64,000 nt of DNA from NCBI RefSeq assembly GCF_014874095.1, contig NZ_JADBEB010000001.1:3968001-4032000 (forward strand), in the 5' to 3' direction. Position 1 is the stretch's first letter, and every line of letters starts with the position of its first letter. The position numbers and the translations under genes were made by a program. This document shows positions 1 through 64,000 of the stretch, in pieces. The DNA comes from Plantactinospora soyae (GTDB lineage Bacteria; Actinomycetota; Actinomycetes; Mycobacteriales; Micromonosporaceae). The notes under the pieces were generated by a model. The model was not told the DNA's origin. It was given only the letters and a program-made list of their open reading frames with translations, and did no database searches.

Positions 1-1198
1 CCTCGGCTCGGTGCCGCTCGCCGCGCTCGCCGTCGGCGGTCCGGTGATGACCCTGGTCGTCTGGATCGGCACCGTCACCGCGTACGGCACCACCGGGCGG
101 GCGGCCCGACGATTCGGGTACGGCGACCGGTCCGCCGCCGTCGCCGAGGGCGTCCAGTCGTCCTGGCTCGCCCTCGCCGCCGGCCTGCTGCTGGCCGTCG
201 TGATGCAGTTCGCGGCCGGCCCGCTGGCGCGTACCGTCGCCGGAGCCGGATCCCCCGAGGTGGCCGACGGCGCGGCACTCTGGCTGCGGATCGCGGCCAT
301 CGGCGCCCCCGGCCTGCTGCTGGCGGCGGCCGGCAACGGCTGGATGCGCGGCGTGCAGGACACCCGCCGGCCGCTCTACTTCGTGCTCGGGCCCAATCTG
401 CTCTCCGCCGTGCTCTGCCCGATCCTGGTTTACCCGGCCGGCCTCGGCCTGGCCGGTTCGGCGGTGGCCAACGCGGTGGCGCAGACCCTTTGCGGGCTGC
501 TCTTCGCCGGCGCGCTGGTCGCCGAGCGGATTCCGCTGGCTCCCCGGCCCCGGGTGATCGCCCACCAACTCGTGCTCAGCCGGGACCTGTTGATCCGGGG
601 AGCCGCCTTCCAGGCCAGCTTTCTGTCGGCGACCACGGTGGCGGCCCGGTTCGGGGTCGCCGCGGTCGGCGCCCACCAGATCGCACTGCAACTGTGGTTC
701 TTCACCGCACTACTGCTGGACGCGCTGGCAATCGCCGCGCAGTCGCTGGTCGGTGCCGCGCTCGGTGCCGGTGACGCGGCCACCGCCCAGTTGCTGGCCC
801 GCCGGGTCGCGGTGCTCGGCGGACTCTGCGGCATCGCCTTCGCGGTGATCATCGGGGCCGGTGCCGGGATCGTGCCCGCCTGGTTCAGTGCCGATCTCCA
901 GGTACGGGAGCAGGCCCTGGTCGCCTGGCCCTGGTTCGCCGGGATGCAGCCGCTGGCCGGAGTCGTCTTCGCCCTCGACGGGGTGCTGATCGGCGCCGGT
1001 GACATCCGCTACCTGCGCAACCTGACCGTGCTGAGCGCGCTCGGCGTCTTCCTGCCGGCGATCTGGCTCACCTTCGTCTTCGACCTCGGACTCGGTGGCA
1101 TCTGGGCCGGCCTCACCCTCTTCGTCGTGGCCCGGCTGGTCGGGCTGCTGCTCCGGATGCGTTCCGGCCGGTGGCTGGTGCTCGGCGCCATCCGCTGA
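1..1198 (+). CDS. MATE-family efflux transporter, 5' end cut off by window
   Basis: The reading frame is already open at the first bases, so the true start and the first helices lie outside the window. About 395 residues remain, made of long runs of hydrophobic residues typical of a multi-antimicrobial extrusion (MATE/DinF) membrane transporter, which exports cationic or amphipathic compounds by Na+ or H+ antiport. Full-length members have about 440 residues and 12 helices, so only a small N-terminal part is missing. The DinF-type neighbour of truB is a gene order known in actinomycetes. The substrate cannot be told from the sequence. The stop is followed by a short GC-rich gap before truB on the same strand. 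Confidence 0.88.
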   Translation, partial: LGSVPLAALAVGGPVMTLVVWIGTVTAYGTTGRAARRFGYGDRSAAVAEGVQSSWLALAAGLLLAVVMQFAAGPLARTVAGAGSPEVADGAALWLRIAAIGAPGLLLAAAGNGWMRGVQDTRRPLYFVLGPNLLSAVLCPILVYPAGLGLAGSAVANAVAQTLCGLLFAGALVAERIPLAPRPRVIAHQLVLSRDLLIRGAAFQASFLSATTVAARFGVAAVGAHQIALQLWFFTALLLDALAIAAQSLVGAALGAGDAATAQLLARRVAVLGGLCGIAFAVIIGAGAGIVPAWFSADLQVREQALVAWPWFAGMQPLAGVVFALDGVLIGAGDIRYLRNLTVLSALGVFLPAIWLTFVFDLGLGGIWAGLTLFVVARLVGLLLRMRSGRWLVLGAIR

Positions 1199-1291
1199 CC
1201 CCGCCGGGCCACCGGTGGCCCGGGGCGGCGGGCGTCACGGATGGGCGGGGCGCGGGTGACGTCGCCGGGCCGTCTGGCACGCTTGGCGCTC

Positions 1292-2185
1292 GTGAGCGTG
1301 GACGGTCTGATCGTGGTCGACAAGCCCGGCGGCATGACGTCGCATGACGTGGTCGCCCGGATCCGTCGGCTGGCCCGGACCCGGCGGGTCGGGCACGGCG
1401 GGACGCTGGATCCGATGGCCACCGGAGTACTGGTGATCGGGGTCGGCCGGGCCACCCGGCTGCTGACGTACGTGATCGGCGCCGGCAAGGGCTACGCCGC
1501 GACGATCCGGCTCGGCCAGTCGACGGTGACCGACGACGCGGAGGGCGAGGTGGTCAGCGCCGCCTCGGCCGGCGAGGTCACCGACGCCGCCGTGCACGCC
1601 GGTCTCGCCGCGATGACCGGAGAGATCGACCAGGTACCGAGCGCGGTCAGCGCGATCAAGATCGACGGCCAGCGGGCGTACAAACGGGTACGCGACGGCG
1701 AGACGGTCGCCCTCGCGGCGCGCCGGGTCACGGTCTCCCGACTCGAACCACTGGCCGTCCGGCGGGAGTCGGTCGACGGGATGGCCGTACTGGACGTGGA
1801 CGTGCTGGTGGACTGCTCGTCCGGGACGTACATCCGGGCGCTGGCCCGGGATCTCGGCGCCGGGCTCGGCGTCGGCGGACATCTCACCGCGCTGCGGCGT
1901 ACCGCGGTCGGCGGGTTCACCCTCGCCGAGGCGCTGACCCTGCCGGCGCTGGAGGAACGGGCTCCGGACGTGGTCAACCTCTCGGTCGAGGCGGCGGCCC
2001 GACGGTTCTTCCCGGAGCGCCGGGCGAACGTCGACGAGGCCAAGGTGCTCTCGCACGGTGGTCCGCTGGAGCCGGCCGGCATCGAAGGCCCGTACGCGGT
2101 CTTCGGCCCGGAAGGCGACCTGATCGCTATCGTCAGCGAGCGGGGCGGACGGGCCCGGGCCGAAATCGTGCTCGCACCCGCCTGA
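1292..2185 (+). CDS. truB: tRNA pseudouridine(55) synthase TruB
   Basis: TruB isomerises U55 to pseudouridine in the T-loop of tRNAs. The N-terminus carries the family signature DGLIVVDKPGGMTSHDVV, followed by GHGGTLDPMATGVL, where Asp40 is the expected catalytic aspartate. A second conserved block, GTYIRALARDLG, lies near residue 185. I chose the GTG at 1292 because family members begin only a few residues before DGLIVVDKP. An in-frame ATG at 1241 would add 17 unconserved residues. The resulting length of 297 residues is normal. It lies directly upstream of ribF, only 32 nt away, so the two are probably co-transcribed. Confidence 0.93.
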   Translation: MSVDGLIVVDKPGGMTSHDVVARIRRLARTRRVGHGGTLDPMATGVLVIGVGRATRLLTYVIGAGKGYAATIRLGQSTVTDDAEGEVVSAASAGEVTDAAVHAGLAAMTGEIDQVPSAVSAIKIDGQRAYKRVRDGETVALAARRVTVSRLEPLAVRRESVDGMAVLDVDVLVDCSSGTYIRALARDLGAGLGVGGHLTALRRTAVGGFTLAEALTLPALEERAPDVVNLSVEAAARRFFPERRANVDEAKVLSHGGPLEPAGIEGPYAVFGPEGDLIAIVSERGGRARAEIVLAPA

Positions 2186-2217
2186 GCGTGGCACACGGGC
2201 AGAAGGGGAAGTCAGGA

Positions 2218-3171
2218 ATGCAGCGGTGGCGCGGGTACCACGGAGCACCGGTGGGCTGGGGCCGGTCGGTCGTCACCATCGGCGTCTTCGACGGGATACA
2301 CAAGGGGCACCAGGCGATCATCGGGCACGCCGTGAAGCGGGCCCGGGACATGGGCGTGCAGTCGGTCGTGGTCACCTTCGACCCGCATCCGGCCGAGGTG
2401 GTCCGGGCGGGCTCGCATCCGGCCGTACTGACCGAACCCGCCCGGAAGGCAGAGTTGATCGAGGCGCTCGGGGTCGACGTACTCTGCGTGGTGCCGTTCA
2501 CCCCGGACTTCTCCCGGCTGTCGCCGGAGGCGTTCGTGCACGACGTACTGGTCGAGCAGTTGCACGCCGCGCTGGTGGTGGTCGGGGAGAACTTCCGGTT
2601 CGGGCACCGGGCCGCAGGCGACGTGGCACTGCTGGAGCGGCTCGGCCGGACCTTCGGGTTCGGCGTCGAGGGTGCGCCGCTGGTCTCCGACGAGGAGACG
2701 GTCTTCTCGTCCACCTACATCCGGGCCTGCGTCGCCGCCGGTGACGTCACCGCCGCGGTGGCGGCACTGGGCCGGCCGCACCGGCTGGAGGGCGTGGTGG
2801 TCCGGGGTGACCAGCGCGGCCGGGAGATCGGCTTTCCGACCGCCAACCTGCTCTGCCACCGCTACGCGGCGGTGCCGGCGGACGGGATCTACGCGGCCTG
2901 GCTGATCCGCCGGGGCGGCCGGGCGGGGCAGCGCGCCGAACGGCTGCCCGCTGCCGTGTCCATCGGGACGAACCCGACATTCTCCGGCCGGGAGCGCCGG
3001 GTCGAGGCGTACGTCCTGGACTTCTCGGACGATCTCTACGGTGAGCGGCTCGCGTTGGACTTCGTCGCGTACCTGCGGGAGATGCGCTCCTACGACGGCA
3101 TCGAGCCACTGGTCGCGCAGATCGCCGAGGACGTCGCCCAGACCCGCCGGGCGCTGGCCGACCCGGCCTGA
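2218..3171 (+). CDS. ribF: Bifunctional riboflavin kinase / FAD synthetase
   Basis: This enzyme phosphorylates riboflavin to FMN and adenylylates FMN to FAD. The N-terminal nucleotidyltransferase domain shows GVFDGIHKGHQ (residues 22-32, the HxGH-type ATP site) and TFDPHP. The C-terminal kinase domain starts near residue 190 with RGDQRGREIGFPTANL. The ATG at 2218 has a good ribosome site (GAAGGGGAAG) and gives the usual length of 317 residues. The in-frame GTG at 2188 has no such support. It sits between truB and rpsO, a common actinobacterial order. The stop codon falls inside an imperfect tandem repeat. Confidence 0.94.
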   Translation: MQRWRGYHGAPVGWGRSVVTIGVFDGIHKGHQAIIGHAVKRARDMGVQSVVVTFDPHPAEVVRAGSHPAVLTEPARKAELIEALGVDVLCVVPFTPDFSRLSPEAFVHDVLVEQLHAALVVVGENFRFGHRAAGDVALLERLGRTFGFGVEGAPLVSDEETVFSSTYIRACVAAGDVTAAVAALGRPHRLEGVVVRGDQRGREIGFPTANLLCHRYAAVPADGIYAAWLIRRGGRAGQRAERLPAAVSIGTNPTFSGRERRVEAYVLDFSDDLYGERLALDFVAYLREMRSYDGIEPLVAQIAEDVAQTRRALADPA

Positions 3172-3227
3172 CCCGCGCTGACCTGGCCTGACCCCGCGCT
3201 GACCTGGACTGACCCGTCCTGACCTGC
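3168..3227 (+). repeat. Three imperfect ~20-nt tandem repeats at the ribF 3' end
   Basis: Three units of 20, 21 and 19 nt, each of the form CTGACCC(C)G-CTGACCTG, start at 3168, 3188 and 3209. The first overlaps the ribF stop codon. No terminator hairpin is obvious. The repeat may come from replication slippage. Confidence 0.6.
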
Positions 3228-3272
3228 GGATCTGGCCGGGTCGGTGCGGCTCCGACCGGTACCCACGAGCCC

Positions 3273-3306
3273 TTGACTCGGACGAACCGTGCCAGGCTGG
3301 TAACCT
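3273..3306 (+). promoter_or_regulatory. Candidate promoter of rpsO-pnp
   Basis: TTGACT (3273-3278) resembles a -35 box and TAACCT (3301-3306) a -10 box. The spacer of 22 nt is longer than usual, so either box may be misassigned. It lies about 125 nt before rpsO in an otherwise gene-free stretch (3172-3429). Confidence 0.3.
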
Positions 3307-3429
3307 GACGGGGACGTCGGGTTACCGACGTGGCCTCGCGTGCCTGCACGACGCCGCGGGTGCGAGGTCGCCACCCCGGTCCCGTGACCGGATCGGTGGA
3401 CGTACGCGACAATCCAGGAACAGGGAGAT

Positions 3430-3699
3430 ATGGCGCTCGACCAGGAAGCAAAGAGCAAGATCCGGCAGGAGTACGCGACCGTCGAGGGTGACACCGGGTC
3501 GCCCGAGGTGCAGGTCGCGGTCCTGACCAAGCGGATCGCCGAACTCACCGAGCACCTCAAGGTGCACAAGCACGACCACCACAGCCGTCGTGGTCTGTTG
3601 CTGCTCGTCGGCCGCCGCCGCCGGTTGCTCAACTACATGCAGAAGAAGGACATCAGCCGCTACCGGTCGCTCATCGAGCGGCTCGGCCTGCGGCGGTGA
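3430..3699 (+). CDS. rpsO: 30S ribosomal protein S15
   Basis: S15 is a primary 16S rRNA-binding protein of the small-subunit platform. The 89-residue length is exact for the family. Recognisable segments are [14 protein letters not shown], the [12 protein letters not shown] loop that contacts 16S rRNA, and the C-terminal [12 protein letters not shown]. The ATG follows a clear ribosome site (CAGGGAGAT). pnp follows after a 295-nt gap that contains a strong hairpin, as in other actinomycete rpsO-pnp operons. Confidence 0.98.
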
Positions 3700-3709
3700 C
3701 CTGAGCGGG

Positions 3710-3765
3710 GGAGTGGCCGTCCGAGGTGTCGCAGCCACCGGCGCGTACCGAGGGACGGCCGCTCC
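3710..3765 (+). other. rpsO-pnp intergenic RNA hairpin
   Basis: Arms 3710-3722 (GGAGTGGCCGTCC) and 3753-3765 (GGACGGCCGCTCC) pair over 13 bp with one G-U wobble, around a 30-nt loop. No U-run follows, so it is not a classic terminator. In Streptomyces coelicolor the rpsO-pnp intergenic hairpin is an RNase III cleavage site controlling pnp; the position suggests the same role here. Confidence 0.6.
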
Positions 3766-3994
3766 ACCCGCCACGTCGCCACCCCACCAGGGGCCAGCGC
3801 GACCACCCGATGGGGAGCCGGTCGACGCACCGGTCCTCGGTAGTGGCCCCCGGGCCAGCCGGCACGCACCGGCACCCCGGGCGCTTCGATCGAAGACCGG
3901 CCGTCTGAACAGCTCCTCTGACCACGGTCCCGTGCCGGGACGTACCGGCGCGGAGGGCGGTCGCGGCCCCCGATCGAAGGAGTGCTACCGCACC

Positions 3995-6403
3995 ATGACC
4001 GAAACACCAGGCACCAACAACACGCTGGGCAGCGAGCACCGCACTGCCGTGATCGACAACGGGTCCTTCGGCACCCGTGAGATCACCTTCTCGACCGGCC
4101 GGCTCGCCCGGCAGGCCGCCGGCTCCGTCATCGCCCAGCTCGGCGAGACGGTGGTCCTCTCCGCGACCACGGCCGGCCGGCAGCCGAAGGAGCAGTTCGA
4201 CTTCTTCCCGCTGACCGTCGACGTCGAGGAGCGGATGTACGCCGCGGGTCGCATCCCCGGCTCGTTCTTCCGCCGCGAGGGCCGGCCCAGCGAGGACGCG
4301 ATCCTCACCTGCCGGCTGATCGACCGGCCGCTGCGCCCGTCGTTCGTCAAGGGCCTCCGCAACGAGGTCCAGGTCGTCGAGACCGTACTGGCGCTCGACC
4401 CGCAGCACCCGTACGACGTGGTCGCGATCAACGCCGCGTCGCTCTCCACCAAGATCTCCGGCCTGCCGTTCTCCGGCCCGATCGGGGCGACCCGGATGGC
4501 GCACGTGGACGGCCAGTGGGTCGCCTTCCCGACCATCGAGGAACTGGGCCGGGCCACCTTCGACATGGTGGTGGCCGGCCGGGCCCTGCCGGACGGCGAC
4601 GTCGCGATCATGATGGTCGAGGCCGAGGCCACCGAGCACACCGTCGCGCTGGTCGCCGGCGGTGCCCCCGCACCGACCGAGGAGGTCGTGGCGAGCGGTC
4701 TGGAGGCCGCCAAGCCGGCCATCCGGGAGCTGTGCCGGGCGCAGAGCGAGCTGGCCGAGGTCTCGGCCAAGCCGATCGCCGAGTTCCCCGTCTTCCTCGA
4801 CTACAACGACGACGTCTACGACGCGGTCTCCGGTGCCGCCCGTAGCGAGATCGCCGAGGCACTCAAGATCGCCGGCAAGGCGGATCGCGAGGAGGCTCTC
4901 GACCGGATCAAGGAGCGGGTCGTCGAGCAGCTCGCGACCGACTTCGAGGGCCGGGAGAAGGAGATCAGCGCGGCGTTCCGCTCGCTGAACAAGTCCGAGG
5001 TGCGGGGCCGGGTGCTCCGCGACCAGGTCCGGATGGACGGTCGGGGCGTACGCGACATCCGGCCGCTGACCGCCGAGATCGCGGTGCTGCCCCGGGTGCA
5101 CGGCTCGGCGCTGTTCGAGCGCGGCGAGACGCAGATCCTCGGCGTCACCACGCTCAACATGCTGCGCATGGAGCAGGCGCTGGACACCCTCTCCCCGGAG
5201 AAGCACAAGCGCTACATGCACAACTACAACTTCCCGCCGTACTCCACCGGTGAGACCGGCCGGGTCGGTGCGCCGAAGCGGCGCGAGATCGGGCACGGGG
5301 CGCTCGCCGAGCGGGCACTGATTCCGGTGCTGCCGAGCCGCGAGGAATTCCCGTACGCGATCCGCCAGGTCTCCGAGGCGCTCGGCTCGAACGGGTCCAC
5401 CTCGATGGGCTCGGTCTGCGCCTCCACCCTGGCGCTGCTCTCGGCCGGTGTGCCGCTGAAGGCGCCGGTGGCGGGCATCGCGATGGGGCTCATCTCCGAC
5501 GAGGTGGACGGCAAGACCCAGTACGTGACGCTGACCGACATCCTCGGTGCCGAGGACGCCTTCGGCGACATGGACTTCAAGGTCGCCGGCACCAAGGAGT
5601 TCGTCACCGCGTTGCAGCTCGACACCAAGCTCGACGGCATCCCGTCCGACGTGCTGGCCGCCGCGTTGCAGCAGGCGTACGAGGCCCGGCAGGTCATCCT
5701 CGGCGTGATGCAGGAGGCGATCGAGGCTCCGGCCACGATGTCGGACTACGCGCCGCGGGTCACCACCGTGAAGATCCCGGTCGACAAGATCGGCATGGTG
5801 ATCGGCCCGAAGGGCCAGACCATCAACGCCATCCAGGACGAGACCGGCGCCGAGATCTCGATCGAGGACGACGGCACCATCTACGTCGGCGCGACCAACG
5901 GCCCGTCGGCAGAGGCGGCGGTCGAGCGGATCAACGCGATCGCGAACCCGACGCTGCCGAAGGTCGGCGACAAGTTCCTCGGCACGGTGGTGAAGACGGC
6001 CGCCTTCGGCGCGTTCGTCTCGCTGCTGCCCGGCCGCGACGGCCTGTTGCACATCTCCAAGGTGGGCGACGGCAAGCGGGTCGAGCGGGTCGAGGACTTC
6101 CTGAACGTCGGCGACAAGGTCGAGGTGTCGATCGCCGACATCGACGCCCGCGGCAAGATCTACCTGGACAAGGTGCGGCCCGAGGGCGAGGAGGCACCGG
6201 CCCAGGCGCCGGGCGGCGAGCGTCCGGCCAGCCGGGACCGGGGCGACCGTGGCCCGCGTGACCGGAGCGACCGCGACCGTGGCGACCGTGGCCCGGCCCG
6301 GGGCGACCGCGAGGGCGAAGCCGGTGGCAATGATGGCAATGGCGGCGAGGGTGGCGAGGGCGGTGCCGGCGGCGAGCGCCGTCGCCGCAACCGGCACAGC
6401 TGA
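3995..6403 (+). CDS. pnp: Polyribonucleotide nucleotidyltransferase (PNPase)
   Basis: PNPase degrades RNA phosphorolytically 3' to 5' and, in actinomycetes, also makes RNA 3' tails. The 802-residue protein has two RNase PH-like domains (about 20-150 and 340-560; note RFGSTSM-type core [18 protein letters not shown]), a KH domain ([16 protein letters not shown]), and an S1 domain ([21 protein letters not shown]). It ends in a basic, low-complexity Arg/Gly/Asp-rich tail of about 60 residues, common in actinobacterial PNPases and likely RNA-binding. The ATG at 3995 has GAAGGAG upstream. A longer open frame reaching back into rpsO is not the gene start. Confidence 0.97.
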
Positions 6404-6505
6404 TCCATCGCGCCCGCGCTGACCTGCGCCGCCTCTGTGCGCAGGTCAGCGCGGTGCGTGCCGCACGTGCCGGCACCGTTTCATCAAGCTAGGAGCCATG
6501 GTCCC

Positions 6506-7933
6506 TTGAGTCGGGCGAGACGAGCGTCGATCCCCGGCGCCAGCGGCGTTCCCACCAGCATCCGTGCCAACGTCGCCGCCGCTGGCCGTGCCGGCGCTGC
6601 CGTCGGCGGTGGGCCGGCCCGTGCGGTGACCCGGGTCGTGGACAGTGATCCACTCGGCGGCACGGTACGCCGTACCGTCCTGCCCAGCGGGCTGCGGGTA
6701 CTCACCGAGGCCATCCCCACGATGCGCAGTGTGTCGTTCGGCATCTGGGTGGCGGTCGGCTCGCGGGACGAGACCCGGCCCCAGTCCGGCGTCTCGCACT
6801 TCCTGGAACACCTGCTCTTCAAGGGCACCCGGAAGCGGAGCGCCCTGGACATCTCGGCGGCGATCGAGGCGGTGGGCGGCGAGACGAACGCCTTCACCAC
6901 CAAGGAGTACACCTGCTACTACGCCCGGGTGCTCGACCAGGACCTGCCGCTGGCCATCGACGTGATGTGCGACCTGGTCGCCGACTCGGTGCTGAACGCC
7001 GCGGACGTGGAGACCGAGCGCGGGGTGATCCTCGAAGAGATCGCCATGCACGACGACGAGCCCGGTGACGAGGTGCACGACCTGCTGGCCCAGGCGGTCT
7101 ACGGAGACCATCCGCTGGGCCGGTTGATCTCCGGGACCGAGGAGACGGTCTCTCCGATGTCGCGCCGGCAGATCCAGGGCTTCTACCGGCGCCGGTACAC
7201 CGCACCGTCGATCGTGATCGCGGCGGCGGGCAACCTGGACCACGCCGAGGTGGTCAAGCTGGTACGGCAGGCGATCGGGGGCACCCCGCTGGACAGCGAG
7301 GCCGGCACACCGGCTCCGCTGCGTCCGGCCGAGTCGCGGATCCGGACGAGCCGCCCCGGCAATCTCGTCGAGCACAAGGAGACCGAGCAGGCCCACGTGG
7401 TGCTCGGCTGTCCGGGGATCGGCCGACTCGACGAGCGGCGGTTCGCGCTCGGCGTACTCAACAACGTGCTCGGCGGCGGCATGTCCAGCCGGCTCTTCCA
7501 GGAGATCCGCGAGCGCCGGGGCCTGGCCTACTCGGTCTACTCCTACTCCAGCCAGTACGCCGACAGCGGCCTCTTCGCCGTCTACGCCGGCTGTGCGCCG
7601 GGCAAGGTCGACGAGGTGCTGGAGCTGATCCGCGTCGGACTGGCCGAGGTTGCCGCGCACGGGGTCACCGACGCTGAGCTGGCCCGGGGCAAGGGGATGG
7701 CGAAGGGCTCGTACGTGCTCAATCTGGAGGACACCGGGTCCCGGATGAGCCGGCTCGCCAAGGGGGAACTCCTCTTCGGCGATCTGCTCTCCGTCGACGA
7801 CCTGCTGTCCCGGATCGACGCGGTCGACGCGGACGAGGTCAACACCCTCGCGGCCGAGCTGCTGTCCCGGCCGATGTCGCTGGCCGTGGTGGGTCCGTTC
7901 GGCGCGGGTGACTTCCCGGCCGAGGCCGGCTGA
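6506..7933 (+). CDS. M16-family zinc metallopeptidase
   Basis: Mitochondrial-processing-peptidase-like protease that follows pnp in most actinomycetes. The inverted zinc motif HFLEH (residues 98-102) and the downstream ETERGVILEEI glutamate block are both present, so it should be active. The TTG at 6506 lies 10 nt after AGGAG (6491-6495). An ATG at 6498 lies between them in another frame and hits a stop after three codons, so it competes with the real start. Downstream, the Gly-rich GGGMSSRLFQEIRERRGLAYSVYSY block is typical of the family. The 475-residue length is slightly long because of an Ala/Gly-rich N-terminal stretch. Substrate unknown. Confidence 0.9.
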   Translation: MSRARRASIPGASGVPTSIRANVAAAGRAGAAVGGGPARAVTRVVDSDPLGGTVRRTVLPSGLRVLTEAIPTMRSVSFGIWVAVGSRDETRPQSGVSHFLEHLLFKGTRKRSALDISAAIEAVGGETNAFTTKEYTCYYARVLDQDLPLAIDVMCDLVADSVLNAADVETERGVILEEIAMHDDEPGDEVHDLLAQAVYGDHPLGRLISGTEETVSPMSRRQIQGFYRRRYTAPSIVIAAAGNLDHAEVVKLVRQAIGGTPLDSEAGTPAPLRPAESRIRTSRPGNLVEHKETEQAHVVLGCPGIGRLDERRFALGVLNNVLGGGMSSRLFQEIRERRGLAYSVYSYSSQYADSGLFAVYAGCAPGKVDEVLELIRVGLAEVAAHGVTDAELARGKGMAKGSYVLNLEDTGSRMSRLAKGELLFGDLLSVDDLLSRIDAVDADEVNTLAAELLSRPMSLAVVGPFGAGDFPAEAG

Positions 7934-7983
7934 CCCGCCTGCCTTCCCTGCCCCCTGTCGCCTGACCCGCCTGCTGCCTGCCT

Positions 7984-8957
<974 letters not shown>

Positions 8958-8960
8958 GGT

Positions 8961-9012
8961 GTTAGGAAGGGCCCCTTCTTCTACAGAAAACGATAGGAAG
9001 GGGCCCTTCCTT
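8961..9012 (+). terminator. 52-nt double-palindrome element, copy 1
   Basis: Two near-palindromic 17-mers of the type AGGAAGGGGCCCTTCCT flank a short centre (TACAGAAAACGAT) and also pair with each other. The RNA can fold as two small hairpins or one long one. It fills the gap between convergent dapB and the debranching gene, so a bidirectional terminator is likely. Copies 2 and 3 are at 25675 and 39386. Confidence 0.7.
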
Positions 9013-11166
9013 TCACCGGGTGAGGGTGGCGGTGCCGGAGTGGTCGACGGTGACGTCGACCGGGTTTCCGGCGACCCGGAGCCGTCGGGCGGTGATCGCG
9101 CCGAAGGGCATGGTGGAGAGCGGTCGGAGTTCGATCCGGCCGGCCGGTACGTCGGGATAGAGGCCCACCGCCGCGTGCAGTAGGACCACGGCGGCGGCGG
9201 CGGACCAGGCCTGTGGGCGGCACGCGGCGGGGTACGGCAGCGGCCGGCCCAGCGTCTCCCGGTCGTCCCCGCCGTACAGTTCGGGCAGCCGGTAGTCGAA
9301 CGCCTCCGCCGCGCCGAGCAGCCCGTCGGCGAGCCGGGTGGCCTGGCTGGCGAAGCCCTCCGCGGCCAGTCCACCGATCACGATCGCGGTGTCGTGGGCC
9401 CAGATCGATCCACAGTGGTACGACAGCGGGCTGAAGCCGGTGTCCTCGGTCGACATCGTGCGCAGCCCGAATCCGCCGGCCAGGGCGGGCCCGGCGAGCA
9501 GGTCGGCGACCTGGGCCGACTCGGCGCCGGAGAGCAGTCCGGTGCCGAGCAGATGGCCCAGGTTGCTGGTGAGCGAGTCGACGGGTCGGTTGTCCCGGTC
9601 CAGCGCCAGGGCGGGATGGGCGCCGAGGGGGCCGTCCACCCAGAACCGGGCCCGGAAGCGGTCGGCGAGTGCGGCGGCGTACTCCCGCCAACGCCCGCCG
9701 CCGGGCCGGTCGAACGCGTCGAGCAGCGCCGCACCGTCCAGCGCCGCGCGGTGGGCGTAGCCCTGCACCTCGGCCAGTGCGATGGGCGGCCGGGCGAGGC
9801 TGCCGTCGCGGAACCGGACCGAGTCGTGCGAGTCCTTCCAGCCCTGGTTGGCCAGCCCCTGTCCGCTGCCGTCGAGGTATTCGACGAAGCCGTCGCCGTC
9901 CGGGTCGGCGTGTTCGGCCAGCCAGCCCAGCGCGGCCTCCAGGTGCGGCAGCAGCGGGATGATCTCCTCGTCGGCGAGTCCCCAGCGCCAGGCGTCGTGC
10001 AGCAGGCTCACCCAGAGCAGGGTCGCGTCGATCGTGCCGTAGTAGGCGGCGGGCAGCCGCAGGCCGTTGCCGGCCGCGACGAATTCGTGCCGGCGCAGCT
10101 CGTGCATGATCTTCCCGGGCGCCTCGCCGGACCGTACGTCGATCCGGCTGCCCTGCCGCCGGGCCAGTACCCGCAGCGTGCTGGCGGCGAGGTCGGTGCC
10201 GAGCGGCAGCAGCATCCTGGCCGCCCAGAGGCTGTCCCGGCCGAACAGGGTGAGGAACCACGGCACTCCGGCACCGAGGAACACCTCGTGTGGCGTGTCG
10301 GCCTCGGCGAGCCGGAGCGCGCGGAGGTCGTCCAGGGAGCGGTCGAGCAGCCGGGCCAGTCGTGGGTCGTCCGCCACCACCTCGGGCCGGGACCAGGCGG
10401 GCTCCCGGGGCGGCGTCACCACCACCGCCCGGGGGTCGTCGACGAGCAGGCGCCAGCGCAGCACGGTCCGGCCGCGCGGCGGCAGGTCGATCGACCAGGA
10501 GAGCGTCGCGGCGGCCGGCCCGGGGTCCGGTGCGGCGTCGGTCGGGCTGGCCGGCGGACCGGTCTCGATCCCGGTGTGCGCACCAGCGCCGTCTCCGGTG
10601 ACCGTGACGGTGATCCCCTCGGCGGTCCAGCTCAGTTGGTCGGGCTGGCCGCTCTTGGCGTCCAGCGGGCTGACCGGGATACCCGACTTCACCGTCTCGA
10701 TCGGTGCCAGGTCACAGCCGAGCCGGAGGGTCACGGTGGCCCGTACCGGGTCGGTGGCGGTCGAGACCACGTGGATCTCCTCGGTGAGTCCACGCGGGAC
10801 GGCCCGCCGGATCCGGTCGATCCGCACGGTCGGGTCGGGGCCGGGGTCGCCGAGCCAGCGGGCGAGGGAGACGAACCGGGCGCCGTGCGGGCCGTCCGGA
10901 GCGTTGCCGATCGCCTCCGGTTCCCGGCCGTCGATCCGGAGCTCGGCCTGGCGGAGCACCCGGGCGTCGGCGTGGAAGACCCCCTGTACGCCGGCGGGTC
11001 TCAGTTGGCCGTCCGGGTCGGTCAACGCGCTGGTCGGAGCCAGGACGACTCCCACGAGTTCGTGCAGCAGCGGTTGCAGGTGCTGGTCGGCCACGAGGAA
11101 CTCCTGATCGGGGGTGGTACGCGGTGCCTTGACAGATCGTCGCGGGAGGTGCAAAGTGCGAAACAT
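9013..11166 (-). CDS. Glycogen-debranching-type glycoside hydrolase
   Basis: The N-terminal third fits the debranching N-terminal domain (QGVFHADARVLRQAEL and a beta-rich region). The C-terminal two thirds fit an (alpha/alpha)6 barrel of the amylo-alpha-1,6-glucosidase/trehalase type, with WFLTLFGRDSLWAARM, NQGWKDSHDS and SIWAHDTAI. It probably hydrolyses alpha-glucosidic linkages in an oligosaccharide or glycogen; the exact substrate is uncertain. I placed the start at the ATG at 11166, which leaves the inverted repeat 11176-11217 outside the gene; an open frame reaches back to 11217. It has 717 residues and no signal peptide, so is cytoplasmic. It is divergent from lacI and likely co-regulated with the ABC transporter. 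Confidence 0.87.
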   Translation of the reverse strand: MFRTLHLPRRSVKAPRTTPDQEFLVADQHLQPLLHELVGVVLAPTSALTDPDGQLRPAGVQGVFHADARVLRQAELRIDGREPEAIGNAPDGPHGARFVSLARWLGDPGPDPTVRIDRIRRAVPRGLTEEIHVVSTATDPVRATVTLRLGCDLAPIETVKSGIPVSPLDAKSGQPDQLSWTAEGITVTVTGDGAGAHTGIETGPPASPTDAAPDPGPAAATLSWSIDLPPRGRTVLRWRLLVDDPRAVVVTPPREPAWSRPEVVADDPRLARLLDRSLDDLRALRLAEADTPHEVFLGAGVPWFLTLFGRDSLWAARMLLPLGTDLAASTLRVLARRQGSRIDVRSGEAPGKIMHELRRHEFVAAGNGLRLPAAYYGTIDATLLWVSLLHDAWRWGLADEEIIPLLPHLEAALGWLAEHADPDGDGFVEYLDGSGQGLANQGWKDSHDSVRFRDGSLARPPIALAEVQGYAHRAALDGAALLDAFDRPGGGRWREYAAALADRFRARFWVDGPLGAHPALALDRDNRPVDSLTSNLGHLLGTGLLSGAESAQVADLLAGPALAGGFGLRTMSTEDTGFSPLSYHCGSIWAHDTAIVIGGLAAEGFASQATRLADGLLGAAEAFDYRLPELYGGDDRETLGRPLPYPAACRPQAWSAAAAVVLLHAAVGLYPDVPAGRIELRPLSTMPFGAITARRLRVAGNPVDVTVDHSGTATLTR

Positions 11167-11175
11167 TCCAGCAAC

Positions 11176-11217
11176 TTGAACGATCCAATGATGCCTTATT
11201 TCGATTGGATCGTTCAA
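11176..11217. promoter_or_regulatory. Perfect 14-bp inverted repeat, likely LacI operator
   Basis: TTGAACGATCCAAT (11176-11189) is repeated inverted and without mismatch at 11204-11217, separated by 14 bp. The arms begin with TTGAAC, which can serve as a -35 box in each direction, so bound repressor would block both divergent promoters. Confidence 0.75.
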
Positions 11218-11237
11218 GAGGGGCGATGAGGGAACTT

Positions 11238-12368
11238 ATGGCGGAAAAAGTGACGATCGCGACAGTGGCCCGCCGGGCGCGGGTCAGTCGGCAGACCGTC
11301 TCCAATGTGCTGAACGCCCCGCACATGGTCCGGGAGGAGACCCGGGAACGGGTGCGGGAGGCGATCACCGCGCTCGGCTACCGGGCCAACCAGGCCGCCC
11401 GGCAGATGCGTACCGGCCGGTCCCGGTTGATCGCGGTACGGATCGAGCCGACCCGGGACGGGGTCAACGGCTCGGTACTCGACCGGTTCCTGCACGGGCT
11501 GACCGAGGCGGCCGAGGACTCCGGCTACCGGGTGATGCTGTACACCGCCGCCGACCCCGGTGCCGAGATCGACGCGTACGACAGCCTGCTCGGCGCGTAC
11601 GACCTGGATGCCTTCGTGCTCACCGGCACCGACCACGGGGATGCCCGGACCGCCTGGCTGGCCGAGCGGGACGTGCCGTTCGTGACCTTCGGGCGCCCCT
11701 GGGACAACCCGGCGGAGACCTCGTCGCCACACCGGGCCGCCGTCCCGGCCCCGCATCCGTGGGTCGACGTCGACGGCGCCGACGGAGTCGCCCAGGCGAC
11801 CCGACGACTGCTCGACACCGGCCATCGGCGGATCGGCTTCCTCGGCTGGCCGGCCGGCTCCGCCGTGGGCGACGACCGGCGCTCCGGCTGGTTCACCACC
11901 CTGCGGTCGGCCGGGCTCGACCCGACCGGCCTGGACCGGGCCGCCCCGGACGGGTTCACCCAGGGCGAGGCCGCCGCCCGGGACCTGCTCGCCGTGGCCG
12001 AGCCACCGACCGCGATCGTCTGCGCCAGCGACTCGCTCGCGCTCGGCGCCCTCCAGGCGGTCCGCGCACCCGGTGGCTGGCCGATCGGCACCGGGGGAGG
12101 ACCGGAGGTCGCCATCACCGGCTTCGACGACACCCCGGTGGCCCAGGCCATCGGGCTGACCAGTGTCAGCCAGCCGCTGGCCCCGGCCGCCGCCTGCTGC
12201 ATGGACCTGCTCACCGACGTACTCGACGGTGGGCGGCGGGGCGCGGCCGACGGGCGGCACCGCACCGACCCGAGCCTGGACGGCGGGGCGGTGCGGACCG
12301 GCGGCAGCCCCACCGGGCCGGGGCAGGTGCTGTTGCGACCGTCCCTGGTGGTGCGGCAGAGCGGCTGA
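11238..12368 (+). CDS. LacI-family transcriptional regulator
   Basis: The N-terminus is a LacI helix-turn-helix (VTIATVARRARVSRQTVSNVLN) with the hinge helix (GYRANQAARQMRTGRS). A periplasmic-binding-protein-like sensor domain follows. The fold is complete and the 376-residue length is normal, with a slightly Gly/Asp-rich tail. The ATG at 11238 has GAGGGA just upstream; ATG 11226 and TTG 11205 are in frame but less well placed, and the latter lies within the inverted repeat. It is divergent from the debranching gene and followed by an ABC sugar importer, so it most likely represses both in the absence of an oligosaccharide and represses itself. Confidence 0.9.
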   Translation: MAEKVTIATVARRARVSRQTVSNVLNAPHMVREETRERVREAITALGYRANQAARQMRTGRSRLIAVRIEPTRDGVNGSVLDRFLHGLTEAAEDSGYRVMLYTAADPGAEIDAYDSLLGAYDLDAFVLTGTDHGDARTAWLAERDVPFVTFGRPWDNPAETSSPHRAAVPAPHPWVDVDGADGVAQATRRLLDTGHRRIGFLGWPAGSAVGDDRRSGWFTTLRSAGLDPTGLDRAAPDGFTQGEAAARDLLAVAEPPTAIVCASDSLALGALQAVRAPGGWPIGTGGGPEVAITGFDDTPVAQAIGLTSVSQPLAPAAACCMDLLTDVLDGGRRGAADGRHRTDPSLDGGAVRTGGSPTGPGQVLLRPSLVVRQSG

Positions 12369-12463
12369 CCGTCCTCCCCGGCGGCGCGGCGACCGTCCCC
12401 GCGCGGAAGCAGACCCGACAGAAGCGAACCCAGAAGATCCGATTCCCCCACCAGGAGAGTGAG

Positions 12464-13711
12464 ATGGCACGACGATTCATCCGCCGGGCGACCGTGGCGG
12501 GCATCGCCGCCGCGACGCTGTTGACCTCCGCCGCCTGCGGTAGCGGCTTCGACGACGACGGCGCCGGGGACACCCAGAGCAGTGGACCGGCCGCGTTGCA
12601 GATCATGATCGGCTCCTCCGGTGCGGCCGAGACGACGGCGGTGCAGGCGGCCGCCGCCGGCTGGGCGAGCTCGTCCGGCAACACCGCGACGGTCACCCCG
12701 GCCCAGGACCTCGTCCAGCAGCTCGGCCAGGCGTTGGCCGGCGACACCCCGCCGGACGTCTTCTACGTCGACGCCGGCCGGTTCGCCGACTACGCCAGCG
12801 TGGGCGCGCTGGAGCCGTACGGGGACCGGGTCGCGGGCGCCGACGACTTCTACCCGAGCCTGCGGACGGCGTTCACCCACGACGGCAAGCTCTACTGCGC
12901 CCCCAAGGACTTCTCCACGCTGGCCCTCCAGATCAACACCGACCTCTGGGCCAAGGCCGGCCTGACCGACGCGGACGTCCCGACCACCTGGGACCAGTTC
13001 ACCGCGACGGCCCGCAAGCTCAAGGCGAAGGGCGTCACCCCGCTCACGCTCGGCGACACCCGGGACCGGATCGGCGCGTTCCTCGCGCAGTCCGGCGGTT
13101 GGCTCACCAGCCCGGACGGCAAGCAGGCCACCGCGGACAGCCCGGAGAACCTCCAGGCCCTCCAGTACGTCAAGAGCCTGCTCACCGAGGGCCTGGTCCG
13201 GTACCCGAAGCAGTTGGACGCGGGCTGGTCCGGCGAGGCGTTCGGCAAGGGGCAGGCGGCGATGACCATCGAGGGCAACTGGATCAAGGGTGCCCTGCAG
13301 AACGACTTCCCGAACATCAAGTACTCCGTACACCCGCTGCCGGCCGGGCCGAAGGGCAAGGCGACGCTCTCCTTCACGAACTGCTGGGGCATTGCCGCGA
13401 AGAGCAGGTTCAAGGAGCAGGCGATCAAGTTCGTCGAGGCGATGACCTCGGTGGAGCAGCAGATGACCTTCGCCAAGGCGTTCGGCGTGATGCCCTCCCG
13501 GCAGGCCGCCCGGGACCAGTACACCCAGGCGTACCCGGCGGACCGGGCCTACATCGACGGCGCCGAGTACGCCCAGGGGCCGGTGAACGCTCCGAAGATG
13601 GACAGCGTGCTGGCCGACTTCGACACCGGCCTGCAGGGGCTGGACCGGGGCGACCCGAAGGCGCTGCTGGAGCGCGTACAGAAGAACACCCAGGCCGCGC
13701 TCGGCGGCTGA
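12464..13711 (+). CDS. ABC transporter sugar-binding lipoprotein
   Basis: Extracellular solute-binding protein of the carbohydrate (CUT1) class, capturing a sugar for import. The N-terminus is a lipoprotein signal (RR, hydrophobic core, lipobox ending at Cys25 in TSAAC), so the mature protein should be lipid-anchored. The body shows DVFYVDAGRFADYASVGALEPY and AAMTIEGNWIKGAL, typical of the family. It has 415 residues, and CAGGAGAG precedes the ATG. It is the first gene of a lacI-SBP-permease-permease set. The ligand is unknown, though the linked alpha-glucosidase-type gene suggests a malto-oligosaccharide-like sugar. Confidence 0.92.
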   Translation: MARRFIRRATVAGIAAATLLTSAACGSGFDDDGAGDTQSSGPAALQIMIGSSGAAETTAVQAAAAGWASSSGNTATVTPAQDLVQQLGQALAGDTPPDVFYVDAGRFADYASVGALEPYGDRVAGADDFYPSLRTAFTHDGKLYCAPKDFSTLALQINTDLWAKAGLTDADVPTTWDQFTATARKLKAKGVTPLTLGDTRDRIGAFLAQSGGWLTSPDGKQATADSPENLQALQYVKSLLTEGLVRYPKQLDAGWSGEAFGKGQAAMTIEGNWIKGALQNDFPNIKYSVHPLPAGPKGKATLSFTNCWGIAAKSRFKEQAIKFVEAMTSVEQQMTFAKAFGVMPSRQAARDQYTQAYPADRAYIDGAEYAQGPVNAPKMDSVLADFDTGLQGLDRGDPKALLERVQKNTQAALGG

Positions 13712-13801
13712 CGATGCCGGCTGGCCCTGGCTGCGGCCGCCCCCGTGTCGTGGCCGGGGCCAGTCCCCTCGATCCCCGATCCAGCTGGTGAAGGAAGGAA
13801 C

Positions 13802-14947
13802 ATGGCGACCGACGTACTCACCGGATCGGATGACCCGGGCCGGACCGCGCCCGCCCCGACGCCCCGGCGTACCCGACGGCGGGGTGGGATCCGCAGCGCG
13901 GAGGCGACCGCCGGCTGGATCTTCGTCGTACCCGTGGTGGTGATCCTCGGGTTGTTCATGCTGCTGCCGATCCTGATGGCGCTCTGGGTGAGCCTGACCG
14001 ACTGGAACGGTCAGGGCAGCCCGTTCACCGGCAAGGTGCCGCTGGTCGGCCTGGACAACTACACCGACCTGTTCACCCGGGACGGGTTGGCCCGGCAGAA
14101 CTTCATGACCTCGATCCGGAACAACCTCTACTACGTCGCGATAGTGGTGCCGGCACAGACGGTGCTGGCGCTCTTCCTCGCGCTGGTGGTGAACAACCGG
14201 ATGCTGCGCGGGCGGTCGTTCTTCCGGACGGCGTTCTACTTCCCGTCGGTCACCAGTTCGGTGGCGATCAGCGTGGTATTCCTCTTCATCTTCGCCAACT
14301 CCGGGGCGGTGAACCGGCTGCTCGAACTCTTCGGAATCGACGGTCCGCAGTGGTTCGCCGACTCGCGGGGCGTACTGCACATCCTGTTCGGTGCGGTCGG
14401 CGTGGACACCCCGCCGGCGTCGCTCACCGGCGACGGACCCTTTGGGCTGCCCTGGTGGGAGTGGCTCTCCGGACCCAGCGTGGCGATGTGCTCGATCATC
14501 ATCCTGGTGGTCTGGACCACCTCCGGCACCTTCATGCTGATGTTCCTGGCGGCGTTGCAGAACGTGCCGGAGTCACTGGAGGAGGCCGGCCGGCTGGACG
14601 GCGCGACCCGGTGGCAGCGCCTGCGGTACCTCACCCTGCCGTCGATCCGGCCGACCCTGTTCCTGGTGCTGGCCCTGGGCGTGATCGGTAGCTGGCAGGT
14701 CTTCGACCAGATCTACGTGATGAGCCAGGGTGACCCGGCCAAGACCACGCTGACCCCGGCCTATCTCTCCTACCGGACCGCGTTCCGGGACTTCGAGTAC
14801 GGCTCGGGCGCCGCCATCTCCTTCGTGCTGTTCCTGATCATCATCGTGCTGACCCTCGGGCAGCGGTGGCTGCTGCGGGAGCGCGATTCCGGGCGCCGGA
14901 TCCGCCGTCCCCGGCGCCGGGGCCGCGAGACCGGACGGAGGTCCTGA
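13802..14947 (+). CDS. ABC sugar transporter permease (MalF-like)
   Basis: Inner-membrane permease of a CUT1 importer. After a 35-residue basic N-terminus there are about six to seven hydrophobic helices. The cytoplasmic EAA loop, which docks the ATPase, reads EEAGRLDGATRWQRLRYLTLPSIRP. The length of 381 residues exceeds the usual ~300 because of an inserted extracellular loop near 180-230 (with PQWFADSRG and TPPASLTGDGPFG). A strong ribosome site (GGTGAAGGAAGG) precedes the ATG. It ends 2 nt before the second permease. No ATPase gene is present, so the pair probably borrows a shared MsiK-like ATPase, as in other actinomycetes. Confidence 0.92.
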   Translation: MATDVLTGSDDPGRTAPAPTPRRTRRRGGIRSAEATAGWIFVVPVVVILGLFMLLPILMALWVSLTDWNGQGSPFTGKVPLVGLDNYTDLFTRDGLARQNFMTSIRNNLYYVAIVVPAQTVLALFLALVVNNRMLRGRSFFRTAFYFPSVTSSVAISVVFLFIFANSGAVNRLLELFGIDGPQWFADSRGVLHILFGAVGVDTPPASLTGDGPFGLPWWEWLSGPSVAMCSIIILVVWTTSGTFMLMFLAALQNVPESLEEAGRLDGATRWQRLRYLTLPSIRPTLFLVLALGVIGSWQVFDQIYVMSQGDPAKTTLTPAYLSYRTAFRDFEYGSGAAISFVLFLIIIVLTLGQRWLLRERDSGRRIRRPRRRGRETGRRS

Positions 14948-14949
14948 CG

Positions 14950-15867
14950 ATGGCCGTACTGACCGAACCGGGGCCGGGTGCGGTGGGCCGGTCGCCGAGC
15001 CCGGAAGGCCGCCGCCGGCCGCGCCGGAACCGTGGGCCGGGCGCCCTGGCGACCAGCTTCGCCGGGTACGCCGTGCTGGTCTTCTTCGCGCTGGTGTTCC
15101 TCTATCCGTTCGTCATCCAACTCGGCAACGCCTTCAAGACCGAGCCGGACGCGGCGGCGAACCCGCTCTCCCCGGTGCCCTCGGTGCTGGACCTCAGCAG
15201 CGTGCAGCGGATCTTCGAGGGGACCGACTTTCCGCTCTGGCTGGGGAACTCGACCCTGGTCACCGTCGTGGTCACCATCGGCCGGGTCTTCTTCGCCTCG
15301 TTGGCCGGCTACGCCCTGGCCCGCCTGCGGTTCAGCGGCCGGCGTCCGGTCTTCGCGGTGGTCGTGGCGATGATGGCGGTGCCGCCCGTGGTGCTGCTGA
15401 TCCCGAAGTTCCTGGTGCTCAACCAGCTCGGGCTCTACAACAGCTACGCCGCGCTGATCGTGCCGCTGCTGGTCGACGCGACCGGGGTGTTCGTGATGAA
15501 GCAGTTCTTCGAGTCGATCCCGGTCAGCGTCGAGGAGTCGGCCCGGATCGACGGCGCCGGCACGTTCCGGACGTTCTGGTCGGTGGTGCTGCCGATGGCC
15601 CGGCCGGCGCTGATCACGGTGACCATCATGTCGTTCCAGGGCTCGTGGAACGAACTTCCGCACAGCCTGGTCGCGGTCCAGGACCCCGCCCTGTTCACCC
15701 TGCCCCGAGGGCTGGCCGACCTGGTCAGCGGTTCGCTGGGCAAGGGCAACCAGTATCCGTTGAAGCTCGGCGCCGCGCTGTTGGCCACCATCCCGGTGGC
15801 GATCATCTTCGTGGTCTTCCAGCGCTACTTCGTCCGGGGCGCGAACGAGGGCGCAGACAAGGGCTGA
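14950..15867 (+). CDS. ABC sugar transporter permease (MalG-like)
   Basis: Second permease of the importer, with 305 residues and about six hydrophobic helices. The EAA loop is EESARIDGAGTFRTFWSVVLPMARP. The ATG sits 2 nt after the stop of the first permease, so they are surely translated together. The basic 35-residue N-terminus (RRRPRRNRG) is positive-inside as expected. It is the last gene of the operon; an acetyltransferase follows on the opposite strand. Confidence 0.93.
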   Translation: MAVLTEPGPGAVGRSPSPEGRRRPRRNRGPGALATSFAGYAVLVFFALVFLYPFVIQLGNAFKTEPDAAANPLSPVPSVLDLSSVQRIFEGTDFPLWLGNSTLVTVVVTIGRVFFASLAGYALARLRFSGRRPVFAVVVAMMAVPPVVLLIPKFLVLNQLGLYNSYAALIVPLLVDATGVFVMKQFFESIPVSVEESARIDGAGTFRTFWSVVLPMARPALITVTIMSFQGSWNELPHSLVAVQDPALFTLPRGLADLVSGSLGKGNQYPLKLGAALLATIPVAIIFVVFQRYFVRGANEGADKG

Positions 15868-15875
15868 CGCCCGGG

Positions 15876-16502
15876 TCAGTGGTCGGCCGGGTCCGTGCTG
15901 GGCCCGGCCGACGGCTGCGTGGCCGGGTCGGCGGTCGGGTCGGCCGCGATCGAGACGTGCAACCGGAGCTGGGGTACCAGCAGGTCGTCGACGTCGAGTG
16001 CCCGGGCGGCACCGTCCGGCTCCCAGCCGGCGCCGCCGAGGAACTTGCGGGTCGCCTCGTCACCGTCGAAGGCCCAGGCCACCGCCGTGTCGAAACCGTC
16101 GGCGCGCCACAGGTCGACGGCGGCGGCGAGCAGCCGGCTGCCGTGCCCGCGTCGACCCCAGCGCGGCTCGACCAGCAGGTCGGTCACCGCGACGACGTTC
16201 GGGCCGAGCGAGCTGGCCGGCTCGTCCGGGGCCAGGGCCTGTTCGTCGGGCGGTCCAGATGCCGCAAATCCCACCAGATACGATTGTTCGGCCTGCTCGA
16301 CGGCGACCAGGACCCGGTGCCGTTCGTCCGGTGGCGTCTCGACCGCCGCACTCCACCGGCGACCGAGCCAGTCCTCGTCCAGGTTGTCGAGCACGTGCTT
16401 CGGTAGCATCCGTCGGTACGCGACCCGCCAGGTCGCGAGTTGGATGCGCGCGATCTCGCCGGCGTCCTCGGGACGCGCCGGGCGGACGTACCCGAGACTC
16501 AT
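15876..16502 (-). CDS. GNAT-family N-acetyltransferase
   Basis: Acetyl-CoA-dependent acetyltransferase with 208 residues. The CoA pyrophosphate motif is VEPRWGRRGHGSRLL, and the N-terminal VRPARPEDAGEIARIQLATWRVAYR block is typical of the fold. A Pro/Asp/Thr-rich tail of about 25 residues follows the domain. The acceptor is unknown. It is convergent with the permease gene, with only 8 nt between stops. A second, distinct GNAT lies 1.2 kb downstream on the same strand; the two share the WR/WQ-AYR-type N-terminus (TWRVAYRRMLP and TWQAGYAGIMP) and are probably distant paralogues. Confidence 0.88.
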   Translation of the reverse strand: MSLGYVRPARPEDAGEIARIQLATWRVAYRRMLPKHVLDNLDEDWLGRRWSAAVETPPDERHRVLVAVEQAEQSYLVGFAASGPPDEQALAPDEPASSLGPNVVAVTDLLVEPRWGRRGHGSRLLAAAVDLWRADGFDTAVAWAFDGDEATRKFLGGAGWEPDGAARALDVDDLLVPQLRLHVSIAADPTADPATQPSAGPSTDPADH

Positions 16503-16537
16503 GGGTGGGAAGCCTACGCAACGCGAGGGGGGCGGCA

Positions 16538-17842
16538 GTGGCGCAGGGTGCCGTCGGGCGTACGCGGTACCAGGTGCTATTCGTGATCGCGCTCGCCGTG
16601 CTGGTGACCGGGTTCCTCTCCGTGGCGGCAGTCCGGCACGGCTTCTTCGACCTGCGGGTCTACTACGGCGCCCTGCACCACTGGGTACGCGCCGACGGGG
16701 AGATCTACGACTGGCTGATGCCGGACAGCAAGTACGGCTTCACCTATCCGCCGTTCGCGGCGCTGGTGATGCTGCCGATGGCGTACCTCTCCTGGCCGGC
16801 CGCGATGGTGATCAGCGTTACCCTCACGGTCCTGGCCAGCGCGCTGGTGATCTGGTGGCTGGTCGGTCCGGTGGCCCGCCGGGCGGGCTGGCCCCGGTGG
16901 TTCGCCCTGGCCGTGGCGTTCTGCCTGGCGGCGGCGTTCGAGCCGATGCGCGAGACGGTCAACTTCGGCCAGGTGAACATGCTGATGCTCTTCCTGGTCG
17001 CGGCCGACCTGCTCTGGCTGGCCGCCCCGGCGACCCCGTGGGGCCGGCGACTGCCGCAGCGCTACCGCCGTTTCGCGGGGGTGGGGATCGGGCTGGCAAC
17101 CGCGATCAAACTGACTCCGGGGATCTTCATCGTCTACCTGCTGGTCACCCGGCGCTGGTTGGCGGCGGCGGTGGCCAGCGGCACCGCCGCGGCGGCAACC
17201 CTGGTCGCGGCGGCGGTGGCCCCGGACGCGTCCCGGGAGTTCTGGACGACCGCGCTCTGGGACACCGACCGGGTCGGCTCGCTGTCGTTCATCTCCAACC
17301 AGTCCTGGCAGGGCGTGGTGGCCCGGCTCGACCCCGACCATCCGAGCCGGCTGCTCTGGCTGGTGCTGGTGGCGGCGACGGTGGCGGTCTGGGTCTGGCG
17401 GGTCCGGGCCACGGCGGCGGTCGGGGACGAGGCGACCGGATTCGCGCTGACCGCGGTGGTGCAGGGCCTGGTCAGCCCGGTGACCTGGGTGCACCACCTG
17501 GTCTGGCTGATTCCGGCGCTTATCCTGCTGGTCGACAACGCCTACGCGGCGCCGGCCGGCAGTCGGCGTCGGCGTGGCCTGCTCGGCTTCGCGATCTTCG
17601 CCTACCTGATCCTGATCAGCCGGCTGGTCTGGATCTGGCAGAGCCGGTTCGACGGGCTCCTCGGCTTCCTCGGCAGCAACTTCTACGTCTGGATCAGCCT
17701 GGCGTTGCTACTGGTGCTGCCGGTCCGGGGGCCCGGCCAGCTGGCCGAGGCGGGCGGCGTAGCGGAGTTCGGTCAGCCCGAGCGGCGGCCGTCCCCCCGG
17801 CCGCTGCACTTCATAGGTCGACCGCTCACCATCGGCGACTAG
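16538..17842 (+). CDS. GT87 / DUF2029-type polytopic glycosyltransferase
   Basis: Multi-helix membrane protein resembling actinobacterial polyprenyl-phosphomannose-dependent mannosyltransferases (PimE/GT87 group). Features are the early FFDLRVYYGALHHWV segment, where the Asp fits the catalytic aspartate of the GT-C fold, then GFTYPPFAAL, NFGQVNMLMLFLVAADLL and ATAIKLTPGIFI. It probably elongates a lipid-linked mannoside at the outer face of the membrane. GTG 16538 follows GAGGGGGG by 6-7 nt. The 434-residue protein has a hydrophilic C-terminal tail whose last 45 codons overlap a GNAT gene on the other strand. Confidence 0.85.
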   Translation: MAQGAVGRTRYQVLFVIALAVLVTGFLSVAAVRHGFFDLRVYYGALHHWVRADGEIYDWLMPDSKYGFTYPPFAALVMLPMAYLSWPAAMVISVTLTVLASALVIWWLVGPVARRAGWPRWFALAVAFCLAAAFEPMRETVNFGQVNMLMLFLVAADLLWLAAPATPWGRRLPQRYRRFAGVGIGLATAIKLTPGIFIVYLLVTRRWLAAAVASGTAAAATLVAAAVAPDASREFWTTALWDTDRVGSLSFISNQSWQGVVARLDPDHPSRLLWLVLVAATVAVWVWRVRATAAVGDEATGFALTAVVQGLVSPVTWVHHLVWLIPALILLVDNAYAAPAGSRRRRGLLGFAIFAYLILISRLVWIWQSRFDGLLGFLGSNFYVWISLALLLVLPVRGPGQLAEAGGVAEFGQPERRPSPRPLHFIGRPLTIGD

Positions 17843-18304
17843 TCCGGCCCGTTCGTAGAACCGGCGGGCCCGCCCGTTGTCCGCCAACACCCAGAGCCGC
17901 AACTCGGTCTGGCCCTGTCCGGTCAGCTCGGCGACGGCGGCGGTCAGCAGCCGCCGGCCGATCCCGGCGCCCCAGCGAGCCGGCTCGACGTAGATGCCGA
18001 GGATCTCGCCGTACCGGTGGTCGAGCCGGTCGGGGTCCTGGTCCCGCCGGTACGGCCCGACGGTGGCGAAGCCGAGCACCGTCGCGGCGTCGGTGCCGGT
18101 GTCCGACTCGGCGACGAGGGTCCGGAACGGGTGGTCGGGCTCGGCGGTGCCCAACTCCCGACGGCGCTGGGCCCAGGCGGTGACGTTCAACCGGGCGAGC
18201 ACCTCGTCCGGCATGATTCCGGCGTAACCCGCCTGCCAGGTGCGTACGTGCACTCCGGCGACCGCCAGCGCGTCGTCGGGATCTTCTGAGCGGATGCTTA
18301 CCAC
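17708..18304 (-). CDS. GNAT-family N-acetyltransferase
   Basis: Acetyltransferase of 198 residues. The CoA loop reads VEPARWGAGIGRRLLTAAV and the late strand-helix ADNGRARRFYERAGLVADGE is diagnostic. The last 12 residues (after ELRYAARL) look like an unconserved extension. Its 3' end overlaps the end of the GT87 gene antiparallel by 135 nt; the domain itself needs most of this overlap, so the overlap is real rather than a miscalled end. Substrate unknown. Confidence 0.87.
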   Translation of the reverse strand: MVSIRSEDPDDALAVAGVHVRTWQAGYAGIMPDEVLARLNVTAWAQRRRELGTAEPDHPFRTLVAESDTGTDAATVLGFATVGPYRRDQDPDRLDHRYGEILGIYVEPARWGAGIGRRLLTAAVAELTGQGQTELRLWVLADNGRARRFYERAGLVADGERSTYEVQRPGGRPPLGLTELRYAARLGQLAGPPDRQHQ

Positions 18305-18376
18305 CCAGTCGTTTTATCCGGGTTCGCCCGGCAGATCCAGTACCGCCGCCGACGAATTGCTGTCGTAGCCGTGGAC

Positions 18377-18382
18377 TAGGGT
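18377..18382 (+). promoter_or_regulatory. -10 box of the AlkX-like gene (leaderless)
   Basis: TAGGGT ends 7 nt before ATG 18390 with no ribosome site between, so the mRNA should start at or beside the ATG. Confidence 0.55.
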
Positions 18383-18389
18383 CGCGTTG

Positions 18390-19619
18390 ATGGCCGCACT
18401 TGAATCATTGTCCCTGGCCCAGGCCCGGCGGATCGCGCTCGCCGCCCAGGGGTTCGCCGACCCGATGCCGGCCGGGGTGCCGACCCGTCGCCACCTCCGC
18501 CGGGTGCTCGACCGGATCGGCCTGCTCCAGATGGACTCGGTCAATGTGCTCCAGCGGGCGCACTACCTGCCGCTCTACAGCCGGCTCGGGCCCTATCCGA
18601 CCGACCTGCTCGACCGGGCGGCCTACCGGCGCCCCCGCGACCTGTTCGAATACTGGGGCCACGAGGCGTCGCTGCTTCCGGTCGACCTCCATCCGGCGCT
18701 GCGCTGGCGGATGGCGGGCGCGCACTCCGACGCCTGGGGCGGGATGCGCCGGATCGCCGTCGAGCAGCCCGAACTGGTCGCCCGGGTGCTCGACGAGGTA
18801 CGCGCGAACGGCCCGCTGACCGCCGCCGAGATCGAGCACGACGCGCCGCGCGACAAGAGCAACTGGGGCTGGAACTGGTCGGTGGTCAAGCAGGCCTGCG
18901 AGTTCCTCTTCTGGGCCGGTGAGCTGATGGCGGGCTCCCGGAACACCTCCTTCGCCCGGGTCTACGACGTACCGGAGCGGGTGCTGCCGCCGGCCGTGCT
19001 GGCCACTCCGACCCCGGCGACGCCGGACGCGTACCGCCGGCTGGTCGGGATCTCGGCCAGGGCGCTGGGAGTGGCGGCCGAGCCCGAACTGCGGGACTAC
19101 TTCCGGCTGCCGGTCGCCGCGGCCCGGGTCGCGATCGCCGAGCTGGTGGAGGCGGGCGAGCTGCTGCCGGTCGAGGTGCGGGGCTGGCGGCTGCCGGCGT
19201 ACCTGCACGCGCAGGCCCGGCTGCCCCGCTGGATCAGGGCCAGCACCCTGGTCAGCCCCTTCGACCCGCTGATCTGGGAGCGGGCCCGGACGGAACGGCT
19301 CTTCGGGTTCACCTACCGGATCGAGATCTACGTTCCGGCGCCGCAGCGGCTCTACGGCTACTACGTACTGCCGTTCCTGCTAGGGGACAGGTTCGTGGCC
19401 CGGGTCGACCTGAAGGCCGACCGCAAGGCCGGCGTACTGCTGATTCCGGCCGCCTGGTCCGAGCCCGGCACCGACCCGGTCGAGACCGCGCGGGCGCTCG
19501 CCGTCGAGCTTCACCGGCTCGCGGGCTGGCTCGGGCTGGACGCGGTGGCGGCGCCCGAGGGGGGCGACCTCGCCGGGCCGCTCACCGCCGCACTCGCCAG
19601 CGTGCTCGCGGTACGGTGA
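18390..19619 (+). CDS. Winged-helix DNA glycosylase, AlkX/YcaQ-like
   Basis: Member of the HTH_42 family (409 residues), which includes Escherichia coli YcaQ (AlkX) and Streptomyces AlkZ, DNA glycosylases that unhook interstrand crosslinks and remove bulky N7-alkylguanines. The sequence LLQMDSVNVLQRAHYLPLYSRLG holds Gln47-Met48-Asp49, matching the QxD catalytic form known for AlkX rather than the QxQ form of AlkZ. Further blocks are LFEYWGHEASLLP and LVSPFDPLIWERARTERLFGF. I chose ATG 18390 from its -10 box. Such a gene may protect against self-made or environmental alkylating agents; no biosynthetic cluster is visible nearby. Confidence 0.85.
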   Translation: MAALESLSLAQARRIALAAQGFADPMPAGVPTRRHLRRVLDRIGLLQMDSVNVLQRAHYLPLYSRLGPYPTDLLDRAAYRRPRDLFEYWGHEASLLPVDLHPALRWRMAGAHSDAWGGMRRIAVEQPELVARVLDEVRANGPLTAAEIEHDAPRDKSNWGWNWSVVKQACEFLFWAGELMAGSRNTSFARVYDVPERVLPPAVLATPTPATPDAYRRLVGISARALGVAAEPELRDYFRLPVAAARVAIAELVEAGELLPVEVRGWRLPAYLHAQARLPRWIRASTLVSPFDPLIWERARTERLFGFTYRIEIYVPAPQRLYGYYVLPFLLGDRFVARVDLKADRKAGVLLIPAAWSEPGTDPVETARALAVELHRLAGWLGLDAVAAPEGGDLAGPLTAALASVLAVR

Positions 19620-19704
19620 GACGAGCCGGCCGGCGACGCCGTGGACCGGCGGGCGATGCGTCGCGGACGACGACGGCGACGCCGTGGCGGACGGATGGGG
19701 CACG

Positions 19705-20448
19705 ATGACGAGCGTGGGCGAGAGCCGGTCGGACGAGTTCGGCCCGGTGGCGACCGGATCGCAGGTGCCGGCGGACGAGCCGGCTGCCGCCGCACCGTCG
19801 GGGCAACCCGCCGCCGTGCCATCGGAGCAACCCGCCGTGGCATCGGGGCAACCCGCCGTCGTGCCGTCGGGGCAACCCGCCGTCGCACAGTCGGAAGCAC
19901 CGGCCGGTGGTTGGCCGCCGGCCGGATATCCCGGGCCCTGGCCGCCCGCGGACGGATCGGTGCCGGCCGTCTACCTGGTGCCGCCCTACCAGATGCCCGA
20001 GCCCGATCGGCTGACCCGACTCGTCAACCGGATCCAGGCCCGGTCACCCCGCTGGGCGGCGCCGGTGGCCGCGCTCGCCTGCATGGCCGGCGCGGTCGGC
20101 TACACCCTCTTCACCGACCCGGCCCACAGCGCCCCCGACGCGGCACCGTCGTGCATCCTCAAGCTCACCACCGGGCTGGACTGTCCGGGCTGCGGCGGCA
20201 CCCGGGCCTTCTGGTACCTCCTGCACGGCGACCTGCCGGCAGCCGCCCGGCACCACCTGATGTTCGTCTTCGCGGTGCCGTTCCTCCTCTACATCTATCT
20301 GGCCTGGACCGGCCGGCAGGTGTTCGGCTGGCGGCTGCCGCAGTTGGAGATCACGCCGAAGATGATCGGCATCTTCCTCGCCGCCTGGGCGGCCTTCTCG
20401 GTGCTGCGGAACCTGCCCTGGGCACCCTTCGACTACCTGTACGTCTGA
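19705..20448 (+). CDS. DUF2752 membrane protein
   Basis: The conserved core CILKLTTGLDCPGCGGTRAFW is the hallmark of DUF2752, flanked by three or four hydrophobic segments. The cysteines may bind a metal or form disulfides. Before them comes an unusual 90-residue hydrophilic N-terminus with repeats of the form SGQPAV (DNA repeat about 19795-19890). Start ATG 19705 has GGATGGGG in front; GTG 19684 in frame is possible. Function unknown. It is convergent with the subtilase gene, only 14 nt apart. Confidence 0.8.
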   Translation: MTSVGESRSDEFGPVATGSQVPADEPAAAAPSGQPAAVPSEQPAVASGQPAVVPSGQPAVAQSEAPAGGWPPAGYPGPWPPADGSVPAVYLVPPYQMPEPDRLTRLVNRIQARSPRWAAPVAALACMAGAVGYTLFTDPAHSAPDAAPSCILKLTTGLDCPGCGGTRAFWYLLHGDLPAAARHHLMFVFAVPFLLYIYLAWTGRQVFGWRLPQLEITPKMIGIFLAAWAAFSVLRNLPWAPFDYLYV

Positions 20449-20462
20449 CCGCCGCACCCCGG

Positions 20463-23400
20463 TCAACCGATCTTGTACGCCCGGATCACCGTCTGGGTGA
20501 CCGTGTTGCCGGCGGTGTCGGTGGCGCTGGCCCGCAGCGAGACGTACCCCGGCGCGGCCGGATGGCGCAGTACGGCCTGGCCGGCCGTCACCTCCGCCGG
20601 TGCCCAGCTGACCCCGTCGTCGTAGGAGACCTCGACGTTCAGCCGCTCGTTGGCGCCGGCCCCCGACTCGGGTTGGGCGGTGACGCTGACCGGGATGGTG
20701 CCGGTCTGCCCGGCCGGGGTGCTGTTGTCGCTGTCCACCCGGGGCGAGAAGCGCACCGTGGAGACGGGTAGCCGGACCGGTGTCTGGCCGTCCACGTGGC
20801 CGGAGCGGAAGGTCCAGGTCACGCTGACCCGGGTGGACAGGGTCGCCGGTCCACCCCGTTCCGCGCTCATCGTCAGCCGGTAGGCCCCGGCCTCCGCCGG
20901 CACGGTCAGCTCGCCGTAGAGACCGTCGAGTTCGGCCACCGGGGCGCCGTCCCGTTCCAGGGTTATCCGGCCGGTGGCGATGGAGGAGAAGCCGGCCCGT
21001 CCGACGCCGTCGCCGTAGAGCGGCGCCTGGACGTACAGGGTGTCGCCGAGCCGGGTCACCCACTGGTGCTCGTACGGCGGTGTGGCCACCGTGGGCCCGA
21101 ACACTCCGCGGCTCCACTGTTCCTGGTACGACTGCCCGGCCCGGTACGTGATCGGCGGCGCCACCAGGCTGGTCAGGTACGCCTGTTCGGCGCCGGAGCC
21201 GGTCATCTCGTCCACCGCGCGGAACCACTGGGTCCGACCGTCGGTGTTGTAGTACTCGGTGCGGGTCGAGGGCAGGGCGAAGGTCATCGCGTGGGCGAAC
21301 CCGCCCATCACCGACTCCGGCAACACCGACCAGGCGAGTTTGCGGCCGGTGCTGCCGGAGGACTCGTGCCCGTGGTCGGCCCGTACGGTGGCGAGATCGG
21401 CGGTGCCGACCGCTCGGCTGAACCCGCTGGGCATCCGCTGCTCGGTCATCCAGCACAGCAGGTACGCGTACGACTGGTCGGCCGGGTCGCCCGGGGCGAA
21501 GGTGGCGGTGATCCGGGAGACGAAGCCGGCGGCCGGCTGGTCCGGGCCGATCCGGCCGACGCGCATCCGATCGAAGGTGCTGCCGAGGGTGCCGACCTCG
21601 ACGGTCCGCCCGGCGGCCAGCACGCTGGTGGCCAGTTCCGAGAAGACCTGCCGGGCGCCGCTGTTCGGCACGGTGATCGAGAGCGGCTTGCCGAGCCGGG
21701 CGTCGAGGACGACGCCGCGCTCGCCGCTGACGTCCAGTTCGGGCTGGGCCACCATGCTGGTCAGGTAGGCGGTTCCGGACAGGCTGGTGATCGCGCTGAG
21801 GGCCGAGTACCGCCCCTTCGGCACCCGGAGGGTGACCGCGCCACTGGCGGCGGCGGGCACCGGGATGGCGTGGGCGTTGTCCAGCCCGGCCAGCATGGTC
21901 AGGTAACCGGCGGTCGGTTCGCCGCCCTGGCCGAGGTGGGACAGGTCGACGTCGTAGCTCTCCACCTCGCGGTCGACGGCCAGCGGGGTCGGTACGCCGG
22001 CACCGTTGGCGGCGGTCGCGGTGAGGTGGCCGGTGAGCTGGCCGAGCGGCCCCCCGCTGCCGGCCGTGTCGGCGGTGACGGTCACGTCGGCGGTGCCGCC
22101 GGCCGGGACGGTGACGGTGGCCGGCGTCACCTCGAACATTCCGGCGGGCACGGTGTTGCCGTCCGGCCCGGTCGCCCGTACGCCGAGCCGGAGGGTCACC
22201 GTGGCGGTGCCGTCGTTGCGGTAGCTGACCGTACGGCTGACCGGGGTGTCGTCGTCGTGCGGCCACGCCTGTCGGCCGAAGCTGAGGCTCGGCGGGTCGG
22301 CGGTGACCCGCTGCTCGAGCGCCCGGGCGACGTCGAGCCGGCCGGCGCCCTGGGCGAAGACGCTGAGTTCGGGGTTCGGGCGTGCGGCGGCCATCAGCGC
22401 GCTCTTCAGGCTGGCTGCCGGCAGGTCCGGTTGGCGTTGGGCGAGGATCGCGGCGGCACCGGCGACGTGCGGGGTGGCCATCGAGGTGCCGGACATGCTG
22501 ATGCCGCTGCCGTCCGGTACCTCCGGTCCGGAGTCGACGCTGCGGGCCGCGACGATGTCCAGTCCGGGCGCGGTCAGGTCGGGCTTGATGGCACCGTCGC
22601 CGACCCGGGGACCCTGGCTGGAGAAGCCGGCGAGCTGGTCGGTCTTGCTGACCGCGCCGACCGCCAGCGCGGCGTCGGCGGTGGACGGCGAGCCGACCGT
22701 GCCGACCCCGGGTACGTTGCCGGCGGCGACCACGAAGAGCGTGTCGTGTGCGTCGGTCAGCTGGCCGACCGCCTGTTCGATCGGGTCCACCACCGGGCTG
22801 TCCGGTCCGGTGAGGCTCATGTTGACCACCTGGGCACCCGATTCGGCCGCCCACTGCATGCCCGCGATGATCCACGACTCGGTGCAGCCGCCGGCAGCGC
22901 AGACCTTGCCGTCCAGCAGCCGGGCCCCGGGGGCCACGCCGGTGAACCGGGCGGCACCGGAACCGGCCACTGTGGACGCGACGTGGGTGCCGTGCCCGAC
23001 GATGTCCCGATCGTCCTCGGTGCCGTCGGTGAAGTTCCGGGCCCCGGTCACCTGGCCGGCGAGGTCGGCATGGGTCTCGTCGATGCCGGTGTCGAGCACG
23101 GCGACGGTCACTCCGGTGCCGTCGAAGCCGGCGGCCCAGGCGGCCGGCGCGCCGACCTGCGGGACGCTCTCGGCGAGCGTGGGCTGGCGCAGGCCGTCGA
23201 GCCAGACCGTCCGGATGCCCGCGTCCATGGTCCGGGCCGTCGGTAGTGGACCGGTCAGGTCGGTCCAGAATCCGGGCAGTCCGGTCCGGTCCACCACGAC
23301 CGCCAGGCCGTGCACCGGAGGCAGTTCGCGGACCACCCGGGCGCCGGTCCGGGCGGCCTGGCGCTGGCCCTGGGCCCGGGCGTCGGTGCCGGCGTACGTC

Positions 23401-23804
23401 ACCAGCAGCGGAAGGTCCGCCCGCCGGTCGTAGCCGAACTCCAGCAGTGCGGTGACGTCGAAGAGCCGTTCGTCGAGCCGTCCACTGCGCAGCAGGACAA
23501 GGGCGTCGGTCGGGATCACGTGCAGCCGGTCGGCGATCCGTCGGGTGAGGAACTGGATCTCGGCCCGGCCGGGTCCCGGTTCGACGCTGGTCTTCTGCTC
23601 GGCGCTGACCGTGACCCGGTCGCCGGTGATCAGGGTGACGGTCCGAGCACCGGTGGCGGCCGGCGTGTTCGCCCCGGAGAAGGCGGCCGGGGTCGACGGG
23701 CCGACCGGCGCGGCGGAGGCACTGCCCGGCGGCCCCGGTACGGCGATCGCGAACAGCAGGGCGAAACTCGTTACTCCCCGCGTAAGCCTTCTAAGCGGAT
23801 TCAT
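20463..23804 (-). CDS. Secreted S8 subtilisin-family serine peptidase
   Basis: Large exported protease of 1113 residues. A Sec signal (MNPLRRLTRG then a hydrophobic core, cleavage near SASA-APVG) opens it. A propeptide follows to about residue 200. The catalytic triad is Asp238 (AVLDTGIDETHADL), His271 (GHGTHVAS) and Ser441 (GTSMATPHVAG). The remaining 650 residues are beta-rich, with SLSFGRQAWPHDDDTPV-type fibronectin-like and C-terminal Ig-like domains. ATG 23804 has GGGGAGG upstream; the longer open frame to 23882 is not needed. Large S8 enzymes of this kind are common in Micromonospora and Streptomyces and degrade external protein. No regulator is adjacent except the LysR gene, which faces the SDR. 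Confidence 0.93.
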   Translation of the reverse strand: MNPLRRLTRGVTSFALLFAIAVPGPPGSASAAPVGPSTPAAFSGANTPAATGARTVTLITGDRVTVSAEQKTSVEPGPGRAEIQFLTRRIADRLHVIPTDALVLLRSGRLDERLFDVTALLEFGYDRRADLPLLVTYAGTDARAQGQRQAARTGARVVRELPPVHGLAVVVDRTGLPGFWTDLTGPLPTARTMDAGIRTVWLDGLRQPTLAESVPQVGAPAAWAAGFDGTGVTVAVLDTGIDETHADLAGQVTGARNFTDGTEDDRDIVGHGTHVASTVAGSGAARFTGVAPGARLLDGKVCAAGGCTESWIIAGMQWAAESGAQVVNMSLTGPDSPVVDPIEQAVGQLTDAHDTLFVVAAGNVPGVGTVGSPSTADAALAVGAVSKTDQLAGFSSQGPRVGDGAIKPDLTAPGLDIVAARSVDSGPEVPDGSGISMSGTSMATPHVAGAAAILAQRQPDLPAASLKSALMAAARPNPELSVFAQGAGRLDVARALEQRVTADPPSLSFGRQAWPHDDDTPVSRTVSYRNDGTATVTLRLGVRATGPDGNTVPAGMFEVTPATVTVPAGGTADVTVTADTAGSGGPLGQLTGHLTATAANGAGVPTPLAVDREVESYDVDLSHLGQGGEPTAGYLTMLAGLDNAHAIPVPAAASGAVTLRVPKGRYSALSAITSLSGTAYLTSMVAQPELDVSGERGVVLDARLGKPLSITVPNSGARQVFSELATSVLAAGRTVEVGTLGSTFDRMRVGRIGPDQPAAGFVSRITATFAPGDPADQSYAYLLCWMTEQRMPSGFSRAVGTADLATVRADHGHESSGSTGRKLAWSVLPESVMGGFAHAMTFALPSTRTEYYNTDGRTQWFRAVDEMTGSGAEQAYLTSLVAPPITYRAGQSYQEQWSRGVFGPTVATPPYEHQWVTRLGDTLYVQAPLYGDGVGRAGFSSIATGRITLERDGAPVAELDGLYGELTVPAEAGAYRLTMSAERGGPATLSTRVSVTWTFRSGHVDGQTPVRLPVSTVRFSPRVDSDNSTPAGQTGTIPVSVTAQPESGAGANERLNVEVSYDDGVSWAPAEVTAGQAVLRHPAAPGYVSLRASATDTAGNTVTQTVIRAYKIG

Positions 23805-23945
23805 GGTGTGCCTCCCCTTGATCCCGGTCATACCGGCATCTCTACCGTCGACCGAAACACATCGCCGGGTAGGCGGCAACATAGACGTCCATAGATTGAG
23901 ATGATCCCCGGGACGGGTACCCGCCGGATCCGGACCGCCAATTGG

Positions 23946-24845
23946 TCAGCAGTTCGGCAGCGCCGCGCGGAATCGCCCCAGCACCGGGGACGGGTCGGCG
24001 GCCCGCCAGGCGACACCGGAGCTGACCCGGGGTACCGGGTGGCGGATCGGCAGGTACGCGATTCCGTCGCCGCGCAGCATCCGGGCGGACTCCTGCACCA
24101 GGGCGACGCCGAGGCCGGCCGCGACCAGGGTCAGTTGGGTGCCGACCTCGCCGGCCTGGTGCACCAGCCTCGGGGTGAAACCGGCGGTCCGGCACACTCC
24201 CGCCACCATCTCGAACCAGTGTGGACAGAGGTCGCGGGACAGGAACGCGAAGGTCTCGTCCGCCAGGTCGGCGACGTCGATCTCGGCGCGGTCGGCCAGC
24301 CGGTGCCCGGCGGGGACCGCCGCCACGAACGCCTCGCACGACAGTTGGCGCAGTTCGATGTCCTCGCCGAGCCAGTCGCAGTCGAACTGTCCGAGGGTGA
24401 CCACGAAGGCGATGTCGACGAGGTCGTCGCGCAGCGGTGTGGCGATGGAACCGATCGGCAGCTCCGACAGGCTCAGGTCGACCTCGGGTACGGCCCGCTG
24501 GAACTCGCCGAGCAGTTGCAGGAACTGCTGTGCCGAGGCGGTGGGTGTGTAACCGATCCGCAGCCGGCCCAACTCGCCCCGCTGGGCGCGCTGCGCCACC
24601 GTCTGGGCCACCCGGGCCTGCTGCAGCGTCCGGCGGGCCTCGACCAGGAAGAGTCGGCCGGCCTCGCTGAGAGCGGTCCGTCGGCGCTGCCGGACCAGCA
24701 GGTCGGCACCGAGGGTCGCCTCCAGTCGCAGGATCTGCTGGGACAGCGCGGGCTGGGCGATGTGCAGCCGGCTGGCCGCCCGGCCGAAGTGCAGCTCCTC
24801 GGCGACCGCGACGAACGCCTCCAACTGGCGGAGCTCGAAGTTCAT
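23946..24845 (-). CDS. LysR-family transcriptional regulator
   Basis: Classical LysR of 299 residues: winged-helix N-terminus MNFELRQLEAFVAVAEELHFGRAASRLHIAQPALSQQI-type (only the start is shown by its LHFGRAASRLHIAQPALS core), followed by an effector-binding domain. It is divergent from the SDR gene across 70 bp, the usual layout for a LysR and its target, so it probably activates the SDR gene in response to a small molecule. Three AACTC motifs lie in the shared gap. The ligand is unknown. Confidence 0.92.
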   Translation of the reverse strand: MNFELRQLEAFVAVAEELHFGRAASRLHIAQPALSQQILRLEATLGADLLVRQRRRTALSEAGRLFLVEARRTLQQARVAQTVAQRAQRGELGRLRIGYTPTASAQQFLQLLGEFQRAVPEVDLSLSELPIGSIATPLRDDLVDIAFVVTLGQFDCDWLGEDIELRQLSCEAFVAAVPAGHRLADRAEIDVADLADETFAFLSRDLCPHWFEMVAGVCRTAGFTPRLVHQAGEVGTQLTLVAAGLGVALVQESARMLRGDGIAYLPIRHPVPRVSSGVAWRAADPSPVLGRFRAALPNC

Positions 24846-24859
24846 GCACTGACGTTATC

Positions 24860-24896
24860 AACTCATCGGAACTCAGTCTTTGACCGGCATCAACTC
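24860..24896. promoter_or_regulatory. AACTC repeats, candidate LysR-binding region
   Basis: AACTC occurs at 24860-24864, 24870-24874 and 24892-24896, i.e. 10 and 22 bp apart, near one and two helix turns. They lie between the LysR start and the SDR -10 box, and flank the SDR -35 box. Confidence 0.4.
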
Positions 24897-24909
24897 CCGC
24901 TTCTAGCGT
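24880..24909 (+). promoter_or_regulatory. Promoter of the SDR gene (leaderless)
   Basis: TTGACC (24880-24885) and TAGCGT (24904-24909) are separated by 18 bp. The -10 box ends 6 nt before ATG 24916, so the transcript should be leaderless. This is the best -35/-10 pair in the window. Confidence 0.65.
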
Positions 24910-24915
24910 CGAGGC

Positions 24916-25662
24916 ATGACTGATCGGGAGTTGAGCGGCAAGGTGGCGTTGGTGACCGGTGCGACCGGCGGGATCGGAGCGGTGATCGCGCGTACGCTCG
25001 CCTCGGCCGGGGCCGCGGTGGCCGTGGTCGGCCGGCGTGCCGACCTCGGTACGGCGGTGGCGGACGAACTCGGCAACGGTCTGTTCGTACCGGCCGACCT
25101 GAGCCGGCGGGAGAGCCACGACGAGGTGCTCGGCGCCGTCCTCGACCGGTTCGGCGGGCTGGACATCCTGGTCAACAACGCCGCCGCGCACACCATCGGG
25201 CCGACCCACGAGGCCACCGAGGCGGAGTTCGACCGGGTCGTCGGGCTCAACTACAAGGCGACGTACTTCCTGACCCAGGCCGTGCTGCCGCACCTGCTGC
25301 GCGGTGCCGACGGCCGGATCGTCAACATCAGTTCGATCGGTACGACCCGGAGCTGGGCCGGTTCCTCGATCTACAACTCCTCCAAGGCCGCCCTGGACAA
25401 CCTGACCAGAACCTGGGCGATCGAGTACGGGCCACAGGGGCTGCGGGTCAACGGCGTCAACCCGGGAATCGTGCGCGACGGCCCGATGTCGTTTCCGGTG
25501 CAGGCGGCCGTGGACATCGAGGAACACGTCCTGCCGACAATTCCGGCCCGCCGTCTCGCCACCGCCGCCGACGTCGCCGCCGCCACCCTGTTCCTCGCCG
25601 GCCCCGGCGCCGGGTACCTCAACGGAGTTACCATCGCCCTGGACGGCGGCCTGACCGCCTGA
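24916..25662 (+). CDS. Short-chain dehydrogenase/reductase
   Basis: NAD(P)-dependent oxidoreductase of the classical SDR type, 248 residues. The cofactor motif TGATGGIG and NNAA are present, and the catalytic Tyr153-x3-Lys157 (YNSSK) follows Ser in VNISSIG. The C-terminus GYLNGVTIALDGGLTA matches 3-oxoacyl-ACP reductase/glucose dehydrogenase-like members. The Asn-Arg-type 'GRRADL' after the second strand suggests NADP preference. Substrate unknown. Divergent from LysR, which probably controls it. Confidence 0.92.
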   Translation: MTDRELSGKVALVTGATGGIGAVIARTLASAGAAVAVVGRRADLGTAVADELGNGLFVPADLSRRESHDEVLGAVLDRFGGLDILVNNAAAHTIGPTHEATEAEFDRVVGLNYKATYFLTQAVLPHLLRGADGRIVNISSIGTTRSWAGSSIYNSSKAALDNLTRTWAIEYGPQGLRVNGVNPGIVRDGPMSFPVQAAVDIEEHVLPTIPARRLATAADVAAATLFLAGPGAGYLNGVTIALDGGLTA

Positions 25663-25674
25663 CGCCGAGTGGGT

Positions 25675-25726
25675 GTTAGGAAGGGGCCCTTCCTATACAG
25701 AAAACGATAGGAAGGGCCCCTTCCTT
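25675..25726 (+). terminator. 52-nt double-palindrome element, copy 2
   Basis: Same design as copy 1 (8961), same orientation and length, with the centre ATACAGAAAACGAT. It fills the 68-nt gap between convergent SDR and DUF4097 genes, as expected for a bidirectional terminator. Confidence 0.7.
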
Positions 25727-25730
25727 GCAG

Positions 25731-26531
25731 TCAGGCCACCCGGTGTACGTCGATGTCGCCGCTGACCGTCCGGACCTCGAGGTTTAGTCGGGGGCCGTCG
25801 GGCGCGACATCCGGGCCGGTCATGTCCAGCCCGTTCCGGGTGCTGCCGGAGATCGTGCTCAGGTCCAGCCACACCCCGGTGCCGGGCCGTACGCCGATGC
25901 CGACGTCGCCGGAGGCGGTACCGATCCGGACCCTGCCCTGCCGGGTGAGCCCGAGCAGTACGTCGCCGGAGGCGGTCTTGACCTCCACGCCGTCCCCGGC
26001 GTCGGCGATCTCGACGTCGCCGGAGGCGAACCGGGCCTTCACCGGGCCACCGATCTGTCGTGCCGTGAGCCCACCGGAGGCGCCCTTGACCTCCAGCCGG
26101 CCGTCCACCCGGGTCACCCGTACGTCGCCGCTGGCGGTCTGCAGGGTGGCGTTGCCGGTGGCGTGGTCGACCTCGATGTCGCCGGAGGCGCTCTCGACCG
26201 CCAGATCGGTGTACCGGCCCCGGATGCGCGTGTCGGCCGAGGCGGTCCTGATCCGGGCGCCGCTGTCCAGCGGAACCCGGACGCGGACCCGTACCCCACC
26301 GGAGCGGAACCGGAACATCCCGCCGAGGGCGTGGTCGGGCGCGATCACGGAGAGGGTGTCTCCGGTCAACTCGACCCGGGTCTGTGCGGCCTGCTCCCGG
26401 GACGCGTCACTCGCGTCGTACGGCTGCACGTCGACGACGGCGTGGGAACATTCCTCGGCGACGATCTCCAGGTCGCCGGCCGGCAGTTCGGCGACGACGG
26501 TGACCGGTGCGGTACGCGGGAATTCGGGCAT
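25731..26531 (-). CDS. DUF4097-family beta-strand repeat protein
   Basis: 266 residues made of repeated beta-strand units of the form TASGDVxV (ASGDIEVDHATG, TASGDVRVTRVDG, FASGDVEIADAG, TASGDVLLG, TASGDVGIG), predicted to form a right-handed beta-helix-like solenoid. There is no signal peptide or membrane segment, so it should be cytoplasmic. The family is common but without a known activity. It lies 80 nt downstream of the ribbon-helix-helix gene on the same strand, and such pairs occur repeatedly in Micromonosporaceae, so the two probably act together, perhaps as a regulator and a sensor or anti-factor; that role is inference. Confidence 0.85.
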   Translation of the reverse strand: MPEFPRTAPVTVVAELPAGDLEIVAEECSHAVVDVQPYDASDASREQAAQTRVELTGDTLSVIAPDHALGGMFRFRSGGVRVRVRVPLDSGARIRTASADTRIRGRYTDLAVESASGDIEVDHATGNATLQTASGDVRVTRVDGRLEVKGASGGLTARQIGGPVKARFASGDVEIADAGDGVEVKTASGDVLLGLTRQGRVRIGTASGDVGIGVRPGTGVWLDLSTISGSTRNGLDMTGPDVAPDGPRLNLEVRTVSGDIDVHRVA

Positions 26532-26611
26532 GACTCCTCCAGTTGGGGTCCGGGTTGCGGATGCAGTCGGGGATGGCGCCCGGGTGCGCCCGGGATGGTG
26601 TCCGGGTGTGG

Positions 26612-27100
26612 TCAGGCCTGGGCGAAGCCGGTGATCCGGCGGGACGAACCCCGGCCGGGTCGCCCCGGTGCGGGAGGTACGGCACCCGGCGCGGCGGCGG
26701 CGACGGCGCGTACCAGCCAGGCGTTGACCGAGATGCCCTCGGCGGTGGCGGCCTGCTCGACGGTGTCCTTCAGGCTGTCCGGCAGGCGCAGCGTGATCCG
26801 GGCGACGTCGCCGGTCGGTTCGGTCGCCGCCGGCACCGGTACGGCCGGTTGCTCCGGCGGAACCTGGTGCACCACCAGGTCCGCCTCGCGGGCGCGCAGC
26901 CGCACCTCCACGGTTGCCCCGTCGAGCTTCGCGGTGATCTCGGCGGTGGCGTCGGCCAGCACTTCCAGCAGGCAGAGCCGGGCCGAGACGTCGAGCGAGT
27001 TGGCGAGCAGGTCCGCCGCCCGGGTGATCTCGGCTCCGCCGGGTGCGGCGGCGGCGCTGAGGTCACGGCGTAGTGCCGCGAGGTAGGGAGCCAGGTCCAT
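26612..27100 (-). CDS. Ribbon-helix-helix (HicB/Arc-like) DNA-binding protein
   Basis: 162 residues. The C-terminal part carries a ribbon-helix-helix domain, ITLRLPDSLKDTVEQAATAE followed by GISVNAWLVRAV, as in HicB-type antitoxins. The N-terminal 100 residues are an alpha/beta segment without a domain I recognise. No HicA toxin is next to it, so it is more likely a stand-alone repressor than an antitoxin. The ATG at 27100 lies inside the first of three TGACGTCA sites, so autorepression is likely. Its partner downstream is the DUF4097 gene. Start chosen because the in-frame codons upstream overlap the operator. Confidence 0.82.
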   Translation of the reverse strand: MDLAPYLAALRRDLSAAAAPGGAEITRAADLLANSLDVSARLCLLEVLADATAEITAKLDGATVEVRLRAREADLVVHQVPPEQPAVPVPAATEPTGDVARITLRLPDSLKDTVEQAATAEGISVNAWLVRAVAAAAPGAVPPAPGRPGRGSSRRITGFAQA

Positions 27101-27151
27101 GACGTCATCATGACACCATGGTGACGTCACTGGCAAGTCAGAGTGACGTCA
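27100..27151. promoter_or_regulatory. Three TGACGTCA palindromes at 22-bp spacing
   Basis: Perfect TGACGTCA octamers sit at 27100-27107, 27122-27129 and 27144-27151, exactly 22 bp apart (two helix turns), so three dimers would bind on one face of the DNA. The first covers the ATG of the ribbon-helix-helix gene. The last is about 65 bp before the thyX -10 box. Confidence 0.75.
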
Positions 27152-27217
27152 ACGCCGGTGCCGGGCGGGGCGCATCGACGCCGGCAGGGGGTCGTCGGTT
27201 CCACCAATCGGGCCGAC

Positions 27218-27223
27218 TAGAGT
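27218..27223 (+). promoter_or_regulatory. -10 box of thyX (leaderless)
   Basis: TAGAGT ends 7 nt before ATG 27231. A weak GAGGA stands between, so a very short leader is also possible. Confidence 0.5.
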
Positions 27224-27230
27224 CCGAGGA

Positions 27231-27983
27231 ATGTCGGAGATGGTGGGCCCCCAGGTCAAGGTCATCGCTTGGACGCAGTTCGAGGCGCCGGAGGACGTAC
27301 CGTGGTCGACCGACGCGGACGGCGGACAGGCCCTGGCCGAGTTCGCCGGACGGGCCTGTTACCAGTCGTGGCGTAAGCCCAACCCGGCCACCGCGACCAA
27401 TGCCGGATACCTCGCGCACATCCTGGAGGTCCAGCACCTGTCGGTGCTGGAGCACGGGACGGTGACCTTCTACTTCACCGGGGTGTCCCGCTCGTTCACC
27501 CACGAGCTGGTCCGGCACCGGCACTTCTCCTACTCCCAGCTCTCCCAGCGGTACGTGCCGGAGCGCGACGCCGCGATGGTCGAGCCCTCGGTGATCGCCG
27601 AGGACGCCGAGCTGCACAAGCGGTTCGTCGAGGCGACCGAGGCGAGCCTGCGGGCGTACAACGAACTGCTGGAGGGGCTGGAGCGTCGGTTCGCCGACGT
27701 GGAGAACCCGACGCTGCGCCGCAAGCAGGCCCGGCAGGCCGCCCGGGCGGTGCTGCCGAACGCCACCGAGACCCGGATCGTGGTCACCGGCAACTACCGC
27801 GCCTGGCGGCACTTCGTCACGATGCGGGCCTCCGAGGGCGCCGACGTCGAGATCCGTGAGCTGGCCGTGGAATGCCTGCGTCAGCTTCAGCGCGTCGCCC
27901 CGAACGTCTTCGCCGACTTCACCATCAGCGCGCTGCCCGACGGCACCGAGATCGCCACCAGCCCGTACGCCCAGCAGTCCTGA
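27231..27983 (+). CDS. thyX: FAD-dependent thymidylate synthase
   Basis: ThyX makes dTMP from dUMP using FAD, methylenetetrahydrofolate and NADPH. The signature [13 protein letters not shown] (residues 95-107, RHRx7SxR) binds the flavin and dUMP. The 250-residue length is standard, and [22 protein letters not shown] completes the active site. In actinomycetes thyX often precedes dapA, as here with a 45-nt gap, but dapA has its own -10 box. The nearby TGACGTCA array could also influence this promoter. Confidence 0.97.
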
Positions 27984-28016
27984 CCCTTCCCCGCTGGCCG
28001 GGCGGCGCGAGTCCGA

Positions 28017-28022
28017 TAGGTT
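28017..28022 (+). promoter_or_regulatory. -10 box of dapA (leaderless)
   Basis: TAGGTT ends 6 nt before ATG 28029. The surrounding GATAGGTTGT is identical to that before dapB. Confidence 0.55.
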
Positions 28023-28028
28023 GTTCGC

Positions 28029-28955
28029 ATGACCCACGACCACCCTGCCGCCACTGATCGGGCGGCACCCCGCCCGTTCGGGCGACTGCTCACCGCCATG
28101 GTGACCCCGTTCACCGCGGACGGCTCGCTCGATCTCGACGGCGCAGCCCGACTCGCGGCATATCTGGTGGACGAGCAGGGCAACGACGCACTGGTAGTGA
28201 ACGGAACCACCGGCGAATCACCGACCACCAGCGACGCGGAGAAGGAGCGGTTGGTCCGCGCGGTCGTCGAGTCGGTCGGAGGCCGGGCCCAGGTGGTCGC
28301 GGGCGTCGGCACCAACGACACCCGGCACACCATCGAGCTGGCCGGCGCCGCCGAGAAGGCCGGCGCCCACGGGCTGCTGGTGGTCACCCCTTACTACAGC
28401 AAGCCGCCCCAGGCCGGCCTGTTCGGGCACTTCACCGCCGTCGCGGACGCCACCGGCCTGCCGGTGATGCTCTACGACATCCCGCACCGCAGCGGCGTGC
28501 CGATCGCGACCGAGACGCTGTGCCGGCTCGCCGAGCACGACCGGATCGTCGCGGCCAAGGACGCCAAGGGCGACCTGGTGGCCACCTCCTGGGTGACCAG
28601 CCGTACCGACCTGGCCTTCTACTCCGGCGAGGACGCATTGACCCTGCCCGCCCTCGCGATCGGCGGGGTCGGCCTGGTCGGCACCTCCACCCACCTGACC
28701 GGGGCACTGACCAAGCAGATGATCGAGGCGTACGACCGGGGCGACCAGGCCACGGCGCTGGCCCTGCACCGCCGGCTACTGCCGCTGTTCACCGGGATCT
28801 TCCGTACCCAGGGCACCATCCTGGTCAAGGCGGCGCTGGCCGCGCACGGCCTGCCGGCCGGTACGGTACGGCCGCCGCTGGTGGACGCCACCGAGGCCGA
28901 GATCGCCCAACTGCGGGCGGACTGTGCCGACGCGGGACTGGGACTGCCGTCGTGA
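28029..28955 (+). CDS. dapA: 4-hydroxy-tetrahydrodipicolinate synthase
   Basis: DapA condenses pyruvate with aspartate semialdehyde, the first committed step to diaminopimelate and lysine. The TIM-barrel protein of 308 residues shows VNGTTGESPTTSDAEKERLVRAVVE, the catalytic tyrosine region VVTPYYSKPPQ and DIPHRSG, and the Schiff-base Lys177 in AAKDAKGD. The N-terminus contains the usual LLTAMVTPF. Start ATG 28029 agrees with the -10 box. Together with dapB at 8151 and the shared promoter motif this points to coordinated lysine/DAP control. The rnj gene follows after 126 nt. Confidence 0.97.
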   Translation: MTHDHPAATDRAAPRPFGRLLTAMVTPFTADGSLDLDGAARLAAYLVDEQGNDALVVNGTTGESPTTSDAEKERLVRAVVESVGGRAQVVAGVGTNDTRHTIELAGAAEKAGAHGLLVVTPYYSKPPQAGLFGHFTAVADATGLPVMLYDIPHRSGVPIATETLCRLAEHDRIVAAKDAKGDLVATSWVTSRTDLAFYSGEDALTLPALAIGGVGLVGTSTHLTGALTKQMIEAYDRGDQATALALHRRLLPLFTGIFRTQGTILVKAALAAHGLPAGTVRPPLVDATEAEIAQLRADCADAGLGLPS

Positions 28956-29004
28956 CCGAGAGCAACGACTCGGCCAGGCACGACGAACGAAGCGGAGCGG
29001 TGGC

Positions 29005-29085
29005 ATGAGTGGGTGCAGCGAGCGAATCGGCTGGCTCAGGTTGGCAGCTCATGACGCCGGCGAGCGAAGCGAGGCGGGGGCATGA
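29005..29085 (+). CDS. Possible 26-codon leader peptide before rnj
   Basis: An ATG-started frame of 26 codons, rich in Arg, Ala and Glu, ends in TGA overlapping the rnj ATG (ATGA). Its ribosome-site/start segment (28985-29009) is a 21/25 match to the rnj start segment (29062-29086), so it looks like a duplicated start region. It could couple translation to rnj, or be a chance reading frame. No homologue is recognised. Confidence 0.25.
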   Translation: MSGCSERIGWLRLAAHDAGERSEAGA

Positions 29086-30770
29086 GCCAGCCGGGCATTG
29101 ACCTCGAACCGCCGCCGGAACTGCCCGAGGGCGGGCTCCGGATCATTCCGCTGGGCGGGCTGGGCGCCATCGGGCGCAACATGACCGTCTTCGAGTACGA
29201 CGGCAAGCTGCTGGTGGTCGACTGCGGGGTGCTCTTCCCCGACGTCGAGCAGCCCGGCGTGGACCTGATCCTGCCGGACTTCGCACCGATCCTCGACCGG
29301 CTCGCCGACGTACAGGCGATCGTGTTGACCCACGGGCACGAGGACCACATCGGCGCGGTGCCGTACCTGCTCGCCCACAAGCCGGACATCCCACTGGTCG
29401 GCTCGGAGTTCACCCTCGCCCTGGTCGAGGCGAAGCTGGCCGAGCGGCGGATCGACCCGTACACCCTCACCGTGCGGGAGGGCGGCCGGGAGCGGCTGGG
29501 CCCGTTCGAGTGCGAGTTCTTCGCGGTCAACCACTCGATCCCGGACGCGCTGGCGGTGGCCATCCGGACCCCGGCCGGGTTGGTGCTGCACACCGGCGAC
29601 TTCAAGATGGACCAACTTCCGCTGGACGGCCGGATCACCGACCTGGCCGGGTTCGCCCGGCTCGGGGCGGAAGGCGTAGACCTGCTGCTCTCCGACTCGA
29701 CCAACGCGGAGATCCCCGGGTACGTCACCCCGGAGCGGGAGATCGGGCCGGTACTCGACTCGATCTTCGTGAAGGCGCGTGGCCGGATCATCGTCGCCTC
29801 GTTCGCCTCGCACGTGCACCGCGTCCAGCAGGTGCTGGACTCGGCGTCCGAGCACGGCCGGAAGGTGACCTTCATCGGCCGGTCGATGGTCCGGAACATG
29901 GGCATCGCCCGGGACCTCGGCCTGCTCCGGATCCAACCGGGCCTGGTCGTCGGGCTGGACGAGGCGACCGCCCTGCCACCGGACCAGATCGTGCTGATGT
30001 CGACCGGGTCGCAGGGCGAGCCGATGAGCGCGCTGGGTCGGATGGCGACCGGCGACCACCGGCACATCACGGTGGCTCCCGGCGACACGGTGGTGCTGGC
30101 CAGCTCGCTGGTTCCCGGCAACGAGACCTCGGTCTACCGGGTGATCAACCAGCTCTCCCGGGCCGGTGCGCTCGTGATCCACAAGGACGTGGCCAAGGTG
30201 CACGTCTCCGGGCACGCCCCGGCCGGCGAGCTGCTCTACCTGCTCAACGTGGTCCGGCCGAGCAACCTGCTGCCGGTGCACGGCGAGTGGCGCCACCTGC
30301 GGGCACACGCCCGGCTGGGGATTGAGTCCGGGGTTCCCGCCGATGGCGTGGTGCTCTGCGAGGACGGCGACGTCGTCGACCTGGTCGCGGGCCGGGCCAA
30401 GGTGGTGGGGCACGTCAAGAGCCGGTACGTCTACGTCGACGGGCTGGCCGTCGGCGACGTCGGCGAATCGCTCCTCACCGAACGGCGGATCCTCGGCGAC
30501 GGCGGGTTCATCTCGGCGACCGTGGTGGTCGACTCGGTCACCGGCAAGGTGGTCGGCGGACCGACCATCTCCGCCAAGGGCTTCTCGGACGACCCGGACG
30601 CGTTCAACCCGGTGATCCCGCTGATCACCGAGGCGCTCAGCCGGGCCGCCACCGAGGGCATCACCGATCCACACCAGTTGCAGCAGATCGTCCGCCGTAC
30701 GGTCGGACGCTGGGTGAACGACGCGTACCGGCGACGGCCGATGATCGTGCCGACGGTGGTCGAGGTCTGA
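29082..30770 (+). CDS. rnj: Ribonuclease J
   Basis: RNase J is a metallo-beta-lactamase/beta-CASP enzyme with endonuclease and 5'-3' exonuclease activity in mRNA and rRNA processing. The zinc motif THGHEDHIGAVPYLL is present, then HTGDFKMD with its second-site Asp, the beta-CASP block (ASFASHVHRVQQVLD) and HVSGHAPAGELLYLLNVVRPSNLLPVHGEWRHL. The 562-residue protein includes the full C-terminal domain. It follows dapA on the same strand, as in most actinomycetes. The ATG overlaps the end of a possible leader ORF. Confidence 0.96.
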   Translation: MSQPGIDLEPPPELPEGGLRIIPLGGLGAIGRNMTVFEYDGKLLVVDCGVLFPDVEQPGVDLILPDFAPILDRLADVQAIVLTHGHEDHIGAVPYLLAHKPDIPLVGSEFTLALVEAKLAERRIDPYTLTVREGGRERLGPFECEFFAVNHSIPDALAVAIRTPAGLVLHTGDFKMDQLPLDGRITDLAGFARLGAEGVDLLLSDSTNAEIPGYVTPEREIGPVLDSIFVKARGRIIVASFASHVHRVQQVLDSASEHGRKVTFIGRSMVRNMGIARDLGLLRIQPGLVVGLDEATALPPDQIVLMSTGSQGEPMSALGRMATGDHRHITVAPGDTVVLASSLVPGNETSVYRVINQLSRAGALVIHKDVAKVHVSGHAPAGELLYLLNVVRPSNLLPVHGEWRHLRAHARLGIESGVPADGVVLCEDGDVVDLVAGRAKVVGHVKSRYVYVDGLAVGDVGESLLTERRILGDGGFISATVVVDSVTGKVVGGPTISAKGFSDDPDAFNPVIPLITEALSRAATEGITDPHQLQQIVRRTVGRWVNDAYRRRPMIVPTVVEV

Positions 30771-31007
30771 TCGTCCACACCCCTGGCCGGCTGACCATCC
30801 CCTCCGGTCAGGGGTGACACCGCCTTCGGCGCTACCCCGAGGGCGGCCCGGCATCGGATCTTCCGTCCCGATGGCCACAGTTGGTACGTATTCGGCCCTT
30901 CATCGGTTCAATCGTACGGTGTGAGATTCTCCATCCCGATCGATTCATCGGTAGCCGGCTATCGCCCGTATCTCACCTCGGGCTGCCGAGGTGAAGGAGT
31001 CGATCGG

Positions 31008-32702
31008 ATGGATCGCAGTCGCGCGACGCGAAGCCGGCGTGGCACGGTAAGTCGACGAGGTACGACGGGTCGGCGGGGGATAGTGATCGGTGTGGCGGTG
31101 GCTACGGTCGCCGGCCTCGCCGCGGTCACGCTGCCGGCGCTCGCCGGGGACGATCCGGCCCAGCCGAAGGCCACCGCGCCGGCCGGCCCGGCCCGCGAGG
31201 TGCTGGAGGCGTTGCAGCGGGACCTCTCGCTGACCGAGGCGCAGGCACGGGCCCGGCTGACGAAGGAGCAGTGGGCGAGCCGGACGGCGCAGCGACTGCG
31301 TACCGAACTCGGTGCCGGCTTCGGCGGCACCTGGCTCGCCGCCGACGCCAGCCAGTTGATGGTGGGAGTGACCGACTCGGCCGGTGCCGACCGGGTCCGG
31401 GCGGCCGGGGCCGAACCGAAGATGGTGACCCGCAGCGCCCGGCAGCTCGACGCGATCAAGGCCAACCTCGACCGCCGCGCCGCCGACGCCACCCCGGACC
31501 TCGCCGGCTGGTACGTCGACGTCTCGAACAACCGGATCGTGGTCCGCGCCCAGCCCGGTGCCGAGAGCGCGGTACGGCAGTTCGTCCGGTCCAGCGGCGC
31601 GCAGGAGAGCGCGGTCCAGGTGGTCGCCTCGGCAGAGGCGCCGGTGCCGCTGATCGACATCCGGGGTGGCGACGGGTACCAGATCGACAACGCCGCCCAG
31701 TGCTCGATCGGCTTCTCGGTGGTCGGCGGCTTCGTCACAGCAGGCCACTGTGGACAGACTGGCAGCACCACCGCCGACGCGGACGGGGTCGCCCAGGGCG
31801 TGTTCCGGGCCTCGTCCTTCCCCGGTGACGACTGGGGCGTGGTGGAGACGAACGACGACTTCGTCCCGCAGCCCGTGGTCAACGACTTCGGCGGCGGCAC
31901 GCTGCCCGTCGCGGGCGCCCAGGAGGCACCGGTCGGCACCTCGGTCTGCCGGTTCGGTATCACCACCGGCGCCCGGTGTGGCGTCGTCGAGGCACTCAAC
32001 GCCACGGTGAACTACCCGGAGGGTACGGTCACCGGCCTGACCAGGACGAACGCCTGCGCCGAACCGGGTGACTCCGGCGGATCCTGGCTCTCCGGCGACC
32101 AGGCCCAGGGTGTCACCTCGGGCGGCTCCGGCGACTGCACCGTGGGCGGTACGACGTTCTTCCAGCCGTTGGCCGAGATCCTCGCCGTCAACGAACTCAC
32201 CCTGGTCACCACGGAGACCGGTCCGGCCGAGCCGGTCGACCCGCCGGCCGCCGACCCACCGGCGGCCACCGAACCGCCCGCCGCGACCGAGCCGCCAGCG
32301 GCGACCGAGCCCCCGGCCGCGACCGAGCCTCCCGCCGCGACCGAGCCCCCCGCAGCCACCGAGCCACCGGCGGCGACCCCGCCGCCCGGCTCCGAGTGCG
32401 CCCACCACAAGGTGGCCAAGTCGGCCACCCTCGGCAACGGCCACCGGCAGGTGCAGCCCGCCGGTCGATACTTCCGGGCCGGCAAGGGCCGCCAGACGGG
32501 CTGCCTGGACGGACCCGCCGGGGCCAACTTCGACCTGGTCCTGCAGAAGTGGAGCCGGGGCGGCTGGCGGACCGTCGCCGTCGCCAACGGGCCCAGCGCC
32601 GACGAGCAGCTCTCCTACAACGGCACCACCGGGTTCTACCGCTACCGGGTCGAGTCGCGGCGCGGCTCCGGCAGCTACGCCCTGGGCTTCTCGCTGAGCT
32701 GA
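31008..32702 (+). CDS. Secreted chymotrypsin-fold (S1/streptogrisin-like) protease
   Basis: 564 residues: very basic N-terminus (RSRRGTVSRRGTTGRRG), a hydrophobic signal segment ending near ALA-GDD, an alpha-lytic-protease-type propeptide (to about residue 215), and a mature protease with His247 (VTAGHC), Asp274/275 (PGDDWG) and Ser356 (EPGDSGGSW). A linker of six exact EPPAAT repeats (about 32265-32380) joins a C-terminal domain of about 100 residues of pre-peptidase or binding type (NFDLVLQKW, FYRYRVES). GAAGGAG lies 8 nt before ATG 31008. It is probably released to degrade protein outside the cell; the C-terminal domain may target it to a surface. Confidence 0.9.
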   Translation: MDRSRATRSRRGTVSRRGTTGRRGIVIGVAVATVAGLAAVTLPALAGDDPAQPKATAPAGPAREVLEALQRDLSLTEAQARARLTKEQWASRTAQRLRTELGAGFGGTWLAADASQLMVGVTDSAGADRVRAAGAEPKMVTRSARQLDAIKANLDRRAADATPDLAGWYVDVSNNRIVVRAQPGAESAVRQFVRSSGAQESAVQVVASAEAPVPLIDIRGGDGYQIDNAAQCSIGFSVVGGFVTAGHCGQTGSTTADADGVAQGVFRASSFPGDDWGVVETNDDFVPQPVVNDFGGGTLPVAGAQEAPVGTSVCRFGITTGARCGVVEALNATVNYPEGTVTGLTRTNACAEPGDSGGSWLSGDQAQGVTSGGSGDCTVGGTTFFQPLAEILAVNELTLVTTETGPAEPVDPPAADPPAATEPPAATEPPAATEPPAATEPPAATEPPAATEPPAATPPPGSECAHHKVAKSATLGNGHRQVQPAGRYFRAGKGRQTGCLDGPAGANFDLVLQKWSRGGWRTVAVANGPSADEQLSYNGTTGFYRYRVESRRGSGSYALGFSLS

Positions 32703-32786
32703 GGACGGGGCGGTCGGCGGCCTAGGTATCCGTACCCGGTCCGCCGGCCGCCCGGCTCGGTAGCCTTGCCGGCGGGAGGGCAGGCG

Positions 32787-33185
32787 ATGGGCTACCGGAT
32801 GTTGGTCACGTTGGTCCTGGTGCTGCACTTCGGCTTCCTGGCGTACCTGGTGGTCGGCGGCTTCCTGGCCTGGCGCTGGCCGCGTACCGCCTGGCTGCAC
32901 CTGGCGGCGGCGGCCTGGGCCGTACTGGTGGTCGCGGCCCGACTGGTCTGCCCGCTCACCTACGCGGAGCACTGGGCCCGGCGACGGGCCGGGGAGACCG
33001 GCGTCGGGCAGGGCTTCATCGACCGGTACATCGAGGGCGTGGTCTATCCCGAGCGGTACGCGGCACTCGCCCAGGCCCTGGTCGCGGCGCTGGTGCTGGT
33101 CTCCTGGATCGGCCTGTTCCGCCGGCTCAGGGCAGCGCGGCCACCGCGGCCGCGAAGGCGGCTCCGGTGGCGAGGGTCGCGTTGA
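32787..33185 (+). CDS. DUF2784 family small membrane protein
   Basis: 132 residues with three to four hydrophobic helices: MLVTLVLVLHFGFLAYLVVGGF, AAAAWAVLVVAARLVCPLTYAEHW and ALAQALVAALVLVSWIGLF. The conserved RLVCPLTYAE segment and the overall plan fit DUF2784. Function unknown. ATG 32787 follows GGGAGG; a TTG at 32766 in frame is unlikely. The last 59 nt, coding for a basic tail, overlap the end of the gene on the other strand. Confidence 0.78.
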   Translation: MGYRMLVTLVLVLHFGFLAYLVVGGFLAWRWPRTAWLHLAAAAWAVLVVAARLVCPLTYAEHWARRRAGETGVGQGFIDRYIEGVVYPERYAALAQALVAALVLVSWIGLFRRLRAARPPRPRRRLRWRGSR

Positions 33186-34713
33186 CCAGGATCCCGAGCT
33201 GACCAGCGGCGACGCCGTGCTCCAGGTCGGTGGTGACGTCACCGACGAGGATCAGCTCACCGTCCCCGACGTCCTGCACGTACGCCTTGGGCAGCAGCCG
33301 GTCGTGGTTCCAGGCGTTGCAGAACTCGTACGCCTCGGCGAGCCGGTCCGCCGACAGCCGACGCTCGGCAATCACCCGGGCGTGCAGGATCTCCCGCCGT
33401 TCGCCGAACCGGTGGAACTGGATCAGCGCGTCGCCCCACCGGCCGTTGACCGTACCGTCCGGGTCGACGACGTAGTGGTCCGCCCGCTCGCGCAGAACGT
33501 CGACGATCGCCGCCGTGGTGAGCGGGCCGACCAGTTCGCGGCGACCACCCGGCGGAATCTGCTCCGTCGGCGACCCCTCGTCGACCGGCCCGTCCGGTGG
33601 CAGCGCCACCACGCCCGGAACCGGCCGCTCGGCCAGCCAGCCCGCCATCCGCCCGGACTGGTGGCTGGTGCCGTTCCGGGCGTCGAACCGGCCGGCGAAG
33701 TCCTGGGCGGCGGCCAGCAGTTCGGCACCGAGGGCGGTGACAGTCAGCTCCGCGGCGAGCCGGTCGGCGTACGCCGGGCGGGGGATCGAGTGCCGCTCGA
33801 AGCCGGCCGTGGCGGCCAGCCGGCAGAGCAGGGCACCGGCGGCGGCGAACTCCATCGCCGAGCACTCGTCGTACGGGCGGTCCCACCAGGGAAGATGCCG
33901 GGCGAGGATGTCCAGGCCACGTTCGTAGTGCCCGGTCAGCGCACAGAACCGGAGGTGCTCGGCGAGGAACGGAAACGCGTCCCGTTCGTGGCGGTGTCGC
34001 CGGTAGGCCCGGACGTGCGCCTGGGCGGCGTCGTCGTACCGGCCCAGCCGCAGGTACGCCAACTGCACCGAGGCGAGGGTCCGTTCCGGCTGCTCGGGAC
34101 AGCCCAGTACGCCGGTCAGCACCGGCTGGACGATCTCGATCGCCTCGGCCCACCGCCCCCACGCGGTCAGGAGCTTGGCCTGGTTGGCCGGATCACAGCC
34201 GGCGCAGTCGCTGTTCTCGTCACGGGGCGCGTCCCGCCACTGCGCGAACCAGTGCCGGGCGGCCGACTCGTCGCCGACGTGGTCCGCGATCCGGCACCGC
34301 AGGCTGTACGCCGCGTGCGGGCTGTGCCCGCCGGACCCCAGGCGCCGCTCCAGGTCGGCGAGGGTCTCCTCGGTACGGGCCAGGCCCACCCGCGAGCTGT
34401 CGCGCAGCGCGACCACCGCCCACTTGTGGTACCAGCGCAGCAGTTCCGCCTCGGTCGGATCGAACAGCGCCGGGTCCCGGTCGAAGGCGGCGAGGCACCA
34501 CTCGAACGGAGCGAGCATCCGCCACCGTTCGGTGTGGTAGGCGTGTGCCTCGATCAGCGTGAGCCGGGCCGTGATGCCGAGGCGTACGTCCTCGGCCGCG
34601 TCCGCGTGGGCGACGATCCGGTCCAACTCAGCGATCTTGGTGTCGCCGTCCGGCAGGTCCCGGGCGTCCTCCAACGCGGAGAGCAGTTCGTCCGGGGTCA
34701 CGCGGCTTCCCAC
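33127..34713 (-). CDS. TPR-like protein with C-terminal YbjN domain
   Basis: 528 residues. The first 330 are helical repeats of tetratricopeptide type (TLASVQLAYLRLGRYDDAAQAH and similar). The last ~140 are a YbjN-type domain (FCNAWNHDRLLPKAYV, GDVTTDLEHGVAAGQLGILV). That domain is clearly homologous to the neighbouring YbjN gene (FCNSWNLDRFWPKAFV, GEVVTDLERGVTVAQLDQLV). YbjN domains have a type III secretion chaperone-like fold and are usually cytoplasmic interaction modules. GTG at 34713 is assumed; GTG 34701 is an alternative. The final 59 nt overlap the DUF2784 gene antiparallel. Function is unknown, and the pairing with the single-domain protein suggests a complex. Confidence 0.82.
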   Translation of the reverse strand: MGSRVTPDELLSALEDARDLPDGDTKIAELDRIVAHADAAEDVRLGITARLTLIEAHAYHTERWRMLAPFEWCLAAFDRDPALFDPTEAELLRWYHKWAVVALRDSSRVGLARTEETLADLERRLGSGGHSPHAAYSLRCRIADHVGDESAARHWFAQWRDAPRDENSDCAGCDPANQAKLLTAWGRWAEAIEIVQPVLTGVLGCPEQPERTLASVQLAYLRLGRYDDAAQAHVRAYRRHRHERDAFPFLAEHLRFCALTGHYERGLDILARHLPWWDRPYDECSAMEFAAAGALLCRLAATAGFERHSIPRPAYADRLAAELTVTALGAELLAAAQDFAGRFDARNGTSHQSGRMAGWLAERPVPGVVALPPDGPVDEGSPTEQIPPGGRRELVGPLTTAAIVDVLRERADHYVVDPDGTVNGRWGDALIQFHRFGERREILHARVIAERRLSADRLAEAYEFCNAWNHDRLLPKAYVQDVGDGELILVGDVTTDLEHGVAAGQLGILVNATLATGAAFAAAVAALP

Positions 34714-34816
34714 CGACGCTGGATCATGGACGTGGTCTCCTCGGGGCGGGCCGAGTTGGCGGGTGGTCGAACTGGCGGGTGGTCGAGTCGGCGGACGGTC
34801 GGTCCGGGAAGTTTAC

Positions 34817-35284
34817 TCAGGGCCGCAGCTCCGCCACGGCCTCCGACATCTGACAGCCGGTCGAGATGCCACAGCCGACCAACTGGTCGAGCTGCGCCAC
34901 GGTGACGCCGCGTTCGAGATCGGTGACGACCTCGCCACACACCCGGGCGCTTCCGTCGTCGTTGACGTGCACGAACGCCTTCGGCCAGAACCGGTCCAGG
35001 TTCCAGGAGTTGCAGAACGCGTAGAGGCCGGGCACGTCGTCGATCGAGAACCGGCTGGCCGCGATCGTACGGATCTGCAGCAGCTCGCCGGCCGTACCGA
35101 GCCGGAAGAAGTAGATGACGTTGTCGTCCCAGCGGCCGACCAGGTCACCGTCCGAATCGGTGTAGTAGGTGTAGCCACGGCCGTCCAGCACGGTGGCGAG
35201 AAGCTCGTTGGTCAACGGCTGCAGGTGTTGCGGTCGGCCACCACCGGGCAGGTCCGGCGCGTCTGACGGGTCCGGCGCGGGCAT
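34817..35284 (-). CDS. YbjN domain-containing protein
   Basis: 155 residues forming a single YbjN domain: YTYYTDSDGDLVGRWDDNV (a sequence like the YVVDPDGTVNGRWGD of the neighbour), then FCNSWNLDRFWPKAFVHV and EVVTDLERGV. ATG 35284 follows CAGGAGGG. It lies directly upstream of the TPR-YbjN gene, separated by 103 nt, so the two are probably in one operon and arose by duplication. Role unknown. Confidence 0.85.
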   Translation of the reverse strand: MPAPDPSDAPDLPGGGRPQHLQPLTNELLATVLDGRGYTYYTDSDGDLVGRWDDNVIYFFRLGTAGELLQIRTIAASRFSIDDVPGLYAFCNSWNLDRFWPKAFVHVNDDGSARVCGEVVTDLERGVTVAQLDQLVGCGISTGCQMSEAVAELRP

Positions 35285-35419
35285 GCGGGTCCCTCCTGGA
35301 CGGCTTGGGCTCTGTCCGTGATCGTATGCGGCACGGTTTGGTGCCGGTAGTCCGGTTCTCCGGGGTAATCCGCTGGTAGACACGGTGGGCAAAAGCGGGG
35401 AATCCTCGGCGGGCGCCGC

Positions 35420-35425
35420 TAACGT
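35420..35425 (+). promoter_or_regulatory. -10 box of ftsK (leaderless)
   Basis: TAACGT ends 8 nt before ATG 35434 and no ribosome site lies between, so the ftsK transcript probably begins at or next to the start codon. Confidence 0.45.
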
Positions 35426-35433
35426 GTGAACTT

Positions 35434-38400
35434 ATGGCGGGCCGTGCCTCCTCTCAGCCGAACCGGCGCCGGAACGGGTCGACCACTCGTACCGGCGCCA
35501 CTCGTGCCGGCAACACCCGAGCGCGTCAGTCCGCGCGGGCCCGAGCCGCGGCGGCACGCCGTCCGGCCCGGACCAGTCCGGCGGTGTACGTCGGCCGCGC
35601 ACTCGGCGGGGCCTGGATGGGGCTGGCCCACGGCGTCGGTTGGGCGATGCGGGCCGCGGGCCGGCAGGCGGCGACCGCACGCGACCTCGATCCGGAACAC
35701 CGACGGGACGGCGCCGGCCTGCTGCTGCTCGGCCTGGCGATCCTGAGCGGCGTGGCGGTCTGGTTCTCCTCGGCCGGACCCGTCGGCGGTCGGCTTGCCG
35801 ACACCATCCGGCTGTTCTTCGGCGCGATCTCCATCGTCCTGCCGGTCCTGCTGCTGATCGGGGCGGTCCGGCTGATGCGGGAGCCGGGCGAGCCGGCGCA
35901 CCGGGGACGAGGACTGGTCGGCTGGACGGCCCTCATCGTCTCCACCGCCGCGCTGCTGCACATCGGCCAGCATCCGGTGACCAACCTCCAGCGGGACTAC
36001 GCCGGTGGCCTGATCGGTGCCGGCGTCGGGCAGCCGCTCGAACAGGCGGTCAGCGCCTGGGTGGCGGTGCCGCTGCTGGTCCTGCTGCTGCTGTTCGGGC
36101 TGCTGGTGGTCACCGCCACCCCGCTCAACAAGGTTCCGGAGCGGCTCGGCCTGCTGGCCGGGGCGGTGCTGGGCCGCCCCGAGACCGACGAGCCCGAGGT
36201 GGAGGAGTCGACGCGGACCCCTTCGGGACGCCGGTCGACCCGACGCCGGTCCGCCCGCCCTGACCTGGCGGACGACGAGGCCGACTACGACGACGACCCG
36301 CCGGCCGAGTCCGTACCGCTGCCGCGCAAGCCGCCGGCCAAGGTGCCCGCCGCCCGCAAGACCCCCGAGCCGCCGGAGCACTCGGCACCGCCGACCCGGG
36401 CCGAGCAGTTGGCGATCACCGGGCTGGCCGGCGACTACAAGCTGCCACCGACCAACCTGCTGCGCCCGGGTGGCGTGGCGAAGACCCGTAGCCGGGCCAA
36501 CGACGAGGTGATCGCGGCACTGACCGGGGTCTTCGACCAGTTCGACGTGGATGCGGCGGTCACCGGCTTCACCCGGGGCCCGACCGTGACCAGGTACGAG
36601 GTCGAGCTGGGACACGGCGTCAAGGTGGAGCGGATCACCCAGCTCTCCCGCAACATCGCGTACGCGGTCAAGTCGCCGGACGTCCGGATCCTCAGCCCGA
36701 TCCCGGGCAAGAGCGCGGTCGGGGTGGAGATCCCGAACAGCGACCGTGAGGACGTGGCGCTCGGCGACGTACTCCGGTCCCGGGCGGCGACGAGTGACCA
36801 CCATCCGATGGTGGTGGCGCTCGGCAAGGACATCGAGGGCGGCTTCGTGGTGGCCAACCTCGCGAAGATGCCGCACATCCTGATCGCGGGCGCCACCGGT
36901 GCTGGGAAGGCTCTCGCCCTGGACACGCCGATCCCCACCCCGGACGGCTGGTCCACAATGGGTGACCTCAAGGTCGGCGGCCGGGTCTTTGACGAGCGCG
37001 GGCGGGCCTGCAACATCGTCGCGGCCACTCCTGTGATGTACGGCCGTCCGTGTTTCGAGGTCGAGTTCTCCGACGGCACCGTGATCGTCGCCGATGCCCA
37101 GCACCAGTGGCGTACGACCACCCGCGCCGGTCGAACACAGCGCACCCACCGGTGGCGGAACGGTTCGTACTGGTCCGCCGACGATGCCAGACTGGTCGCC
37201 AGCCGAACCGAACAGGTGCTCACCGAGCCAGAGCGTCTGGTATCGATCAATGATGTGGTGTCGGATCTCGGTCAGCCGTTTCAGAACGTGCTCCATCACG
37301 TAACCAGAGACCTGCCGAAATTCGGGCTGCGGGCGAGGGTGACCTATCAGCGCGGTGGGCGCGATGTGACACGCTCGGTGCAGACCTACTCGAGTCACCG
37401 GATGTATCAGGCACTCCGTGACCGGATTCTGGCTCCGGGCCGATCGGCCCGGAGACGCGTTCTCGACGATCGGCCGGTCACCACGGCGGAGATCGCCGCG
37501 TCACTCCGCGTGACAGGTCGTAACAACTCGTGGGTCAACCACGCGGTAGCGGTGTGCGAGCCGTTGGAATACCCCGAACAGGATCTTCCGATCGCCCCGT
37601 ACACCCTGGGTTGCTGGTTGGGAGACGGGACGACTCACGCCGCGGGCTTCACCTGCGCCGACGATGAGATCCTCGACTACATCCGTGCGGACGGGTACCT
37701 CGTCAACAGACAACCACGGGGTCGCCTCCACTACACGATCTCGAACAGTCCCGAACGTGGCCGGCGAATCGCCGAAGCGGTGGCGCTGGCCGCTGAGGGT
37801 GTCAGTTTGGCTCGGGCGGCCCGGCACTGCGGCGTCGGTCTCTCGGCGACGTACCGGGCGGCCGACGGCAGATTTCCACCGGGCAAGAGGGCTTCCGCCG
37901 TGCCGACCACGGCGCCTCGGGAGCGCTACCGGACGATGCGCGAAATGTTCCGACAGATCGGCGTCAAGCACATCCCCGACGCGTACCTGCGTGCGTCGGA
38001 GCAGCAGCGGCGAGCGTTGCTGGCGGGCCTACTGGATACGGATGGCACGGTCTCCAAGCACGGCGGTGTCGAGTTCGCGGTCACCAACGAAGCGCTGGCG
38101 CGGGACGTTCTGGAGTTGATTCTCGGCCTCGGTTACCAGGCCAGCCTGACGACGAAGCGGGTCAAGGGTCGCCGCGAGGACAGTTCCACCTGCTACCGGA
38201 TCCACTTCACCCCCCCTGACAAGGTGTTCCGGTTGACCCGGAAGCTGAGTCGACAGGTGACCAGCACCCGGTCCACCACCTCTCAGCGATACATCGTGGA
38301 TGTGCGGCCGATCGAGTCCGTACCAGTCCGATGCATCGAGGTCGACAGCCCGAGTCACCTGTACCTGGCCAGTCGATCCTGTATTCCGACGCACAATTCC

Positions 38401-39387
38401 AGTTGCCTCAACACCCTGTTGGTGTCCGTGCTGACCCGGGCCACCCCGGACGAGGTGCGGCTGCTGCTGATCGACCCCAAGCGGGTCGAGATGACCAACT
38501 ACGAGGGGATCCCGCACCTGGTGACGCCGATCGTCACCAACCCGAAGAAGGCGGCGGACTCGCTGGACTGGGTGGTCCGCGAGATGGACATGCGCTACGA
38601 CGACCTCGCCGCCGCCGGGGTACGGCACATCGACGACTACAACCGCAAGGTGCGGGCCGGCCAGGTCAAGCCGCCAGCGGGCAGCGAGCGGGAGATCCGG
38701 CCGTACCCGTACCTGCTGGTGGTCGTCGACGAGCTGGCCGACCTGATGATGGTCGCCCCGCGCGACGTGGAGGACTCGGTCGTCCGGATCACCCAGCTTG
38801 CCCGCGCCGCCGGCATCCACCTGGTGCTGGCCACCCAGCGTCCCTCGGTCGACGTGGTGACGGGTCTGATCAAGGCGAACGTGCCGTCCCGGCTGGCCTT
38901 CGCGACGTCGTCGCTGGCCGACTCCCGGGTCATCCTCGACCAGCCGGGCGCGGAGAAGCTGATCGGGCGCGGTGACGGCCTCTTCCTGCCGATGGGTGCC
39001 TCGAAACCGGTACGCATCCAGGGTGCCTGGGTCACCGAGAACGAGATCAACGACATCGTCAAGTTCTGCAAGGACCAGCGCGAGCCGGAGTTCCGGCCAG
39101 ACGTACTGGCCCCGGCGCAGGCGACGAAGAAGAAGGTCGACGAGGACATCGGCGACGACCTCGACCTGCTCGTCCAGGCGATCGAGCTGGTGGTCACCTC
39201 CCAGTTCGGCTCCACCTCGATGCTCCAGCGCAAGCTGCGGGTCGGCTTCGCCAAGGCGGGCCGGCTGATGGACCTGATGGAGACCCGGGGCATCGTCGGG
39301 CCGTCCGAGGGCTCGAAGGCCCGGGACGTGCTGGTGAAGCCGGACGAGCTGGATGAGGCCCTCGCCGCCCTCCGCCCACAGGAGTAA
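35434..39387 (+). CDS. ftsK: FtsK/SpoIIIE DNA translocase interrupted by an intein
   Basis: The precursor has 1317 residues; without the intein the protein is 821, a normal actinobacterial FtsK. A basic N-terminus is followed by about four membrane helices (residues 90-230), an acidic/Pro linker, then the RecA-type motor. Walker A reads GATGAGK with its Ser split off by the intein (residues 493-988), and resumes as [12 protein letters not shown]. Walker B is [11 protein letters not shown]. The gamma winged-helix domain ends the protein ([21 protein letters not shown]), and binds KOPS-like sequences. FtsK pumps DNA through the septum during division or sporulation. Its stop lies in a 52-nt palindromic element. 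The host gene is GC-rich like its surroundings, unlike the intein. Confidence 0.95.
36910..38397 (+). other. Class 3-type intein with LAGLIDADG homing endonuclease in ftsK
   Basis: 496 residues inserted in frame between GATGAGK and SSC of the Walker A motif (protein residues 493-988). Residue 1 is Ala ([14 protein letters not shown]), not Cys/Ser/Thr. Block B reads ADAQHQW with His557 and Trp559 (B:12). Block F reads [16 protein letters not shown] with Cys967 (F:4). Block G is CIPTHN with Thr986 (G:5), His987 and Asn988, followed by Ser+1. Trp-Cys-Thr plus Ser+1 is the class 3 signature, where the block F Cys does the first attack. The endonuclease motifs are LGCWLGDG (residues 725-732) and LAGLLDTDG (863-871), both with Asp. 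A helix-turn-helix-like segment ([20 protein letters not shown]) lies between them. Base composition is visibly lower in GC than the extein. Confidence 0.93.
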
Positions 39388-39437
39388 GGAAGGGCCCCTT
39401 CCTATCGTTTCCGGTAGAAGAAGGGCCCCTTCCTAAC
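39386..39437 (-). terminator. 52-nt double-palindrome element, copy 3
   Basis: Inverted relative to copies 1 and 2, again 52 nt with AGGAAGGGGCCC/GGGCCCCTTCCT arms around GGTAG-type centre. It starts inside the ftsK stop codon and ends about 46 nt before the next gene, so it would end ftsK transcription. Here the downstream gene points the same way. Confidence 0.7.
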
Positions 39438-39471
39438 CGGTTCTCCTTGACCTCAAGCGCGGTTGAGCCAG

Positions 39472-39477
39472 CAGTCT
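39472..39477 (+). promoter_or_regulatory. -10-like box before the cyclodeaminase gene
   Basis: CAGTCT ends 6 nt before ATG 39484. A TTGACC at 39447-39452 is 19 bp upstream of it. Less typical than the other leaderless boxes because the first base is C. Confidence 0.4.
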
Positions 39478-39483
39478 GGGCGG

Positions 39484-40455
39484 ATGACCCGATTCATCAC
39501 CGACGCTGAGGTGGCGGCCCGGCTGGACGCCGGGACGGCCGTGTCGACCATCCGGGAGGCGTTGCTCGCCGCGTACGAGGGCCGGCTCGTCGCGCCGCCC
39601 CGGGTCTCCGCGCCGTTGGCCGAGGGCCGGCTGGTGCTGACCGCTGGCCAGCTGACCGGCGAATGGTACGGCTTCCGCTCGTACGACACCTTCGGGCATC
39701 CAGAGGCCGAGCAGGTGGTCGCCCTGCACGACGCCGGTACGGGGCGGGTCCGGGCGATCGCGGTCGGGCAGGAGATCGGCTCCCGCCGTACCGGGGCGCT
39801 CGGCGGGGTGGCCGTGGACGCGCTCGCCCGGCCCGAGGCGAGCACGGTCGGGGTGATCGGCGCCGGTGGACAGGCGTGGACCCAGGTCTGGGCGGTCGCG
39901 GCGGTCCGCCGGCTCAGCGAGGTCACCGTGTACAGCCGTACTCCGGCCGGGCGGGAGAAGTTCGCGGCACGGGTCCGGGCCGAACTGGGCATCGCGGCGC
40001 GGGCGGTGCCGAGCCCGGCCGAGGCGGTTCGCGAGCGCGACGTGGTGCTGCTCGCCACCACCAGCCCCACTCCGGTGATCTCGGCCGCCGACCTGCGCCC
40101 CGGCACCCATCTGAACACCGTCGGGCACAAGCAGATCGGCCGGGCGGAGTTCGGCACGGATCTGCTGGACCGGGCGGATCTGCTGGTCACCGACTCGATG
40201 GCCCAGGCCGGGGCGTACGAGCCGCCGATGCTCGCCGCCGCGGCGCCGTACGCCGGCCGGCTGCGCTCGCTGGGCGCGGTGCTCGCCGGGGCGGTTCCGG
40301 GCCGGAGCACGGCGGACCAGGTGACCATGTTCTGCTCGGTCGGTCTGGCCGGCGGCGAGGTCTTCCTGCTCGACCGGCTGACCCGGGAGATCCCCGAACT
40401 GACCGGTTCCGGTGCCCCACCCCGGGAAGTGGATCAGGTTGCCTGGTCGGAGTGA
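39484..40455 (+). CDS. Ornithine cyclodeaminase / mu-crystallin family protein
   Basis: 323 residues. The family catalyses NAD(H)-linked deamination or imine reduction of amino acids (ornithine to proline, or alanine/ketimine reactions). The Rossmann motif [16 protein letters not shown] and the conserved [15 protein letters not shown] segment are present, with [10 protein letters not shown] later. The exact substrate is not predictable. ATG 39484 is favoured by a -10 box, though TTG 39463 is in frame. It sits between ftsK and rimO, where it appears to be an extra gene in the conserved order. Confidence 0.88.
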
Positions 40456-40505
40456 GGCATCCGACCCGGACAGCCTGCCGTGGATGGCGTGTCCGGCCCT
40501 CCCGG

Positions 40506-40511
40506 TACCCT
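40506..40511 (+). promoter_or_regulatory. -10 box of rimO (leaderless)
   Basis: TACCCT ends 6 nt before GTG 40518 and only 3 nt before ATG 40515. The spacing favours the GTG as first base of the transcript. Confidence 0.45.
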
Positions 40512-40517
40512 CGGATG

Positions 40518-42026
40518 GTGTCTGCCGCTTCCTCCTCCGCAATTCCCGGCCGTCGGGTCGCACTGCTGACCCTCGGCTGCGCCCGTAACGAGGTCGACTC
40601 GGAGGAGCTGGCGGCCCGGCTGCACGCCGACGGCTGGCAGGTGAGCACCGACGGCGAGGGCGCCGACGTGGTCCTGGTCAACACCTGTGGCTTCGTCGAG
40701 AAGGCCAAGCAGGACTCGATCCAGACCCTGATGGCCGCCGCCGACACCGGGGCCAAGGTGGTGGCGGCCGGCTGCATGGCCGAGCGGTACGGTCGGGAGC
40801 TGGCCGACAGCCTGCCCGAGGCCGAGGCAGTGCTCAGCTTCGACGACTATCCGGACATCTCGGCCCGGCTCGACGCGGTCCTCGCCGGTGACAAGATCAC
40901 CGCGCACACCCCCCGGGACCGGCGTGAGCTGCTGCCGCTGACCCCGGTGGCCCGGCAGCGCAGCGCGGTCGTGGTGCCCGGCCACGCCACCGCCGGAGCC
41001 CGTCCGGCCGGCGGCACCCTGGTCGCCGACGAACACACTCCCGCGCATCTGCGCCAGGTGCTCCGCCGACGCCTCGACTCCGGCCCGGTCGCCTCGCTCA
41101 AGCTGGCCAGCGGCTGCGACCGGCGCTGCGCGTTCTGTGCCATTCCGGCGTTCCGGGGCGCCTTCGTCTCGCGTACCCCGGACGAGCTGCTGGCCGAGGC
41201 CGAGTGGCTGGCCGGCTCCGGCGTACGGGAACTGGTGCTGGTCAGCGAGAACTCGACCTCGTACGGCAAGGACCTCGGGGATCCCCGGTTGCTGGAGAAG
41301 CTGCTTCCGCAGCTCGCCGCGATCGACGGAATCGTCCGGGTCCGGGCCAGCTATCTACAGCCGGCGGAGACCCGCCCGGGTCTGGTGGAGGCGATCGCCA
41401 CCACACCGGGAGTGGCCGCCTACTTCGATCTCTCCTTCCAGCACTCCAGCGAGCCGGTGCTGCGCCGGATGCGCCGATTCGGGTCGACCGACCGGTTCCT
41501 CGAACTCCTGGCGACGGTCCGGGAGTTCACTCCCGAGGCCGGGGCGCGGAGCAACTTCATCGTCGGCTTCCCCGGCGAGACCCGGAGCGACGTCGACGAG
41601 CTGGTGCGCTTCGTCTCCGCCGCCCGGCTGGACGCGATCGGCATGTTCGACTACAGCGACGAGGACGGCACGGAGGCTGCCAACCTGCCGGGCAAGGTCT
41701 CGGCGGCGACCGTGAAGCGCCGCTACGACCGGTTGTCCGCGTTGGCCGACGAACTCTGCTCGCAACGCGCGGAGGAGCGGCTCGGCTCGACCGTCGAGGT
41801 GCTGGTCGACTCGGTGCAGGACGGCGTGCTGGAGGGGCGGGCAGCCCATCAGGCACCGGAGGTGGACGGCTCCACCACCCTGGTCGCGCCGGCCGAGGGC
41901 GGGGTCGACCTCGCCGTACTGCGGCCGGGTGACCTGGTCCGGGCCACGGTGACCGGTACCGAGGGCGTGGACCTGATCGCCGTACCGGAAGAGATGATCT
42001 CGGCGGCGCCGCGTAGGGCGGGATGA
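40518..42026 (+). CDS. rimO: Ribosomal protein S12 methylthiotransferase RimO
   Basis: Radical-SAM enzyme with two Fe-S clusters that methylthiolates Asp of ribosomal protein S12. The N-terminal UPF0004 domain has its three cysteines ([27 protein letters not shown]). The radical-SAM CxxxCxxC is in [13 protein letters not shown], and a TRAM domain ends the protein ([11 protein letters not shown]). At 502 residues it carries an insertion of about 40 residues ([19 protein letters not shown]) between the first two domains, seen in actinobacterial RimO. ATG 40515 is an equal alternative. It is followed by pgsA. Confidence 0.95.
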
Positions 42027-42098
42027 CGCCGGTGAGCGCGGCGGCCTGTCCGGGGCGTGCCGCCGGTCCGGTGGCGTCGAGTGCGGCGGGATGACGTC

Positions 42099-42833
42099 GT
42101 GACCGAGGCGGCGGATTCGGGGCCGGGCAAGGCGGGCGTTCCGGTGTCCGGTGCCCCGGTGGGGCCGGGCCCGGCCGGCGGCCTCGGCCGTACCGCCGGC
42201 ACGCTCGACGCCGCGCCGGGCCGGGTCGGTCCGGTACCGATCGTCAACGCGGCCAACGCGCTGACCGCGCTCCGGCTCGCCCTGGTGCCGGTCTTCATCG
42301 GCCTGGTGATCGCCTCCGACATGGTCGACTCGGGGTGGCGGATGGCCGCCTGCCTGACCTTCGCCTTCGCGTCGATGACGGACCTGGTGGACGGCTGGAT
42401 CGCCCGCCGGTACGCCCTGGTGACCTCGTTCGGCAAGGTGGCCGACCCGATCGCCGACAAGGCGCTGACCGGGACCGCACTGGTCTTATTGTCGTGGTAT
42501 GACCGTATTCCTTGGTGGATCACCGTGCTGATCCTGACCCGCGAGTTCGGGGTCACGCTGATCCGCTTCTGGGTGATCCGCTACGGCGTCATCGCGGCCA
42601 GCCGGGGCGGTAAGGCCAAGACCGCCGTCCAGATCCTGGCGATCGTCTGGTACCTCTGGCCGGTCCCCGCCGGGCTGGTCGGCGTCGGTCCGTGGATCCT
42701 GGCCGTCGCCGTCGTGGTGACCGTGCTGACCGGGCTCGACTACGTGGTCCGGGCACTGCGGCTGCGGCGTCCGGGCGGGGTGGCCGCGGCTTCCGGGGCC
42801 CGGCCGGAGCGCGCGGGAGGGTCGGATGGATGA
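42099..42833 (+). CDS. pgsA: CDP-diacylglycerol-glycerol-3-phosphate phosphatidyltransferase
   Basis: PgsA makes phosphatidylglycerol phosphate, the first step to phosphatidylglycerol and cardiolipin, in the cytoplasmic membrane. The CDP-alcohol phosphatidyltransferase motif (DGxxAR...GxxxDxxxD) appears as DGWIARRYALVTSFGKVADPIADK. Four to six hydrophobic segments follow. The first ~50 residues are Gly/Pro/Ala-rich and not conserved. GTG 42099 gives MTEAAD; another frame has ATG 42091. The 244-residue gene overlaps cinA by 8 nt, so the two are translationally coupled. Confidence 0.92.
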   Translation: MTEAADSGPGKAGVPVSGAPVGPGPAGGLGRTAGTLDAAPGRVGPVPIVNAANALTALRLALVPVFIGLVIASDMVDSGWRMAACLTFAFASMTDLVDGWIARRYALVTSFGKVADPIADKALTGTALVLLSWYDRIPWWITVLILTREFGVTLIRFWVIRYGVIAASRGGKAKTAVQILAIVWYLWPVPAGLVGVGPWILAVAVVVTVLTGLDYVVRALRLRRPGGVAAASGARPERAGGSDG

Positions 42834-43350
42834 CGCGGTCCGCGCCGTCGACAGCGCGGCTGCCGCCGTCGTGCACGCGCTCGCCGACCGGGCCGAGAGC
42901 CTGGCGGTGGTCGAATCACTCACCGGCGGGCTGCTGGCCGCGGCGATCGTCGACATCGCCGGGGTGAGCAGCGTGTTCCGGGGCGGGCTGGTGGCGTACG
43001 CGACCGAGTTGAAGTCGTCGCTGGTCGGCGTACCGGCGGACCTGCTGGCCGCACGCGGGGCCGTCGACCCGGACGTGGCGGTGGCACTGGCCGAGGGCGG
43101 CCGGGTGCGTTGCGGGGCGGACTGGTGCCTCGCCACCACCGGGGTGGCCGGGCCGGAGCCGCAGGACGGCCAGCCGGTCGGCCTGGTCTTCGTCGCGGCG
43201 GCGGGACCGTCCGGCACCGTGGTACGCCGGCTCGAACTCGCCGGCAACAGGTTGCAGATCCGGATCGAGGCGGTGACCGGCGCGCTGCGGCTGCTGGCCG
43301 ACCGGCTGCACGCCGAGGCCGCCGGCAGCCCGGCGGGCCGGACGGGCTGA
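42826..43350 (+). CDS. cinA: CinA C-terminal domain protein (nicotinamide-nucleotide amidase)
   Basis: 174 residues, the stand-alone CinA/PncC domain that converts nicotinamide mononucleotide to nicotinate mononucleotide (NAD salvage). Signature blocks are AVVESLTGGLLAAAIVDIAGVSSVFRGGLVAYAT and TGVAGPEPQDGQPVGLVFVA. The ATG overlaps the pgsA stop. The pgsA-cinA-clgR order is shared by many actinomycetes. It lacks the N-terminal COG1058 domain of full CinA, as usual for the group. Confidence 0.93.
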   Translation: MDDAVRAVDSAAAAVVHALADRAESLAVVESLTGGLLAAAIVDIAGVSSVFRGGLVAYATELKSSLVGVPADLLAARGAVDPDVAVALAEGGRVRCGADWCLATTGVAGPEPQDGQPVGLVFVAAAGPSGTVVRRLELAGNRLQIRIEAVTGALRLLADRLHAEAAGSPAGRTG

Positions 43351-43680
43351 CCGGTCACCGGACCGAACCGTCCGGCGCCGCTGCCCCGGACGAGGCGGCC
43401 GGCGCCGATGCCCGGATGACGGCTCACCGTGGTGACGTTCGCCGAGCGGGCGCGCCGGGGCTGGTGCCCGGACGAGGGCCCGGGCCGGTACCCGGATGAC
43501 GGGCGGGGTCGAGCCGGGCCGGAGTGGCGGGCCGGGATGTCGGAAGCGGCCGTACCGGGTACGGTTGCGGGAAGGCTCGGGCAGTCGACGTCGTGGCTCA
43601 GCTCCGCTCAGCGGTGTGATCGACGCGGCGGCGCCGGTCCGACGTCCGGGAAGTCTTGGTCCCGCGACACGGGAGGTGCG
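43351..43680. other. 330-bp gap between cinA and clgR
   Basis: No separate gene is supported. The clgR frame is open back to 43429 but this part lacks conserved features. It contains the SigE-like promoter (43542-43566) and a small palindrome CCGCTCAGCGG (about 43607-43617), which may belong to clgR control. Confidence 0.5.
43542..43566 (+). promoter_or_regulatory. Candidate SigE-type promoter of clgR
   Basis: GGAAGC (43542-43547) and CGGTTG around 43562-43567 (GTT at 43564-43566) are about 17 bp apart, close to the GGAAC/cGTT pattern of extracytoplasmic sigma E. In mycobacteria clgR is in the SigE regulon. Assignment is by eye. Confidence 0.35.
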
Positions 43681-44304
43681 ATGGTCCTGCTACGCCGGGT
43701 GATCGGTGACGCGCTACGGGCGCGTCGGCAGGGGCAGCACCGGACCCTGCGCGAGGTGTCCTCCGCCGCCAATGTCAGCCTCGGCTACCTCTCCGAGATC
43801 GAACGCGGGCAGAAGGAGGCGTCGAGCGAGCTGCTGGCGGCCATCTGTGACGCCCTCGGAGCCCGGCTCTCGGAGCTGCTCCGCGACGTCAGCGACACGG
43901 TCGAGGTGGCCGAGCAGCCGCCCGGAGTCCTGGTACCGGCGCAGGAGCGTCCGAGCACCGAGCGGATGGCCCCGGCCGAGCGGATGGCGCCGGCCGAGCG
44001 GATTGTGCCGAGTCGTCCAAAGTCGGGATCGTCGGCGGACGAGCCGGTCCGGGGCGAGCCCGCCACCCAGTCCGCGCACGTCGAGGCGCCCCTGCCCCGG
44101 GCGGCACTGGCCGAGCCGGCCGTACGCAGCCTGGCCGAGGCCGGGGTGCGCCAACTCGCGACCGACGCGGTACGGCAGATCACGACCGACGGGACCGTGT
44201 CGGTGACGGTTCGGCAGGAATCGCCGCTCAAGACGACCCTGCGGACCACCCGCCGGATCCGGCCGGCCGGCAACCCCGAGCGTGACGTCGTCTGCGTCGG
44301 CTGA
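43681..44304 (+). CDS. clgR: XRE-family regulator ClgR
   Basis: Helix-turn-helix activator of protease genes (clpP, clpC, lon) and of the envelope-stress response. The N-terminal HTH reads [37 protein letters not shown], nearly standard for ClgR. The ~110-residue tail is low in complexity, with three ERMAPA/ERI repeats (about 43968-44010), and ends with RDVVCVG. GGGAGGTGCG precedes ATG 43681. pspA and pspM follow, as in the mycobacterial clgR-pspA-rv2743c-rv2742c operon. The hydrophobic C-terminal residues VVCVG resemble a degron, and ClgR is itself a Clp substrate in related bacteria. Confidence 0.9.
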
Positions 44305-44434
44305 CGGCCGGCTCTCCCCGGGGCGACTCCGCCACCGCCCTGCTCGGACGGGTATGGAGCGGATTCCGGCGTCGACGGGTCGGGAAGGTGTGGCTCGGTA
44401 GGGGCGTACCGAGTTACGGTGGCCCCCTAGCGGC

Positions 44435-44449
44435 ATATCCGGTGGATAT
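44435..44449. promoter_or_regulatory. ATATCC-GGT-GGATAT palindrome upstream of pspA
   Basis: Perfect 6-bp arms around GGT, about 125 nt before pspA in the 268-nt clgR-pspA gap. An operator for a stress regulator is possible. Confidence 0.4.
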
Positions 44450-44572
44450 CCCCCTGAGGTTGTATGCCGGGGTGGCGCGAGACTGGGACGATGGAGATCG
44501 TGTCGCGCGGGCGCCTCGACGGGCCGGCCCGACACGGCTTCCGGAGCGATCACACTGAGGGGATACCGGGAC

Positions 44573-45436
44573 ATGGCGAACCCGTTCGTCAAGGGCTGGC
44601 ATTACATGATGGCCTTGTTCGGCGCCAAGATCGATGAGCACGCCGATCCCAAGGTGCAGATCCAGCAGGCCATCGAGGATGCGCAGCGTCAGCACCAGGC
44701 GTTGGTGCAGCAGGCCGCGGCTGTGATCGGCAACCAGCGCCAGCTCGAGATGCGGCTGTCCCGGCAGATGTCCGAGGTCGAGCGCCTGCAGGGGATGGCC
44801 CGGCAGGCCCTGGTGCTCGCCGATCGGGCCCGGGCTGCCGGTGACGAGACCGAGGCGACCAAGTACGAGCAGAGCGCGCAGACCGTCGCCACCCAGCTGG
44901 TCGCCGCCGAGCAGTCGACCGAGGACCTCAAGACCCTGCACGACCAGGCCATCGGCGCTGCCGCACAGGCCCGGCGGGCGGTCGAGAACAACTCGATGAT
45001 CCTCCAGCAGAAGCTGGCCGAGCGGGCCAAGCTGCTCAGCCAGCTGGAGCAGGCCAAGATGCAGGAGAGCGTGGCCCGGTCGCTGGAGTCGATGTCCGCG
45101 CTCGCCGCGCCGGGCAACACGCCCTCGCTCGACGAGGTGCGGGACCGGATCGAGCGGCGCTACGCCAACGCGATGGGCCGGGCCGAACTGGCCGGCAACT
45201 CCGTCGAGGGGCGGATGCTGGAGATCCAGAAGTCGACCCTCGACCTGGCCGGCTCGTCCCGGCTGGAGCAGATCCGGTCCAGCATGGCGGGCGAGAAGCT
45301 GGCCGGCGCGGGCGGTCCCGCCGTCGAGTCGGCGGCACCGACCGGGGACTCCGCCGGGGTGGCCCGGCTCGACGAGATCCGTGCCAGCCTGGCCAGGGAC
45401 AAGCAGGCCGGCGGGAACAGCAACGCTGCCGGCTGA
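44573..45436 (+). CDS. pspA: Phage shock protein A (PspA/IM30)
   Basis: Coiled-coil membrane-stress protein that coats and repairs the inner membrane. The 287-residue protein begins [20 protein letters not shown], the amphipathic N-terminal helix, and then runs as long heptad-like helices ([25 protein letters not shown] and so on). The C-terminus holds an Ala/Gly-rich linker and a repeated segment ([14 protein letters not shown] and [15 protein letters not shown]), likely a second helical tail. It follows clgR and precedes pspM, reproducing the actinobacterial Psp module. Confidence 0.94.
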
Positions 45437-45466
45437 GCCGGCGGTCCATAGCGAGAAGGGGGCGAC

Positions 45467-46246
45467 GTGGCCGACCAGAGAGCCCGTCATCTGCGCCGGC
45501 TGCGTGGCCTGCGTCGGTCGGTTCGTCGCTGGAGTGTGCTGGCCGGCGGCCTGGGTGGGGCGAGCGCCATCCTCACCCCGTACCAGGGACTGGGTCTGCC
45601 GGACGCGGCCTGGACGGCGGCGGCCGGCGGATCGATCATGCTGGCGATCTGGCGCTGGTCGGACCTGCGGGGCCTGGCGGCGGAGCCGGTGCCCCCGCCG
45701 CCCGAGCCGGTCACGGCCGACCAGGCCCGCGCCCGGCTGGTCGCCGTCGTCGAGCGGATGCCCGCCGGCCGCCAGGCGCTGGCCGAGGTACGCCGACAGC
45801 GCGCCAGGATCGCGATGCGCGGCTCGTCGGCGGCGGAACCCTGGACCCGGCTGGACCGGGCGGCGGCGACGATGGCCGGGCTCACCGGACGGCTGACCGG
45901 CCCGGCCGGTACGGCTGCTCTGGAGGCGGCGGTGGCGGAGCGCTCGTTGCGTGACCTCGCCGACCGGGTGGCCAGCGTGGACCGGGCGCGGCGGCTCGCC
46001 CCCGAGGACGCCCGGGTCGAACTGGACACCGCCCACCGCACCCTGCTGGCCGAACTCGACGGGGGCGTCTCCGCGTACGAGCGCATGGTCGCGGCGGCGG
46101 CCGGCTACGTCGCCGAGGACGGCTGGGACGGCGACGGCAACGGTGCCGTCTCCCGGCTCACCGAGGCGACCGACCTGCTGCGCGGCGTCGCGGCCGGGCT
46201 CGCGGAACTGCGGGCGACCCGTGGAATGCCCCGGACCGGCGCCTGA
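45467..46246 (+). CDS. pspM: PspM-like envelope-stress membrane protein
   Basis: 259 residues with a basic N-terminus, two close hydrophobic segments (SVLAGGLGGASAILTPYQGLG and AAWTAAAGGSIMLAIWRW), then an alpha-helical, Arg/Ala-rich cytoplasmic domain. Position after pspA matches mycobacterial Rv2743c (PspM), which anchors the Psp response to the membrane and binds PspA. Its spacing of 30 nt and shared strand indicate the same operon. Identity rests on context and topology more than on sequence. Confidence 0.75.
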   Translation: MADQRARHLRRLRGLRRSVRRWSVLAGGLGGASAILTPYQGLGLPDAAWTAAAGGSIMLAIWRWSDLRGLAAEPVPPPPEPVTADQARARLVAVVERMPAGRQALAEVRRQRARIAMRGSSAAEPWTRLDRAAATMAGLTGRLTGPAGTAALEAAVAERSLRDLADRVASVDRARRLAPEDARVELDTAHRTLLAELDGGVSAYERMVAAAAGYVAEDGWDGDGNGAVSRLTEATDLLRGVAAGLAELRATRGMPRTGA

Positions 46247-46276
46247 CCGCTTCCGCCGTACCCAACCGGGGCCGGG

Positions 46277-49200
46277 TCAGAGTGGCGGCGTGTGGATCGA
46301 GACGGAGCGGCTGACCACCGACGAGCCGGCCGCGTTGCTGGCCTGGATCCGGTAGTGGTAGTCGGTGTCGCCGGTCAGTCCGGTGTCGCGGAACGACCGG
46401 GTCCCACCGGCAAGGGTGAACGTCGTCAGCCCGGTGGTGAAGCCGGGACTGGTGGCCCGGTACAGGATGAAGCTGGTGACCATGCTGGTGACCGCGACGG
46501 ACCAGCTGACGCCCACCGCGGCGGTGCCGGACCCGGCCGTGGTGCCGCTGGCGTCGGCCAGCCGCAGGTCGATCGGCGTCGCCGGTACGGCCGGAGTGAC
46601 CACCGTGGAGACGTTGGACCACGGTGACGAGGCGCCGAGATAGCCGGTCCTGACCCGGTAGTAGTAGGTGGTGTCGGCCGCCACGGGACTGTCCGGACAG
46701 CTGCCGGTGACCCCGATGGTGGTGGTGACCAGCCCACTGGTGAAGGTCGGGTTGGTGGCGCGTTGCAGGTCCACGCTGGTGGCGAAGGACCGGTTCACCC
46801 AGCCCCGGTTGACCCGCAGCGGCGTTCCGCTGGCCACGGTCGCGACCAGCCCGGTGGGCGGCAGCAACTGCACCAGCGCGCTGGCGGTGTTGGAGTACCC
46901 GGAGTGGGCGACACCGTTCTCCGCCCGGACCCGGTAGTAGTAGGTCACCCCGGGGGTGACCGTCGAGTCGACGTACCGGTTCTCGGTGGCGGGCACCTCG
47001 AAGAGGGTCAGTCCCCGGCTGAACCCGGCGTCGGCGGCCCGCTGGATCAGGCTGTTGGTGGCGCCCGGAGGAGTGGGCGGGCCGAGGCTGGGCCGGGAGT
47101 TGTTCGTCCAGGCGACCACGATCGCCGGCAGTACGGTGGCCGAGCCGGGCGCCGGCCGCGCCGCGAGCCCGGTCGGGGCGGACGGGGAGAACCGCAGCAC
47201 CATCGGGCGGGTCATCTGGTGGTCGGCGTGTCCGAGCAGCTGGCAGTGCCAGACGTACTCCCAACCGAAGTCGTAGAGCCGGTTGGTCACCATCGCCGGT
47301 TCGCCGGTCTTCGGGTTGACCTGGGTGTATCCCTGGGCGGACCCGAACGGTTGGCTGGGATCGTGCAGCCGCACGCTGTCCGGGACCTTGAACGGCAGCG
47401 GCTCGGGCAGGGTCGGCCGGATCGCCACGATCGTGGCCTCGTACGGGTTCATCCGGACGGTGTCCTTCCAACCCACCTCGTTCGGCTCCGGCGGCTTGAT
47501 CGCCCCGTCCCGGCCGACCCGGTTGACGAGCTGGACATTGACGTGGTGGAAGTGGACGGCGTGGGTGTCCATCCCGTTGTGGGTGATCTTCCAGAGCTGG
47601 GTGCCGTCGCCGGGGGACCCGACCGGGGCGGTGGGGTCCGACGGGTGCAGCACCTCGGTCGGCGGGTCGATCCGGGTCAGCGGGATCGTCGTCTGGATCA
47701 GTGTGCTGGTCTTGGGCAGCTCCGTACCGAGCAGGAAGTTCATCCGCCCGTACTCGGGGTCGAACTCCGCGACGATCGCCTTCGGGTGCAGCTCCAGGGT
47801 CACCGGGGCGCTGCCGCCGTACGGGGTGAAGGTGATCGAGGTGTCGTCGATCGGTACGTACGTGTTCCTCGGCGTGCTGGTGCCGAACGCGGGGTCGTAC
47901 GCCTTCTGCGGCACGATCGGCGGCGGCTGGCTCCGCCCGTACGCCAGGGGGAGCCGTTCCCGCAGTCGGTCGGTGTCGAACGGCGGTGCCGGCGTGCCGA
48001 CCACCTGGATCTGCATCAGAGTCCGGGTGTTCGGGCCGTAACCGGGCAGCGTGCTCGGTGCCCCGCCGGTCGAGGTCTGGTCCGGGTCGCCGGTGTAGTG
48101 GTCGTTGCGCGGGTCGAAGCCCGGCATCGGCGCGGGACAGTCGTTGTAGAGGATCAGGTTCGTTCCCGGCGGTACGGAGGAGAAGTCGACGATCACGTCG
48201 GCCCGTTCCCCGGGACCGAGCAGCAGGGCGTGCTCGGTGACGTTGAGCACCGTGACGTCGCGCCGGTTGTACTGGTAGTTGATCGGCTGGCTGGGTAGCA
48301 CCGCCACCGCCGGCAGCAGTCCGGCCTCGTTGCCGATCTGGATCCAGTCCGGTCCGGCCGCGGCTGGGTCGGGCACCCCGCCGCACCGGCCGTCGGTCGG
48401 CCAACTCGGCGGGAAGTCGGGGTTCGGCCGGGCCGCCACCATCGGCACCTCACCGGCGTCGCCGTCGGCCAGCGTGCCGTCCGGATGCCACATCGGGCCG
48501 TCGGACGCCGCGTGGTAGAGCTGGAGGTTCAGGCTGCGGTCGTTGCAGCCGTTGAGGATCCGGAACCGGTACGCGGCGGGACGCAGCCGCAGGTACGGGT
48601 ACGCGGCGCCATTGACCAGCGGGGTGTCGCCGAACGCGTCGGGTACCGCCGACGGGGTGGGGGTGCCGGGCTGGACCGGCGGCTCCCACGGCCGCGACTC
48701 CGGATCGTGGTACGGGTTCGGCGCCGGTCCGTGGGTGATGCCGGTGAACGGCGGCCAGAACCACGGCCCGTAGTCCCATCGGCCCATCGGGTTCGTGCCG
48801 GACTCGTTGTACGGGTTCTGGCTGGGCATGTAGACGTGCGGGAACCAGAGGCTGCCCTTGCCGCCCCAGTTGGCGACGTCCCAGGTCGGGTCCTGGCCGG
48901 CGAGTTGGGCGTGGTCCGGTACGAAGGTCCGGTCCTGGATGACCAGGAGAAGTTCCTCGGCCGGGACCACCGCCTCGTCGAGGAGTTGCCGCTGCGCCGG
49001 GTCGTCGAGCCGGTAGAGGCCGACCTGCCCGGAGTAGACGGTCAGCCGGGCGATGCCCTCGGTCTGGTCGTGGTACCACAGCAGCCGGCCGCTCTGCTGG
49101 TTCGGATAGAAGGCGGTCACCGCGCCGGCTCCGGGCTCGGGCATGTCGGGCACGGTGGCGTAGCTGGCGCCGTGCCGGTGGGCGGTCGTCTCGCCGGCCG

Positions 49201-49978
49201 GCGTGAACCACTGCGTCGGCCCGCCGTCACTGATCCACGGGGTACGACCGCCGTGCAGGTGGACCGCGGACCGGTTCTGCGGATAGGGCTCCGCCTCGCC
49301 CGGCGCCCCACTGCCGGGGACGGACGTCGGCGGGCCGGTGCCGGGGACGGGCGTCGGCGGGCCGGTGCCGGCGCCCGGAATGGTCGGGTCGACCGGCAGG
49401 AAGAGGGCGCCCTCGGCCCCGACCGGCAGCTGGTTGACGTACTTGACCCGGACCGGGCGGTCCCGCTGCGCCAGGATCAACGGCCCGAGGTGGTACGCCC
49501 GGCTCGGCGGCGCCACCGTGTTGTGCCCACCCGCGTCGGTACCGTTGTTGAGCTGCCGGTACCCGCGTAGCCGGGTCGGCGGCAGGTCCTGGTGCAGGCG
49601 TTGCGAAAATTCCTGCACGCCGATCTCGTAGTAGTCGCAGCCGGGGTACGTCATCGTGTCCGGTACGGCCACCGGGATCAGGTTGCCCAGCTCGTTCGGG
49701 GTACGCCCGGCCCGGGGCAGGGCGGTGACGAACTTCCGGATCCCGGTGCCGGCCACCACCTGCCCATCCGGGTCCCGCACCGGCAGTGGGCTGTACGCGA
49801 AGTTCGGTACGAAGCCGAAGTAGTCCGGTGGGGCGGAGGGGTCGAGGGCCGTGACCGAGCGGGGATCGGTGCCGAGCCGCGCCGCCGGCACTGTGCTCTT
49901 CGTCGCCCGGCCGGCGGCGTTCTGGCTCCTGGCCTGCTCCGCGCGGGCCGCCCGGTGTGCCGCGAACCTCTTGAACAT
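46277..49978 (-). CDS. Multicopper oxidase-like protein with three C-terminal FN3 domains
   Basis: 1233 residues. Residues about 60-930 are a three-cupredoxin CotA/bilirubin-oxidase-type oxidase; residues 935-1233 are three fibronectin type III repeats (YYYRVRAENG, YYYRVRTGYLG, YHYRIQASNAAG). Copper motifs: HLHG (His240, His242), WYHDQ (His303, Gln305), HAVHFHH (His806, His809, His811) and HCQLLGHADHQM (His911, Cys912, Gln913, His917, Met922). Both Gln residues stand where His ligands of the type-3 pair are normal (HDH and HCH); type 1 ligands are intact. There is no signal peptide or Tat motif. GGGGAGGGG precedes ATG 49978. Substrate unknown; a redox activity altered from normal oxygen reduction is possible. 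Confidence 0.88.
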   Translation of the reverse strand: MFKRFAAHRAARAEQARSQNAAGRATKSTVPAARLGTDPRSVTALDPSAPPDYFGFVPNFAYSPLPVRDPDGQVVAGTGIRKFVTALPRAGRTPNELGNLIPVAVPDTMTYPGCDYYEIGVQEFSQRLHQDLPPTRLRGYRQLNNGTDAGGHNTVAPPSRAYHLGPLILAQRDRPVRVKYVNQLPVGAEGALFLPVDPTIPGAGTGPPTPVPGTGPPTSVPGSGAPGEAEPYPQNRSAVHLHGGRTPWISDGGPTQWFTPAGETTAHRHGASYATVPDMPEPGAGAVTAFYPNQQSGRLLWYHDQTEGIARLTVYSGQVGLYRLDDPAQRQLLDEAVVPAEELLLVIQDRTFVPDHAQLAGQDPTWDVANWGGKGSLWFPHVYMPSQNPYNESGTNPMGRWDYGPWFWPPFTGITHGPAPNPYHDPESRPWEPPVQPGTPTPSAVPDAFGDTPLVNGAAYPYLRLRPAAYRFRILNGCNDRSLNLQLYHAASDGPMWHPDGTLADGDAGEVPMVAARPNPDFPPSWPTDGRCGGVPDPAAAGPDWIQIGNEAGLLPAVAVLPSQPINYQYNRRDVTVLNVTEHALLLGPGERADVIVDFSSVPPGTNLILYNDCPAPMPGFDPRNDHYTGDPDQTSTGGAPSTLPGYGPNTRTLMQIQVVGTPAPPFDTDRLRERLPLAYGRSQPPPIVPQKAYDPAFGTSTPRNTYVPIDDTSITFTPYGGSAPVTLELHPKAIVAEFDPEYGRMNFLLGTELPKTSTLIQTTIPLTRIDPPTEVLHPSDPTAPVGSPGDGTQLWKITHNGMDTHAVHFHHVNVQLVNRVGRDGAIKPPEPNEVGWKDTVRMNPYEATIVAIRPTLPEPLPFKVPDSVRLHDPSQPFGSAQGYTQVNPKTGEPAMVTNRLYDFGWEYVWHCQLLGHADHQMTRPMVLRFSPSAPTGLAARPAPGSATVLPAIVVAWTNNSRPSLGPPTPPGATNSLIQRAADAGFSRGLTLFEVPATENRYVDSTVTPGVTYYYRVRAENGVAHSGYSNTASALVQLLPPTGLVATVASGTPLRVNRGWVNRSFATSVDLQRATNPTFTSGLVTTTIGVTGSCPDSPVAADTTYYYRVRTGYLGASSPWSNVSTVVTPAVPATPIDLRLADASGTTAGSGTAAVGVSWSVAVTSMVTSFILYRATSPGFTTGLTTFTLAGGTRSFRDTGLTGDTDYHYRIQASNAAGSSVVSRSVSIHTPPL

Positions 49979-50302
49979 GGCCACGCCCCTCCCCGGAGTA
50001 CGGCTCGACGTCACCGGCCGGACGTCAGCGGTCGAGGCGGTCGACTCGGCGGCCTCCGATCGGTCCATCGACTGGTCCGCCGACAGCCCAGGAATCTGCT
50101 GACGATCCGTAAGCAGTCAACCGCGCAGTGCCAGGAATGGATACGGGCAGTGGCGTACGGAAGCGCTTCGACCCCGGGATTGGCACGCACCGCTCAACCC
50201 TGTTGATGCCTGGATCGGCGACCGTTCGATGCCCGGGTCGGCGACGGTTTGTTGCCCGGGTCGGCGACCGTTTGTTGCCCGGGTCGGCGACCGTTCCTGC
50301 CG
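49979..50302. other. 324-bp gap upstream of the oxidase gene
   Basis: No gene supported. The half nearest the oxidase is an open frame in phase with it but lacks conservation. The other half holds the 23-bp tandem repeats (50205-50296), right after the stop of the membrane-protein gene. The promoter of the oxidase is probably around 50000-50150 but I see no clear boxes. Confidence 0.5.
50205..50296 (+). repeat. Four tandem repeats of a 23-bp unit
   Basis: Units start at 50205, 50228, 50251 and 50274, exactly 23 bp apart. Each has the core TCGGCGAC followed by C/G-GTT, preceded by TGCC(C/T)GG. The first is the most diverged. No spacers, so not a CRISPR. The array ends 6 nt from the stop of the gene at 50303. 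Confidence 0.85.
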
Positions 50303-51601
50303 CTACCGGCCCGACTTGCGGGTCATCTGGTAGTGCAGGACGAGGAACGGAATGCCGAAGAGCCAGAAGCGGTGCTCCGCGCGGAGTTCGTCGTCCTCGA
50401 CGTGCACATCGAGCTGCTCGGTGAAGCCGTGCATCGCCAGGGCGGTCAGTTCTCCGCTGTCCGGGTCGACGTAGGTCAGGTAGTGACCGGCCTGGTCGAG
50501 ATCACTTCGGCTGGTCAGGACCAGGCCGCCGTCCGGGCGGGCCTGCGGGACCAGGGTGGCCGTGAAGCTGGCCTGGGGGAGCGGAAAGCCGACGCTGACG
50601 TAACCACGCCCGGCCCGCCGATAGGTGGTGTAGATGCCGACGTAGATCGGTTCGTCGGTGTCGGCGAAGGACCGGATCCAGCCACGGATGCCCACCACCT
50701 GCGTTCCCGGTGGACTGATGGTGTCGATCCGGCTCCGGATGCCCCGCAGCGTCTCACGCTGGTTCATCGGCACGTTGGCCTGTCCGAGTGGGCGTGCCAC
50801 CAGAGCGCGGTAGAGCAGGTAACCGGGTCGTACCCACAGCCGCCACCGGGGCACGATGTCGAGCGCGAACCGGGTGGTGTGTTCGTAGAACTCCCGTACC
50901 CGTGGATCGACGGCGCCGGGTTCGAACTGCGGTCCGGCCAGTTCGTCGAGCGAGGAGACGATTCCGATGTCCGGCGCGTCCGCGACGTATCCGCCGCCGA
51001 GTGACGCTGCCAGCGTCCGGACGTAGTCGGTCCCCACGTACCGGGTCCGGGCCGCCAGGGGGACGACAAAGGGCAGTTCCTCCGCCCGGACCCGCTCGGC
51101 CAGCAGGCTGACCTGCGCGTCGCGGAAGAGCAGGGCCGACAGGATCCGGTACGCCAGCACCACGCCGGCCGCCACCACCGCCCCCGGAACGGGGTATCCG
51201 GTGGCGATCGCCGCCCCGCCCACGGCGGCCCCCACGACCGGTCCCAGCAGCACCTTCTGCGGACGGACCCCCAGGATTCCGACCAGCAGCCCGACTGCCA
51301 GTCCGAGCGGGAGCGGGCCGACGCCGGTGAGCCGCTCGGCCAGCCAGCCGAGCGGGGCGGCCAGCGCGACGCTCATCGCGATCCGGGCCCACAACGCGGG
51401 AATCTGGCCGGGACGCTGCCGGGCCCGGGCCACCGCCTCCGACCCGCCCAGTCCGATCCCGCCGACCACCGCGCCGAGGCCGGTGGCCAGCCCGCCCCAG
51501 TGACCGGCGAGCGCGGCGCCGGCCAGCGCGCCGACCACGCAGCCGAAACCCACCGACCCCGGCCGCCGACCGTCCGTCGGGACCGACCGATCCACCGTCA
51601 C
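50303..51601 (-). CDS. Unknown membrane protein with cytoplasmic domain
   Basis: 432 residues. The first ~160 contain several Gly/Ala-rich hydrophobic segments ([62 protein letters not shown]), perhaps five or six short helices. The rest is soluble, alpha/beta, with [22 protein letters not shown] and [21 protein letters not shown] do not recognise a family. It lies upstream of the multicopper oxidase on the same strand with a 324-bp gap, so co-transcription is not certain. Codon use looks like the surroundings. Confidence 0.75.
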
Positions 51602-51698
51602 CGCCGAAATCTACCGCCGGCCTGGTCGCGCCGCCGAGCCGGTTCAGTTCCGAGGTACCTGTGGCCCGGGTGAGACCGGGTCGCCGGAGCCGCGCTGG

Positions 51699-52493
51699 TC
51701 AGTCGCGACCCGGCTGACAGGTCGGGCACCAGAAGGTCACCCGTTCGTCCTGGTCGCGCTTGCGGATCGTCGCGCCACACCGTCGGCACGGCTCGGACCG
51801 GCGGCCGTAGACGTAGCTGGTCCGGCCCCGGTGCAGGGAACCGGTGGTGCTCTGCGTCCACCGGCCCCGGTTCGCCATCAGGATCCGGTGGGCCAGCGCC
51901 ACCAGGCCGGGCAGATCCGGTACGTCCCGAACCGGGGTCCACGGCGAGACCCCGCGCAGGAACAGCAGCTCGGACTTGTACAGGTTGCCGATCCCGGCGA
52001 GGTTGGTCTGGTCGAGCAGCGCCTCCGCGATGGCCCGGCCCGGCTCGGCGGCGAGTCGGCGTACCGCCTCGGCGGGGTCCCAGTCCGGTCCGAGCAGGTC
52101 CGGCCCGAGGTGCCCGACCAGCGTCGCCTCCTCGGCGGTGGGAAGCAGGGCGAGATCATGCAGGTGGTAGCCGACCGCCACCGCGTCCGAGGTGCGCAGC
52201 ACGGCCCGGATCGTGTGCGCCGGCCGCGCCGCCCAGCGCTCTCCCGGGGCGTACGCCCGCCAGGCGCCGTCCATCCGCAGGTGCGAGTGCAGGGTCAGCG
52301 GTTGCCCGTCGGCCAGGGGCCGGAACCGCAGCAGCAGGTGCTTGCCCCGGGCGGCGGACTCCAGCACCACGGCACCGGTCAGGTCGACGGTGGCGAGTCG
52401 CGGCACCCGGAAGTCGGTCGCGGTCAGCTGACCACCGGCCAGCGCGCGGTGCAACGCACGGGCCGTGTTCCACACGGTGTCGCCTTCGGGCAC
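51699..52493 (-). CDS. nei: DNA glycosylase/AP lyase, Nei (endonuclease VIII) family
   Basis: Base-excision repair enzyme acting on oxidised pyrimidines. Mature Pro2 and Glu3 follow the start codon (VPEGDTVW), the family's catalytic pair. The H2TH helix region is DQTNLAGIGNLYKSELLFLRGVSP, and the C-terminal zinc finger CRRCGATIRKRD...FWCPTC is intact. GTG 52493 is fixed by the need for PEGDT at the N-terminus. The 264-residue length is normal. A longer open frame upstream lies in another gene and is not used. It is 46 nt downstream of the CPCC gene. Confidence 0.94.
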   Translation of the reverse strand: MPEGDTVWNTARALHRALAGGQLTATDFRVPRLATVDLTGAVVLESAARGKHLLLRFRPLADGQPLTLHSHLRMDGAWRAYAPGERWAARPAHTIRAVLRTSDAVAVGYHLHDLALLPTAEEATLVGHLGPDLLGPDWDPAEAVRRLAAEPGRAIAEALLDQTNLAGIGNLYKSELLFLRGVSPWTPVRDVPDLPGLVALAHRILMANRGRWTQSTTGSLHRGRTSYVYGRRSEPCRRCGATIRKRDQDERVTFWCPTCQPGRD

Positions 52494-52539
52494 CAGCTCA
52501 TCCTGCCCCAGCCGGCCGAGTCTGGTGCCCGCTCCGCGT

Positions 52540-52830
52540 TCAGGGCAGTTCGTCCGGGCGGGGCCGGCGGACCGCGTCCTGGTAGCGCGGGTGACTCGCA
52601 CCGTAGATGGCGTAGTTGAGCCGCGCGTGTGACAGGCTGAGGTCGCCGTTGGGACCGCCCTGGACGACGCCGGCATTCTGGTCGGTGGAACCGTCGTCGG
52701 TCCAGAAACAGACCGGACAGGTGCCGCCCCCGGTCCGGTGCGCGCAGCACGGACAGGCGGCGAAATCGATCGAGTGTTTCCCCACGGCCGACAGCATTTC
52801 ACAGCGGCACGCCACGGGCACAGTAGACAT
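52540..52830 (-). CDS. CPCC-family cysteine-rich protein
   Basis: 96 residues with ACPCCAHRTGGGTCPVCFWTDDGSTDQN, the CPCC...CPVCFW pattern of the CPCC family (PF14206), which probably binds zinc. The later SLSHARLNYAIYGASHPR is also typical. GGAGA lies 3 nt before ATG 52830. Function unknown; the genes around it (nei, AbiEi-DUF559) suggest a defence or repair neighbourhood but this is weak. Confidence 0.85.
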   Translation of the reverse strand: MSTVPVACRCEMLSAVGKHSIDFAACPCCAHRTGGGTCPVCFWTDDGSTDQNAGVVQGGPNGDLSLSHARLNYAIYGASHPRYQDAVRRPRPDELP

Positions 52831-52860
52831 TTCTCCTGCACCAGCCCGACCAAGAGGCTC

Positions 52861-52908
52861 AATCTTGGTACTCCACCGCTGTCAAGGCAACGGGGGAATA
52901 CCAAGATT
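52861..52908. terminator. 10-bp inverted repeat at the end of the AbiEi-DUF559 gene
   Basis: AATCTTGGTA (52861-52870) and TACCAAGATT (52899-52908) pair perfectly around a 28-nt loop. The second arm touches the stop codon of the gene at 52908. It is AT-rich for this genome and could be a terminator hairpin or an operator upstream of the CPCC gene. Confidence 0.5.
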
Positions 52909-53858
52909 CACGGGTCGGGGGTCCAGCCGGCGGCGGTTAGGGCGGCGCGTACCTGGGTGAAGACGTCGGCTGGGCGGTGGCGGACCAGATGGGCCGGAAA
53001 ACGCAGCACCCGGTCACCGGCGATCCACAACTCGTTCTGCCGTTTCATGTCCGCCCACTGGTGGCGTGGGTCGCCGTGCTGACCGCCGTCGACCTCGACG
53101 TGCACGCCCCACTCCTGGTAGTAGACGTCGAGATAGCGGCGCCGACCGCCGGCGTCGCGACGTACCACCTGACGACTGGGCTCGGGCAGGCCGTACCTTC
53201 GACTCAGCCGCAGGTAGTCCAGTTCGGCCAGCGAGTGCGAGCCGCCCGCAGCGTCCCGGGCGGCGGTGGCGATCACCGCACGGCGGCGAACCCTCGGCAG
53301 GCGGTCGAGGACCGTACCGATCTCCTCCACGGTGACCAGACGGCGTTGGAACGAGGCCGCCACGATCGCACACGCCGTGTCGTCGGATCCGGCCCAGGCG
53401 GCGGCGTCAACCACCGACCGGGCCGGCATGGTCCGGGGCGGTGCCGCCATCCGGTGTACGTCCTGCGCCGGCAGAACGGTGCTCCGGTGCACGATCACCC
53501 CGCGAGGTACGTCCCGGGGTTGACGGCCGGCCGGGAGCAGCAGATGAATACCACTGCCGGCGTAGCCGTACAGGCCGTACCCGTCCAGCGCGGTGACGCC
53601 GGCGAGCACCGCGCCCGTACCGGCGGCGAGTACGGCGATCCACAGCCGCTGCTCCGCCCCGACCGGCCCGCTGTGTGTGACGTACACCCGAGGATGGATC
53701 CGGCGCCAGCGGCCGGAGGCGACCCGGTGCCGGACGGCTGCCTCGGTGAGGAACCGCCGAGCCTGACGCCACGAGATGACGTTGTCCTGCCGGAACAACA
53801 GCCAGGTCAACTCGTCGGCGTCGTCGGCGGGCAGCGGACGGATGTCCATCGGCATCAT
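52908..53858 (-). CDS. AbiEi-type wHTH / DUF559 nuclease-like protein
   Basis: 316 residues. The N-terminal part (NVISWRQARRFLTEAAVRHRVASGRWRRIHPRVYV) is the winged-helix domain of AbiEi-type antitoxins. The C-terminal part (YLDVYYQEWGVHVEVDGGQHGDPRHQWADMKRQNELWIAGDRVLRFPAHLVRHRP) is a DUF559 Vsr-like nuclease fold with the DxxY...EVDG..H core. No partner toxin (AbiEii) is next to it. Such single proteins are very common in actinomycetes and their role is unproved. Three ATG codons start the frame at 53858, 53855 and 53849; the first is taken. Confidence 0.8.
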   Translation of the reverse strand: MMPMDIRPLPADDADELTWLLFRQDNVISWRQARRFLTEAAVRHRVASGRWRRIHPRVYVTHSGPVGAEQRLWIAVLAAGTGAVLAGVTALDGYGLYGYAGSGIHLLLPAGRQPRDVPRGVIVHRSTVLPAQDVHRMAAPPRTMPARSVVDAAAWAGSDDTACAIVAASFQRRLVTVEEIGTVLDRLPRVRRRAVIATAARDAAGGSHSLAELDYLRLSRRYGLPEPSRQVVRRDAGGRRRYLDVYYQEWGVHVEVDGGQHGDPRHQWADMKRQNELWIAGDRVLRFPAHLVRHRPADVFTQVRAALTAAGWTPDP

Positions 53859-53910
53859 CCGATGGACTGTGTCGGATCCCGGGGATCATGTCAGTCGGAA
53901 AGACGGCAGG

Positions 53911-54717
53911 TCAGGTGGCGGAACCTCCGGTACCGGCCGGCCGTTCGAGCCGCAGCAGGTCGCCCGCCGCCACCCCGAGTACGTCGGCCGCACGACCGCC
54001 GTTCACCGCCAGCGCCAGCCGACCGGCGGAGTCGCGGTAGGCGACGAGTTCGCCGGGCGGCGCGTCGCCGAAGGTGGCGCCCCGGATCACCCGGAGGTCG
54101 CCGATCCGGACCACCGACCCGAACCGGTCCAGAGTGGATCCAGGCGCGGCGAGCTGGACGTTGCCGAAGTGGTCGACCGTCAGCACCCCGGCCTCCAGCC
54201 AGCCGTCGCCCTCGGCGACCAGTGGATCGGGGAGCCGGACCAGACCGGTCGGGTCGATCGGCGGTCCGGCCTCGACCAGCGCCGCGCCGAGCGCGAACCG
54301 GGCGGCGGCGGGGGCGAAGACGTCCCGGCCGTGGAAGGTTCGGGACACGTCGGGGAACCACTCCGGATTCGTCAGCTCCACCGCCTCGGTCACCCCACCG
54401 AGAGCCTCGGCTGCCCAGGGCAGCAGGCCGTTGTCGGGGCCGACGAGCAACCCGCCGGGGGTGCGTACGGCGATGCCGCGTCGGGCCGTACCCACGCCGG
54501 GGTCGACCACCGCGACGTGTACGCCCGGCGGCAGATGCGGCACTGTCTGGGCGAGTACGGCGGCACCCTGCGCGACGTCGCCGGCCGGTACCAGGTGGGT
54601 CACATCGATCATCCGTACCGCCGGGGCGATCCGGGCGACCACGCCGTGGCAGGCCGCCACGAATCCGTCCGAGAGTCCGTAGTCGGTGGTCAGGCTGAGC
54701 CATTGGTAGCCGGGCAC
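53911..54717 (-). CDS. SAM hydrolase / hydroxide adenosyltransferase (DUF62)
   Basis: 268 residues. Early SLTTDYGLSDGFVAACHGV, VVDPGVGTARRGIAVRTPGG, FHGRDVFAPAAA and late GNVQLA fit the DUF62 family, homologues of fluorinase/chlorinase that cleave S-adenosylmethionine to adenosine and methionine with water. The halogen-specific insertion of fluorinases is absent. GTG 54717 is leaderless by its -10 box. No halogen metabolism is nearby; a housekeeping SAM hydrolase is likely. Confidence 0.88.
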   Translation of the reverse strand: MPGYQWLSLTTDYGLSDGFVAACHGVVARIAPAVRMIDVTHLVPAGDVAQGAAVLAQTVPHLPPGVHVAVVDPGVGTARRGIAVRTPGGLLVGPDNGLLPWAAEALGGVTEAVELTNPEWFPDVSRTFHGRDVFAPAAARFALGAALVEAGPPIDPTGLVRLPDPLVAEGDGWLEAGVLTVDHFGNVQLAAPGSTLDRFGSVVRIGDLRVIRGATFGDAPPGELVAYRDSAGRLALAVNGGRAADVLGVAAGDLLRLERPAGTGGSAT

Positions 54718-54724
54718 AGCCGGA

Positions 54725-54730
54725 AGACTA
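54725..54730 (-). promoter_or_regulatory. -10 box of the SAM hydrolase gene (leaderless)
   Basis: On the minus strand TAGTCT ends 7 nt before GTG 54717 with no ribosome site. Confidence 0.5.
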
Positions 54731-54869
54731 GTCCGTCGGCTCCGGGGCCGGCCGCGGTTCGCGCGCCCCGGTCGGCCGGTCCCGCCGCCCGTGGCAGCAT
54801 CTCCGACACCTGCCCGCTCGTTCCGTCCCGCCCGGCGAGTCCTTCCGTCCCGACTGGCAAGGTAACGGT

Positions 54870-55808
54870 ATGCGCTTGTGTATCTTCACCGAACCCCAGC
54901 AGGGGGCGGCGTACGACGACCTGCTCCGGATCGCGCGGCACACCGAGGACTGCGGCTTCGACGGCTTCTTCCGGTCCGACCACTACCTGACGATGGGTGG
55001 CAGCGGGCTGCCCGGTCCGACCGACGCCTGGCTGACCCTGGCCGCCCTGGCGGTGCAGACGTCCCGGGTCCGGCTCGGCACGCTGGTCACCTCGGCGACG
55101 TTCCGGCTGCCGGGACCGCTGGCGATCAGCGTGGCCCAGGTGGACGCGATGAGTGGCGGCCGGGTCGAGCTGGGTCTCGGCACCGGCTGGTTCGAGGCCG
55201 AGCACCGGGCGTACGGCATCCCTTTCCCGCCGCCCCGGGAGCGGTTCGACCGGCTCACCGAGCAACTGGAGGTGATCACCGGGCTGTGGTCCACGCCGGT
55301 CGGCGAGACCTTCGACCACCAGGGAACGTACTACCAGCTCACGGACTCGCCCGCGCTGCCGAAGCCGGTGCGGTCGCCGGCGCCGCCGGTGATCGTCGGC
55401 GGCAAGGGGCTTCGTCGTACCCCGATGTTGGCCGCCCGGTTCGCCGACGAGTTCAACGTGCCGTTCAGCTCGGCGGACGACGTGGCCCGGAGCTACGCGG
55501 CGGTGGCCGACGCCTGCGAGCGGACCGGCCGCGCGGCGGCCGGTCGGGCGCCGCTGGTGCTCTCCGCCGCGCTCACGGTGCTCTGCGGGCGCTCCGACGC
55601 CGAGGTACGGCGCCGGGCCGAGGCGGTCGGGCGCGACCCGGCGGAGTTGCGGGCCGTCTCCGGCGTCGCCGGCACGCCGGACCAGGTCGTCGAGCAGATC
55701 CAGGAGTACGCCGCGCACGGCGCGGAACGGTTCTTCCTCCAGGTGCTCGACCTGGCCGACCTGGACCACCTGGACCTGATCGCCAGCGAGGTGGCGACCC
55801 AACTCTGA
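54870..55808 (+). CDS. LLM-class F420-dependent oxidoreductase
   Basis: 312 residues of the luciferase-like monooxygenase TIM-barrel. Blocks: GFDGFFRSDHYLTMGG, VRLGTLVTSATFRLPGPLAISVAQVDAMSGGRVELGLGTGWFEAEHRAYG, and PPVIVGGKG. The RVELGLGTGWFEAEH run is typical of F420-dependent members from actinomycetes. Substrate unknown. ATG 54870 follows AAGGTAAC. It is divergent from the SAM hydrolase gene with 152 nt between. Confidence 0.9.
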   Translation: MRLCIFTEPQQGAAYDDLLRIARHTEDCGFDGFFRSDHYLTMGGSGLPGPTDAWLTLAALAVQTSRVRLGTLVTSATFRLPGPLAISVAQVDAMSGGRVELGLGTGWFEAEHRAYGIPFPPPRERFDRLTEQLEVITGLWSTPVGETFDHQGTYYQLTDSPALPKPVRSPAPPVIVGGKGLRRTPMLAARFADEFNVPFSSADDVARSYAAVADACERTGRAAAGRAPLVLSAALTVLCGRSDAEVRRRAEAVGRDPAELRAVSGVAGTPDQVVEQIQEYAAHGAERFFLQVLDLADLDHLDLIASEVATQL

Positions 55809-55875
55809 GCGCACGCCTGCGCCCGTGGACGCCGGGGCTCCAGCCGGCGTCCACGGCCGCGGTCGGCCGGCCCGG

Positions 55876-57126
55876 TCAGAAGTAGTCGGGGGTGAGGTCC
55901 CGGGTCGGCCAGCTGGTGACCCGGCCGATCTCGGCGTTGATCCGAGGGCTCAGTACGTTGAAGTCGAGGCTGCCGGTCTCTTCCCGCCGGTTGAACAGGG
56001 CGGCGTAGGTGAAGCCGTTCTGTAGCCGGGCGAGGTAGCCGTAGTTGCCGGGCAGCGAGCCGTCGTGCCAGCTGTTGCGGTGGCCGGTGACGTCGCGGGC
56101 GAACCAGCCGGCGGCGTACCAGGAGCCGTTGGCGTTGGCTCCGATCTCGGGGATGGCGAACGTTCGGCCGATGGAGGTGGCGTTCAACACCGGGCCGGGT
56201 GCGTCGAAGACCTTCGCGAGGTGCACGAGGTCGACCGCCGAGGCCAGCCAACCACCGCCCGGACCGCGGTTCTCCATGCTGAACCCGCCGTAGGGGGTGG
56301 GTACCGGGATGCCCGACGGGTCGGTGACCGTCGTACTGGTGTACTGCGACTCGTAGACCACCTCGCCCGGCGCCGCCGCCGAGCGGAGGGTGCGACCGAG
56401 CCGCATCCGGCCGATCCCGACCGGCGTGAGGAGCTTCTGGCTCACGTAGGACTCGTAGCTCTGCCCGGAGACCTTCTCGACGATCTGGCCGAGCAGGAGG
56501 TAACCGTAGTTGCTGTAGGCGTAGCGCGTGCCGGGGGCGAAGTCGAGGGGCCGGCTGGACGCGTACCGGACGATGTGCTCCCGCGTGATCGGCAGCGGTA
56601 CGCCGAGCGTGCTGGCGATCTGGTGGTCGAGGTAGAGGTAGTCGGGGGAGATGTCCCGGTCCCAGCCACCGGTGTGTTGCAGCAGTCGCCAGACGGTGAC
56701 GTCGGCCAGCCGGGGATCGGCGGCGGTCGACAGGCCGAGCAGCGGGGCGACCCGGGCGGTCAGGCTCAGTGCGCCGTCCTGGGCGAGCCGGATGATGGCG
56801 GCGGCGGTGATGTGCTTGCTCAGGCTGGCGATCCGGAACAACGACGTGGGCGAGACCTGCGGGACGTCCGGGGTCGTGGCGGCGTACCGGTAACCGCGCG
56901 CGAGCACGATCCGCCCGTCCTTCGCGATGGCGAGCTGCGCGCAGGAGATGCGGCGCTCCGTGACGTACGTCTTCAGCACGGCGTCGAATCCGGCGAGTTG
57001 TGCCGGCACGACCCCGGTCGTGGTCAGTACGACCGGGCCTGCCACCGCCGGCCGGGAAGTCGCGCCGAGGGCGATCGCCGGGATGACCCCGGCACCGGCC
57101 CGGAGAAAGCTTCGCCTGCTGACCAT
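55876..57126 (-). CDS. Tat-exported serine hydrolase, beta-lactamase/PBP fold
   Basis: 416 residues. A twin-arginine signal MVSRRSFLRAGAG with a hydrophobic stretch opens it. The beta-lactamase class C/esterase motif SxxK is Ser101-Leu-Ser-Lys104 (RIASLSKHITA), with YSNYG as the YxN motif and HDGSLPG as the third box (HxG). It could be an esterase, D-aminopeptidase or beta-lactamase-like enzyme in the cell wall space. GGAG precedes ATG 57126; GTG 57132 in frame is less likely. The preceding gene on the same strand is the siderophore-interacting protein, 84 nt upstream. Confidence 0.9.
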   Translation of the reverse strand: MVSRRSFLRAGAGVIPAIALGATSRPAVAGPVVLTTTGVVPAQLAGFDAVLKTYVTERRISCAQLAIAKDGRIVLARGYRYAATTPDVPQVSPTSLFRIASLSKHITAAAIIRLAQDGALSLTARVAPLLGLSTAADPRLADVTVWRLLQHTGGWDRDISPDYLYLDHQIASTLGVPLPITREHIVRYASSRPLDFAPGTRYAYSNYGYLLLGQIVEKVSGQSYESYVSQKLLTPVGIGRMRLGRTLRSAAAPGEVVYESQYTSTTVTDPSGIPVPTPYGGFSMENRGPGGGWLASAVDLVHLAKVFDAPGPVLNATSIGRTFAIPEIGANANGSWYAAGWFARDVTGHRNSWHDGSLPGNYGYLARLQNGFTYAALFNRREETGSLDFNVLSPRINAEIGRVTSWPTRDLTPDYF

Positions 57127-57210
57127 CGTCACTCCGCTCGTCCGAAATGGGCGAGCCTACCGTGTCTGCACTGGCGACAGCGTCGGCCCAGCAGCTCCCG
57201 GGAAGCGTCC

Positions 57211-58152
57211 TCAGGCGTCGTCGTCGGCCCGGCCCAGCCGCCAGTAGCCCATGAAGGCCACCGATTCGCGGTCGAGTCCACGCTCCGAGACCAGGTGCCG
57301 GCGCAGCGTCCGGATCACCCCGGACTCGCCGGCCAGCCACGCGTAGTGCCCGCCGCCGGACAGCCCCACCGGCACCTCCCACAGCTCCTCGTCCGGGTCG
57401 ACGGCCGTGTCCGAGGTGTCGGCCGGAGCCAGCCGTTCGACCGGGATCAGCCGCTCGGCCGCGGCCCGGACGGCCGGGACCAGCAGGCTGCCGTGCGGCG
57501 CACCGGACCGGGGCAACCAGGTCACGGTCACCATCGGCGGAGCCGGCAGGTCGAGGACGTCGCCCGGGTGCGGCACCTCGAGCAGGACCTCGCCCCGACT
57601 GTCCGTCGGCAGCCGCTCCACAATGCCGGCGATCGCGGGTACCGCCGTCTCGTCCCCGGCGAGCAGCAGGGTGCGGGTCGTCAGCGCGGGTTGGAACTCC
57701 CGGCCGCCGTGGTCGCCCCGGTAGCCGTCGTCCGGCCCCATGATGACCACCTGGTCGCCGAGCTGGGCGGATGCGGCCCAGCGGGCAGCCGGCCCGTGGT
57801 TGCCGTACGCCCCGCCGTCGGTGTGCAGCACGATGTCGACGTCGACCTCGCGGGTGTGCCGGCGTACGGCGCGCACGGTGTAGGTGCGGAACGGGTTGCG
57901 CAGCTTGGTGGGCAGGGCACGCCAGCGGGCGTACCAGTCCGAGTCGGTGGGGAGGTGGCGGAAGCCGTGCACCGGAATCGGGAAGACGAGCTTGATCCGC
58001 TGGTCGTAGCCGGGGTCGGCGAAGGTGTCGAGGTCCGTTCCGGTGAAGGTGACCCGGAGGAAGGACGGGCTCAGCCGACGCAGCCCGGCGACCTCGGCCG
58101 AGAAGAGCCGCCACGGGGCGACCAGCGGCGTGGCGGTGGAAACCTCGGTCAT
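57211..58152 (-). CDS. Siderophore-interacting protein (FAD-dependent ferric reductase)
   Basis: 313 residues, of the ViuB/YqjH family that reduces ferric siderophores to release iron in the cytoplasm. The FAD-binding domain has FRTYTVRAVRR and DGGAYGNHGPAARWAAS, and the NAD-binding half has LLLAGDETAVPAIAGIVE and AGESGVIRTLRRHL, ending with FMGYWRLGRADDDA. An iron box precedes the gene, so it should be repressed by iron. No siderophore biosynthesis gene is next to it. Confidence 0.93.
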   Translation of the reverse strand: MTEVSTATPLVAPWRLFSAEVAGLRRLSPSFLRVTFTGTDLDTFADPGYDQRIKLVFPIPVHGFRHLPTDSDWYARWRALPTKLRNPFRTYTVRAVRRHTREVDVDIVLHTDGGAYGNHGPAARWAASAQLGDQVVIMGPDDGYRGDHGGREFQPALTTRTLLLAGDETAVPAIAGIVERLPTDSRGEVLLEVPHPGDVLDLPAPPMVTVTWLPRSGAPHGSLLVPAVRAAAERLIPVERLAPADTSDTAVDPDEELWEVPVGLSGGGHYAWLAGESGVIRTLRRHLVSERGLDRESVAFMGYWRLGRADDDA

Positions 58153-58205
58153 CGGTCCTGCCTCTCGGTACGCGACGTCGCCGGCTCTGCGCGGGCAGCG
58201 TGCCG

Positions 58206-58224
58206 TTAGGTTAGCCTAACCTGC
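58206..58224. promoter_or_regulatory. Iron box (IdeR/DmdR operator)
   Basis: TTAGGTTAGCCTAACCTGC matches the IdeR/DmdR1 19-bp consensus TTAGGTTAGGCTAACCTAA except for the central base and the last two. It lies 54 nt upstream of the siderophore-interacting protein start. It is also upstream of the chorismate mutase gene on the other side. Confidence 0.85.
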
Positions 58225-58341
58225 ACAGAATGTCAGGTCCGAAGTCGGAGGGCCAGCGCACCCCAAGTTGTCGAAGTGTCGACTATTACGGGTTGCGGTA
58301 CCGTCCGACGGTCCGGTCAGTCGGCGGGGAGAGTGGTGGTC

Positions 58342-58656
58342 GTGGCGGCACAGCAGGTACGGGACCTGGCGGAGATCCGGGTCCGGATCGACCTCCTCGA
58401 CCGGGAGGTCGTCCGGCTGCTCGCCGAGCGGGAAACCCTGGTACGCCAGGCGGGCCGGCTCAAGTCCGACAGCTCGGCGGTCCGGGCGCCCGACCGGGTG
58501 GCCGAGGTCATCGCCCGGGTCCGCGCCGTCGCCGAGGAGGTGGGCGCCAGCCCGGCGGTCGTCGAGCGCACCTACCGGGCGATGATCGACGCCTTCATCG
58601 AACTGGAGTTGGCCGTGCACCGGGAAACGGACGCGTCCGAGCCATCACTACCGTGA
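58342..58656 (+). CDS. Chorismate mutase (AroQ type)
   Basis: 104 residues, all-helical. LAEIRVRIDLLDREVVRLLAERETLVRQAGRLKSD carries the first Arg and Glu/Asp of the AroQ active site, followed by AVRAPDRVAEVIARVRAVAEEVG and ERTYRAMIDAFIELEL. It converts chorismate to prephenate. GTG codons at 58333, 58336 and 58342 could all start it; the last has the best spacing from GGGGAG (58326-58331). Small single-domain mutases of this form are common in Streptomyces-like bacteria and may serve primary or secondary aromatic metabolism. Confidence 0.85.
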   Translation: MAAQQVRDLAEIRVRIDLLDREVVRLLAERETLVRQAGRLKSDSSAVRAPDRVAEVIARVRAVAEEVGASPAVVERTYRAMIDAFIELELAVHRETDASEPSLP

Positions 58657-58674
58657 CGGTCATCCGGTAGCTGC

Positions 58675-58959
58675 TCACGGCGCAGCCCCAGGCGGGTCAG
58701 ATGGGGCAGCCGAGAGCAGACGGGCGCGGACGAGGATCTGCGCTTGGTCGCCAGACCGGCCGTCCTGACAGATCTTCACACCTTCCAGCCACACCCACTC
58801 GTGCTGCTCCGGCCGGTTCGTCACCAGGCGCACCCCGGTCACCCAGAGGGCGACCGGCCCATCGGTTGGACGGAACCGATCCGCAGAGGCGATCCGGATC
58901 ACCTCGCCGAGCCGGACTCGTACGTCAAACACCACGTCCCCCGACCAGCGCCACCGCAC
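58675..58959 (-). CDS. Small hypothetical protein A of a twin pair
   Basis: 94 residues, no family recognised. The central segment WVTGVRLVTNRPEQHEWVWL and EGVKICQDGRSGDQ aligns with its upstream neighbour (RVTVVADRPTYYGWCWLTGYVLDQSGRAVD), suggesting a tandem duplication and a small beta-barrel. GTG 58959 is assumed and overlaps the neighbour's end by 35 nt; GTG 58935 would leave 11 nt. Same operon as protein B. Confidence 0.6.
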   Translation of the reverse strand: MRWRWSGDVVFDVRVRLGEVIRIASADRFRPTDGPVALWVTGVRLVTNRPEQHEWVWLEGVKICQDGRSGDQAQILVRARLLSAAPSDPPGAAP

Positions 58960-59206
58960 CTACGGATTGGCCAGCCCGACGGGACCGCGGTGCGACAAGG
59001 CAGAGCCCGGCGAGGCGTACGAAGACCTCTCGCCGATCGACCGCCCGCCCGGACTGGTCGAGGACGTAGCCGGTCAGCCAGCACCAGCCGTAGTACGTCG
59101 GACGGTCCGCCACCACCGTCACCCGCAGCAGCAGCCTCCGACCTCCGGCGAACTGAACCGACGCCCGCCCGTCCAGCAGCAGCACGTCACCCGGTTTCGG
59201 AACCAT
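58925..59206 (-). CDS. Small hypothetical protein B of a twin pair
   Basis: 93 residues. MVPKPGDVLLLDGRASVQFAGG opens it, then RVTVVADRPTYYGWCWLTGYVL. It is weakly similar to protein A downstream. GGAGG lies 8 nt before ATG 59206. It is divergent from the XRE regulator gene, with about 350 bp between, and may be controlled by it. No known function. Confidence 0.65.
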   Translation of the reverse strand: MVPKPGDVLLLDGRASVQFAGGRRLLLRVTVVADRPTYYGWCWLTGYVLDQSGRAVDRREVFVRLAGLCLVAPRSRRAGQSVGAVALVGGRGV

Positions 59207-59556
59207 CCTGCGTCCCTCCAGTCGTTGGAAGGCGTCGAGGCGAGCGGGCATTCAGGCGGCTGCGGTCGACCCAACAGCCAGGCGCCGGCACCCACCCCGA
59301 CGCCCAGCTCACGAGACCGTCACCCGGTCCGTACCCGAACAACCCGGGCAGGACCGCCGGGGCACCATCCGGGACGGCCCAGACGACCGCCGCACCGGCC
59401 GCAGCGCCACCCGGCGCGTGGGGGGCTTCAATCCAGCGCCGGTGGAGGAATGACGTTCGGTTGACAGGTTGTGCTCGATCATTGACAAAGGGTGTGGCAC
59501 AACCGGCCTTACACCCCGGAAAATCATTCCGGGTCCCCATCCCCCGGGGAGGCATC
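59207..59556. other. 350-bp divergent control region between protein B and XRE genes
   Basis: No gene supported. It holds TTGACA twice (59461-59466 and 59482-59487), an inverted repeat GGTTGTG/CACAACC (59467-59473 and 59498-59504), and CCCGGAA-N5-TTCCGGG (59515-59533). Confidence 0.6.
59461..59533 (+). promoter_or_regulatory. XRE promoter region with two dyads
   Basis: TTGACA boxes at 59461 and 59482 may be -35 elements. GGTTGTG...CACAACC surrounds the second, and CCCGGAA-N5-TTCCGGG lies just before the ribosome site, so the XRE protein may control its own gene. No clear -10 box is seen. Confidence 0.45.
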
Positions 59557-60783
59557 GTGCGCGGCATGTCCAGCACACTCACGATCGGCGAACGCGTCGC
59601 CTGGTACCGCAGGCGGCGTGGACTGTCTCAAGAAGTCCTCGCCGGCCTGGTCGGCCGCACCGCCGACTGGCTCGGGAAGATCGAGAACAATCGGATCGAG
59701 CTTGACCGGCTCTCCGTCATCAAGTCGCTCGCCGACGTCTTTGACATCTCACTCGGCGACCTCCTCGCCGAACCATCGTTGCTCGACTGGACGCCCGACA
59801 GCGGCACCAACACCATGCCAGCACTGCGCGCCACCCTGATGAGCTACCGCGCCATCACGCCGTTCGGCCAGACCACCGACGGCCAAGAGCCCTCCAGCAT
59901 CGCCGAACTCAAGCAAGACGTGAGCGCACTGTGGACCGCCTACCAGGACTCCCGATTCGGGTACGTCACCAGCCGCTTGCCGAACCTCCTCGACCGCGCC
60001 CAGACCGCTGCCGACAGACTCGACGGCGAAGACCAGTCCCAAGCCTGTCGCCTTCTCGGACTGACCTATCAACTCGCGGCGACCCTGCTTACCAAGCTTG
60101 GCGAGACCGACCTCGCCTGGATCGCCGCTGACCGTGGACTCACCGCCGTCCGCCCGACGGGCGATCCCGTGGTGACCGGTTCGCTCTTCCGCTCGGTCAG
60201 CCACACTTTGCACTCGACCGGCCGTTACCGCGAGGCCGTACGCGTCACCGAGGATGCTGCCGCCTACCTCGAACCCCACCTGAGACAGCCGACACCCGCC
60301 CTGCTATCGATCTACGGCACCCTGTTCCTGTCCGGCTCGATGGCCGCCGCCCGGGCCAGCGACCCCGGCACCACTCGCACCTTCCTCGCTGCCGCCGCCG
60401 AAGCTGCTGCCCGGCTCGGCGGCGACGCCAATCACCTCTGGACCGCCTTTGGCCCCACAAACGTTGCGATCCACCGCGTTGCCACTGCCGCAGAACTCGG
60501 CGACGTCCAAGTCGCCGTAGACCTGGGACCCCGTCTCGACACCACCGGCCTACCCTTGGAACGCCAGGTACGGCACGCACTCGAAGTCGCCCGCGCCTAC
60601 AACTCATGGAACCGGACCGACGAGGCCCAGGCCGTCCTACTCGACGCCGAACAGCTGGCACCCGAACAGGTCCGACACCACTTCCTCAGCCGGCAACTCG
60701 CGCTGACCTGGATCCGCCGCCAACGTGGCAAGCCCTCAACCGAGCTGGTCGGACTCGCCCGTCGTCTCAACGTGCTCGACTGA
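59557..60783 (+). CDS. XRE-family regulator with TPR-like C-terminal domain
   Basis: 408 residues. The N-terminal helix-turn-helix (IGERVAWYRRRRGLSQEVLAGLVGRTADWLGKIENNRIELDRL) is followed by a long helical, TPR-like region with LDRAQTAADRLDGEDQSQACRLLGLTYQLAATLLTKLGETDLAWIAADR. This build is common in actinomycete regulators of secondary metabolism and antibiotic or stress genes, and often has a NUDIX gene beside it, as here. GGGGAGG lies 4 nt before GTG 59557 and 13 nt before ATG 59566, so the start is one of these. The gene is slightly less GC-rich than its neighbours. Confidence 0.88.
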   Translation: MRGMSSTLTIGERVAWYRRRRGLSQEVLAGLVGRTADWLGKIENNRIELDRLSVIKSLADVFDISLGDLLAEPSLLDWTPDSGTNTMPALRATLMSYRAITPFGQTTDGQEPSSIAELKQDVSALWTAYQDSRFGYVTSRLPNLLDRAQTAADRLDGEDQSQACRLLGLTYQLAATLLTKLGETDLAWIAADRGLTAVRPTGDPVVTGSLFRSVSHTLHSTGRYREAVRVTEDAAAYLEPHLRQPTPALLSIYGTLFLSGSMAAARASDPGTTRTFLAAAAEAAARLGGDANHLWTAFGPTNVAIHRVATAAELGDVQVAVDLGPRLDTTGLPLERQVRHALEVARAYNSWNRTDEAQAVLLDAEQLAPEQVRHHFLSRQLALTWIRRQRGKPSTELVGLARRLNVLD

Positions 60784-60793
60784 TCCACCGGTC

Positions 60794-60799
60794 TACGCT
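60794..60799 (+). promoter_or_regulatory. -10 box of the NUDIX gene (leaderless)
   Basis: TACGCT ends 6 nt before GTG 60806, overlapping the XRE stop region, so the NUDIX gene can be transcribed separately. Confidence 0.5.
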
Positions 60800-60805
60800 G
60801 CCGAT

Positions 60806-61276
60806 GTGACGGGATCCGAGACGCCACCCATGGCAACCCCACGCGTCGCCGCAGGCGCCCTCTTCTTCGACGACCAAGGCCGCGTACTCCTCGTCAAGCC
60901 GCACTACAAGGACCACTGGGACATCCCCGGCGGGTACGTCGAACCTGGCGAGTCGCCGCGCGCCGCCTGCGTACGCGAAATCCACGAAGAACTTGACCTC
61001 ACCGTCGACATCGGCCCGATGCTCGTAGTCGACTGGGCACCGGCCGCCGGCGAAGGCGACAAGATCCTTCTCATTTTCGATGCAGGCCTGCTCATCGACG
61101 CTGACCGCAAGCGAATCGCCTTCCGGGACGGCGAGCTCACCGAATGGCGTTTCGTCGCCAGCGAAGACCTCGACGCCTACGGCCCAGACCGCCTCACTCG
61201 CCGCATCCGAACTGCGATCACGGCAAGAGGTCGAGAACAGCCAACGTACGCGGAACACGGGGCGGCATTGACCTGA
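60806..61276 (+). CDS. NUDIX hydrolase
   Basis: 156 residues with a NUDIX box GGYVEPGESPRAACVREIHEELDLTV, and DHWDIPGGYVE before it. The family hydrolyses nucleoside diphosphate derivatives; the substrate is unknown. GTG 60806 is supported by a -10 box; ATG 60830 in frame would give 148 residues. It follows the XRE gene by 22 nt and may be its functional partner. Confidence 0.87.
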   Translation: MTGSETPPMATPRVAAGALFFDDQGRVLLVKPHYKDHWDIPGGYVEPGESPRAACVREIHEELDLTVDIGPMLVVDWAPAAGEGDKILLIFDAGLLIDADRKRIAFRDGELTEWRFVASEDLDAYGPDRLTRRIRTAITARGREQPTYAEHGAALT

Positions 61277-61885
61277 CAGGGCGGGTCCTCTCCCGACGCA
61301 TCCCTGGCGCTGAGGTACCGAGTGTTTGGTCCCATGATGCTTGTCGGAACGGCGTCGGTTGGCCGGTGGGTCCGGCGCCGCCGGCCGCTGGCGGGTCCGA
61401 ACAGGGTTGAGGTGGGGAGCCATCCCGCCGACCGTCGACCCGGGCGAAGCTGAGTAGACCACCGCCCGAGGCCCCAGCGTCCGTATGTGCGTCCCCCGGG
61501 CGGCGCGGCGCGCTCTACAGGAGTGCGGTCGACGGCATACGGGATGGACGGTTGGTGCGTGGGGGTCAAACCGTGGCGCAGACTGCCGCCGGTGGCTTGA
61601 GATGTTAGCCTCGGGCTTTCACGGCGGCGGTGATCTTGGGGGTTGAGAAGGCTCGGTAGAGGCGGCGAAGCGCCTGCCACGTAAGGAAACTGTCCGGTGT
61701 CGAGTCGTTTGCAGTTCCCCGCGCGGAAGGCACTTGGTAGGTGCAGATTACCCAGTGGTGCCAGGTCAACGAGCTGCGGGCCGACATCTCAACCGCGAAC
61801 CTGCAGCATTTGAATCAAACGTTGTCCCACTTCCGAGTCCCGCACATTGGGTCAACGAGTCGCCAACGCGCACATGTCACGCATG
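61277..61885. other. 609-bp gene-poor stretch
   Basis: No gene is convincingly supported. Base composition falls below that of the surroundings, particularly 61600-61880. A 60-codon frame on the minus strand (61605-61787) may be a remnant. Nothing else recognised. Confidence 0.5.
61605..61787 (-). pseudogene. Possible remnant of an inactive gene
   Basis: 60 codons, open further upstream by 9 codons to a stop. It has SLTWHHWVICTYQ and LRRLYRAFSTPKITAAVKARG, which look like real protein and end at a stop, but do not resemble a family I know. Unusually high in Trp, Tyr and Thr for this window. A transposase tail is one possibility. Confidence 0.2.
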
Positions 61886-63115
61886 TCAATGGATCGATTT
61901 TCTCAGCCGCACCCGGGGTAGGGTCACCGCCCAGAGCAGGAACGCGAGTGCGCTGATCCCCGCCCCCAGCACGCACACGCCACCCCAGCCGGCCCGCGCG
62001 TACACGGCGGTCGAAGCGATCCCCCCGGCGCCGCTGCCGATCGAGTAGAAGACCATATAGCCGCCAATCAGCCGGCTGCCGGCGTCCGGCCGCAACTCGT
62101 AGATGACGGACTGGTTGGTGACATGGACCGCCTGCACGGCGAGGTCGAGCAGGACCGCGCCGATCGCCAGCGCCCACAGCGACTGTCGGGTGAGCCCGAT
62201 CGGCAACCAGGACAGGACGAGCAGGACGAGAGCGACGCCGGTGGTCCACCCGGCCAGGCCCCGATCGTTCAGCCGACCCGCGGGAGCCGCCGCCAACGCA
62301 CCCGCCACCCCGGCAAGCCCGAAGGCGCCGATCGCGCTGTGCGACAGCGACAGGGGCGGTGCGCTGAGCGGCAGCGCGACCCCGCTCCACAGGACGCTGA
62401 ACGCGGCGAAGATGAGCAGGGCGAGCAGGGCACGGACGCGGAACAGGGGTTCCTCGGTGGACAGTGACACGGTCGAGCGGAGCAGCCTGCCGTACCGGAG
62501 GCGGTTGCGGGCCGGCGGGTGGTACGGCAGTACCCGGTACAGGAGCCCCGCGAGCGTCACGGTCAACGCGGCGGAGACGAGGTAGACCGACCGCCAGCCG
62601 GCGAAGTCCGCCAGGATGCCGGACACCGTCCGGGCGAACAGGATGCCGATCACCACCCCGCTGGTCACCAGGCCGACGATCCGACCGCGGTTGGCCGGTC
62701 CCGCCAGCGCAGCGGCGTACGCCACCATCGACTGGGTCACCACCGCGAGCAGTCCCACTGCGGCGATGCCGGCGAGCAGAACCAGCGCCGTGCCGGCGGT
62801 ACCGACCACGGCCAGCGCGCCGGCCAATAGCAGCAACTGCGTCACGACCAGCCGCCGCCGGTCCAACAGGTCACCGAGCGGGACGACGAGGAACAGGCCG
62901 AGCCCGTAGCCGAGTTGGGTGATGGCCACCACGATGCCCACGGTCGCCGGGCTGAGCGCGAACTCCCGGCCGATGGTCACCAGCAGCGGTTGCGCGAAGT
63001 AGACGTTTGCCACCGTCGCCCCGGCGGCGACGGCGAAGAGCAGGGTGAGCCACCCGGACAGCCCAGGGGGCGACGCCGCTCGGCTTCTCGTCCGGTCGGC
63101 GCCGGCTAGGTCCAT
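61886..63115 (-). CDS. MFS transporter (sugar/drug efflux type)
   Basis: 409 residues with twelve hydrophobic helices. The loop GDLLDRRRLVV between helices 2 and 3 is the MFS motif A, and GRIVGLVTSGVVIGIL fits helix 4-5. It is divergent from an HxlR regulator, the usual layout for an inducible efflux pump. The start is taken as ATG 63115, which leaves both operator sites outside the gene; ATG 63145 and 63178 in frame would place an operator within the coding region. Substrate unknown. Confidence 0.88.
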   Translation of the reverse strand: MDLAGADRTRSRAASPPGLSGWLTLLFAVAAGATVANVYFAQPLLVTIGREFALSPATVGIVVAITQLGYGLGLFLVVPLGDLLDRRRLVVTQLLLLAGALAVVGTAGTALVLLAGIAAVGLLAVVTQSMVAYAAALAGPANRGRIVGLVTSGVVIGILFARTVSGILADFAGWRSVYLVSAALTVTLAGLLYRVLPYHPPARNRLRYGRLLRSTVSLSTEEPLFRVRALLALLIFAAFSVLWSGVALPLSAPPLSLSHSAIGAFGLAGVAGALAAAPAGRLNDRGLAGWTTGVALVLLVLSWLPIGLTRQSLWALAIGAVLLDLAVQAVHVTNQSVIYELRPDAGSRLIGGYMVFYSIGSGAGGIASTAVYARAGWGGVCVLGAGISALAFLLWAVTLPRVRLRKSIH

Positions 63116-63126
63116 CCCTGGGTCAT

Positions 63127-63143
63127 GGTTGCATGTTGCCACC
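63127..63143. promoter_or_regulatory. HxlR-type operator, site 1
   Basis: GGTTGCATGTTGCCACC is a dyad of the form GGTnGCA-TGT-TGCnACC. The partner site lies 37 bp away. It is next to the MFS start. Confidence 0.7.
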
Positions 63144-63163
63144 ATGGCACGGTACGGGATTCT

Positions 63164-63180
63164 GGTAGCATGTTGCAACC
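63164..63180. promoter_or_regulatory. HxlR-type operator, site 2
   Basis: GGTAGCATGTTGCAACC, same form as site 1 with two mismatches, 23 nt before the HxlR start. Both sites together would repress both genes. Confidence 0.7.
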
Positions 63181-63202
63181 AGCATGTGACGAGGAGAGCA
63201 CG

Positions 63203-63685
63203 ATGGTGAAACGGACCCGCTTCGACGACGCCGAGTGCCCGGTGGCCCGGTCAGTCGACGCGATCGGGGACTGGTGGTCGCTGCTCATCGTGCGCGACGC
63301 GTTCGACGGCAGCCGCCGCTTCGGCGAGTTCCAGCGCAGCCTCGGGGTGGCGAAGAACATCCTCGCCGCCCGCCTGCGGACCCTGGTCGCCAGCGGCGTG
63401 ATCGAGATCGTCGAGGCCACGGACGGTGGCAGCTACCACGAGTACGCGCTGACCGAGAAGGGCAAGGGCCTCTTTCCGGTCATCGTGGCACTACGGCAGT
63501 GGGGCGAGACCCACTGCTTCGAGCCGGGCGAACCGCACTCGGAAATGATCGACCGCCGGCACGGGCACCCGCTGCGCGCCCTGGAGGTCCGATCCGACGA
63601 CGGGCGACAACTCGGTCCGGACGACACCATCATCAACAAGGTCGCCAGTCCGGGCCGAGACGCGACAGCAGCTGTTTCCACCTGA
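63203..63685 (+). CDS. HxlR-family winged-helix regulator
   Basis: 160 residues. FDDAECPVARSVDAIGDWWSLLIVRDAFDGSRRFGEFQRSLGVAKNILAARLRTLVASGVIEI is the HxlR winged helix, with the conserved Cys in ECPV that may sense thiol stress. GAGGAGAG precedes ATG 63203. It probably represses the MFS gene and itself, released by a toxic compound or reactive electrophile. The C-terminal 35 residues after PLRALEVRSDDG are less conserved. Confidence 0.92.
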   Translation: MVKRTRFDDAECPVARSVDAIGDWWSLLIVRDAFDGSRRFGEFQRSLGVAKNILAARLRTLVASGVIEIVEATDGGSYHEYALTEKGKGLFPVIVALRQWGETHCFEPGEPHSEMIDRRHGHPLRALEVRSDDGRQLGPDDTIINKVASPGRDATAAVST

Positions 63686-63686
63686 A

Positions 63687-64000
63687 ATGGACGAAGACCC
63701 GGCCGAAGTCGTTCGGGTCCTTCTTCGCCGGTACCCGTTCCTGGGCCTCGAACAGGACATGAACGGCACCGGCGAGTGGACCGTCGAACTGCTTGACTGC
63801 CGCTGCGATAGCGGCGCTGGATCCAGCACACCGATCGTAACAGGCAGGATGTGCAGCGTGATGCGCTACATCTATTCGGTGGGCCCGCCACCTCGGTTTG
63901 CTAAAACGATGGCTTCAGAGGAAAGGTCCACGAAGTCCGTTGGGAGGTCCGTCCTTACGACCTGCCGCGGGTGTCGTGCCGATGAGAGTGCGTGCTTCCT
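63687..64000 (+). CDS. Possible partial hypothetical CDS running off the window
   Basis: An ATG frame starts 1 nt after the HxlR stop and stays open to the end (104 codons). The first ~45 codons (MDEDPAEVVRVLLRRYPFLGL, GTGEWTVELLDCRCD) look like a real protein; the rest is less convincing and lower in GC. It may be frameshifted. No family recognised. Confidence 0.35.
   Translation, partial: MDEDPAEVVRVLLRRYPFLGLEQDMNGTGEWTVELLDCRCDSGAGSSTPIVTGRMCSVMRYIYSVGPPPRFAKTMASEERSTKSVGRSVLTTCRGCRADESACF

Follow-up and report, generated by a model that had tools for sequence, protein, structure and literature searches.

The ftsK gene of Plantactinospora soyae in the 64,000-nucleotide stretch of DNA analyzed here (the window) very probably carries a class 3 intein that is full-length, includes a LAGLIDADG homing endonuclease, and belongs to a lineage specialized on the Walker A motif of FtsK; both splicing and homing are proposed for it. 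The insert, placed between GATGAGK and SSC inside the Walker A loop, is a real class 3 homing intein and probably an active one, where the expected splicing chemistry and endonuclease cutting are modelled on experimentally studied relatives. As far as the literature searched tells, the FtsK allele lineage is new, while class 3 as a kind of intein is already known. A class 3 intein in FtsK was named in no title or abstract beginning of the searched literature, and a prior mention may exist beyond these. The features of the gene are collected in Table 1.

Table 1. Features of the intein-bearing ftsK gene, in window positions; residues are numbered within the intein unless stated otherwise.
Feature	Position	Strand	Basis
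ftsK precursor ORF, 1317 aa	35434..39387	+	ORF translation, Pfam
N-extein of FtsK: 4TM, alpha domain, motor start to GATGAGK; 492 aa	35434..36909	+	
Upstream end of the short tract differing from empty congeners	36895..36909	+	
Class 3 intein carrying a LAGLIDADG endonuclease; 496 aa (1488 nt), spanning residues 493-988 of the precursor	36910..38397	+	
Ala1, non-nucleophilic first intein residue	36910..36912	+	
Cys34	37009..37011	+	
Cys48, corresponding to the cysteine that is the redox partner in M. smegmatis DnaBi1	37051..37053	+	Alignment; PMC6195587 (available part)
Block B Asp62-x-x-His65	37093..37104	+	
Trp67 (B:12), part of the WCT triplet	37108..37110	+	
Endonuclease block C, LGCWLGDG, Asp239	37606..37629	+	
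Weak HTH_23-like stretch within the endonuclease region, below the Pfam cut-off	37762..37857	+	
LAGLIDADG_3 domain; motif LAGLLDTDG at 38020-38046, Asp376, Asp378	38005..38205	+	
Cys475 (F:4; precursor Cys967), predicted first nucleophile	38332..38334	+	
Thr494 (G:5), His495, Asn496	38389..38397	+	
Ser+1, doubling as the serine of the FtsK Walker A motif	38398..38400	+	
C-extein of FtsK: motor from the Walker A Ser, gamma domain, stop	38398..39387	+	
Co-conversion-like tract on the downstream side, C-extein nt 1-45	38398..38442	+	

Translation of the open reading frame reproduced, exact to the base, the 496-residue in-frame insert that a first-pass annotation had placed in this motif. The residues named there (Ala1, Trp at B:12, Cys967 at F:4, Thr at G:5, the final His-Asn, and Ser+1) were all found in place, those at B:12, F:4, and G:5 by the numbering in the available part of PMC5222942 and by alignment to the structure 6rix, and the computed sum of the exteins matched the proposed spliced length of 821 residues. 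Class 3 inteins are defined by a WCT triplet and a block F cysteine (PMC7664689 and PMC6195587, parts available). Besides the triplet, the window intein has a first residue other than Cys, Ser, or Thr, a block B His, a terminal Asn, and a nucleophile at +1. Its His65 and Trp67 bear the same numbers as His B:10 and Trp B:12 of the Mycobacterium smegmatis DnaB-1 intein, which follows the class 3 splicing route (PMC5222942, same part). The class 3 type given in the annotation was further upheld by conservation among 23 FtsK inteins and by a phmmer search against the PDB, where the top matches were 6rix (E 5.1e-36), 6riy (E 2.5e-35), and 6bs8 (E 1.3e-33). The alignment to 6rix was gap-free and paired query residues 1-71 with chain residues 1-71 and query residues 462-496 with chain residues 111-145. 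Matches were also obtained to PHROG terminase large-subunit profiles (E 4.5e-29), in which inteins are evidently included. Given the E values to 6rix, 6bs8, LAGLIDADG_3, and these terminase profiles, the intein match is not due to chance.

An AlphaFold model of the intein with 10 flanking residues per side, built from 35 aligned sequences, had a mean pLDDT of 87.7 and points to a HINT fold. In a Foldseek search, the model matched 6bs8, 6rix, and 6riy with an rmsd of 1.8-1.9 A across 74 columns at 62-64% identity. Another match, to PI-SceI (E 9e-14, TM 0.49 by query), covered most of the model, where the rmsd of 13.9 A indicates that the domains are placed differently. The VMA intein PI-SceI thus resembles the FtsK intein in the modelled fold of its splicing and LAGLIDADG parts, at 13-14% identity, while its splicing mechanism is class 1, unlike class 3.

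Within the endonuclease part, LAGLIDADG_3 was matched above the Pfam cut-off (E 3.6e-12, residues 366-432), and Hom_end gave an E value of 1.8e-5 (residues 364-434). Only the second LAGLIDADG-type motif, LAGLLDTDG, is covered by a Pfam match above cut-off, and the weak HTH_23-like stretch lies between the two motifs. The acidic Asp residues of LGCWLGDG and LAGLLDTDG were kept in 23/23 FtsK inteins, and in 80/84 and 78/84 DnaB inteins, respectively. Three Micromonosporaceae FtsK inteins are shorter (L111, 461 aa; L117, 464 aa; L144, 410 aa), and their matches stop around residues 260-347, over or adjoining the HTH_23-like stretch, suggesting that this stretch may be dispensable.

The identity of the host protein and the position in its Walker A motif were as the annotation had stated, as Pfam detected FtsK_4TM, FtsK_alpha, FtsK_SpoIIIE split in two pieces, and FtsK_gamma in the ORF, with the junction at GATGAGK/Ser. 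The genome (9.7 Mb, one contig) encodes a single chromosomal FtsK. FtsK_alpha and FtsK_gamma had one match each, both in the intein-bearing ftsK, and the other FtsK_SpoIIIE loci compared, the four last matches being left out, were 24-32% alike to FtsK. The genes 3' of ftsK include an ornithine cyclodeaminase-like gene, a UPF0004/radical SAM/TRAM gene that we take to be RimO/MiaB-like, a CDP-alcohol phosphatidyltransferase gene, and cinA, and such a gene order is typical for chromosomal ftsK in actinomycetes. On its other side are two adjacent YbjN-domain genes (33127-34713 and 34817-35392, both on the minus strand). The intein has a G+C content of 0.654, lower than that of the N-extein (0.736), the C-extein (0.686), and the window as a whole (0.715). 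The ftsK gene is overlapped by long antisense ORFs, such as one of 659 aa at 35419-37398 on the minus strand that had no Pfam match, and these were taken as GC-rich shadow frames. An ftsK orthologue was found in 28/28 chosen Micromonosporaceae genomes and in 7/7 genomes of the genus.

In the proposed mechanism, FtsK would be made as a precursor with its ATP-binding loop split by the intein. Cys475 is predicted to attack the Lys(-1)-Ala1 bond to form a block F branched intermediate, from which the N-extein would be transferred to Ser+1, and Asn496 would cyclize. Ligation of the FtsK halves would then give the spliced motor with an intact GATGAGKS loop. Proper ATP binding is not expected of the precursor before splicing, since the Walker A motif takes its serine from Ser+1; for a P-loop RadA intein, loss of ATPase function is cited in the available part of PMC6195587. 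The intein occupies the ATP-binding loop of the only FtsK in the genome, and the pump should therefore be functional only after intein removal. For homing, the endonuclease would cut an empty ftsK at the insertion site, and repair would copy the intein in along with tens of bases of flanking exon.

Among known systems, the Mycobacterium DnaB class 3 inteins (6bs8, 6rix, 6riy; DnaBi1) share with the FtsK intein an insertion in the P-loop before Ser, as well as Ala1, Cys48, Asp62-x-x-His65, Trp67, the F:4 Cys, and the THN end (PMC6195587 and PMC5222942, available parts). They differ in their host, the DnaB helicase, and in their chains of 139-146 aa without an endonuclease; position 34, a Cys in the FtsK intein, is Thr in the 6rix alignment. 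The class 3 LAGLIDADG inteins of actinomycete DnaB P-loops (75 of the 80 loci L001-L080) were 42-49% identical to the FtsK intein in the best segment, nearly all of them matched query residues 1-496, and the GK/S type of site is common to both. However, they form a separate clade in another host gene, and the FtsK intein endonuclease would have to recognize a DNA site other than theirs. Class 3 terminase inteins of actinobacteriophages also have the WCT triplet, with the TerL1-a site lying after the Lys and before the Thr of the P-loop (PMC5050341, in the part available), but they reside in a phage packaging motor and not in a host motor. In a tblastn search, the intein matched 516 phage records, all at less than 60% identity, and no FtsK annotation occurred among the 60 of these that were listed.

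A search for FtsK alleles of this class, as the annotation had suggested, recovered them from 21 Micromonosporaceae genomes and two Streptosporangiaceae MAGs. The claim that such an intein is unusual in FtsK held across the phylum, where the true cases in genome draws (1/396 for the phylum, 11/397 for the order, 1/394 for the class) all fell within Micromonosporaceae; the draws overlap, and they also gave 2, 3, and 1 chance pattern matches, respectively. The claim was less apt within Micromonosporaceae, where the FtsK junction pattern, which demands Ala then Leu or Phe at the intein start and misses other starts, was found in 21/354 genomes and 4/44 genera (by genus label: g1, 1/7; g16, 6/22; g24, 13/160; g27, 1/1). 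Some relative of the intein (E 1e-10) was present in 141/354 genomes of the family. Three occupied genomes of this family contain inteins identical to those in named Micromonospora records, on which the family name Micromonosporaceae rests. Pattern matches at L125, L126, L214, and L215 outside the family and at L161 inside it had no intein end and were rejected. The P. soyae genome contained one intein match. All seven genomes of the genus encode FtsK, and the six congeners are empty, their motor part being 94-98% identical where compared. Among named genomes, a protein scan for which 80 of 211 relatives were kept placed five inteins in FtsK (three in Micromonospora, two in Streptosporangiaceae MAGs) and 75 in the DnaB P-loop, the DnaB identity being assigned from the flanks by eye. 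L001-L003, with inteins identical to L098, L101, and L102, were left out of the counts, as were L069 (intein split by frame) and L197 (site not found).

In a tree of 69 inteins, the 23 FtsK inteins formed one clade (support 99/95). Within it, the 21 from Micromonosporaceae formed one clade (100/98). The FtsK inteins from Micromonosporaceae and Streptosporangiaceae are hence most closely related to each other, although DnaB inteins occur in both families. On the other side of the tree fell 43 DnaB inteins (96/96), which were chosen by the authors among 84 DnaB inteins, comprising 74 of 75 from the 80 kept loci and 10 from 30 further loci. Rooted by three phage or plasmid inteins with very long branches (L164, L168, L169), the FtsK and DnaB intein clades were sisters, and the intein may have passed between the two host genes either way; L165-L167 gave no intein by motif, and L163 was unused.

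At the threshold used, five positions (20, 27, 29, 34, and 136) separated the FtsK from the DnaB lineage, and the splicing part contains four of these. Position 34 was Cys in 23/23 FtsK inteins, while it was Thr in 84/84 and Cys in 0/84 DnaB inteins. Cys48 and the F:4 Cys were present in 23/23 FtsK and 84/84 DnaB inteins (Cys48 in 107/107 overall). The class 3 residues were present in all 23 aligned FtsK inteins, where extraction had partly required Ala1, the F:4 Cys, the terminal His-Asn, and the +1 residue, but not Cys34, Cys48, Asp62, His65, Trp67, Thr494, or the endonuclease residues.

A phage FtsK as the direct intein source was not supported by the viral contigs or the protein scan. The junction pattern occurred in 16 viral contigs, of which 15 had no intein end and one (L204) had a class 3-looking intein with Thr at +1 in a host protein that was not FtsK-like by eye; the only protein-scan match among viruses appeared terminase-like by eye. 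Cluster J phages carry an FtsK-like gene, for which the available part of PMC3706429 mentions no intein, while it does name inteins of terminases and of ET08 gp202. Separately, an FtsK/SpoIIIE domain-containing protein of the Curtobacterium plasmid pS16 (L162) appeared by eye to carry a class 3-looking intein after PGANDLK, with a block F Cys, a THN end, and Thr+1, while the protein's own Walker A (GVTGAGKS) was intact.

With the site region removed, a DNA tree of FtsK (55 rows) required at least 15 changes in intein presence, 11 of these forced by well supported branches. Shuffled labels on the same tree gave a mean of 17.5 changes, with 67/500 as low as 15. The empty rows were author-chosen, with 28 of 333 pattern-free Micromonosporaceae genomes and the six congeners, and L144 was omitted from this tree and from the exon comparisons because its downstream part is short. 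Between the window and L094, dS was 1.09 in the intein and 0.34 in the downstream exon, while among L095-L097 and among L101-L103 intein and exon dS agreed. The dS pattern and the sporadic presence fit a history in which the intein was gained repeatedly, from donors that had diverged, and was in part inherited vertically.

Occupied ftsK genes diverged from their nearest empty relative most strongly at -15 to +45 nt of the insertion point, as homing with co-conversion would give, with a weaker excess in empty genes too. For example, the window gene is 95% identical to the empty L130 outside the site, but differs from it at 17 of 60 nt around the insertion point vs. 45 of 1080 elsewhere. Against the occupied L097, it had 7/60 mismatches at the site. 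The median occupied-empty mismatch rate at the site over 22 occupied genes was 3.62 times that elsewhere, compared with 1.98 for empty-empty pairs, 1.41 for these without the window's genus, and 1.49 for occupied-occupied pairs. The interval was set after inspecting the window's own data, while the remaining 21 genes provide a fresh test of it. The excess of occupied-empty over empty-empty ratios gave a Mann-Whitney p of 0.0015 with dependent pairs, as the compared pairs share sequences. In 11 other 60-nt intervals, the occupied-empty ratio was at most 1.34, and one of them, 45-105, gave a p value of 0.034 with its ratio at 0.91. Fisher p values below 0.05 at the site were obtained in 21/22 occupied-empty, 19/33 empty-empty, and 8/22 occupied-occupied comparisons. 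In the window's genus, the odds at the site were 7-9 for four of the six empty congeners (L128, L129, L131, and L132, forming three distinct pairs). These thus differ unusually strongly from each other in the 60 nt, which perhaps reflects scars of past gain and loss, resistance to cutting, or a fast-evolving stretch, and the tract of the occupied genes could in part be due to such scars or to such a stretch.

It is unlikely that, instead of co-conversion, a fast local rate of change or codon selection in the exon, for splicing context or resistance to cutting, gave rise to the tract. Empty genes do vary at the site as well, strongly so in the window's genus, but occupied-occupied pairs had little excess there, and the window gene and L097 share GGTGCTGGGAAG and TCCAGTTGCCT on the two sides of the insertion point although L097 is of another genus. 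Between -22 and +32, the window gene departs from at least five of the six congeners at ten sites; two change the residue, as codon selection might produce, while seven are third codon positions. A decayed intein that has lost splicing, leaving ftsK dead, is hardly credible: the case for splicing comes indirectly through relatives, but the 496 codons have no stop or frameshift, the catalytic residues are intact, and the genome has no second FtsK. Additionally, dN/dS in 12 pairs was low in both the splicing part (0.05-0.17) and the endonuclease part (0.05-0.24), and both are under purifying selection.

The intein might also have been kept as a redox-conditional switch, in which oxidation of Cys475 with Cys48, perhaps also Cys34, pauses splicing, FtsK ATPase activity, and septal DNA pumping under oxidative stress. 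In DnaBi1 of the M. smegmatis DnaB P-loop, a Cys48-Cys118 disulfide forms under H2O2 and oxidation inhibits splicing (PMC6195587, available part), and the invariance of Cys48 and the F:4 Cys in both lineages, together with a Cys34 confined to the FtsK inteins, would suit such a role. The same part of that source, which calls Cys48 non-conserved in contrast to its presence in every P-loop class 3 intein aligned here, reports that all Cys48 replacements tried in DnaBi1 abolished splicing; conservation of Cys48 thus requires no regulatory reason. Presence of the FtsK intein among close relatives is sporadic, with a number of changes near that of shuffled labels and six congeners without it, and therefore looks selfish rather than a retained switch. 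We consider such a switch quite unlikely. Very unlikely is the combined proposal that the FtsK inteins, as a distinct lineage with Cys34 as a third invariant cysteine, render the last step of chromosome segregation redox-conditional while homing among species.

Under the preferred reading of a homing class 3 intein, splicing by a block F cysteine would be placed in the host's own septal DNA pump, with the Walker A serine doubling as a splicing nucleophile. Close species supply a natural series of occupied and empty ftsK alleles, which opens the questions of what a splicing-dependent chromosome motor costs the cell and whether inteins of this sort serve themselves or regulate their host. If the co-conversion reading is true, the exon tracts would be a natural trace of homing among actinomycetes.
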